This document shows positions 1-35,418 of a stretch of DNA of 35,418 bases, piece by piece. Origin of the DNA: Cycloclasticus sp. GTDB lineage: Bacteria > Pseudomonadota > Gammaproteobacteria > Methylococcales > Cycloclasticaceae. The position numbers and the translations under genes are program-made. Each line of letters opens with the position of its first letter. The first letter of the stretch is position 1. The stretch covers positions 1-35,418 of the forward strand of contig DUCS01000014.1 in the NCBI GenBank assembly GCA_012959695.1, read 5' to 3'. Under the pieces are notes generated by a model, which was not told the DNA's origin, searched no databases, and worked only from the letters and a program-made list of their open reading frames with translations.

Positions 1-1167
1 GTTGATATGACCGCCGCCACCAACCCAGTTAAGTAAGCTGAACTCGGTCATATTCGGTTTGCCGCGCATCAGTTCCACGCGGTAGTCCCAACCGGGGCTG
101 CCTTTACGCGTGTCATCGTAATGAAATTGCGCACCGGGAATTTTGCTAAAGGTGTCGCGGATCAAGTCCATATTATTTTTCATAATTGGAGGTGGGCCGT
201 ACACCGCCGCGTAAAAATTCCAAACGCCTAAGCCTAAATCTGCACCCAGTTTTTTGCGTGCGCTATCGGGCATCGGGCCTTTGCCGGTGTAGTACTGCGC
301 CTTGGTGTGTGACATGGAGGCTTCCCATAACAAGTCCACGGTGGTGGCGGCGTTAGGGATGACCATATTAAGCTTTAAAGGCTGAGCCAAATCGGTAACA
401 AGTTCAAGGTCTTGTTCATGAGGTAGCGTCACCATGAACGGTGTGTAGCCCGGAGGTTCTGGCATTAACCAAATGCCCATGCGGGTAATAACGCCAAAGT
501 TAGATTGGGTGAATAAGCCATCAACCCAAGGGCCTTGGCCATATTTATAGAGTGAACCGGTTTTACTGTTGTCGCTACCGGCCATACCGGTTTCAACAAC
601 GGTGCCATCGGCTAGCACCACTTGCATGCCGCATTGCATCAGTAGGTGGTCGCCATATGGTGTGTAGCCCGCGCCGTGGTCGGAGGTGTTACCAACAATG
701 CCGCCCCAAGCGGGCGCGGCGCAATCAATCCAAAGTTTGTAACCTTTTTCTTGAATGTAATTGTACAAATCGTAATAGCTAACGCCGGGTTCAACAACGG
801 CATAGCCGTGTTTTTCATTCACCTCAATAATGCGGTTCATGCGCTTTAAATCCAACACGATATAGCCAGGTTTGCGCGGTGCAGCGCCACCGTAAGCAAA
901 GTTTTTGCCAGTAGAAATGGTCCAAACCGGAATTTTATATTGGTTAACAACGGCAAGAATTTTTTGAATTTGCTCTAGCGTTTTTGGTGCAACCGCAGCG
1001 GACGGTGCAAAATCCTCATCCCTTGTGGTGTTATATGGGTCGCGGTAACTTCGCAGTTCTTTAATGTCATCGGTAAAAACAAATTCATCACCAATAATTT
1101 TTATAATCTCAGCGATAGCGCCGTTAAATTGTTCAAGACTAATGCCTTGTGGAAGAGGTTTATTCAT
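1..1167 (-). CDS. 4-cresol dehydrogenase / vanillyl-alcohol oxidase family flavoprotein (partial, C-terminus beyond window)
   Basis: The frame opens at ATG 1167 and runs without a stop to base 1, giving 389 codons; the family is usually about 520-560 residues, so roughly a quarter is missing. It shows a PCMH-type FAD-binding domain with the motif GKNFAYGG at residues 87-94 and a later YTPYGDH segment, both typical of PchF and vanillyl-alcohol oxidase. These enzymes oxidise p-alkylphenols such as p-cresol at the carbon para to the hydroxyl, through a quinone methide. The Tyr or His that would carry covalent FAD lies outside the window, so substrate and flavin linkage cannot be judged. It is the third gene of a minus-strand run after ubiX and a Tat-signal protein, 8 bases from the latter. 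Eugenol hydroxylase or vanillyl-alcohol oxidase are alternatives. Confidence 0.85.
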   Translation of the reverse strand, partial: MNKPLPQGISLEQFNGAIAEIIKIIGDEFVFTDDIKELRSYRDPYNTTRDEDFAPSAAVAPKTLEQIQKILAVVNQYKIPVWTISTGKNFAYGGAAPRKPGYIVLDLKRMNRIIEVNEKHGYAVVEPGVSYYDLYNYIQEKGYKLWIDCAAPAWGGIVGNTSDHGAGYTPYGDHLLMQCGMQVVLADGTVVETGMAGSDNSKTGSLYKYGQGPWVDGLFTQSNFGVITRMGIWLMPEPPGYTPFMVTLPHEQDLELVTDLAQPLKLNMVIPNAATTVDLLWEASMSHTKAQYYTGKGPMPDSARKKLGADLGLGVWNFYAAVYGPPPIMKNNMDLIRDTFSKIPGAQFHYDDTRKGSPGWDYRVELMRGKPNMTEFSLLNWVGGGGHIN

Positions 1168-1175
1168 CTTTCATA

Positions 1176-1784
1176 TTATGATTTGGTTGAGTTGCTTGGA
1201 ATAAGAAGCCATGAGACTAAAACGTGATTGTCATCGGCTTGCGATAAAGACTGGGTTTGGCTGCTCGCGGTGCTGTTGGCTACCGTTGTGTTTTGTAAAG
1301 TGGCTAAGTTGTCTGCTAGCCATGTAGGCCATTTTGTACCGGCATTACCAAGGGCTTGTGCAAGCAAAGGTGCTTTTTTTGTGCTGCTTGTTACTCGATG
1401 TTCCAATGTGTTGTTCGACACCGTGTGGGTGGCGGAATAGGCCGTGTGATAGCCATGTTTGACAGCCAATTGTTGTAAAACAAAAAAGTCAGAATCACGT
1501 GTAATGCCGCTCACCCAGCCATTGGGTTTTTCTTTGCAAAATGCGTTAAACGTATCAAAGTGCAATCCAATATCAAGATTGATATTGGATTGTGATTCGT
1601 TAAAGCGCGATTCGCTGAATTGTTTAGAAAATAAACTAGCGCTGGGAGAGTTCTCGTCAGCAAAAATTAATAGCGGTTGTTCGCTGTGCTCATTTTTAAC
1701 GGCTGTTAATGCCAGTGATGCTGGAGCGACCAGCGCCATATTGGCAACCAGTGTTGATTTGATAAAAGTTCTTCTAGTTAGCAC
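1176..1784 (-). CDS. Twin-arginine-signal exported protein of unknown function
   Basis: 202 residues starting with GTG at 1784, about 10 bases after an AGGA ribosome site. The N-terminus reads TRRTFIKS followed by a hydrophobic stretch, which is a good Tat signal (residues 3-27), so the protein should be exported folded, possibly with a cofactor. I do not recognise the mature part. It has a single Cys, no CxxCH haem motif and a Ser/Thr/Asn-rich C-terminal third. It sits 11 bases after ubiX and 8 bases before the 4-cresol-dehydrogenase-like gene, so all three are probably one transcript. A role in maturing or partnering the periplasmic-type flavoprotein is only a guess; the usual partner of PchF is a cytochrome, which this is not. 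Confidence 0.7.
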   Translation of the reverse strand: MLTRRTFIKSTLVANMALVAPASLALTAVKNEHSEQPLLIFADENSPSASLFSKQFSESRFNESQSNINLDIGLHFDTFNAFCKEKPNGWVSGITRDSDFFVLQQLAVKHGYHTAYSATHTVSNNTLEHRVTSSTKKAPLLAQALGNAGTKWPTWLADNLATLQNTTVANSTASSQTQSLSQADDNHVLVSWLLIPSNSTKS

Positions 1785-1795
1785 GTGTTTTAGTC

Positions 1796-2377
1796 CTATA
1801 AGTTGTTTTTTATTCCCTGCCAGCGTTTGACGTGATCCGTATCAGCAATATCTAAGGTGTCCAAAATTCGACCAACGCTGTGGTTAACAATATCATCAAT
1901 AGATTGCGGCTTCGTATAAAAAGCCGGTACGGGAGGGGCGATAATCGCGCCCATTTCAGACAGGGTCGTCATATTGCGTAAGTGCACTAAGTTTAACGGT
2001 GTTTCTCGTACCATTAAAATCAGCTTGCGGCGCTCTTTTAAAATCACATCGGCAGCTCGCGATACCAAATTGTCGGCAATGCCGTTTGCAATGCAGCCCA
2101 GTGTTTTCATGGAGCAAGGCGCAATCACCATGCCGTGAGTGATAAAAGAACCACTCGACAAGGTTGCGCCAATATCTTTTGGGCTATGCACAACATCAGC
2201 CAGCGAGGCGATGGATTGTTTGTCCATGTCCAATTCATATTGCGCTGTTAATGCGCCTGCGCTGGAAAGAATTAAGTGGCTTTCAACATCATCGATGGTT
2301 TGCAGAATTTCAAGTAAACGAGTACCGTAAATAGAGCCGGTTGCACCGGTAATGGCGATGATGATTTTTTTCTTCAT
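1796..2377 (-). CDS. ubiX: UbiX/Pad1-family flavin prenyltransferase
   Basis: 193 residues, normal for the family. It starts with a Rossmann-like strand and the glycine motif ITGATGS (residues 9-15) that binds FMN. It also has the family segment VIAPCSMKTLG around residues 85-95 and the ERRKLILMVRETPL stretch around residues 115-128 that binds dimethylallyl phosphate. UbiX makes prenylated FMN, the cofactor of UbiD-type (de)carboxylases, and so serves ubiquinone synthesis and the decarboxylation of hydroxybenzoates. No UbiD is present in the window. Here it leads a minus-strand operon with a Tat-signal protein and a 4-cresol-dehydrogenase-like enzyme, which suggests a role with phenolic acids rather than plain ubiquinone synthesis. 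That last point is inference. Confidence 0.92.
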   Translation of the reverse strand: MKKKIIIAITGATGSIYGTRLLEILQTIDDVESHLILSSAGALTAQYELDMDKQSIASLADVVHSPKDIGATLSSGSFITHGMVIAPCSMKTLGCIANGIADNLVSRAADVILKERRKLILMVRETPLNLVHLRNMTTLSEMGAIIAPPVPAFYTKPQSIDDIVNHSVGRILDTLDIADTDHVKRWQGIKNNL

Positions 2378-2450
2378 GCAAACTTTATTATTGAATTTTA
2401 ATTGACCATATCGCTAAATAAAAACTCCGTCAACTTAAAGAGAAAAGAAG

Positions 2451-2684
2451 ATGATTGAAAGCACAATTTCGTTAGCTGATAAGAAACAAATTATTACTGA
2501 GTTTCTTCAACAATGTAATGACTACAGTGATGCAATGCTGGAAAAATATGAACAACAATTAAGGGATAAAGCAACGAAAGAATCAGCCCCACAAAAAATA
2601 CATGATTGGAATGTGTACAAAGATTTTAATGAATACGCGATTAAAGAACTAAACGGAACTGAACTAGATGATTGGTTTAGCTAA
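2451..2684 (+). CDS. Small hypothetical protein (77 aa)
   Basis: ATG at 2451 follows a purine-rich stretch, AGAGAAAAGAAG, that can serve as ribosome site. The product is short, charged and likely helical: KKQIITEFLQQCNDYSDAMLEKYEQ-type heptads at the N-terminus, then a Trp/Tyr/Phe-rich tail ending DDWFS. There is no signal peptide or membrane segment and I recognise no domain. It lies between divergent ubiX and the sigma-54 activator gene, and its stop codon is inside one arm of a 14-bp perfect inverted repeat. Base composition is more AT-rich than the neighbours. It may be a real small gene of the regulatory locus; function unknown. Confidence 0.6.
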   Translation: MIESTISLADKKQIITEFLQQCNDYSDAMLEKYEQQLRDKATKESAPQKIHDWNVYKDFNEYAIKELNGTELDDWFS

Positions 2685-2730
2685 TTTAATCATTTCTGAA
2701 AATTTAAAAATTTTATGAAATGATTAAATT
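2683..2730. terminator. 14-bp perfect inverted repeat between the small gene and the sigma-54 activator
   Basis: Arm AATTTAATCATTTC (2683-2696) is matched by GAAATGATTAAATT (2717-2730), with a 20-base AT-rich loop that is itself nearly symmetrical. The left arm overlaps the stop codon of the small gene. There is no clean T-run after it, so it is either a weak bidirectional terminator or an operator site in front of the activator gene that starts at 2774. Confidence 0.45.
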
Positions 2731-2773
2731 ATAGGTGTAGGCTAGGGTTAACAAACACTTAATGTAATCGTGA

Positions 2774-4462
2774 ATGATGAGCAACGCTGAATTTATAACA
2801 CCTTCAATCGATGACTTAAAACAACGTATTCGGTTCTCTTTCGAAACAGGACACGTTTGGTTAGGCGAGCAACGCATGTTGCTGATGCACAGTGAGGCGA
2901 TGGGTTCTTTGCGTAAAGAGCTGATTGAAACGGTGGGTATTGAGCGTGCCAAAGGTATTATTATGCGCACCGGTTTTCACGCAGGTGTTGCAGATGCAAA
3001 ATTAGCGATTCAGCTGCGCCCTGACGCCAGCGATGAGGAACAGTTTTTTGTAGGGCCACAGTTACATCAGTTAGAGGGTTTTGTGCGCGTTACGCCGCTT
3101 AAGTTTGAAATGGATTTGAAGAAAAAGCATTTCCATATGAAACTGCTGTGGGGTAGTTCTTATGAAAGTGAAGAACATGTAAAAGCCTTCGGCATCTCTA
3201 AAGAATCTGCCTGTTGGATGGAAGTTGGCTATGCCAGTGGCTACAGTTCGGAATACACGGGCCAATCTATTTTGTTTGCTGAGCATGAATGTCGCGCGTG
3301 TGGTCACGATTCATGCGTGAGTGAAGGCAAGCCCGTTGCTGAATGGGATAATCCAGAAGAGCTCACAAAATATTACGAATCAGACAGCATTGTCGATCAA
3401 ATTCTTGATTTGCGAGATGAAGTGGTGACGCTACGAACTTCACTCATTGATGTGGAAGAAAAGAATTGCAAAGTTATAGGCACATCAACGGCCATTAAAG
3501 AAGCGTTGGCCTTGTTAGGCAAAGCGGTACAAGGGCCAGTGACTGTTTTGTTATTGGGTGAAACGGGTGTGGGTAAAGAGCTTTTTGCGCGCTCATTACA
3601 CCGTAGAAGTGATAGGGAAGAGCAGGCGTTTATCGCTGTAAATTGTGCGGCGATTCCTGATGATTTATTAGAAGCAGAGCTTTTTGGTGTTGATAAAGGC
3701 GCGTATACCGGTGCGCATCAATCACGAGAAGGACGTTTTGAAAGAGCAAATGGCGGTACGTTGTTTTTAGATGAAATCGGCGATTTATCCTATTCCGCAC
3801 AAGCTAAATTATTGCGTGTATTACAAGAAGGCGAACTAGAACGAGTAGGTGGCACTAGTGTGGTGAGTGTTGATGTGCGTGTGGTCGCGGCAACACATGC
3901 TAATTTGCTTGAAAGAGTAGAAAAAGGCGAGTTTAGACGGGATTTGTTTTATCGACTCAATGTGTTCCCCATTAGTATTCCTGCCCTGAGAGAACGGCCA
4001 GGTGATATTAGATTATTAGTTGATAGTTTTATCGCTCGATATAAAGTGAAATACCATAAAGAGATTAAAGGCATTACACAACACGCCATGGCGCAGCTGG
4101 AGATTCAGCCATGGCCAGGTAATATTAGAGAATTAGAAAATTCCATTGAACGTGGGGTTTTGTTGTGCGAAGACGGGGAAAAGATAGAGCTTCAACATTT
4201 ATTTGCAATGATGAATATTGAACAATCCCCAGAAGCTGCGGTGAGCCCTACCGGGGGATTAAAGGATGTTAAAAAAGGTATTTATAATCAGTTTGTAGAT
4301 ATGTTTTTTGAGGCACAAAACAACTTATTTGAAATGGAAGAAACCATTTTAAAAGAGGCGCTTAACCGTTCTAAAGGCAATATGTCAAAAGCCGCAAGAG
4401 CGTTAGGAATGACGCGTCCACAACTGGCCTATCGCTTAGGGAAGCTAGATGATAAGGAGTGA
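2774..4462 (+). CDS. dmpR: DmpR/XylR-type sigma-54-dependent phenol-responsive activator
   Basis: 562 residues, the same size as DmpR (563). The N-terminal sensor (about 15-190) has the XylR_N segment WLGEQRMLL and a V4R domain with Cys147, Cys173, Cys176 and Cys181 in zinc-site positions; this domain binds phenols and represses the ATPase until they are present. The AAA+ domain (about 235-465) has Walker A GETGVGKE (262-269), the sigma-54 contact loop GAYTGA (309-314) and FLDE (331-334). A Fis-type helix-turn-helix ends the protein (about 534-556). The start is one of two adjacent ATGs (2774 or 2777) with no strong ribosome site. Unlike the Pseudomonas dmp locus, it is not beside the phenol hydroxylase operon but about 22 kb upstream on the same strand; it faces the AraC gene tail to tail, 7 bases apart. 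Confidence 0.92.
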   Translation: MMSNAEFITPSIDDLKQRIRFSFETGHVWLGEQRMLLMHSEAMGSLRKELIETVGIERAKGIIMRTGFHAGVADAKLAIQLRPDASDEEQFFVGPQLHQLEGFVRVTPLKFEMDLKKKHFHMKLLWGSSYESEEHVKAFGISKESACWMEVGYASGYSSEYTGQSILFAEHECRACGHDSCVSEGKPVAEWDNPEELTKYYESDSIVDQILDLRDEVVTLRTSLIDVEEKNCKVIGTSTAIKEALALLGKAVQGPVTVLLLGETGVGKELFARSLHRRSDREEQAFIAVNCAAIPDDLLEAELFGVDKGAYTGAHQSREGRFERANGGTLFLDEIGDLSYSAQAKLLRVLQEGELERVGGTSVVSVDVRVVAATHANLLERVEKGEFRRDLFYRLNVFPISIPALRERPGDIRLLVDSFIARYKVKYHKEIKGITQHAMAQLEIQPWPGNIRELENSIERGVLLCEDGEKIELQHLFAMMNIEQSPEAAVSPTGGLKDVKKGIYNQFVDMFFEAQNNLFEMEETILKEALNRSKGNMSKAARALGMTRPQLAYRLGKLDDKE

Positions 4463-4469
4463 TGCCTGA

Positions 4470-5480
4470 TTAATGCTTGGGCTTTTTGTGCCGGTATTGT
4501 TGCGGGCTAATACCAAACCAGCGTTTAAAACTACGACGAAAATTGGCAGCATCGCGGTAACCAAACACCAACGATAAAGCATCAACAGAAATATTACTGT
4601 AACGAAGGTAATAACTGGCCTGAAAAGCATACACCTCATCCTTAATGCGTTGAAAAGACGTGTTTTGCTGTTTTAATTTACGTATTAACGTCCTGCTCGA
4701 CATATTAAATAGTTCAGCCAGTTGCTCTATTGTTAATGCTTCGCCTAAATGAGTCGAAAGGTAATCATGCACTTCCGTGCTCACGTTAATATTTCTCAAT
4801 AGTTGATGAGCGGTTTCCCGACATTGTTCCAATGCCATCTGAAACATCTGCGGGTCTGCATTTGGATTAAGGGTATCTTTTAAAGAGAGTGGCAGACGAA
4901 TTTCAAGGTAGTCGGCATCAAAATAAACAGGGCAGTGGAAATAGTCAGCATAGCTGTCTGCATAATCAGGCGTTGCGCTATTAATATGAAGCTCTGCCTC
5001 ACCCATCGGGTGCCCTAAAATGAACTCAATAACATGTTGTAACAACATCAGCATGGCTTCAACAAACACCATGTGGGCATCATCGAGGTTTTCAGTTAGG
5101 GTTAGCCGAATAATGTATTGCTCGCCGCGTGTAATAGGGTTGTAAAAAATAAACGGTGTGCGTATTTGGCTATAGCGCTGAAAAATATCTATCGCATCAG
5201 ATAAGGTCGGGCTATTAATAGCCGCCCAGCCAACAGAACCATGGGTGGACGGGTGAAGCAAAGAGCCTAGTAATAGGCCAATGGCAGGGTTTTGAGTGGC
5301 ATTTTTGGTATTTAAAATAACCTTAACAAACTGCTCTAAGGGAATGAATTCGTTGTCTTGCATATTCTCCAGAGTTAGGTCAGTTCCATGCAAAATCTGT
5401 TCAGCAGACACACCTTGATTGGATAGGGCGCGAATAGCCATTTGGACATAACTGTTTGGCAAAGTTTTTAATTGAGACAT
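4470..5480 (-). CDS. AraC-family transcriptional regulator (Arabinose_bd-like sensor domain)
   Basis: 336 residues from ATG 5480, chosen because GGAGGT lies 7 bases upstream; a longer frame up to 5570 would run through the operator array and has no such site. The first ~210 residues match the Arabinose_bd-like sensor domain of OruR/GadX-type regulators. The C-terminal ~95 residues hold the two AraC helix-turn-helix motifs, with LTIEQLAELFNMSSRTLIRK and then VFGYRDAANFRRSFKRWFG. It is divergent from the membrane desaturase gene at 5627, and the gap between them carries repeated TGACAC half-sites, so it most likely controls that gene and itself. The effector is unknown. Confidence 0.9.
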   Translation of the reverse strand: MSQLKTLPNSYVQMAIRALSNQGVSAEQILHGTDLTLENMQDNEFIPLEQFVKVILNTKNATQNPAIGLLLGSLLHPSTHGSVGWAAINSPTLSDAIDIFQRYSQIRTPFIFYNPITRGEQYIIRLTLTENLDDAHMVFVEAMLMLLQHVIEFILGHPMGEAELHINSATPDYADSYADYFHCPVYFDADYLEIRLPLSLKDTLNPNADPQMFQMALEQCRETAHQLLRNINVSTEVHDYLSTHLGEALTIEQLAELFNMSSRTLIRKLKQQNTSFQRIKDEVYAFQASYYLRYSNISVDALSLVFGYRDAANFRRSFKRWFGISPQQYRHKKPKH

Positions 5481-5510
5481 GTGCTGACCTCCAGAAAAAT
5501 AACGATTATT

Positions 5511-5556
5511 TGACACCAGTGTCACTAAATGACACCTTCCTGTCAAATAATGACAC
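5511..5556. promoter_or_regulatory. TGACAC half-site array between divergent AraC and desaturase genes
   Basis: Three direct TGACAC copies start at 5511, 5530 and 5551, and inverted copies lie at 5519-5524 (GTGTCA) and 5541-5545 (TGTCA). The first pair forms the palindrome TGACACCAGTGTCA. The spacing of 19-21 bases between direct copies is about two helical turns, as expected for AraC-type proteins binding direct repeats on one DNA face. The probable owner is the AraC-family protein encoded to the left. Confidence 0.7.
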
Positions 5557-5626
5557 TTCATCAATAACATTTAATTTGTTTGAATGTACGCGTAGAAAGC
5601 TAAAAATATAAACATTAGGAGATAGC

Positions 5627-6547
5627 ATGAGCACTGTTCAAGCAAATTCAACCCCCGCAGCCGATGAAGAATTTGAATCACTTCGTCGGGCACCGACGTT
5701 AGCGATGCCAACATTTATTATGTTTGTAGTGATAATGTCAACTATTGCCGCGGTTTGGTATTTCGCCTTAGCTGGTTCGTTGCCAATGTGGCAGGGCGCC
5801 ATTATCAATGGTTTGTTAACGTACGGACTATTTAGTGTTATTCATGATGCGTCTCATCACTCTTTGTCTAGTAATAAAAAAGTCAATGAAACGGTAGGTG
5901 CTATCGGTTTGTTTTTCCTCTTTCCTTATGCGCCAATGGTAGCGTTACGTTGGGTGCATAATCAGCATCATATTTATACCAACGGCCCGAAAGACCCGGA
6001 CCGCTTTGAGCACGAAGCACCTTGGTGGCAAGTACCTTTTAGGTGGTCATTTTTTGATGGTTGGTATATTTACTATTTCCTAAAAAATGGCGGTAAAGTC
6101 ATGAAAAGGCATTGGAAACAATTAGTCACGTATTATTCAACGCTAATTCTTTTATTCGTATTGGCTCTGAATTTTGGTTATGGGTATGAATTGTTTATGT
6201 TGTGGTTTATTCCGTCACGCATCACGCTATTTTTAATTGCAGTTGTGTTCGTTATATTGCCGCATTATCCAGCAACCGTCAGCCAGACTGAAGATAAGTA
6301 CATGGCAACGACCATGCGAATGGGCTGGGAATGGCTTTTGAACCCATTATTGGTGTATCAAAACTATCACTTAATTCATCACCTTTGGCCTGAAATTCCG
6401 TTTTATAAAATGCATCGAGCATGGGATTTAAAAAAGGATGAATTGGAGCAATATAATTTAAGCAAACAAACTGCCTTTGGTTTAGTGCCTGCGAATATTG
6501 AATCGCATGAGGGTTTTGATCATTCAAAATTTAAGCCGCAGTCGTAG
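5627..6547 (+). CDS. Membrane di-iron fatty-acid desaturase/hydroxylase family protein
   Basis: 306 residues with several hydrophobic segments (about 28-50, 55-75, 90-105, 165-185, 190-212). It carries the three histidine boxes of the FA_desaturase superfamily: HDASHH near residue 83, HNQHH near 111 and HLIHH near 249, which hold a di-iron centre that activates oxygen. The third box with HHLWPEIPFYKMH resembles carotenoid-hydroxylase-like and short bacterial desaturases rather than AlkB. The ribosome site AGGAGA is 5 bases before the ATG. It is monocistronic: a strong terminator follows at 6577. The gene is probably under the divergent AraC regulator. The substrate is unknown (acyl chain, terpenoid or alkyl side chain). 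Confidence 0.85.
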   Translation: MSTVQANSTPAADEEFESLRRAPTLAMPTFIMFVVIMSTIAAVWYFALAGSLPMWQGAIINGLLTYGLFSVIHDASHHSLSSNKKVNETVGAIGLFFLFPYAPMVALRWVHNQHHIYTNGPKDPDRFEHEAPWWQVPFRWSFFDGWYIYYFLKNGGKVMKRHWKQLVTYYSTLILLFVLALNFGYGYELFMLWFIPSRITLFLIAVVFVILPHYPATVSQTEDKYMATTMRMGWEWLLNPLLVYQNYHLIHHLWPEIPFYKMHRAWDLKKDELEQYNLSKQTAFGLVPANIESHEGFDHSKFKPQS

Positions 6548-6576
6548 AGTTTATTAGCTGAATTAATTGTAGAAAT

Positions 6577-6611
6577 AAAAAAGCCCGCGCCATAGAGTCG
6601 TGGGCTTTTTT
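6577..6611 (+). terminator. Rho-independent terminator after the desaturase gene
   Basis: AAAAAAGCCC (6577-6586) pairs with GGGCTTTTTT (6602-6611), extended inward by a further CG pair and a wobble, giving a hairpin flanked by A- and T-runs that could work in both directions. Confidence 0.85.
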
Positions 6612-6665
6612 GTGGGTGTTGAATGCTGGTTGTAGTTACCTCCCAAGAAGGAGTAGAAAGTATTC

Positions 6666-6853
6666 GAGTTTACGGTTTTAATTCCCTCCCACTTTTAAGG
6701 GGGAGGGCTAGGGTGGGGGTAAAATGCCAGAAATTAAGCCATGCATATATTCGAGTTACGACCCCCATCCTAACCTTCTCCCTGCCAGGGGGAAGGGGTA
6801 GAAGGAAGGCGAGTTTACGATTTTAGTTCCTTCCCACTGTAAGGGGAAAGAGT
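6666..6853. repeat. GC-rich dispersed inverted-repeat element, copy A
   Basis: This fills most of the 313-base gap between the desaturase terminator and the alcohol dehydrogenase gene. A forward module (6666-6720, with the hairpin core CCCTCCC...GGGAGGG and tail GGGTGGGGGT) is followed by an inverted copy (about 6757-6805, beginning with CCCCCATCC) and a decayed forward copy (about 6810-6852, sharing CGAGTTTACG with the first). A 51-base stretch at 6680-6730 matches 22676-22726 at 48 positions. No protein-coding signal is present. Confidence 0.8.
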
Positions 6854-6860
6854 AGAATAT

Positions 6861-7922
6861 TTAAGGTCTAATTAATGTTTTCAATACATTATCTGACTTG
6901 TCATAAAATGTCTTAAACGCTTTATCAATATTGTCTAAACTAAATTCATGAGAAAAATATTCAGTGGGGTTAATCACGCCGCGTTCCATTAAACGAATAC
7001 CTTCCCACATATACGGTTGTACATTGGCAAAACCATTCATGTGCAAGCTAATGTCGCGTAAAAATACGTCAGCTAGAACCAAGTTAAATTCTTGGTCACA
7101 AAACACGCCAATTGCTGCAATGGTACCGCCGGGGCGAATAATGTCTAAACACATTTGCAGCGTTTCTGGGTAACCGACCACTTCAATCACTTTGTCAAAA
7201 CCACGTCCGCTGGTTAATGCCAGTGCTTTTTCTTTCCAGCCTTCTTTTGTAGAGTTGAAGGTTATCGCGCCTTTTTTAGCGGCAACGGCAAGGCGGTAAT
7301 CTAGTTGGTCAATACAAACCACTTGGCCTGCAGATTTACCCAAAGCAATATCCATAGCCAACAAGCCCGTTGGGCCGCAACCTATAATAGCAACGTTTTC
7401 ACCAGGCTGAATATTGGCTAGATTGTTAGCAATAATCGCGGAAGGTAAGCTGCATGAAAGTGATAAAGCGGATGCGTCATCAATGGCATCTGGCACTTTA
7501 ATAACATGGCCTTCTGCGTGCGGCAAAATCATTGCTTCTGTGTGTGTGCCATTTAAATCGCCAAAGGGTACGCCAAAACCGTACACGGCTTTTTGAGTGG
7601 TTTCGCAATGTGCTGTTTGGCCCACTTCGCACATGTAACATTCACCGCAAGAGCATGAATAAGCCATTGAAACGCGGTCGCCCACTTTAAACTTGCCAAC
7701 ACCGCTACCTACTTCGCTAACGCGCCCAATCAGCTCATGGCCAATTTGAGAATGGCCACGTTCCATAATTGGGTCCATCGCACCGCGGTATAAATGCAAA
7801 TCAGAACCACAAATTGAAGTAGCGTTAACTTCCACTAAAATTTGGTGTGGTTCGCTAATGCTTGGGTCATCTTTCTCGCCGCAACGAATATCTTCAGGGC
7901 CGTAATAGATAGCTGTTTTCAT
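6861..7922 (-). CDS. Zinc-dependent medium-chain alcohol dehydrogenase
   Basis: 353 residues. Catalytic zinc ligands are Cys38 (SICGSDLH) and His62-Glu63 in GHE. A structural zinc site is formed by Cys92, Cys95, Cys98 and Cys106. A Rossmann NAD(P) site has GCGPTG near residue 181. The start is preceded by AGGAGA on the coding strand. The fold and motif set fit the threonine/sorbitol-dehydrogenase-like branch of the MDR superfamily. It oxidises an alcohol to an aldehyde or ketone; in this context aryl or alkyl alcohols made by the oxygenases are likely substrates, but that is inference. It diverges from the MaoC/indolepyruvate-oxidoreductase pair and its 3' end abuts the repeat element. Confidence 0.88.
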   Translation of the reverse strand: MKTAIYYGPEDIRCGEKDDPSISEPHQILVEVNATSICGSDLHLYRGAMDPIMERGHSQIGHELIGRVSEVGSGVGKFKVGDRVSMAYSCSCGECYMCEVGQTAHCETTQKAVYGFGVPFGDLNGTHTEAMILPHAEGHVIKVPDAIDDASALSLSCSLPSAIIANNLANIQPGENVAIIGCGPTGLLAMDIALGKSAGQVVCIDQLDYRLAVAAKKGAITFNSTKEGWKEKALALTSGRGFDKVIEVVGYPETLQMCLDIIRPGGTIAAIGVFCDQEFNLVLADVFLRDISLHMNGFANVQPYMWEGIRLMERGVINPTEYFSHEFSLDNIDKAFKTFYDKSDNVLKTLIRP

Positions 7923-8109
7923 GTGATTCTCCTGTTTTTGTGTTTTTTATTGTCGTGCATTCGGTTTACTGTAGCAGAATGCATGCCGCTTTCAATAATC
8001 TTTTTGTAGTGGGATACACTATTTATCCAGTAGTTCAATACCAAGTGAAACTTGCTCATTTGAGTAAATTTAATACTCCATTTATTTAATTGAAAAAGCG
8101 TTCAAATTT

Positions 8110-8128
8110 CGTTTCTTTAAAAGAAACG
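8110..8128. promoter_or_regulatory. 19-bp perfect palindrome upstream of the MaoC gene
   Basis: CGTTTCTTT and AAAGAAACG flank a single central base in the divergent gap (7923-8214) between the alcohol dehydrogenase and MaoC genes, 86 bases before the MaoC start. It looks like an operator for a dimeric repressor such as a TetR-family protein; no such gene is in the window. The same gap has a weaker repeat, TTGAA-N6-TTCAA, just upstream. Confidence 0.5.
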
Positions 8129-8214
8129 TTGTCGTTAGTCTTGTTAGGGTGTACAAAGAATATGGAATTAATTTTGCGTTGCAGATTAAGATAAATAATA
8201 AAAAAGGGGAAACT

Positions 8215-8673
8215 ATGTCTATTCCAAAGCCAAGCAATTGCATGAGCATTGATGATTTAAGCATCGGTATGAAGGCCGAAAAGCTTTACACCATCAGTCA
8301 TGAAGATGCGGTTAATTTTTCCAAACTGTCAGGTGACTGGAACCCAGCGCATCATGATGAAGAATACGCGGCAGCGAGTATATTCAAACAACGCGTAACG
8401 CACGGCATGTTTTCGGTGATTCAATTTTCAGGCATATTGGGGATGGATTTACCTGGGCTTGGAACCTTGTGGTTAAAACAAAGTGTTGAATTTTTGCGTC
8501 CCGGTTTTTTCGATAATGAATACCGCGCCGTGGTGGAAGTTACTGCCATTAATAAAGAAAACAATACCGTTACTTTTAGCACTGAGTGCTTTGATAAAGA
8601 AGGCAATAAATTCGTTCAAGGGGAAGCGGTTGTTAAGCCGATTCCTGCAAAACTAAAACAAGCCAGTCAATAG
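8215..8673 (+). CDS. MaoC-like (R)-specific enoyl-CoA hydratase
   Basis: 152 residues from ATG 8215, chosen because AGGGGA lies 6 bases upstream; an in-frame GTG at 8149 would add 22 residues with no ribosome site. The hot-dog fold hydratase motif is clear: SGDWNPAHHDEEYA with Asp41 and His46 in catalytic positions, then QRVTHGM. It hydrates trans-2-enoyl-CoA to the (R)-3-hydroxyacyl-CoA. It is 10 bases from the following indolepyruvate-oxidoreductase-type gene and surely co-transcribed. The pairing suggests an acyl-CoA pathway in which the oxidoreductase produces a CoA thioester; this is inference. Confidence 0.88.
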   Translation: MSIPKPSNCMSIDDLSIGMKAEKLYTISHEDAVNFSKLSGDWNPAHHDEEYAAASIFKQRVTHGMFSVIQFSGILGMDLPGLGTLWLKQSVEFLRPGFFDNEYRAVVEVTAINKENNTVTFSTECFDKEGNKFVQGEAVVKPIPAKLKQASQ

Positions 8674-8683
8674 GTGAGAGAAA

Positions 8684-11600
8684 ATGTCAGATTCAAATTC
8701 TAAAGAGTACAAATTTATTCGTGAAGAAGGCCCAGTATTTTTATCAGGTAATCAGGCTTATTTAAGGATTGTTTTTGAACAGCAACGCCGTGATCGCGAA
8801 GCCGGCCTGAACACAGGCGGGTTTATTTCTGGTTACCGAGGCTCACCTTTTGGTAATTTCGATACCGATTGTAGAGCTGTTGAAGGGGCGTTAAATGAGC
8901 GCGACATATATTTTAACCCCGGTGTTAATGAGGCAATGGCGGCGACAGCTATTTGGGGTTCGCAGCAAATTGATTTCTTTGAAGGCCAGCAATTTGAAGG
9001 TGCGTTTGGCCTTTGGTATGGCAAAGGCCCTGGTGTGGACCAAGCGGCTGATGCGCTTCACCATGCCAACTTATGGGGAACCAGTAAGCACGGCGGTGTT
9101 GTGATGGCGGTGGGTGATGACCCAATGAGTCGTTCATCCAGTATTCAACAACAAAGTGAATACGTGTTATCAGGTTTGTGCATTCCCATTATGCATTGCT
9201 CATCAGTGCAAGATATTTACGACTTTGGTCTTATTGCTTACCAAATGTCACGTTATGCCGGTCTTTGGATGGCGGTTAAGTCAGTGTCGGATATTGCCGA
9301 ATCTTGGTATATGGTGGACATTGATCCTAAGCGTACGCAAACCGTATTACCAGACCCTAGCGATTTTGTTATGCCAGAAAGTGGTGTGCACACACGCTGG
9401 CCAGATAATTCAGTTAACCAAGATGAGCGCATGGTTAACGCACGTTTGCCAGCGGTTAAAGCCTTTACACGGGCGAATAAATTAAACAAAGTGACGCTAG
9501 ATGCAAAACAGCGTCGTGTTGGTATTATTACCGCAGGTAAAAGTTATTTAGACACCACAGAAGCGCTAGAAGATTTAGGCATTAATGAAGCAATGCGTGA
9601 TGAGTTGGGCTTGGCGGTATTTAAAATTGCCGTTATTTGGCCGCTAGAAGAAACCTTGGTTCGCGAGTTCGCAGAATCGGTTGATGAAATTTTGGTGATT
9701 GAAGAATCGCGTCCGTTCCTTGAAACACAAGTTAAAGACATCTTATTTGATATGCCAATGGATATTCGTCCGTTGGTGATGGGCAAAAAAGGCCGTGATC
9801 AGCAAACACAGTTCCCCTCCAATGGTGAGTTAACGCCAGCGCTTATTTCTAAAGCCTTGGTTAAATGGTTGAAGCCCTATAAAACAACCGACTCCATGAC
9901 TAAATGGATTGAAGTGCTAGAAAGTACAGAAAAGCAACTCAGCGTACCGCGCAATACCGTGGAACGTACACCGTATTTTTGCTCGGGTTGTCCGCACAGT
10001 TCGTCTACTAAATTACCCGACGGTACCAGCGAGCAACTAATTGGGATCGGTTGCCATTTCTTAGTGGGTTTAATGGACAGAAACGGCACCACGTATACGC
10101 AAATGGGCGGCGAAGGTGCCACATGGGCAGGTGCGTCTCCTTTCCTTGGTAATCGCCATACGTTTGTAAACGTGGGTGATGGCACGTTCTATCATTCAGG
10201 TTCTACGGCCATTCGCCAAGCGATTGCATCAAACATTAATATCACCTACAAAATCTTATTTAACGATGCGGTAGCGATGACCGGTGGGCAACCATTTGAT
10301 GGCCCCTTAACGGTAGAAGGTATTACCCAACAAATGCATTCAGAAGGTGCGGCCCGTGTGGTCGTGGTTTCAAGAGATCCAGACGAGCTGAATAAATCAG
10401 CGTTTGCGCCAGGTACAAATTTGTACCACCGTGATGACCTGCAACAAGTGATGAAGGAATTGGCGGACACAAAAGGTGTCACTATCCTTATATATGAACA
10501 AACGTGCGCAACAGAATTACGTCGCCGTCGTAAACGTAAACTTGTAGAAACACCTAAAAAACTCACCTTCATCAACTCGCGTGTATGTGAAGGCTGTGGC
10601 GATTGTGGCGTTCAATCAAACTGTTTGTCTGTACAACCATTAGAAACAGAGCTGGGCCGCAAACGTGTTATTGACCAATCAGGCTGTAACTTAGACTTTA
10701 GCTGTGTAAAAGGCTTCTGCCCCAGCTTTGTTACGATTGAAGGTGGAGAATTAGCAAAAGGCAATGCAGTGAATTTGTCGGATGAAATATTTGCGTCCCT
10801 ACCAGAGCCAACACCAAAGCCATTAGATGGCGTGTTTGGTTCGTTAGTTTGCGGTATTGGTGGTACCGGCGTGGTGACCATTTCTTCAATGATTGGTGAA
10901 GCGGCGAAAGCAGAAGGCTTTGCTTCGCAAGTGCTTGATTTAACCGGCATGGCGCAAAAATTTGGCGCGGTGTACTGTCACCTTAAAGTAGCCAATAATA
11001 TTGAAGACCTTAATTCAACGCGTTTATCTATCGGCAAAGCAGACTTGTTAATTGGTGCAGATATTGTGACCAGTGCCAGTGATGAAGGTATGTCACGTTT
11101 GCGCCAAGGGTATACAAAAGGTGTAGTGAACTCTCACGGCATTGTAACGGGCGCATTTACCCGCGATGGCGATTTCAGTATTCCTGTAGACGATATGAAG
11201 CAAGCATTAGAACGCTTTACCGGCGAAGGCAACTGCAGCTTCTTTGATTCAACCGAAGTATCAGAAACACTCACCGGCAATACTATTGGCGCGAACATGA
11301 TGTTGTTGGGTTTTGCCTGCCAAAAAGGTTGGTTACCCGTAAAGCGCGAATCGTTAGAAAACGCGATTACAGCAAATGGCGTAGCCGTAGCGTACAACCA
11401 GCGTGTATTTAAAATAGGCCGCTTAATGGCGCATGATCCAGATGCGGTTAAAGCACTGCTCGAGCAAGGTGCAACAACGCCTGAGTGGGAAGTATTGTCA
11501 GCCACTACGGATGAATTAATTACCCGTCGTGAAAACGATTTGGTTGATTATCAAAATAAAGCCTATGCCAATAAATTTGCGGCACTTATTAATAAAGTAC

Positions 11601-12175
11601 GTGATGCTGAAGCTAAGCTGGCTGGTGATTCAGATGAAATTACTGAATCAGCAGCGCGTTACTTATACAAATTGATGGCCTATAAAGACGAACTAGAAGT
11701 GGCGCGTTTATATACCGATGGCACATGGCAAAAGCAGGTGGAAGCTAAATTTTCTGGTGATTACAAAATCAGATTCCACATGGCGCCGCCACTTATTTCA
11801 AAACGCGATCCGATAACAGGCCACCTAAAGAAACGTGAATTTGGTGGATGGATGTTATCGGCATTAAAAATGGCATCCAAATTCAAAGGGCTGCGAAATA
11901 GCCCGCTCAACCCATTTGGTTATTCTCAAGAACGTAAGGAAGACAAAGAAATGTTGCGTCAATATGAGTCTGTGTTGAATCAAATTATTGATGGGCTAAA
12001 TGAAGACAATAAGGAAGCAGCATTGGAAATGGCGCGCGTGCCAGAGTTCATTAGAGGTTATGGCCACGTGAGAACGCAAAATATTGAATCTGCCGTTCGT
12101 CGATGGAAAAGCCTAGATGATCAATTTAAAAATCCTAATAAGATTATTAAAGTGTCGATGGGTACAACGGCATAA
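8684..12175 (+). CDS. Fused indolepyruvate ferredoxin oxidoreductase family enzyme (IorAB-type 2-oxoacid oxidoreductase)
   Basis: 1163 residues, the length of the fused proteobacterial IorA-IorB proteins. Order of parts: an N-terminal TPP-pyrimidine-like half (ISGYRGSPFG near residue 48), a Cys pair SGCPHSS (about 433-436), the TPP-binding half with GDGTFYHSG near 498 and Asn about 30 residues later, a ferredoxin-like segment with cysteines in CEGCGDCG (from about 635) and CVKGFCPS, then the gamma-type domain starting with GIGGTG near 724 and an IorB-like C-terminus. The family decarboxylates 2-oxo acids, classically arylpyruvates, to acyl-CoA while reducing ferredoxin. In an aerobic aromatic degrader it probably handles arylpyruvates or branched 2-oxo acids. 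It is co-transcribed with the MaoC hydratase and followed by a terminator at 12206. Confidence 0.9.
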   Translation: MSDSNSKEYKFIREEGPVFLSGNQAYLRIVFEQQRRDREAGLNTGGFISGYRGSPFGNFDTDCRAVEGALNERDIYFNPGVNEAMAATAIWGSQQIDFFEGQQFEGAFGLWYGKGPGVDQAADALHHANLWGTSKHGGVVMAVGDDPMSRSSSIQQQSEYVLSGLCIPIMHCSSVQDIYDFGLIAYQMSRYAGLWMAVKSVSDIAESWYMVDIDPKRTQTVLPDPSDFVMPESGVHTRWPDNSVNQDERMVNARLPAVKAFTRANKLNKVTLDAKQRRVGIITAGKSYLDTTEALEDLGINEAMRDELGLAVFKIAVIWPLEETLVREFAESVDEILVIEESRPFLETQVKDILFDMPMDIRPLVMGKKGRDQQTQFPSNGELTPALISKALVKWLKPYKTTDSMTKWIEVLESTEKQLSVPRNTVERTPYFCSGCPHSSSTKLPDGTSEQLIGIGCHFLVGLMDRNGTTYTQMGGEGATWAGASPFLGNRHTFVNVGDGTFYHSGSTAIRQAIASNINITYKILFNDAVAMTGGQPFDGPLTVEGITQQMHSEGAARVVVVSRDPDELNKSAFAPGTNLYHRDDLQQVMKELADTKGVTILIYEQTCATELRRRRKRKLVETPKKLTFINSRVCEGCGDCGVQSNCLSVQPLETELGRKRVIDQSGCNLDFSCVKGFCPSFVTIEGGELAKGNAVNLSDEIFASLPEPTPKPLDGVFGSLVCGIGGTGVVTISSMIGEAAKAEGFASQVLDLTGMAQKFGAVYCHLKVANNIEDLNSTRLSIGKADLLIGADIVTSASDEGMSRLRQGYTKGVVNSHGIVTGAFTRDGDFSIPVDDMKQALERFTGEGNCSFFDSTEVSETLTGNTIGANMMLLGFACQKGWLPVKRESLENAITANGVAVAYNQRVFKIGRLMAHDPDAVKALLEQGATTPEWEVLSATTDELITRRENDLVDYQNKAYANKFAALINKVRDAEAKLAGDSDEITESAARYLYKLMAYKDELEVARLYTDGTWQKQVEAKFSGDYKIRFHMAPPLISKRDPITGHLKKREFGGWMLSALKMASKFKGLRNSPLNPFGYSQERKEDKEMLRQYESVLNQIIDGLNEDNKEAALEMARVPEFIRGYGHVRTQNIESAVRRWKSLDDQFKNPNKIIKVSMGTTA

Positions 12176-12180
12176 ACTAT

Positions 12181-12208
12181 TAATGGTTTAATGGTTTAAT
12201 GGTTTAAA
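12181..12208. repeat. 9-bp tandem repeat (TAATGGTTT x3)
   Basis: Three exact consecutive copies of TAATGGTTT begin at 12181, right after the stop codon of the long oxidoreductase gene, and run straight into the terminator hairpin. Confidence 0.8.
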
Positions 12209-12254
12209 GCCCTATTTTTTTAAGTCGTTGAGGCTAAAGCAATAGGGCTTTTTT
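12206..12254 (+). terminator. Rho-independent terminator after the indolepyruvate-oxidoreductase gene
   Basis: AAAGCCCTATT (12206-12216) pairs with AATAGGGCTTT (12241-12251) and a T-run follows. The loop is about 24 bases. Confidence 0.8.
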
Positions 12255-12303
12255 ATTTCGACTGTGTTTAATAAAGAGATGACTGGATAAAGTGAGAGAG
12301 AAA

Positions 12304-13296
12304 ATGAAATTTCGAGCATTGTTAGTACCGTTAACTTGTTTAATGTTAATAGCTTGTGAAGCGCCATTAGTGTTAGACGGTGTTGAACAATCTAAAAAAC
12401 AACCGATTCACCGAACCGACCGTATTCAAACGGCGGCAACCTCAGGTGATGATGTGGTGATTGCTGGCATAGGCTTTATTTTAAATTCTAACGACGCAGG
12501 TAAAACGTGGCAACGTACTCAGCCAGAGGGCTTGCCGGCATTTCTTAGCGCAGCTATATGCCCCGATAAAACACAAGTGGTTGTAACGGCAGAAAAGCAA
12601 GCTTGGACCTCAACCGACAGCGGCAAAACATGGCAAGCAAATAATCTAGATACCGAAGAAGCGCCGCAACACCTCAGTTGTGGGCCGGATAATAGATTAT
12701 GGGTTGCGGCTACATTCAGTACCTTATTAAACAGTACCGACCAAGGTAAAACCTGGCAGCAAACCACCTTTGATGAAGATTTAATTTTCACCTTTATTAA
12801 ATTTTTCGATGCACAAAATGGCGTAGCCGTTGGTGAGTTTGGCAGTGTTTACAGTACCGAAGATGGCGGTGAAAATTGGCTACCAAAAGAAGAACTTATT
12901 CCCAATGAATTTTTCCCATTAGCGGTTGATTTCGCTGACAGTCAACACGGCTGGGTAGGCGGTTCAAGTGGTGTTATTTTTCACACAGCAGATGGTGGCG
13001 CAACGTGGGCTAAAGAAGACACAGGTACCGATGCGCCTATTTATGGTTTGTCAGCAAGCTCATTAGGCATGTATGCAACGGGCGGATTTGGCACGTTTTT
13101 AGAAAGGCAGCCAGTAGTAGACGGCGTGGCTACATGGAAACGTTCGTCAGCCGTTGCAACGCGTTTTTATCTACGTGCTATAGCACCATTGGGTAACAAC
13201 AAAATAATTTTGGGCGGCGGAGCAGGAACACTGCAAGCGATGATTGATGATGGCTCAGGTCAACTGGCCATTGCCAACATTAAGGAAGGGGAATAA
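12304..13296 (+). CDS. YCF48/BNR-repeat outer-envelope lipoprotein
   Basis: 330 residues from ATG 12304, with GAGAGAG as ribosome site; an in-frame GTG at 12292 would overlap it. The N-terminus is a lipoprotein signal with lipobox LIAC (Cys at residue 18). The rest is a beta-propeller of BNR/YCF48-like repeats: SNDAGKTW, STDSGKTW, STDQGKTW, STEDGGENW and HTADGGATW, at roughly 40-residue spacing. This family is repeatedly found beside RND/MMPL, DUF1302 and DUF1329 genes in proteobacteria that degrade steroids, terpenes or hydrocarbons. The stop is 2 bases before the transporter start, so the two are tightly coupled. It probably helps assemble or gate the envelope complex; the exact role is unknown. 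Confidence 0.85.
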   Translation: MKFRALLVPLTCLMLIACEAPLVLDGVEQSKKQPIHRTDRIQTAATSGDDVVIAGIGFILNSNDAGKTWQRTQPEGLPAFLSAAICPDKTQVVVTAEKQAWTSTDSGKTWQANNLDTEEAPQHLSCGPDNRLWVAATFSTLLNSTDQGKTWQQTTFDEDLIFTFIKFFDAQNGVAVGEFGSVYSTEDGGENWLPKEELIPNEFFPLAVDFADSQHGWVGGSSGVIFHTADGGATWAKEDTGTDAPIYGLSASSLGMYATGGFGTFLERQPVVDGVATWKRSSAVATRFYLRAIAPLGNNKIILGGGAGTLQAMIDDGSGQLAIANIKEGE

Positions 13297-13298
13297 TT

Positions 13299-15638
13299 GT
13301 GGGTGCGATAACAAATCAACTTAAAAAAATTGATCGCTTAGTCTTTGCGTTTCCAAAGGTAACGGCAGGTGTTATTTTGGCGATTACCGCATTCTTCGCC
13401 ATGCAAATTCCAGCCGTGAAAATGGTCTCAAACTTTGCCGACTTGTTGCCGCAAGGGCATGAGTATATCCAAACGCATAACACGCTCACCGAAACATTTG
13501 GCGGCGCAAATACGGTTATTGTGGATATTAAGGTAGATGAAGGCACTATTTTTACCAATGACGTATTGGCTAGAATTAAGCGCTTAACCGATAAAGTGGA
13601 TGCGCTACCCGCCGTTAACCATAACTTGGTCAACAGCTTAACGCACAGGAATACGCGTCGTGTTTGGTTAAACGAATACGGCACCATGAAGTCGGCGCCT
13701 TATTATGACCCGTTAAAAGAACATTATTCGGACGAAGAATTGCAAGCCATGCAAAATCAAGTGGTGGCAAACCCTCGTGTATACGGCTTACTAGTCTCAC
13801 CAGATTTAAAATCCGCACTTATTAAAGGCACTTTGAACGAAGGTGACCTTGATTACGAAGAAGTGTTTAATGCGTTGACCAAGCTGCGTGATGAAGAACA
13901 GGCAGATGGCTTAACCATTTATGCCAGTGGTCAACCTGTGTTAGTAGGTTGGGTAACGTCGTATGTGAGTGAAGTGATTCAAATTTTCGGTTACACCTTG
14001 GCGATTTTGCTGATTTTACTGGTAGCCTACTTTAGAAAACTCTATGGCTTGTTGTTACCGCTTATCGGTATTGCGTTAACCACCACGTGGGGCTTGGGTA
14101 TGCTGTCTTTACTGGGTTACAACTTAGACCCTTTAATGTTGGTTGTGCCATTTCTGGTATCGGCCAGAGCCATGTCGCACGGTGTGCAAATTGTAGAAAG
14201 GTTCTACTCTGAATTAGGTGAAGTTGGCAATAAAGAACAAGCAGCAAGAAATACTTTTGAAGGCTTGTTTAGGCCGGGTTCTTTAGGCGTTATTTCTGAT
14301 GCGATTGGCTTACTGCTTATTTCATTGGGTACCGTGCCTATTAACGATAAACTAGCGATTTATGCCTCGCTTTGGGCGGGCAGTGTGATTGTTACGGTGT
14401 TGATTTTCTTACCCGTCATGTTGCAAATTCTCCCTCAAAAAGGCGAAAAATCAACAGAGCACCCGATTTTGGAAAAACTTTTTCCTGTGGTATCAAAAAT
14501 ATCTTGTACACGAAAGGGCGCATTAACAACCTTATTTGTCTCGTTAGGCTTGGTTATTGGCGGGGTTTACTTAAGTTCTAAAGTACAAATTGGTGAATCA
14601 GAATCAGGCTCGCCTTTATTGTATGCAGACCATGATTACAATGTGTCAGCTAACGCCATTAACAGCGCGTTCCCAGGATCTGAAGAAATGTTTATTCTCG
14701 CGCATTCGGACAAACCCCATGGTTTAAAACAACCAGATGCTATTAAAGCCTTGGCTGATTTCCAAAATTATATGATGTTAGACCCTGAACTGGGCGGTAC
14801 CAAAGGGCTGCCAGACTTGCTGTCGCAAGCGAGTCGTATTATTCGTAATGATGATCCGCGTTGGTTGGTGTATCCAAAAGATGAATTTGAATCAGGTGGT
14901 TTAATGTTCGCCTATATGATGTCTAGTCCAATTCCTGGTGCGTTACTTGAGTTCATTGATCCAGATGAACAAAATGCCAATATTGTTTTCTACTATAAAG
15001 ACCATAAAGGTGAAACCATTCGCCGCGCAATACATATGGTTAAAGAGTGGAGTAACAGTGCGGCGGCGCAAGTAGAAGGCTTCTCGCTTAAATTAGCAGG
15101 CGGTCTAATTGGTGTCACCGCAGCGGTAAACGAAGCGTCATATGAAACCAATGTGGTTGTTATTCCATTGGTGTTTTTGCTGATTCTTGTATTTGTAACA
15201 GCATTTTACTGGTCTGTTCACGCCGGTTGGCTCATGTTGTTAGCAATGGGTTTTGCCACCACATTAACCTACGCCTATATGGGCATTGTGGGCTTAGGGA
15301 TTAATGTGAATACCGTGCCAATTTTGGCCGCAGGTATCGGCATTGGTGTGGATTACTCTATCTATATAATGGATAAAATTAAAGAGCAGTACGCCAAACT
15401 TGGTAGCTTCGAAGCGGCTATTGAAAAAGCCATTAATACCACCGGAGTAGCCATTGGCTTTACCGCGTTCTCGTTAATCGCCGGTGTGATTATGTGGGTA
15501 TTGTTATCCACCATGCGCTTCCAAGCAGATGCGGCGATGTTATTAATTGTTATGTTATTGCTAAATGCCTTGGCAGCCATGTTCTTAGTGCCAGCATGGG
15601 TAATGACCTTTAAACCGAAATTTATTCAGGAAAAATAA
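13299..15638 (+). CDS. RND/MMPL-family transporter (predicted exporter, COG1033-type)
   Basis: 779 residues with GTG start at 13299, preceded by AAGGAAGGGG. The topology is two repeated halves: one N-terminal membrane helix (about 18-40), a large periplasmic loop, a block of helices (about 225-375), a helix near 405-425, a second periplasmic loop and a C-terminal block (about 620-772). The motif GIGIGVDYSIYIMD near 678-691 is the MMPL signature with the proton-relay Asp. Two-half proteins of this length without the third component move lipids or hydrophobic compounds. With the lipoprotein before it and the DUF1302/DUF1329 pair after it, it likely moves a hydrophobic aromatic or terpenoid substrate across the periplasm, direction unknown. 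Confidence 0.9.
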   Translation: MGAITNQLKKIDRLVFAFPKVTAGVILAITAFFAMQIPAVKMVSNFADLLPQGHEYIQTHNTLTETFGGANTVIVDIKVDEGTIFTNDVLARIKRLTDKVDALPAVNHNLVNSLTHRNTRRVWLNEYGTMKSAPYYDPLKEHYSDEELQAMQNQVVANPRVYGLLVSPDLKSALIKGTLNEGDLDYEEVFNALTKLRDEEQADGLTIYASGQPVLVGWVTSYVSEVIQIFGYTLAILLILLVAYFRKLYGLLLPLIGIALTTTWGLGMLSLLGYNLDPLMLVVPFLVSARAMSHGVQIVERFYSELGEVGNKEQAARNTFEGLFRPGSLGVISDAIGLLLISLGTVPINDKLAIYASLWAGSVIVTVLIFLPVMLQILPQKGEKSTEHPILEKLFPVVSKISCTRKGALTTLFVSLGLVIGGVYLSSKVQIGESESGSPLLYADHDYNVSANAINSAFPGSEEMFILAHSDKPHGLKQPDAIKALADFQNYMMLDPELGGTKGLPDLLSQASRIIRNDDPRWLVYPKDEFESGGLMFAYMMSSPIPGALLEFIDPDEQNANIVFYYKDHKGETIRRAIHMVKEWSNSAAAQVEGFSLKLAGGLIGVTAAVNEASYETNVVVIPLVFLLILVFVTAFYWSVHAGWLMLLAMGFATTLTYAYMGIVGLGINVNTVPILAAGIGIGVDYSIYIMDKIKEQYAKLGSFEAAIEKAINTTGVAIGFTAFSLIAGVIMWVLLSTMRFQADAAMLLIVMLLLNALAAMFLVPAWVMTFKPKFIQEK

Positions 15639-15677
15639 TTATATTGTCTTGAACATTAAGGAATTTAGAAGCTTGAT

Positions 15678-15713
15678 TTAAAAGGCTTAAAAGGCTTAAA
15701 AGGCTTAAAAGCG
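15678..15713. repeat. 9-bp tandem repeat (TTAAAAGGC x3, plus a decayed fourth)
   Basis: Exact copies start at 15678, 15687 and 15696; the fourth at 15705 differs at one base. It lies in the 191-base gap between the RND gene and the DUF1302 gene. Confidence 0.8.
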
Positions 15714-15721
15714 TGCGGATT

Positions 15722-15760
15722 ATGTTGCAATTTTCGTACGGAGTAGTATAAATGCAACAT
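15722..15760. promoter_or_regulatory. Inverted repeat upstream of the DUF1302 gene
   Basis: ATGTTGCA (15722-15729) is matched by TGCAACAT (15753-15760) with 23 bases between, about 70 bases before the DUF1302 start. It may be an operator or mark a separate promoter for the two envelope genes. Confidence 0.4.
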
Positions 15761-15829
15761 TAAGGTAGGTTTAATTTAGAGTTATTTAGACCTGTTTAAT
15801 AAAAAAATAATCTTTAAAAGGGGATACAC

Positions 15830-17836
15830 ATGAACAAATCTAGATGGCATCTAAAGCCATTAGCAGCCGCTTTTGCATTTGCAGGGCTGATTGGCATGTC
15901 ATTGTCGCAACAAGCTGTTGCGTCAATCGACACAGGCGACGACTCACTGGAGCTTAGTGGCTTCATTGAAAATGCAACTTACTTTAGAGATAGCGTAGGT
16001 CTAACTAAGTTTCGTAATACACTTCAACTAGAAGGTACAAAAATATTGGGTAGCCTTGGTGCGTTCGATGAGTTCAGCATCAATGGTACATTTCGTGCGA
16101 CCTATGATGGTGTGTATGACCTAAACTCTAATGAGTTTGGTGATGATGCGGGTGGTTCTATACTTTTAGAAAGTTTAGTTGATTTTGGCGCCGGAAACTT
16201 GGTTCCAAATGGTGGTGGTATTCCTTTAGGTACTATTACACCAGCTGGTCTAGTCAATGATGGTTTAATTGTATTAGGTGAACACCTGCATGATGCTGAC
16301 GGTGGCGTGACATTTGCTGTCCCCGTTCGTCCTTGTGATAAAGATTCACGAGGCTGTTTGGGTGGTTATATGGATGATGACCTAGACGACTTGCGATATT
16401 CAGATTTTAATGACCGCTGGGATTTTATCCGTGAGTTGTATATAAATGCGACTATTGATATGGATAGCGGCACAACATTCAATCTTCAAATTGGTAAAAA
16501 ACAAGAAGTTTGGGGTCGTACCGATTTATTCCGTGTATTGGATATCCTAAATCCTGTTGATTACTCAAGACAAAACATCTATGACGAATTAGAAGATATC
16601 CGAATTCCTTTGTGGATGGCAACGGCTGAATGGCAGTTTGGTGCTAATGATATTTTGGATGACATGAATGTTCAGTTTGTTTGGATTTTTGATAAATTCC
16701 GTCCAAATAAATTGGGTCAATCTGGTACGCCATACCAAATTTTAGATGCAGGTTCTTTATTTAGGGGTTTAAGTAATTGTTGGGATAATGGCTGTACAGT
16801 TTCGAACTTTGCCGGTGGTAATGTGACAACTAATTTCGGCCCTGGTGTTTTAGGTATACGTGATGTGCATCTACCAGATTGGTCATTGGATAATGGACAA
16901 TTCGGTGTAAAATTTGAGGGTGTCTATAGTGATATTGGCTTCTCATTAAATGCATTTTATACTCGGTCTCAATTACCCTCACTACGTGGGGCAGGTGGGC
17001 CTGGCGGGTTTGCAACAGATAACCCGTTTACAGGGGGCGGGCTTGCTGGCTTACCACCTGAAGATGCATTTGGGCCAGAGCCTCAAATATTCCCTTACAT
17101 TATTGCATTTGACATTCACTTCCCAAGGGTGGTTTTAGTGGGTGGCTCGTTAGATTATTATGCTGATCCACTAAAAACAGCATTCCGTGCTGAGGTGGCT
17201 TGGACTAAAGGTGAAGAGTTCGCTAATACGCTAAAGCCACGTTTATTCTCAGAGTCTGAGGTTGTTCGTTGGGTTATTGGTGCCGATCATAATTTCTTTA
17301 TTCGAGGAATTAATAAAAATAAGGCGTTCTTGGCTTCATTCCAAACATTTGGCCAGCATATTTTAGATCATGATCGCGAAAATGGTCCGCTGGGAGAAGT
17401 GGGTATACCTGATAGAGAAAATAACTATATTTCTACGTTATTGCTAAAAGGTTGGTGGTTCCAAGATCGAGTCAGTCCGCAAATTATTCAAGCGTATGAT
17501 TGGGGTGCTAACGCATATGTAATCTCTCCTTCAGTGGATTGGTTGATTAGTGATAGTTGGCGTTTACAAGTTGCGGCTAACTTGAAGTTTGGTGATGGTG
17601 CGCGTAAGTTTTCTGATTGCCGAGCATGTAACCCATTCTCGCCTTTTACAGCTACACCATTGCATGACAACGCTGTGCAGCTTCCATCTCCACCGTTTCC
17701 AGATCCAACTTTTGCTGCAGATGCAGGTGATATTGGTTTAGGTGGTTTCGAACCATTAGGTCGATTCCAATCTGGTCCAATAGGTATGGCACAAAAAGAA
17801 GACGAAATTCAAGTAACATTACGTTACCGCTTCTAA
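15830..17836 (+). CDS. DUF1302 family outer-membrane beta-barrel protein
   Basis: 668 residues with a cleavable signal peptide (about 1-32, ending AVAS) and a C-terminus QVTLRYRF, with the terminal Phe typical of proteins inserted by the BAM machinery. The body is rich in alternating amphipathic strands, Gly, Asp and aromatic residues, as expected of a large barrel. It has a good ribosome site, AAAAGGGG. DUF1302 proteins pair with DUF1329 partners and RND transporters in degraders of hydrophobic compounds and are thought to form an outer-membrane channel or lipid conduit. There are Cys pairs in extracellular-type loops (around 163-170 and 592-597). It is followed, across a hairpin, by its DUF1329 partner. 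Confidence 0.9.
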   Translation: MNKSRWHLKPLAAAFAFAGLIGMSLSQQAVASIDTGDDSLELSGFIENATYFRDSVGLTKFRNTLQLEGTKILGSLGAFDEFSINGTFRATYDGVYDLNSNEFGDDAGGSILLESLVDFGAGNLVPNGGGIPLGTITPAGLVNDGLIVLGEHLHDADGGVTFAVPVRPCDKDSRGCLGGYMDDDLDDLRYSDFNDRWDFIRELYINATIDMDSGTTFNLQIGKKQEVWGRTDLFRVLDILNPVDYSRQNIYDELEDIRIPLWMATAEWQFGANDILDDMNVQFVWIFDKFRPNKLGQSGTPYQILDAGSLFRGLSNCWDNGCTVSNFAGGNVTTNFGPGVLGIRDVHLPDWSLDNGQFGVKFEGVYSDIGFSLNAFYTRSQLPSLRGAGGPGGFATDNPFTGGGLAGLPPEDAFGPEPQIFPYIIAFDIHFPRVVLVGGSLDYYADPLKTAFRAEVAWTKGEEFANTLKPRLFSESEVVRWVIGADHNFFIRGINKNKAFLASFQTFGQHILDHDRENGPLGEVGIPDRENNYISTLLLKGWWFQDRVSPQIIQAYDWGANAYVISPSVDWLISDSWRLQVAANLKFGDGARKFSDCRACNPFSPFTATPLHDNAVQLPSPPFPDPTFAADAGDIGLGGFEPLGRFQSGPIGMAQKEDEIQVTLRYRF

Positions 17837-17847
17837 GGATAACAATT

Positions 17848-17869
17848 GCGGCACTCATTTGAGTGCCGC
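17848..17869 (+). other. Strong hairpin between DUF1302 and DUF1329 genes
   Basis: GCGGCACTCA (17848-17857) is perfectly matched by TGAGTGCCGC (17860-17869) with a 2-base centre. It is followed by TGTTTTCC rather than a long T-run, so it would be a leaky terminator or an mRNA-stabilising or processing stem that gives the two envelope proteins different levels. Confidence 0.65.
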
Positions 17870-17913
17870 TGTTTTCCTAACTAGATTAAAAAAGTTTTAA
17901 GGAGATTTATAAC

Positions 17914-19224
17914 ATGAAAAAATTTACAAAAGGTTTACTTGGAGCGGCTTTACTAAGCTTTGCTGCAAGCGCATCAGCGGTAACCGATGCAGATATTGAT
18001 AATTCATTTAAACCGTATACAAAAGGCTTTCCAACAGTTGAAGGCGTAGTAGCAGGTTTAGTGATTAACAAAAGCAATGTGGATACTTATGCCAGCGTGT
18101 TAGACGACGGCATGATTAAGCACATTAAAGATGGCTGGGTAGAACTTACTGTTGGTGAGCCAATGGATTTTGTGCTTAACCAAGGCTATATCGATGCAAC
18201 TAAAGCAGGTGCTAAAAACCACAAGCTAGGCGCTAAAGTTGGAGAGCTTGAGGGTTATACAGCAGGTCGTCCATTCCCAATTGAGCCGAGTTTAGATGAT
18301 CCGCGTGCTGGCGAAAAAATGGCGTGGAACTTCCAGTACGGTTATAACTGGGGTGATGGTGCTGCCATTTCTCCGTTCTATTGGAAATATAAGAATATGA
18401 ACACGGGGAAAATTGAACGTACGATCAAGTTCAACTTTTACTTCTTAAACTTTGCTCATCGAGTGAACGATGCGCCATTACCAGAGTTTGAAAAAAACCC
18501 CGGTAAATTGTTCCGCGCTATTTACTTGAACGTTGCAGAGCCGTTTGATGTTAAAAACACTCAGTTGCTTATTCACCGTTCACAAAACGATTTGAAACGT
18601 GATAATGCTTGGTTGTACCTTGGTTTCCAACGCCGCGTGCGTAGATTGGCAACAGGCCAAGTAACGGATTCATTCTTGGGCTCTGACCTTATGATTGAAG
18701 ATTTCGAAGGCTACAACGGTCGTATCTCTGATATGAATTGGACATACAAAGGTACAAGAACCATGTTGTTACCTATGTATGATTCTTCAAAACAAGAGCG
18801 TACTAGCGAATTCAATGAATCTGATGGTTATACATATACAACGTATCACGGTAAAGGCGGTTGTTTCCCTAACGTAACGTACTCTTTAAGAAAAGTGTAC
18901 GTTGTAGAATCTGATCCTGTTGATCCTAACCACCCAATTGGCAAACGTGTTCACTTTATGGATGCCCAAACCTTTACATTGCCTCGTACGGTTACTTATG
19001 ATCGCCAAGGTAAATACTGGAAATCTTGGATGATTGGACAAGCACACCCAGATTCACATCACCCAGTTAACAAAGGCACTGGTGTTTCTGTGGATGATGC
19101 GTTCGGTATGATGGATGTACAGAGCTTACATTGCACAACAGGTCAATTTAAAGGCCTTGTTGATCCAAGCTTAGTTAAAAAGAAACAATTTAGCGTTCAA
19201 TATATGCGCTCATTTGGTAAGTAA
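17914..19224 (+). CDS. DUF1329 family periplasmic LolA-like protein
   Basis: 436 residues with a Sec signal peptide (1-22, ending ASA before VTDADID) and ribosome site AAGGAG. Family features include the WNFQYGYNWGDG segment (around 130-141), many Trp/Tyr residues and a conserved TYDRQGKYWKSWMIG stretch near the end. DUF1329 proteins have a LolA/LolB-like half-barrel fold suited to carrying a hydrophobic ligand. The strong pairing with DUF1302 and RND/MMPL genes points to envelope transit of a lipid-like or hydrocarbon molecule. The gene ends this module at a strong terminator. Confidence 0.9.
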   Translation: MKKFTKGLLGAALLSFAASASAVTDADIDNSFKPYTKGFPTVEGVVAGLVINKSNVDTYASVLDDGMIKHIKDGWVELTVGEPMDFVLNQGYIDATKAGAKNHKLGAKVGELEGYTAGRPFPIEPSLDDPRAGEKMAWNFQYGYNWGDGAAISPFYWKYKNMNTGKIERTIKFNFYFLNFAHRVNDAPLPEFEKNPGKLFRAIYLNVAEPFDVKNTQLLIHRSQNDLKRDNAWLYLGFQRRVRRLATGQVTDSFLGSDLMIEDFEGYNGRISDMNWTYKGTRTMLLPMYDSSKQERTSEFNESDGYTYTTYHGKGGCFPNVTYSLRKVYVVESDPVDPNHPIGKRVHFMDAQTFTLPRTVTYDRQGKYWKSWMIGQAHPDSHHPVNKGTGVSVDDAFGMMDVQSLHCTTGQFKGLVDPSLVKKKQFSVQYMRSFGK

Positions 19225-19275
19225 TTCTTTTAGCTAAAAGAATGAAGAAAGCCGGCTTGTAGCCGGCTTTTTTTT
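19224..19275 (+). terminator. Palindrome plus Rho-independent terminator after DUF1329
   Basis: A 20-bp perfect palindrome (19224-19243, ATTCTTTTAG and its complement) begins at the last base of the stop codon. It is followed by a classic terminator: AAAGCCGGCT (19248-19257), loop TGT, AGCCGGCTTT (19261-19270) and a T-run. Confidence 0.9.
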
Positions 19276-19309
19276 GCGATATTGATAGTGAATATAATCA
19301 TAATAAAGT

Positions 19310-19324
19310 AACAAGATTCTTGTT
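19310..19324. promoter_or_regulatory. Inverted repeat upstream of the XylM-like gene
   Basis: AACAAG-ATT-CTTGTT, 40 bases before the start codon. Placed where an operator could overlap a promoter. Confidence 0.35.
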
Positions 19325-19364
19325 ATAGTTGCTTAGAAATAACAGACAGTAAAAAGGAAAGTTA

Positions 19365-20423
19365 ATGGATTATTTAAGGTATTTATTGCCCTCCAGTTTT
19401 TTGTTTATTACGGGTGTTGGTGTGTTAATGGGCGGTATTGCAGCTTGGTTGGGCATGCTGTTATTCCCAATCGTTGCTTTTATAGAATACTTTCTAAAAG
19501 ATGATTTTAGCGTACGCAAAATGAGCGATGCGGGCGCTGTAATTATGTTGTACTTCCAGCTTATTCCTTGGGCTTTTCTTTGGTATGCGCTGTGGGTGTT
19601 TTTAGGCACCGACTATTCGTGGTTAGCATGGGTGGGCGCTGTATTGTCAACGGCATTGATAACGGCGGCTGTTGGCTTGCCGATTGCTCACGAGCTATTC
19701 CACCGCATTGAAGGGATCTCCCGATTCACAGGGAACTTATTTGCCGTAACCCTAATGGCTGGCGATGTTGAGCTAGAGCATAGAATGGGGCACCATATTG
19801 AGACGTCTAGTATTTTAGATATTGATACGCCGTTTAGAGGTGAATCGTCTTATGCATTTATTCCACGTTTACTGCCTTATTTTCATATAGCATCTTGGAA
19901 AATGGAGAAGAAACGCTTTGTGTCTAAAGGTAAAAGTCATTGGTCGTTGGGGAATAGAATATTATGGGCGTGGGTAGCCTATGCAATTTTACTGACATTT
20001 TTTGCATCAACCGTTAGCTTATCAGCAGCATTGACGGTGTTGGTTATTTCACTGGTTGGCCAATGCATTATTTGCCTGTTTAGCTATGTGCAACATTACG
20101 GTTTAATACGGGTGCCGAATACACCCATTGAAAAAAGGCACGCACTTAACCATATTCGCCCGTTATCACGGGTATTAACATTTGAAATTGTGACGCATTC
20201 ACAGCACCACACCAACCCAACGGTTCCGTACCATCAGTTAACACCGTACGAAGATGTTATTCGCCCGGGCAGTGCCTATGGTTATTTTTTGATGACGTTA
20301 ATACCGCCGTTATGGCATAAAAAAATGCGCGTTCACCTTCAAGAGTGGGATGAAAAGTACGCATCTGAAGACGAATTGGTGTTGGCAAAAGAGGCGAATG
20401 CTAAAGCGGGTTGGGTTGCTTAA
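19365..20423 (+). CDS. xylM: XylM/CymAa-like membrane di-iron hydroxylase (aryl-methyl monooxygenase)
   Basis: 352 residues, slightly shorter than XylM (about 369). It has the AlkB-type histidine boxes: HELFH near 110, EHRMGHH near 138, YVQHYGL near 240 and HSQHH near 274. The Gln in YVQHYG, the N-terminus MDYLRYLLP and the end LIPPLW...EWDEKYA...KKAGW-like pattern match xylene/p-cymene monooxygenase rather than alkane hydroxylase AlkB. XylM hydroxylates methyl groups on toluene, xylenes or cymene to benzylic alcohols, using electrons from the XylA reductase. No XylA is beside it; the neighbours are BenA/BenB-like subunits. Ribosome site AAGGAA is clear. A general alkane-hydroxylase-family activity cannot be excluded. 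Confidence 0.85.
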   Translation: MDYLRYLLPSSFLFITGVGVLMGGIAAWLGMLLFPIVAFIEYFLKDDFSVRKMSDAGAVIMLYFQLIPWAFLWYALWVFLGTDYSWLAWVGAVLSTALITAAVGLPIAHELFHRIEGISRFTGNLFAVTLMAGDVELEHRMGHHIETSSILDIDTPFRGESSYAFIPRLLPYFHIASWKMEKKRFVSKGKSHWSLGNRILWAWVAYAILLTFFASTVSLSAALTVLVISLVGQCIICLFSYVQHYGLIRVPNTPIEKRHALNHIRPLSRVLTFEIVTHSQHHTNPTVPYHQLTPYEDVIRPGSAYGYFLMTLIPPLWHKKMRVHLQEWDEKYASEDELVLAKEANAKAGWVA

Positions 20424-20529
20424 TTTAAAAGTGAGTTAAATCATCTTTAAATATTAAAACTTGGCGTTATGCCAGCAAAAGCTGTTTAATAAGACATTCA
20501 ATTTAGAAGAATACAATAGGGCGTAAGTC

Positions 20530-21891
20530 ATGGGAAAGAAGCAGCAGATTAATTTTGAAGATTTTTTGATAGAGGATAAAGAGAAAGGCATTTATCGAGC
20601 AGATCGAAAAGTGTTTACGGATGAAGATATCTTTGAAATGGAAATGAAAACCATTTTCGAAAAGAACTGGGTTTACCTTTGTCATGAAAGCCAGATTAAA
20701 AACCCAAACGATTTTTTCACAACGTATATGGGTCGTCAGCCCGTAATTATCACGCGTGATAAAGAAGGTGAGATACACGGCTTTATTAATGCTTGTTCAC
20801 ACCGTGGTGCACAGCTTGTGAATAGGGCGTGTGGTAACAAACGCAAAATGGTTTGTCCGTTCCATATGTGGACCTACGATATGAAAGGGAAACTGCTGGA
20901 CTGTGGAGAGCATAAAAATAATGTTGGCTACAGCGAGAATTTTAGTAAAGATGATTTGGGTCTACAAAACATAGGCAATATTGAAAGTTATAGAGGCTTT
21001 GTATTTGGTGTGTTGGATGATAATGCATGCGGTTTAAAAGAATTTTTAGGTGAAACAACAGTAGCGATTGACCTAATGGTTGACCAGGCAGATGGGGGTC
21101 TTGAAGTGATACCCGGCATTACAACCTATACTTATAACGGCAATTGGAAGTTACAAGCCGAAAATGGTGTGGATGGTTACCACTTGGAAGCGATACACGG
21201 TAATTATGTGATGACGCTAGCCAATCGCAAAAAAATTCAAGCCGAAAATGATCCAGTTAAAGCAGCAGACGTTGGTGCGATGACGTCGGGTTCAACTGAA
21301 GAGTTACCTGGTGGTTACTACCACTTAGGAAATGGTCACGTTATGTTATGGGCAAAATTCCCAAATGCTGAAGATCGTCCGCTTTATGTTGGTGGAAAGA
21401 TGCCAGCACTGCGAGAAGAGTTTGGAGAAGACAGAGCAGAGTTTATGGCTGGGTTTTTACGCAACACCTGCATCTATCCAAACGTTTTTTTAATGGACCA
21501 AATGAGCACGCAGATTCGTCATTTCCGCCCTATCTCAGTTAATAAAACAGAAGTGACAACGTATTGCATTGCACCGGTTGGAGAATCAGATGAGGCTCGT
21601 GAACGCCGTATTCGCCAGTATGAGGATTTCTTTAACGCAACAGGCATGGCAACGCCAGACGATTTAACCGCATTCAATAATAGCCAACTAGGGTTTATGG
21701 GCGCGAAGGCACGTTGGAGTGATATGTGTCGCGGAGCAATGAATACGGTTGCTGGGCCTGAAAAGGTCGCTAAAAGTGTAGGCCTTAATCCGGTTGAGTC
21801 TGGCACTAACCTTGAAGATGAAGGGATTATGGTCGCGCAGCACAAGCGGTGGGCTGAGATGATGACTAAAGGCCAAGCGGAGGAGAATTAA
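20530..21891 (+). CDS. benA: BenA/XylX-like aromatic-ring dioxygenase, large (alpha) subunit
   Basis: 453 residues, the BenA length. The Rieske [2Fe-2S] ligands are Cys89, His91, Cys109 and His112; the mononuclear iron site has Asp215 (bridge), His218 and His223 in NGVDGYHLEAIH. Many segments read like BenA: TYMGRQP, WKLQAENG, YPNVFLMDQ and RRIRQYEDFFN. Odd point: the residue after the second Rieske His is Met (CPFHMW) where Gly is usual. The enzyme adds O2 across C1-C2 of benzoate-type acids to a cis-diol. The beta subunit follows one base after the stop, but no BenC reductase or BenD dehydrogenase is present. Toluate, cumate or anthranilate are possible substrates. Confidence 0.88.
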   Translation: MGKKQQINFEDFLIEDKEKGIYRADRKVFTDEDIFEMEMKTIFEKNWVYLCHESQIKNPNDFFTTYMGRQPVIITRDKEGEIHGFINACSHRGAQLVNRACGNKRKMVCPFHMWTYDMKGKLLDCGEHKNNVGYSENFSKDDLGLQNIGNIESYRGFVFGVLDDNACGLKEFLGETTVAIDLMVDQADGGLEVIPGITTYTYNGNWKLQAENGVDGYHLEAIHGNYVMTLANRKKIQAENDPVKAADVGAMTSGSTEELPGGYYHLGNGHVMLWAKFPNAEDRPLYVGGKMPALREEFGEDRAEFMAGFLRNTCIYPNVFLMDQMSTQIRHFRPISVNKTEVTTYCIAPVGESDEARERRIRQYEDFFNATGMATPDDLTAFNNSQLGFMGAKARWSDMCRGAMNTVAGPEKVAKSVGLNPVESGTNLEDEGIMVAQHKRWAEMMTKGQAEEN

Positions 21892-21892
21892 G

Positions 21893-22384
21893 ATGGATTC
21901 GTTATTAAAAGAACAAGCAGTAGACATGATTATTAACGAGGCCGCAGCCCTTGATCATAAACAGTGGGATGAATGGATTAATTTATACACAGAAGATGCC
22001 ACTTATTGGATGCCATCATGGATTGATGAATATACTCAAACAGATAATCCAAAGCGTGAAATTTCATTAATTTATTACGGAAATCGTGCGGGCCTTGAAG
22101 ATAGGGTGTTTAGAATTAAAACAGACTTATCTTTTTCTTCGAGCCCGTTGCCTAGAACGTGTCATGTAAATACAAATTTTAGGGTGTCTGAGAATGATGC
22201 AGGTGAAATCGTTGTTCACTCATCTTGGGTAACACACAGTTATAACTTGAAAGTGGCGCGGCATGCCTTTGGTGTGCAAGAGCATCATTTACGCAAAGTA
22301 GATGGTGAGTTAAAAATTTGCTTTAGAAAAATTACGCTACAGAATGATATGGTTGATACTGTATTGGATATTTATAACATTTAG
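21893..22384 (+). CDS. benB: BenB/XylY-like ring dioxygenase, small (beta) subunit
   Basis: 163 residues of the SnoaL-like ring-hydroxylating beta family. Diagnostic stretches are QWDEWINLYTEDATYWMPSW (about 24-43), REISLIYYGNR and GLEDRVFRIKTD, and the end VLDIYNI matches the BenB terminus. It has no metal centre and supports the alpha3-beta3 hexamer. It starts one base after benA, with ribosome site GGAGGAGA inside the end of benA, so translation is coupled. No terminator is obvious after it; a 413-base gene-free stretch with the GC-rich repeat follows. Confidence 0.88.
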   Translation: MDSLLKEQAVDMIINEAAALDHKQWDEWINLYTEDATYWMPSWIDEYTQTDNPKREISLIYYGNRAGLEDRVFRIKTDLSFSSSPLPRTCHVNTNFRVSENDAGEIVVHSSWVTHSYNLKVARHAFGVQEHHLRKVDGELKICFRKITLQNDMVDTVLDIYNI

Positions 22385-22445
22385 GTTTTTTATACTTAGA
22401 GTTGATTCGTTTAATTTTGAGTGGGTTTGGTTGAAAGGTAGTGCG

Positions 22446-22726
22446 AATCCCCATCCCAGCCTTCCCCCTAAAAGGGGGAAGGGGAAAAGCGTCTCAAGCA
22501 TTATAGTTCCGGCTTTACTTCTCTGATTGGTGAAGGGCAAAACATCTCAGTCATCGCTTCCCTATATTTCTCCTTCAAAAAGAACAAACAAGGGGAATAT
22601 TTCAAATATTGCTGCCCTAAATTTCCTTCGTCAAGTAGAAGGGGCGGGTTAAATATTTCAAACATCGCCGCTCTAAATTCCCTCCCGCCTTTAAGGGGGA
22701 GGGCTAGGGTGGGGGTAAAATGTCAG
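22446..22726. repeat. GC-rich dispersed inverted-repeat element, copy B, with degenerate 55-bp direct repeats
   Basis: This occupies most of the gap 22385-22797. An inverted module (22446-22490, CCCCATCCC... to GGGGGAAGGGG) comes first and the forward module (about 22651-22726) last, the latter matching copy A at 6680-6730. Between them, three decayed direct repeats of about 33 bases begin at 22540, 22596 and 22651, with period about 55, sharing the pattern AATATTTCAAA...CCCTAAATT. No gene is supported here. Confidence 0.75.
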
Positions 22727-22797
22727 ACGTTAATACAACAGTAATGACATTTCCCTCCTCTACTTTTCTCAACATTAAGAAGAAAGCAAGTTCATCT

Positions 22798-24354
22798 CTA
22801 TAAATTGTGTTTGTTCCTCAAAATACTAATATCATCTGGGTTAATCAAATCAGGCACGGTCCAGCCATTAAGGTCATACTCGCCTAAACACTTGTCAGCA
22901 AACCCTGTTAATTCACCGGCCAGGCCAGACATTTTTGCGCCACCCAGTAGTTGCAATCTGATGTCCTCATGGTTACCCGCATAGTTGCGTTCGTATAACT
23001 CATGACGGCTACCAAATTCACTGCCAATTGAATCCCAAAGTAGTTTTAAAACTTTAACGCGTTGCTCGGCTGAAATACCATTTGACCCACGTACAAAACG
23101 ATCTAAGAAAGGTCTTATTTCAGGGTTTTTAAAATCGGCGGCATGAGAGGGGAGATAAATAAGCGCAGCACCTAGGTCTTTTTGAATTAAGTCTTTAATC
23201 ATCGGGTAAGCCATCGGTGCGAATACGCGATAGGCGCTGGCGGCTTCAGCATTGACTTGTACCGCGCCATTCTCACCCCAAGGTGATGGGTTGCGTGCCA
23301 TGGCATCGGTTAGGCTCCAAAATAAGTTGCGCCAAGCGAGCACTTCGCCAATTCTGCCTTGTACGCCACGGAATTGATCTGCGCCGGTGGTTTCTACGGC
23401 TTTCATCAATAGACCGGTAATAAAGTCTAATTTAACGGCTAGGCGTGTACATCCATGAAATAGTGCGCGCATCATAAAGCCGGAGCCAAATATAAAGCGG
23501 TTAACCACGTCTATATCACGATAGGCAAAGACGTTTTCCCAAGGCACTAATACTTTGTCTAAAACAAGAATTGAATCGTTTTCATCCATGCGGCTTGAAA
23601 GCGGATAGTCATAGGGTGAACCCATTGCGCCGGCGGCGTATTCATACGATGTACGGCAGATGATTTTCAAGCCGGGTGAGTTCATTGGCAATGTAAAAAT
23701 TACCGCGTAGTTTGGGTCTTTAACGGGTACGCCGTATAAGCCAACAAAGTTTTGATGAGTTAACGCGGAGTTTGTGGCAACCACTTTAGCGCCGGATACG
23801 ATAATGCCCGCGTCGGTTTCTTTTTCTACGTGAATGCAAATGTCTTCGATTTCTGCGCTGCCTTTGTCGCGATCAATGGGTGGGTTCACAATGGCGTGAT
23901 TCCAGTACAGTATGTTTTCTTGGGTTTCTTTGTACCAGCGGCGAGCATTGCCTTCGTATTCACCAAAAAACTCTGGCATAGCGCCCATTGAAGCGATAAA
24001 GCTGGCTTTGTAATCTGGCGCGCGGCCCATCCAACCGTAACCAATGCGTTGCCATTCGGCAATGGCGTCGCGCGAAGCGACAAGGTCGTCGACAGATCGT
24101 GGTGCTTTGAAGAAAGGTTGTGTATAGCCGCCACTACCGGTATCGGTGGGGGACCTTAGAATGCTGGCTTTGGATTCATCGTGCATGGCGTCGTACATAC
24201 GTGCGGTCATGCGGGCTGAGTTTCTAAAGGCAGGGTGAGTGGTAACGTTTTTAACGCGTTCGCCAAAAATGTAAACCTCGCGCCCATCATCTAGGCTTTC
24301 TAGGTATTCGTCGCCAGTCATGGGTTTTTTTACAGTCTTTTTATCTTCGCTCAC
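22798..24354 (-). CDS. HpaB-type two-component flavin-dependent monooxygenase, oxygenase component
   Basis: 518 residues from GTG 24354, chosen because GGAG lies about 7 bases upstream on the coding strand. HpaB signatures are present: [10 protein letters not shown] (12-21), [11 protein letters not shown] (105-115), [12 protein letters not shown] (151-162, with the substrate/flavin His153), then the [14 protein letters not shown] flavin region and LVPWENVF. The cysteines that hold the Fe-S cluster in the related vinylacetyl-CoA isomerase are absent, so an oxygenase is favoured. These enzymes ortho-hydroxylate 4-hydroxyphenylacetate or (chloro)phenols with free FADH2 from a separate reductase. 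The Fre-like gene at 25850 may be that source. It diverges from the acyl-CoA-dehydrogenase-fold oxygenase across a 240-base gap. Confidence 0.87.
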
Positions 24355-24427
24355 GTTGTTCTCCGTTGAATTTAGAATAATTAAAATAAAGCGGTTTTGT
24401 TGTTTTGATTAGCCTTGAAAATAGCCG

Positions 24428-24454
24428 CGCTTTAATCGCTTTAATCGCTTTAAT
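24428..24454. repeat. 9-bp tandem repeat (CGCTTTAAT x3)
   Basis: Three exact copies at 24428, 24437 and 24446, in the divergent gap between the HpaB-type and acyl-CoA-dehydrogenase-fold genes. Confidence 0.8.
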
Positions 24455-24479
24455 GTATAAGGTTTTTTTGCTTAAGGAA

Positions 24480-24531
24480 AGCACTTTGTGGGGGGGGGCT
24501 TATTTGGCTCATTAATCTAATACAAAGTGCT
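24480..24531. promoter_or_regulatory. 10-bp perfect inverted repeat enclosing a G9 tract
   Basis: AGCACTTTGT (24480-24489) is matched by ACAAAGTGCT (24522-24531). The 32-base loop begins with nine consecutive G (24490-24498). It lies 63 bases before the start at 24595, in a shared control region. It may be an operator, and the G-run may vary in length and tune expression. Confidence 0.5.
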
Positions 24532-24594
24532 GGCGTATTGGGCATTGAACGCTTACTATTCACTGAAGAATTAAAACAAACGACGGAGTTATAG

Positions 24595-25764
24595 ATGGCT
24601 GTTATAGAACATGATGAATGGATAAGGCGGGCTGATTTAATTGGTAAGAAAGCAGAGCCGATGGTGGCAGCGGCTGAGAAAGCGGGTTGCTTTCCCTTAG
24701 AATTACGTGATTATGTTCATGAGCTTGAGATGCATAAAGCTTTACGACCTTTGCAGTATGGTGGTTCTGGTATTGGTGCGTTTACGTTCTCTGAAATTGT
24801 TCGGACGATTGCTAATTACAATGCATCGGCTGCATGGCTGGTTTATTTTGTTGTATTACATGAGCAATGGGTTGCCTTTTTGGATGAAAAGGGCCGCCAA
24901 GAAGTGTACGACAGTGATAAATTAACCGGTGATATTTTTATGCCGTTAGGTCAAATTGAATACGTTGATGGTGGTGTTCGAATCTCCGGTCAATGGTCAT
25001 TTGGTAGCGGTGTGTTATGGAATGATTGGATGGGCTTAGGTGCTATTGTTCAAGTGCCGGGTGAAGATCCGCAGCCTTGTTTGGTGAATGTTGAAAAGGC
25101 TCAGCTTGAAGTGATTGAAGACTGGAACCCGTTTGGCCTTCGTGGCACGGGTAGTCACAGTGTGAAAGTAGATGATGTATTTGTGCCTTGGCACCGTATT
25201 CTTCCTGTTTTAAACGCGAAAAATAAAGGTGAGCCAGTGGGCGGGCATTATTCGGATGAACCGATTTTCAAAGTACCGTTTATGGCGTTTTTCTGTTTGG
25301 GCTTTCCTGCTATTTCAACGGGTATTGCACAACGGGTGGCGCGTGACTTAAAAGTACGTGTAGAAGGTCGCCAACGTATTTTATATAACATGAAAGAGTG
25401 GGAGTCACCGATTGCGCAACGTAACCTTGCTGAAGTGATGGTGAGAGTGGATGCTATTGAGGCGATGAATACACGTTATGTTGACCAGCTAGAAGAGTGG
25501 ATTGAAGCGGGTACGCCGGTTGTTTCGGAACAAGAAAAAAATAAAATGAGTGCTTGGCGTTCGCATGTTGGTAAGGAAGCATCCGATTTGGCTTTCCATG
25601 CGATGAGCCTGTTAGGTGCGTCTTCTACAGGCAGTGGTGACCCGCTTGAAACGGCGGCCCGTGATGCTTTTATGGTGTACATTCATTTGGGTCAAATTTA
25701 TGAAGACAATATGATGGCATATGGTAGAACACAGTTTGGTTTATCAGGGCATCCGTTGTTGTAA
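24595..25764 (+). CDS. Acyl-CoA-dehydrogenase-fold flavin-dependent monooxygenase (HsaA/DszC-like)
   Basis: 389 residues, typical of group D flavin oxygenases such as HsaA and p-hydroxyphenylacetate hydroxylase C2. It has an N-terminal helical domain, a middle beta domain with ISGQWSFGSGVLWNDWMGLG (about 129-148) and the FGLRGTGSHSVKVDDVFVP segment (about 181-199), and a C-terminal four-helix domain. The catalytic Glu of true acyl-CoA dehydrogenases is not evident, and the SGxWxFxSG motif is the hydroxylase type. These enzymes use reduced flavin from a partner to hydroxylate phenols or related compounds. Ribosome site GGAG. A terminator separates it from the Fre-like reductase that follows. 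Confidence 0.8.
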   Translation: MAVIEHDEWIRRADLIGKKAEPMVAAAEKAGCFPLELRDYVHELEMHKALRPLQYGGSGIGAFTFSEIVRTIANYNASAAWLVYFVVLHEQWVAFLDEKGRQEVYDSDKLTGDIFMPLGQIEYVDGGVRISGQWSFGSGVLWNDWMGLGAIVQVPGEDPQPCLVNVEKAQLEVIEDWNPFGLRGTGSHSVKVDDVFVPWHRILPVLNAKNKGEPVGGHYSDEPIFKVPFMAFFCLGFPAISTGIAQRVARDLKVRVEGRQRILYNMKEWESPIAQRNLAEVMVRVDAIEAMNTRYVDQLEEWIEAGTPVVSEQEKNKMSAWRSHVGKEASDLAFHAMSLLGASSTGSGDPLETAARDAFMVYIHLGQIYEDNMMAYGRTQFGLSGHPLL

Positions 25765-25793
25765 TTCGACAGATGAAGCAATAAACCAATATC

Positions 25794-25830
25794 GGCCGCA
25801 TGAAATGTTTTTGTGCGGCCTTTTATTTTA
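25794..25830 (+). terminator. Rho-independent terminator before the Fre-like gene
   Basis: GGCCGCA (25794-25800) pairs with TGCGGCC (25814-25820), followed by TTTTATTTT. It would limit read-through into the reductase gene that starts 20 bases later. Confidence 0.75.
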
Positions 25831-25849
25831 GTTAACACGAGAGTTTTAA

Positions 25850-26569
25850 ATGAATGTAACGCATACCGGTCAAGTGACCTATTCCGCGCCTGTCAGCAAG
25901 GGCATTATTTTACTGAGAATTAAATTAACAGAGCCAGATTCAGTTGATTTTAAAGCAGGTCAATATTTGGCCGTATTATTACCGGATTCAGATAAAGCCG
26001 CTTATTATTCGATTGCTTCGTCACCCAGCAAAGCGGGCGAGGTTGAATTGTTGGTTAAGGAAGATGAGTTTGGTGCGGGCGCGCTTTATTTGTATTCGTT
26101 AAAAGAAGGTGATTCGTTGCAACTGCACATGCCAATGGGCAGTGCTTTTTTACGCGAAGACAGCGACCGTAATGTGGTGTTTGTAGCAGGCGCATCGGGC
26201 GCGAGTTATATCCGTTCGATGATTCATTATTTGGATGAGTCCAATCATTTGGCGCACCGTGAAATTCATTATTTTCTAGGTTGCCGTGAAGAAGATGAAT
26301 TGTTGGAATCTGATTATATGCATGCATTAGCTGATAAATACCAAGGTTTCCATTATCACCCTGCGTTATCTGATCAAGAAGATTGGGATGGCCACACCGG
26401 TTTAATTACGGATGTCGTTGAGCGTTTGATGCCTAACGATATGTCTGAGTGGGAAGCTTATTCAGCCGGCTCACCTGCGATGGTTAAAGCCGTGGCGGAT
26501 TTGTTGATTGCGAATAAAAGCCTAATGCCAGCTAGTTTTTTCTCTGATATGTACACGCCAGAAATTTAA
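25850..26569 (+). CDS. Fre/LuxG-like NAD(P)H:flavin reductase with altered cofactor motifs
   Basis: 239 residues, like E. coli Fre (233). There is no ferredoxin domain, so it is not a classical oxygenase reductase. FKAGQYLAVLLP (34-45) and ELLVKE fit the flavin-binding barrel. Two key motifs deviate: the Arg of RxYS is Ala (AYYS, 51-54), and the nucleotide motif GGTG is GASG (114-117). The C-terminal segment is SAGSPAMV instead of a CGPPxM type. Fre enzymes bind flavin loosely as substrate, so loss of the Arg may still be tolerated. It probably supplies reduced flavin to the HpaB-type and acyl-CoA-dehydrogenase-fold oxygenases nearby; this is inferred from position. Ribosome site is weak (CGAGAG). 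Confidence 0.75.
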   Translation: MNVTHTGQVTYSAPVSKGIILLRIKLTEPDSVDFKAGQYLAVLLPDSDKAAYYSIASSPSKAGEVELLVKEDEFGAGALYLYSLKEGDSLQLHMPMGSAFLREDSDRNVVFVAGASGASYIRSMIHYLDESNHLAHREIHYFLGCREEDELLESDYMHALADKYQGFHYHPALSDQEDWDGHTGLITDVVERLMPNDMSEWEAYSAGSPAMVKAVADLLIANKSLMPASFFSDMYTPEI

Positions 26570-26695
26570 TCTTGCCACAGCGAGGGTCCTTGCGCTAATG
26601 TGGCTGATGGTTAGTATTGCTTGCACAGTTAAAAACGCTTGAGTCTTGGGCTGTATACACGTATTGTTAACAGTCCGATGCTCTAATTAAATAGC

Positions 26696-26718
26696 GATAA
26701 TTTTTTATCATTTGATAA
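26696..26718 (+). promoter_or_regulatory. Candidate upstream activator site for the DmpR-like protein
   Basis: Three half-sites GATAA, TTATC and GATAA at 26696, 26705 and 26714, each 4 bases apart, form two overlapping palindromes. The core ATCATTTGAT (26707-26716) differs at one base from the ATCAATTGAT centre of DmpR/XylR sites as I recall them. Its centre is about 110 bases upstream of the predicted transcription start, a normal activator distance. A poor IHF-like match lies between them (about 26766-26778). Confidence 0.55.
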
Positions 26719-26793
26719 GATTTTATAGGCTTAAGGCAGTACGCATATGGTTAAGTTTTATCGAGCATCAATAACATAAGGGTTTGGCGCAGG

Positions 26794-26809
26794 TGGCATA
26801 TATATTGCT
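26794..26809 (+). promoter_or_regulatory. Sigma-54 (-24/-12) promoter of the phenol hydroxylase operon
   Basis: TGGCATATATATTGCT matches the consensus TGGCAC-N5-TTGCW, with exactly 10 bases between GG and GC. Transcription should start near 26820, which leaves only about 2-8 bases before the dmpK start. Together with a DmpR-type activator in the window this identifies the Po-like promoter. Confidence 0.85.
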
Positions 26810-26821
26810 CTACATAACAAG

Positions 26822-27091
26822 ATGACTATGGCAAACAAAGATATTTCAGGCATTCCAGGGCAGCGCTATGTGCGGGTAACGAATGTTGTTAATGAAAAAT
26901 ACATAGAGTTTGAATTTGCAATTGAAGACCCAACCATTAATGTTGAGTTGGTATTGCCTTTCGAGCACTTTAAAAAGTTTTGTGATACCAACCGGGTGAA
27001 GCATTTAACGCCTGAGCAAGAAGCGGCGGTTGACTACGATAAGTTAAAGTGGCGCTTTGGTGTTCCAGGCTTTGACGAAAACGATTTATAG
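26822..27091 (+). CDS. dmpK: Phenol hydroxylase assembly protein DmpK
   Basis: 89 residues. RYVRVTNVVNEKYIEFEFAI, then VELVLPFEHF and DYDKLKWRFG (about residues 75-84), match the DmpK/phenol hydroxylase subunit PF06099 family. It helps assemble iron into the oxygenase and is not needed for turnover. Two starts are possible, ATG 26822 and ATG 26828; neither has a ribosome site, and the sigma-54 promoter places the transcript start at about 26820, so the mRNA may be leaderless or nearly so. First gene of the operon, 35 bases before dmpL. Confidence 0.88.
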   Translation: MTMANKDISGIPGQRYVRVTNVVNEKYIEFEFAIEDPTINVELVLPFEHFKKFCDTNRVKHLTPEQEAAVDYDKLKWRFGVPGFDENDL

Positions 27092-27126
27092 ACAATAAGA
27101 TTAATATTTAAGGGTAGGAGAGATAC

Positions 27127-28137
27127 ATGAGTATTGAGATTTCAGCAAAAACCATACAGCCAGTTCGTTTGTCGTATGGCAATTTAAAAGAACGTTTTGG
27201 CGACAAGAAGCCTGCTTCTCGTTATCAAGAAGCTGTATATGACATTCAGCCAACAGCAAATTTTCATTACCGTCCGCTTTGGGATAAGAACCATGAGCTT
27301 TACGATGCGAGTAGAACTGCCATTGTGATGGAAGATTGGTATAGCTTTGCTGATCCGCGTCAGTACTATTACGGCACCTATACGATTGCTCGCGCTAAGC
27401 AGCAAGATGTGGCGGAGCATAACTTTGCATTTGTAGATAAGCGTGATTTATTCGATTCTGTGCCGGAAGAAGTAAAACAAGCGGCGCGTGAAATTTTAGT
27501 GCCGTTGCGTCATGTTGAGTGGGCAGCGAATATGAATAACTGCCAAATTACAGACGAATGTTATGGTTCAAACTTTAGTACGGTTGCCATGTTTAATGCG
27601 ATGGACCGATTGGGTATGGCTCAATACGTTACGCGCCTCGGTTTGTTGTTAGACGGCAATGAAGAAACAAGCTTAGATGCGGGTAAGAAAGCTTGGATGG
27701 AAGCGCCTGAATGGCAAGGTTTACGCCATGCGATTGAAGACATGTTTGTGCTTGATGATTGGTTTGAGCTAATGGTTGCGCAGAACTTCGTACTGGATGG
27801 TTTAGTGTTCCCGCTTTTATATGATCGTTTCGAGAAAAAACTAACCACAGACGGCGGTGCGACTATCGCCATGCTGACTGAGTTTATGGATGATTGGTAT
27901 AAAGAAACGGTTCGTTGGACAAATGCCTTAGCCAAAGTAACGGCAAAAGAATCAGAAGCCAATCAAGAATTATTAAGCGAATGGACGAATAAATGGACGG
28001 ATAGACTGGTTGGTGCGTTGGAGCCAGTTGCCGCTAAAGCATTCGGTGCTGATGGTATTGAGCAGCTAACAGAAGTTAAAGAAGAGTTGCTCGCACGCCT
28101 TACTAAAAATGGCATTACTGGATTAAAAAGGAGTTAA
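27127..28137 (+). CDS. dmpL: Phenol hydroxylase oxygenase beta subunit DmpL
   Basis: 336 residues, close to DmpL (about 331). It belongs to the ferritin-like beta subunits of bacterial multicomponent monooxygenases but lacks paired ExxH iron motifs, as expected for the structural subunit that wraps the catalytic one. Recognisable stretches include FHYRPLWDKNHELYD near 38-52 and DPRQYYYGTYTIARAKQQD near 76-94. It forms the (alpha-beta-gamma)2 hydroxylase with DmpN and DmpO. Ribosome site AGGAGA. dmpM starts 2 bases after its stop. Confidence 0.92.
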   Translation: MSIEISAKTIQPVRLSYGNLKERFGDKKPASRYQEAVYDIQPTANFHYRPLWDKNHELYDASRTAIVMEDWYSFADPRQYYYGTYTIARAKQQDVAEHNFAFVDKRDLFDSVPEEVKQAAREILVPLRHVEWAANMNNCQITDECYGSNFSTVAMFNAMDRLGMAQYVTRLGLLLDGNEETSLDAGKKAWMEAPEWQGLRHAIEDMFVLDDWFELMVAQNFVLDGLVFPLLYDRFEKKLTTDGGATIAMLTEFMDDWYKETVRWTNALAKVTAKESEANQELLSEWTNKWTDRLVGALEPVAAKAFGADGIEQLTEVKEELLARLTKNGITGLKRS

Positions 28138-28139
28138 GC

Positions 28140-28418
28140 ATGTCAAATAAGAAAAACACGGTATTTTTAATTGTTCAAGATAATGAAGATGCGCGCCCTA
28201 TTATTGAAGCCGTTGAGCGAGATAATCCAGAGGCTAATATTCAATATCAACCGGGAATGGTTCGTATGGAAGCTGCCGGTCGGTTGATTGTTAACCGCGA
28301 GACGGTAGAAGAGGAAATTGGTCGCGAATGGGATGTGCAAGAGCTCCATCTTGTTCTTGTTTCATTGGCCGGAAATGTTGATGAAGACGAAGATAAATTT
28401 GAACTTAGCTGGCACTAA
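28140..28418 (+). CDS. dmpM: Phenol hydroxylase effector protein DmpM
   Basis: 92 residues, the normal size of MmoB/DmpM effector proteins. It has no cofactor motifs. The core GMVRMEAAGRLIVNRETVEE (about 40-59) is typical. The protein binds the hydroxylase and tunes oxygen activation and product release. Its ribosome site AGGAG lies in the last codons of dmpL, so the two are translationally coupled. Confidence 0.92.
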   Translation: MSNKKNTVFLIVQDNEDARPIIEAVERDNPEANIQYQPGMVRMEAAGRLIVNRETVEEEIGREWDVQELHLVLVSLAGNVDEDEDKFELSWH

Positions 28419-28444
28419 CTGCCAGAGCTAAAGAGGATAATAAA

Positions 28445-29962
28445 ATGCCAGCAAAAAAACTAAATTTACGTAAGCGTTACGAGCTATTAACGCGTGGAAT
28501 GGGTTGGGAAACAACGCATCACGATATGGATGATGTGTTTCCATACGATTCATTTGAAGGAATTAAAATTACTGATTGGGATAAGTGGGAAGACCCGTTC
28601 CGTTTAACAATGGATGCTTATTGGAAATTCCAAGCGGAAAAAGAGAAAAAACTGTACGCGGTTATTGATAGCTTCGCACAAAATAACGGTCAAACTAACC
28701 TGTCCGATGCCAGCTACTTGAGTGCGATTAAGCTATTCATTACCGGTGTTACGCCAATTGAATACGCGGCTCATCGTGGTTTTGCTCATTTGGGTCGTCA
28801 CTTCCGTGGTGACGGTGCGCGTGTTGCGTGTCAAATGCAGGCGATTGACGAGTTGCGTCATCAGCAAACTCAGGTTCATACGATTAGTCATTACAATAAG
28901 CACTTCAATGGCTTGCATGACCCGTTCTATCAGTTTGATAGAGTTTGGTACTTGTCAGTGCCTAAGTCATTCGCTGAAGATGCGATGACGGCCGGACCTT
29001 TCGAATTCATTACATCAATCTCATTCGCTTTTGAGTATGTATTAACAAACATGTTGTTTGTGCCGTTTATGTCTGGCGCTGCTTACAACGGTGATATGGC
29101 AACGGTAACCTTTGGTTTCTCAGCACAGTCTGATGAGTCACGTCATATGACGCTAGGTCTTGAAATTATTAAATTTATGCTTGAACAGCACGAAGATAAT
29201 TTACCAATTGTTCAACGTTGGATGGATAAGCATTTCTGGAGAGCGTATCGTTTATTGGCGCTAGTATCAGCGATGCAGGATTACATGCTAACAAACAGCC
29301 CGCTGTCTTGGAAAGAAGCGTGGGATGTGTACTTTGTTGAAAACGGTGGTGCCTTATTTGAAGATTTGTCACGTTACGGTCTTAGAATGCCGAAATATCA
29401 CGAATTGGCAACGGCCGAAGCAGATCATTTGAGTCACCAAGTATGGTCGGTCTTTTGTTTGCTTGGCAATGCAACGGGTTTCCATACGTTCCTTCCTACG
29501 GAAGAAAAAATGGACTGGTTGTCTGAGAAGTATCCAGATACGTTTGATAAATACTACCGCCCACGTTTTGAACATTGGGCTAAGCAAAAAGAAGAAGGTA
29601 CCTTTAAATATCTAGAGGCGCTTCCTCAGTTGTGCCAAGTGTGTCAAATTCCAATGATATTTACAGAAGTCGAAACAGATCCAATGCAACTTAGCTTCAG
29701 AGCATCTGAATATAAGGGTGATAAATACAATACGTGTTCAGATGGCTGTAAAGATATCTTTGATCATGAGCCTGAAAAATATGCGCAGGCATGGTTGCCA
29801 GTGCATCAAATATTCCAAGGTAACTGTGGCGGAGCAACCATTCCAGAAGTACTTGAGTGGTATAAATTCGCACCAGAAGATGGCGGCGATTATATTGGTT
29901 CACAAGATCATGCTCGCTGGCAAGAATGGAAAGGCACAGACAAAAAAGTGAAGGAAGCTTAA
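28445..29962 (+). CDS. dmpN: Phenol hydroxylase catalytic alpha subunit DmpN
   Basis: 505 residues. The di-iron ligands are all visible: Glu106 (IEYAAH), Glu136 and His139 (DELRH), Glu197 (AFEYVL), and Glu231 and His234 (DESRH). A C-terminal zinc site is present as Cys397, Cys400, Cys431 and Cys435. It hydroxylates phenol and methylphenols to catechols at the di-iron centre, with electrons from DmpP and control by DmpM. Lengths and motifs are intact, so the oxygenase should be functional. Ribosome site GAGGAT. dmpO follows after a 29-base gap. Confidence 0.95.
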   Translation: MPAKKLNLRKRYELLTRGMGWETTHHDMDDVFPYDSFEGIKITDWDKWEDPFRLTMDAYWKFQAEKEKKLYAVIDSFAQNNGQTNLSDASYLSAIKLFITGVTPIEYAAHRGFAHLGRHFRGDGARVACQMQAIDELRHQQTQVHTISHYNKHFNGLHDPFYQFDRVWYLSVPKSFAEDAMTAGPFEFITSISFAFEYVLTNMLFVPFMSGAAYNGDMATVTFGFSAQSDESRHMTLGLEIIKFMLEQHEDNLPIVQRWMDKHFWRAYRLLALVSAMQDYMLTNSPLSWKEAWDVYFVENGGALFEDLSRYGLRMPKYHELATAEADHLSHQVWSVFCLLGNATGFHTFLPTEEKMDWLSEKYPDTFDKYYRPRFEHWAKQKEEGTFKYLEALPQLCQVCQIPMIFTEVETDPMQLSFRASEYKGDKYNTCSDGCKDIFDHEPEKYAQAWLPVHQIFQGNCGGATIPEVLEWYKFAPEDGGDYIGSQDHARWQEWKGTDKKVKEA

Positions 29963-29991
29963 GGCTTGCAGATTAAAGTTAGGAGATAAAA

Positions 29992-30351
29992 ATGGCAGTT
30001 ATAGCAAAAGACGGTTACGTAGATATCGTTAGAGATAAAGTAGAAAATTTTCACGGCAACCAGTTGGTCCATGTTTGTTGGGATGATCATTTGTTGTTTT
30101 CCGCGGCGCAAGCGTTTCCCTTACCGCCAGAAATGCCATTTCAGGCATTGGTGTCGGAGGTGATGACACCGGTTTTTTCTTATCACCCAGATTTTGAAAA
30201 AATAGATTGGGCTGCTGTAGAGTGGATGCTTGATGGTGAAGCATTTACACCGGAAATGGATAAATCGTTAAAAGACAACGGTGTTTGTCATAAGTCTTTA
30301 ATTCGTTTCAAAACACCGGGTTTAATGGGTATTAATGGAACAAGGTTATAA
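29992..30351 (+). CDS. dmpO: Phenol hydroxylase oxygenase gamma subunit DmpO
   Basis: 119 residues, as in DmpO. It shows the family pattern VHVCWDDHLLFSAAQAFPLP (about 26-45), then FSYHPDFEKIDW and a tail SLIRFKTPGLMGINGTRL. It is the small structural subunit of the hydroxylase hexamer. The start follows a strong TAGGAGAT ribosome site. Its stop is 3 bases from the dmpP start. Confidence 0.92.
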   Translation: MAVIAKDGYVDIVRDKVENFHGNQLVHVCWDDHLLFSAAQAFPLPPEMPFQALVSEVMTPVFSYHPDFEKIDWAAVEWMLDGEAFTPEMDKSLKDNGVCHKSLIRFKTPGLMGINGTRL

Positions 30352-30354
30352 ACG

Positions 30355-31419
30355 ATGAGCTTTGAAGTTACCATTGAGCCGTTAGGCGTTACGATTGAAG
30401 TTGAAGACGGTCAAACTATTTTAGATGCCTCGTTAAGACAGGGCGTTTATTTGCCGCATGCCTGTGGCCACGGTTTATGTGGTACCTGTAAAGTGGATGT
30501 GCTGGAAGGTGAATTCGTAATTGGCGATGAAGCATCGCCATTTGCTTTGATGGATTTTGAGCGCGAAGAAAAATGCCTAACGTGTTGCACAATACCGGAG
30601 TCTGATCTGGTTATTGAAGCGGACGTTGAAGAAGAGCCGGATGCTGCAAATATTCCGGTTCGAGACTTCACAGGTAAAGTGGTTAAGATTGAAAAGTTAA
30701 CACCCAGGATTGTGGGTGTATTTTTGGAAATTGAAGACGATGAAATTGAGTTCCAATCGGGCCAGTATGCAAATTTGCATATTCCAGGTTTGGATACGCC
30801 GCGCCCATTTTCAATGGCGCAATCACCTAATGAAAAAACAATTATTGAGTTTGATATTGCTTTAATCCCGGGCGGTGAAGGCACAACATGGATTCATAAC
30901 GAATTAAAAGTAGGTGATACGCTTGAATTATCTGCACCTTACGGGCATTTCTTCCTAAGAACGTCTGACGATAAACCGATGGTGTTCTTTGGTGGTGGTT
31001 CTGGTTTGGCGAGTCCTAAATCAATGGTTCTGGATTTATTAGAGTCTGGTGATACGCGTGAAATTATTTTGTTCCAAGGCGCTAGAAATATAGAAGAGCT
31101 TTACTATAAAGACTTGTTTGAAGAGTTGGATGCTAAGCATGCAAACTTTACCTATGTGCCAGGTTTATCGGGCCCAGATATTGAGCCAGAATGGGAAGGC
31201 GCAACGGGGTATATTCATGAAGTAGCAAAAGAACATATGGATAATAAATTTGAAGGCTATCGCGCTTATATGTGTGGTCCGCCAGTAATGATTGATGCGT
31301 GTATTACGATGTTAATGCGCGGCCGTTTGTTTGAAAAAGACATGTTTATGGAAAAATTCTTTAGCGCGGCAGACGCGGAATCTGAAAGTAAAAAGAGTCC
31401 ATTATTTAGAAATATTTAA
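30355..31419 (+). CDS. dmpP: Phenol hydroxylase reductase DmpP
   Basis: 354 residues, the DmpP length. An N-terminal plant-type [2Fe-2S] domain has Cys37, Cys42, Cys45 and Cys77. The FAD barrel has RPFSMAQS near 143-150 and the NAD lobe has FFGGGSGLASPKSM near 204-217 and MCGPPVM near 304-310. It moves electrons from NADH through FAD and the iron-sulfur centre to DmpN. All motifs are standard, in contrast to the Fre-like protein at 25850. It might also serve the XylM-like and BenAB oxygenases that lack reductases in this window; that is speculation. Confidence 0.95.
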   Translation: MSFEVTIEPLGVTIEVEDGQTILDASLRQGVYLPHACGHGLCGTCKVDVLEGEFVIGDEASPFALMDFEREEKCLTCCTIPESDLVIEADVEEEPDAANIPVRDFTGKVVKIEKLTPRIVGVFLEIEDDEIEFQSGQYANLHIPGLDTPRPFSMAQSPNEKTIIEFDIALIPGGEGTTWIHNELKVGDTLELSAPYGHFFLRTSDDKPMVFFGGGSGLASPKSMVLDLLESGDTREIILFQGARNIEELYYKDLFEELDAKHANFTYVPGLSGPDIEPEWEGATGYIHEVAKEHMDNKFEGYRAYMCGPPVMIDACITMLMRGRLFEKDMFMEKFFSAADAESESKKSPLFRNI

Positions 31420-31427
31420 TACTCAAT

Positions 31428-31730
31428 ATGTCGTTTCAAATTACGATTGAAGACACAGGTGAACAGTATGCCTGTAGTGAGACGAAACATGTATTAGCAG
31501 GTATGCAACAATTGGGTAAAAAAGGCATACCGGTTGGCTGTAGAAGTGGTGGTTGCGGTGTTTGTAAAGTTCGGGTGCTTGAGGGTGAATATGCCAGCAA
31601 GAAGATGAGCAGAGATCACGTAACCGCTGAAGAAGAGGCAGAAGGTGTTGTATTAGCATGCCGTATATTTCCTCAGTCGAACATTCGATTGAGCGTGATT
31701 GGTAAGCTTAATAAGGCCGTTAATAGGTAG
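31428..31730 (+). CDS. dmpQ: DmpQ/XylT-type ferredoxin that reactivates catechol 2,3-dioxygenase
   Basis: 100 residues with the chloroplast-type [2Fe-2S] ligands Cys38, Cys43, Cys46 and Cys78 (CRSGGCGVCK...ACR). In meta-cleavage operons this ferredoxin reduces the oxidised active-site iron of catechol 2,3-dioxygenase, protecting it from inactivation by 4-methylcatechol and similar substrates. It starts 8 bases after dmpP, and dmpB follows after 66 bases. Confidence 0.92.
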   Translation: MSFQITIEDTGEQYACSETKHVLAGMQQLGKKGIPVGCRSGGCGVCKVRVLEGEYASKKMSRDHVTAEEEAEGVVLACRIFPQSNIRLSVIGKLNKAVNR

Positions 31731-31796
31731 TAAAAAAAAGTGCTCATGTGAGCCGAAGGTATTATTTAAAACGTTAAATATAACAGGAGAACCATC

Positions 31797-32717
31797 ATGG
31801 CAATGACCGGAATTTTACGTCCAGGACATGTTCAGCTGAGAGTGCTGGATATGGAAGAATCACTAAATCACTATGTTGAAAACATGGGTTTGCTTGAAAC
31901 AGATCGTGACGACCAAGGGCGTGTATATTTGAAGTGTTGGGATGAGCAAGATAAGTTCTCTTTGGTATTGGAGCCTTCTGATCGTTCTGGTATGGACCAC
32001 ATGGCATTTAAAGTGGCGACGGAGGAAGACTTAAGTCGCTTTGAATCAAATATAAAAAACTTCGGTATTGAAACAACTAGAGTTGCCGCGGGTGAACTAA
32101 ATGGTTGTGGTGAACGTGTTCGTTTTACTGCGCCAGCAGGACACACGTTTGAGTTGTATGCTGAAAAAGAGCAGGTTGGTAATGGTATCTCTACCACTAA
32201 TCCAGCACCTTGGCGTCGTGATCTTAAAGGCATGGAAGTGATTCGTTTTGACCATTGCTTGCTGTATGGAGATAACTTTGATGAAAACGTAAAGTTCTTT
32301 AAAGAAGCATTGGAGTTCCAATTAACTGAACAAATAGTGGATGGTGATTTACAAATCGCGGCGTTCTTAACGTGTAGCACAAAGGCGCACGATATTGCCT
32401 TTATTCGTTCAGAAGAATCAGGCAAGTTACACCATGCATCTTTCTTGCTGGGTTCATGGGAAGAAGTGCTTAAAGCGGCGGATATCATCTCAATGGAAGA
32501 TATTCCTCATGAAACTGGTCCAACACGTCATGGTTTAACACGAGGCAAAACTATTTATTTCTTTGACCCTTCTGGAAACCGTAATGAAGTATTTGCCGAA
32601 GACAGTTATGTTTACCCAGATAGCCCTGTTTTAACATGGAATGCTGATAATGTTGGGCAGGCCATTTTCTATCATTCACGTGAGTTGGTTGATAGCTTTA
32701 TGGGCGTAACATCGTAA
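31797..32717 (+). CDS. dmpB: Catechol 2,3-dioxygenase DmpB/XylE
   Basis: 306 residues, the XylE size. Two vicinal-oxygen-chelate domains. Fe(II) ligands are His153 (FDHCLLYG), His213 (LHHASF) and Glu264 (GNRNEVF); catalytic His198, His245 and Tyr254 are present. It performs extradiol meta-cleavage of catechols to 2-hydroxymuconic semialdehydes. Ribosome site AGGAGA. It is preceded by its reactivating ferredoxin and followed by a DUF336 gene rather than directly by dmpC. Confidence 0.96.
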
Positions 32718-32723
32718 CCTGCT

Positions 32724-33143
32724 ATGTCTAATAGCATTACAAGTAAAAATATTTCAACACAAGCTGCTTGCACTGCGGTGCAAGCAGCCGTTGAAAAAGC
32801 AAAAGAGCTAGGCATCGGTATTAATGCCTGTGTTGTTGATAGTTCCGCAACAGAAATCGCTTTTTTACGAATGAATAATTCATTTCTGCCATCTATGGGA
32901 ATTGCTAAAGATAAGGCGTATACGTCTGCTGGCTTTGGCTTTCCAACCATGGGCTGGGGCGATGCGCTTAAAGGTAATGTACAATTACAAGCAGGTATCG
33001 TTGCAAGGCCAAGGGTTGTTACCTTTGGTGGCGGGTTGCCGATTATGGAAGGTGATGAACTGATTGGCGCTATTGGTGTCTCAGGTGGTTCAGAAGAAGA
33101 AGATATTTTGTGCGCGCAAGCGGGCATAGATTCAATTAAATAA
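32724..33143 (+). CDS. DUF336/GlcG/HbpS-family protein
   Basis: 139 residues, the family length. Family stretches are AAVEKAKELGIGINACVVD (about 21-39), AFLRMNNSFLPSMGIAKDKAYTS, and the Gly-rich end FGGGLPIMEGDELIGAIGVSGG (about 97-118). Known members bind haem or corrinoid or act in diol and glycolate metabolism. Genes of this family are common inside meta-cleavage operons, where their role is not settled. It begins 6 bases after dmpB and takes the place between dmpB and dmpC. A chaperone or redox sensor role for the cleavage enzymes is possible but unproven. Confidence 0.85.
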   Translation: MSNSITSKNISTQAACTAVQAAVEKAKELGIGINACVVDSSATEIAFLRMNNSFLPSMGIAKDKAYTSAGFGFPTMGWGDALKGNVQLQAGIVARPRVVTFGGGLPIMEGDELIGAIGVSGGSEEEDILCAQAGIDSIK

Positions 33144-33158
33144 ATTAAGGTTATTAAT

Positions 33159-34610
33159 ATGAGAGAAGTTAAAGGCTTTATTAACGGCGAGTACGTTACA
33201 TCAGGTGAGTTTGGTGATATTTTTTCACCAACAACCGGCGAATTGGTGTGTCAATATCACCAAACAAGTGTTGAGCAAGTTGGCGAAGCTGTAGATGCAG
33301 CTAAAGCTGCGTTAAAAGGCCCTTGGGCTGGCTTTTCATTACAAGACCGCGTTGATATTTTATATAAAATTGCCGATGGCATTGATGCGCGTTTTGATGA
33401 GTTCCTAGCAGCTGAATGTTTAGATACCGGTAAGCCTTATTCTTTAGCAAGTCATATTGATATTCCACGTGGCGCTGCAAACTTTAAAGTGTTTGCCGAC
33501 ACCATTAAAAATGCAGCAGACGAAGCATTCCATATGCCAACACCTGACGGCACCGGTGCTATTAACTATACGGTACGTAAACCAAAAGGTGTGATTGGTG
33601 TTATTGGCCCTTGGAATTTACCTTTATTATTAATGACATGGAAAATTGCACCGGCTTTGGCCTGTGGTAATACAGTCGTTGTTAAACCTTCTGAAGAAAC
33701 ACAATTGACGTCAACCTTATTGGGCGAAGTAATGAACGATGCAGGCGTGCCAAAAGGCGTTTATAACGTTATTTTAGGCCCGGGTCGTGAAGTAGGTGAA
33801 GCGTTAATTACTAATCCAGGTTTGGATGCGATTACCTTTACGGGTTCTACACCAACAGGCGAACGAATTGCAAAAGCGGCTTCCGTTGGCGTCCGCGACT
33901 CTTCATTAGAGTTGGGCGGCAAAAATGCAGGTATCGTCTTTGCAGATTGTGATATGGACAAAGCAATTGAAGGCACATTGCGTTCAGCATTCGCTAACTG
34001 TGGCCAAGTTTGTCTGGGTACCGAACGCTTATACGTAGAACGTTCAATCTTTGATGAATTTGTAGCACGTTTAAAAGAAGGTGCAGAAGCGCTTAAACTA
34101 GGCAAATCTGAAGACTCAGAAACAAATATGGGTCCGCTTATTAGTAAGTCTCATCGCGAAAAAGTGCTGGGCTACTTCAAAGCAGCAACTGATGAAGGTG
34201 CGACGGTTGTAACAGGCGGCGGTATTCCAGATATGCCAGACGATTTATCAGGCGGCTACTGGGTTCAGCCAACAATTTGGACGGGGTTGCCAGAAACAGC
34301 AACGGTCGTTCAAGAAGAAATTTTTGGCCCTTGTACACACATATCACCGTTTGACACAGAAGATGAAGCCATTAAATTAGCGAACGATACGCCGTATGGT
34401 TTAGCAGCTTCAGTTTGGACAGAAAACGTTTCTCGCGCTCATAGAGTGTCTGCACAAATGGATGTGGGTATTTGTTGGGTAAATAGCTGGTTCTTACGTG
34501 ATTTGCGTACACCGTTTGGTGGAGCAAAACAGTCAGGTACAGGCCGTGAAGGTGGTCATTATTCGTTAGAGTTCTACACAGAACTCACGAACGTTTGTAT
34601 TAAATTATAA
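33159..34610 (+). CDS. dmpC: 2-Hydroxymuconic semialdehyde dehydrogenase DmpC
   Basis: 483 residues of the aldehyde dehydrogenase superfamily. The catalytic Cys285 (FANCGQVCLG), general base Glu251 (LELGGK) and oxyanion Asn153 (PWNLP) are all present, along with the NAD site FTGSTPTGE (227-235). It oxidises the ring-cleavage semialdehyde to 2-hydroxymuconate (4-oxalocrotonate branch), matching the position in dmp and xyl operons. No DmpD hydrolase gene lies in the usual spot after it, so the dehydrogenase branch seems to be the main route at this locus. It is followed 9 bases later by dmpE. Confidence 0.94.
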   Translation: MREVKGFINGEYVTSGEFGDIFSPTTGELVCQYHQTSVEQVGEAVDAAKAALKGPWAGFSLQDRVDILYKIADGIDARFDEFLAAECLDTGKPYSLASHIDIPRGAANFKVFADTIKNAADEAFHMPTPDGTGAINYTVRKPKGVIGVIGPWNLPLLLMTWKIAPALACGNTVVVKPSEETQLTSTLLGEVMNDAGVPKGVYNVILGPGREVGEALITNPGLDAITFTGSTPTGERIAKAASVGVRDSSLELGGKNAGIVFADCDMDKAIEGTLRSAFANCGQVCLGTERLYVERSIFDEFVARLKEGAEALKLGKSEDSETNMGPLISKSHREKVLGYFKAATDEGATVVTGGGIPDMPDDLSGGYWVQPTIWTGLPETATVVQEEIFGPCTHISPFDTEDEAIKLANDTPYGLAASVWTENVSRAHRVSAQMDVGICWVNSWFLRDLRTPFGGAKQSGTGREGGHYSLEFYTELTNVCIKL

Positions 34611-34619
34611 GGAACAACA

Positions 34620-35381
34620 ATGGATCAAGATAAAATTATTCAATACGGTGATGAACTGTATAACGCGTTAATTACACGTCAAACCATCGCGCCAATTACC
34701 GAGCGTTCACCAGAAGTAACGATTGAAGATGCGTATAAAATTCAACACCAAATGCTTAAGCGCCGAATTGATGGAGGCGAAAGCATTGTCGGTAAAAAAA
34801 TTGGCGTGACCAGCAAAGTTGTGATGAACATGTTGGGTGTTTATCAACCTGATTTTGGATACTTGCTAACGGATATGATTGTGTCTGAAGGCCAAGAAAT
34901 TCCTGTGTCTGAAAAAATGATTCCGTTTATCCTTAAGAAGGATTTGTGTGGGCCTGGACTTACTAGTGCAGATATTCTAGCGGCGACAGAGGCTGTGATG
35001 CCGTGTTTTGAAATTGTTGATTCACGTATTACTGATTGGAAAATAAAAATCCAAGATACCATTGCAGATAACGCGTCATGTGGTTATTTGGTGTTAGGCG
35101 GCACAATGGTTGATCCACGTAAAGTTGATTTAGGTGTATGCGGTCTTGTATTAGAAAAAAATGGCGAGCTTATGCACACAGGTGCTGGCGCAGCGGCGTT
35201 AGGTTCACCAGTGAATGCAATGGTATGGTTGGCTAACACAATGGGCGCGTTAGGCGTTACATTGAAAGCAGGTGAAATTATTTTGTCTGGCGCATTATGT
35301 GCGATGGTCGATGCAAAAGCCGGTGATTCAATGCGAGTAAGCATTGGTGGTATCGGTTCATGCGGCGTTCGCTTCGTATAA
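34620..35381 (+). CDS. dmpE: 2-Hydroxypenta-2,4-dienoate hydratase DmpE, lacking the ExE metal motif
   Basis: 253 residues of the FAH-fold hydratase/decarboxylase family, best fitting DmpE (MhpD/DmpE type) rather than DmpH. Kept residues include Lys60 (VGKKIG), Asp78 (QPDFG) and Glu131 (CFEIVDSR), and the N- and C-terminal parts read like DmpE throughout. But between SEKMI (97-101) and FILKKDL (103-109) the family has about eight further residues, the PRxExEIA block with two of the three metal-ligand Glu; here there is only Pro102. As I recall, DmpE is 261 residues, exactly eight more. The reading frame is intact. The hydratase would turn 2-hydroxypentadienoate into 4-hydroxy-2-oxovalerate; without these ligands activity is doubtful. 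A true small deletion, an assembly error or a redundant paralogue are all possible. Confidence 0.88.
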   Translation: MDQDKIIQYGDELYNALITRQTIAPITERSPEVTIEDAYKIQHQMLKRRIDGGESIVGKKIGVTSKVVMNMLGVYQPDFGYLLTDMIVSEGQEIPVSEKMIPFILKKDLCGPGLTSADILAATEAVMPCFEIVDSRITDWKIKIQDTIADNASCGYLVLGGTMVDPRKVDLGVCGLVLEKNGELMHTGAGAAALGSPVNAMVWLANTMGALGVTLKAGEIILSGALCAMVDAKAGDSMRVSIGGIGSCGVRFV

Positions 35382-35397
35382 TTTAGGAGAATAAGAA

Positions 35398-35418
35398 ATG
35401 GCAATTAATTGTGCAATG
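35398..35418 (+). CDS. Start of next operon gene (partial, probably acetaldehyde dehydrogenase DmpF)
   Basis: Seven codons, reading MAINCAM, run off the window edge. A strong ribosome site TAGGAGAA lies 7 bases upstream. In dmp operons the gene after dmpE encodes acylating acetaldehyde dehydrogenase DmpF, whose N-terminus in related proteins is of the form xCAxIGxGNIG; the NCA fits but the sequence is too short to prove it. Confidence 0.5.

Follow-up and report, generated by a model that had tools for sequence, protein, structure and literature searches.

The closest described counterparts of the gene reported here are the DmpE/XylJ hydratases (TIGR03220), together with E. coli MhpD (1sv6, 2wqt) and HpcG (2eb4, 2eb5, 2eb6), which have the same fold and align with our protein over nearly the full length. 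Glu106, Glu108 and Glu139, in HpcG numbering, are the metal ligands. The first two form an ExE pair that both MhpD and HpcG carry, whereas the full-length alignment leaves a plain gap at this position in the protein described below. A dead DmpE would halt the catechol meta pathway at 2-hydroxypenta-2,4-dienoate. The hydration of this compound is described in a study in which 4-oxalocrotonate decarboxylase also functions as a complex with the hydratase (PMC5480330), and a second study states that the metal-free apo-enzyme of a related hydratase has no detectable activity (PMC12718150). In Cycloclasticus, a catechol meta-cleavage pathway is reported for one of two MAGs (PMC12510462). Among the matches listed in our literature search, titles and opening lines of abstracts held no report of a hydratase lacking ExE, nor of a Cycloclasticus dmpE pseudogene.

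The window analysed here is the whole stretch of DNA under study and spans all 35418 bases of contig C14. It belongs to the draft genome of a marine, oil-degrading Cycloclasticus bacterium; this draft, of 1.7 Mb, comprises 44 contigs and is 80% complete. Positions 34620–35381 of its forward strand hold an open reading frame of 253 codons, otherwise intact, with a 24-base deletion. We assign it to dmpE, encoding 2-oxopent-4-enoate (2-hydroxypenta-2,4-dienoate) hydratase, from the reading frame, its TIGR03220 match and its ortholog in the relative G012. TIGR03220 is the best family (401.3 bits), at a score under the curated cut-off of 408.8, with the runner-up far behind at 216.2 bits. The protein shares 98% identity with its G012 ortholog over the aligned residues, and 83–98% with the 10 intact orthologs from kin genomes as a group. 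Aligned as DNA with all 10, the gene has a single gap of 24 bases between positions 34923 and 34924, inside the sequence SEKMI-PFIL encoded at 34908–34934, where most of the QPKAEGEIA of the orthologs is absent. Q102-PKAEGEI-A110 of the 261-residue orthologs is thereby replaced by one proline, its CCG codon assembled from bases of both flanks, with the loss of Glu106 and Glu108; the lost piece is somewhat larger than ExE alone. Counting along the HpcG alignment, the lost residues are HpcG Glu106 and Glu108 and the one retained is Glu139. The latter corresponds to Glu139 of the orthologs and Glu131 of the window protein (codon 35010–35012), the surviving third ligand. Lys60 (34797–34799) and Asp78 (34851–34853) are likewise kept. 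The original prediction had the metal-binding ExE motif removed in one clean in-frame 24-base piece from a protein of 253 rather than 261 residues, with Glu131, Lys60 and Asp78 spared, and it is borne out in each of these respects; since the intact orthologs have 261 residues, the shortfall of 8 is correct.

The two deleted glutamates are fully conserved in the homologs examined. K60, D78, E106, E108 and E139 are invariant in 30/30 homologs of alignment A2, a subset picked by the analyst. The ExE pair is also kept in 80/80 loci examined in a genome scan, these being the best 80 of 577 recognised relatives; at least seven of the 80 lie on contigs already represented by kin loci, and the scan may have left out records very close to the window's genome. 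A 24-base deletion could be placed in dmpE in 753 ways, 16 of which (2%) take out both Glu codons, a figure that is no significance test because the site was spotted by eye. Judged by its sequence, the gene is dmpE by descent: like DmpE/XylJ genes it adjoins dmpC, and it retains Lys60, Asp78 and the third ligand in a meta-cleavage operon setting. It differs from a working family member in missing Q102–A110, including Glu106 and Glu108, and in scoring below the curated cut-off. None of the usual marks of a pseudogene (frameshift, premature stop, relaxed constraint) is seen.

Four blocks collinear with G012 span the length of the contig. Upstream of dmpE, on the same strand, lie dmpC, for 2-hydroxymuconic semialdehyde dehydrogenase (33159–34610; TIGR03216, 807.5 bits, cut-off 693.25), and dmpB, for catechol 2,3-dioxygenase (31797–32717; TIGR03211, 431.8 bits, cut-off 320.2), both gapless against G012. 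They are preceded by five reading frames (27127–31419, forward strand), again gapless against G012, which, judging by their translations, look like phenol/toluene hydroxylase components. A family search with the last of these (30355–31419) gave hits to flavin/iron-sulfur reductase families at scores under the respective cut-offs. A 139-residue protein encoded between the dioxygenase and dehydrogenase genes (32724–33143) is 96% identical to its G012 counterpart, and its sole NCBIfam match is weak (PRK09732, 33.1 bits; cut-off 246). Two genes, those for a small ferredoxin (31428–31730; 85% identity to G012, dN 0.12) and for the catechol 2,3-dioxygenase (89%, dN 0.07), are less conserved than the other operon genes compared. 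Downstream, the contig ends 37 bases past dmpE, with the first seven codons of a truncated dmpF (35398–35418, forward strand), which places the deletion junction 495 bases from the contig end, beside an assembly gap. G012 continues with dmpF-, dmpG- and dmpH-like reading frames; the order dmpF, dmpG, dmpH is taken from G012 and from contig C3, these genes falling mostly inside the gap of the window's genome. About 2.5 kb, holding dmpF, dmpG and most of dmpH in G012, is missing between 35418 and the start of contig C3 (L100, L101), where the operon resumes with the 3' end of dmpH. A search of the draft for dmpG returned distant homologs only, at most 36% identical.

Orthologs were sought at E ≤ 1e-60 in 61 genomes, the window's own and 60 kin, and dmpE was matched in 12 of them. 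The matches comprise the window gene, 10 intact orthologs (nine within the genus and a tenth in G029, which belongs to the same order) and a damaged copy in G015. The junction peptide, searched as a degenerate pattern, occurs in one of 18 genus genomes, the window's own, and is absent from the 17 others, several of which are incomplete. Used as one of six scan probes, it was also absent from the best 80 of the 577 recognised relatives. Exact scans of viral contigs gave no match to the junction or to a flank, and megablast against plasmids gave no near match to 33100–35418; 564 plasmid records contain a distant relative.

Structure prediction was applied to the window protein and its intact G012 ortholog, the former with the ortholog's same 30 alignment rows plus the window sequence itself. 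AlphaFold2 modelled the ortholog with a mean pLDDT of 86.1 and a pTM of 0.85, placing the ExE pair within a strand at residues 103–113. For the window protein the values fall to 68.8 and 0.58, the strand is reduced to residues 102–105, and pLDDT is below 50 at residues 64–67, 92–100, 134–142, 151–156 and 192–194. AlphaFold2 judges small deletions poorly, and the comparison is limited to the window model against the intact ortholog. Speaking against misfolding, the window model reaches TM-scores of 0.87–0.92 with hydratase structures (0.90–0.95 for the ortholog model); with HpcG and MhpD the window model scores 0.91–0.92 and the ortholog model 0.93–0.95. The window model thus looks like a distorted version of the fold typical of the family. 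With a relative inactive as apo-enzyme and the fold predicted to be poorer, it is natural to infer that activity is lost, and the window enzyme is most likely dead. The earlier proposal of an inactive or metal-free hydratase thus holds in its first half: an inactive protein fits best, while a working metal-free form is unlikely because most of the ligand-bearing strand is gone and the predicted fold is damaged.

Comparison with G012 bears on the age of the lesion. The two dmpE genes differ by 77 synonymous and 5 non-synonymous codon differences (dN 0.012, dS 0.69), the lowest dN among the 10 operon genes compared; one (24595–25764) of the two non-operon full-length genes compared has a slightly lower dN of 0.010. 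The 5 amino acid differences outside the gap include A52G, A163M and V220I, three changes that, of 11 sequences, only the window's has. The low dN indicates that the gene was constrained until recently. In a rough Poisson estimate of neutral time with a window-branch dS of 0.35, neutrality over 10% of the branch would yield about 20 non-synonymous changes, making 4 or fewer improbable (P = 1.5e-5), and neutrality over 5% would yield about 10 (P = 0.028). With a branch dS of 0.26, a hand estimate from splitting the synonymous changes 23 to 38, the bound on neutral time is still about a tenth. With no excess of non-synonymous change, the lesion would be recent, or unreal, or the protein would still be selected for another role.

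We favour, at a probability of roughly 60%, a recent inactivating 24-base deletion in Cycloclasticus dmpE with loss of hydratase activity, probably as ordinary gene decay. By this account the in-frame deletion would recently have hit dmpE in the cell, taking away most of a strand of the active site and, with it, two of the three carboxylate ligands. The protein would then most likely fail to bind its divalent metal properly, fold poorly and leave 2-hydroxypenta-2,4-dienoate unhydrated. The final part of the catechol meta pathway would be blocked, or would rely on another hydratase, for which an HpaH-type protein is the sole candidate to pass a cut-off. The lack of relaxed constraint counts against this explanation, as it fits an artefact or a retained function too.

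The original prediction had called for a search for a second hydratase gene, and the draft was found to contain an HpaH-type hydratase with an intact ExE pair and no second DmpE that we could find. A search of the window's own genome at E ≤ 1 returned four places: the window gene, contigs C13 and C11, and the start of C3. The C13 protein scores 409.2 bits against the HpaH-type cut-off of 351.5, has its ExE pair intact (alignment A1) and adjoins an HpaI-like aldolase (328.2 bits, below the cut-off of 368.8). It is the only other family protein in the 80%-complete draft over a hydratase cut-off. It scores as a 7-carbon diacid enzyme, and as a backup for the 5-carbon substrate it is, by sequence, a possible but weak candidate. 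The C11 protein is distant, its best family being dmpH-like at 78.9 bits, far below the cut-off, and was rejected as a backup DmpE. The piece at the start of C3 was likewise rejected as a second hydratase, being the 3' end of dmpH and the continuation of the same operon.

A parallel case of decay of this gene comes from G015, a genus mate whose genome is 99% complete. Its dmpE (L015, L103; G015:C196) is interrupted by a stop codon and has lost 48 bases at one place and a single base at another. The 48-base deletion lies between GAAGG repeats, where the G012 gene shows an imperfect 9-base repeat at a spacing of 48. The likeness to the window is that a deletion has struck this part of dmpE in both; the difference is that the G015 deletion leaves EGE and is accompanied by a stop and a 1-base frameshift, making a plain pseudogene. 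On that contig the matches to dmpC and dmpG change reading frame and dmpH is matched in its first part only, while dmpF is whole in one frame, so that several pathway genes look broken at the sequence level. The catechol dioxygenase of the G015 meta-cleavage operon is only 47% identical to that of the window. The rpoB gene of G015 is open over its full length, so a generally broken assembly does not explain the lesions, although one gene is a thin control; two further control proteins from the window had no match in G015 at E ≤ 1e-30. Furthermore, 7 of the 17 genus mates have no dmpE ortholog at E ≤ 1e-60, and three of these (G008, G011 and G016) are at least 98% complete. Together with the G015 lesions, this indicates that loss of dmpE happens in the genus, supporting the reading as ordinary decay.

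The most serious alternative is that dmpE is undamaged in the organism itself and that the junction in the contig is chimeric or rare, arising from assembly, amplification or a minority variant. The fragmentary draft, the end of the contig so soon after dmpE, the operon segment missing before C3 and the unrelaxed constraint, which an artefact predicts, all speak for it. Noise across the window as a whole can be set aside, however. Among 31 non-overlapping reading frames paired with G012 (one of them antisense to another and one a poor 108-residue frame, neither judged a gene), 25 are gapless and 6 gapped, dmpE included, arguing that the contig is not noisy in general. The other five have 1, 1, 2, 6 and 6 gap residues, so the 8 residues of dmpE are the largest single gap. 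A perfect 10-base direct repeat, TGTGTCTGAA, occurs twice just upstream of the junction (34880–34889 and 34904–34913, forward strand) at a spacing of exactly 24. Slippage through it was rejected, since neither copy is missing, the deleted bases are found further downstream and the intact ortholog L009 shares the repeat; with 10 relatives compared, its presence in L009 suggests that it is probably coincidental. Repeat search and ortholog comparison found no direct repeat at the two breakpoints that a k-mer assembler could collapse; the direct repeats nearby measure 9–10 bases, and none of them brackets the deletion. Counting against a real deletion, the simplest alignment shows no microhomology at the breakpoints. 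An alternative parse, with the deletion between two ATT triplets and a G-to-C change, needs one extra change. Near the position of the left breakpoint, the G012 gene has a pair of imperfect inverted repeats, of 14 and 12 bases; repeats of this type could promote a real deletion or, by template switching, an amplification chimera alike. Against an artefact, the contig is mostly free of gaps in its remaining genes, and a contig k-mer spanning the junction should stem from some read. We thus hold an artefact to be possible but rather unlikely, and a recent mutation more likely than an assembly fault. Between the two origins first proposed, a strain-specific lesion fits better, and assembly error is its main rival.

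It is far less probable, in our estimation, that the hydratase-dead DmpE is a maintained pseudoenzyme, retained as a non-catalytic structural partner of DmpH while the HpaH-type enzyme performs the hydration. The kept frame and the constraint, which is not visibly relaxed, would agree with such a role, as would the presence in the draft of both the 3' end of dmpH and the HpaH-type hydratase. The complex formation described in PMC5480330 has a structural parallel in the decarboxylase–hydratase complex of Pseudomonas sp. AP-3 (8ih6), where a homologous hydratase chain is seated with the decarboxylase; that chain has the ligand motif, however. The low confidence of the window model, with its poorly predicted blocks at 92–100, 134–142 and 151–156, argues against a scaffold, as do the 7-carbon diacid assignment of the HpaH-type enzyme and the presence of the allele in a single genome, too few to gauge constraint after the deletion. 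Residual or altered activity, with metal held through Glu131 and other residues or with none at all, is just as improbable: Glu131, Lys60 and Asp78 are kept and the overall fold class is still recognised in the model, but two of the three ligands and most of their strand are gone, leaving a plain gap in the full-length alignment, and the apo relative had no detectable activity (PMC12718150).

If the deletion is real, as in the recent inactivation that we favour, this oil-degrading genus would offer a naturally occurring allele of a metal-dependent hydratase that has lost metal ligands by deletion. Annotators who merely count genes would then score the catechol pathway of this organism as complete, though one step is probably dead. 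The allele might further serve to learn if the decarboxylase needs the hydratase as a body, apart from its activity.
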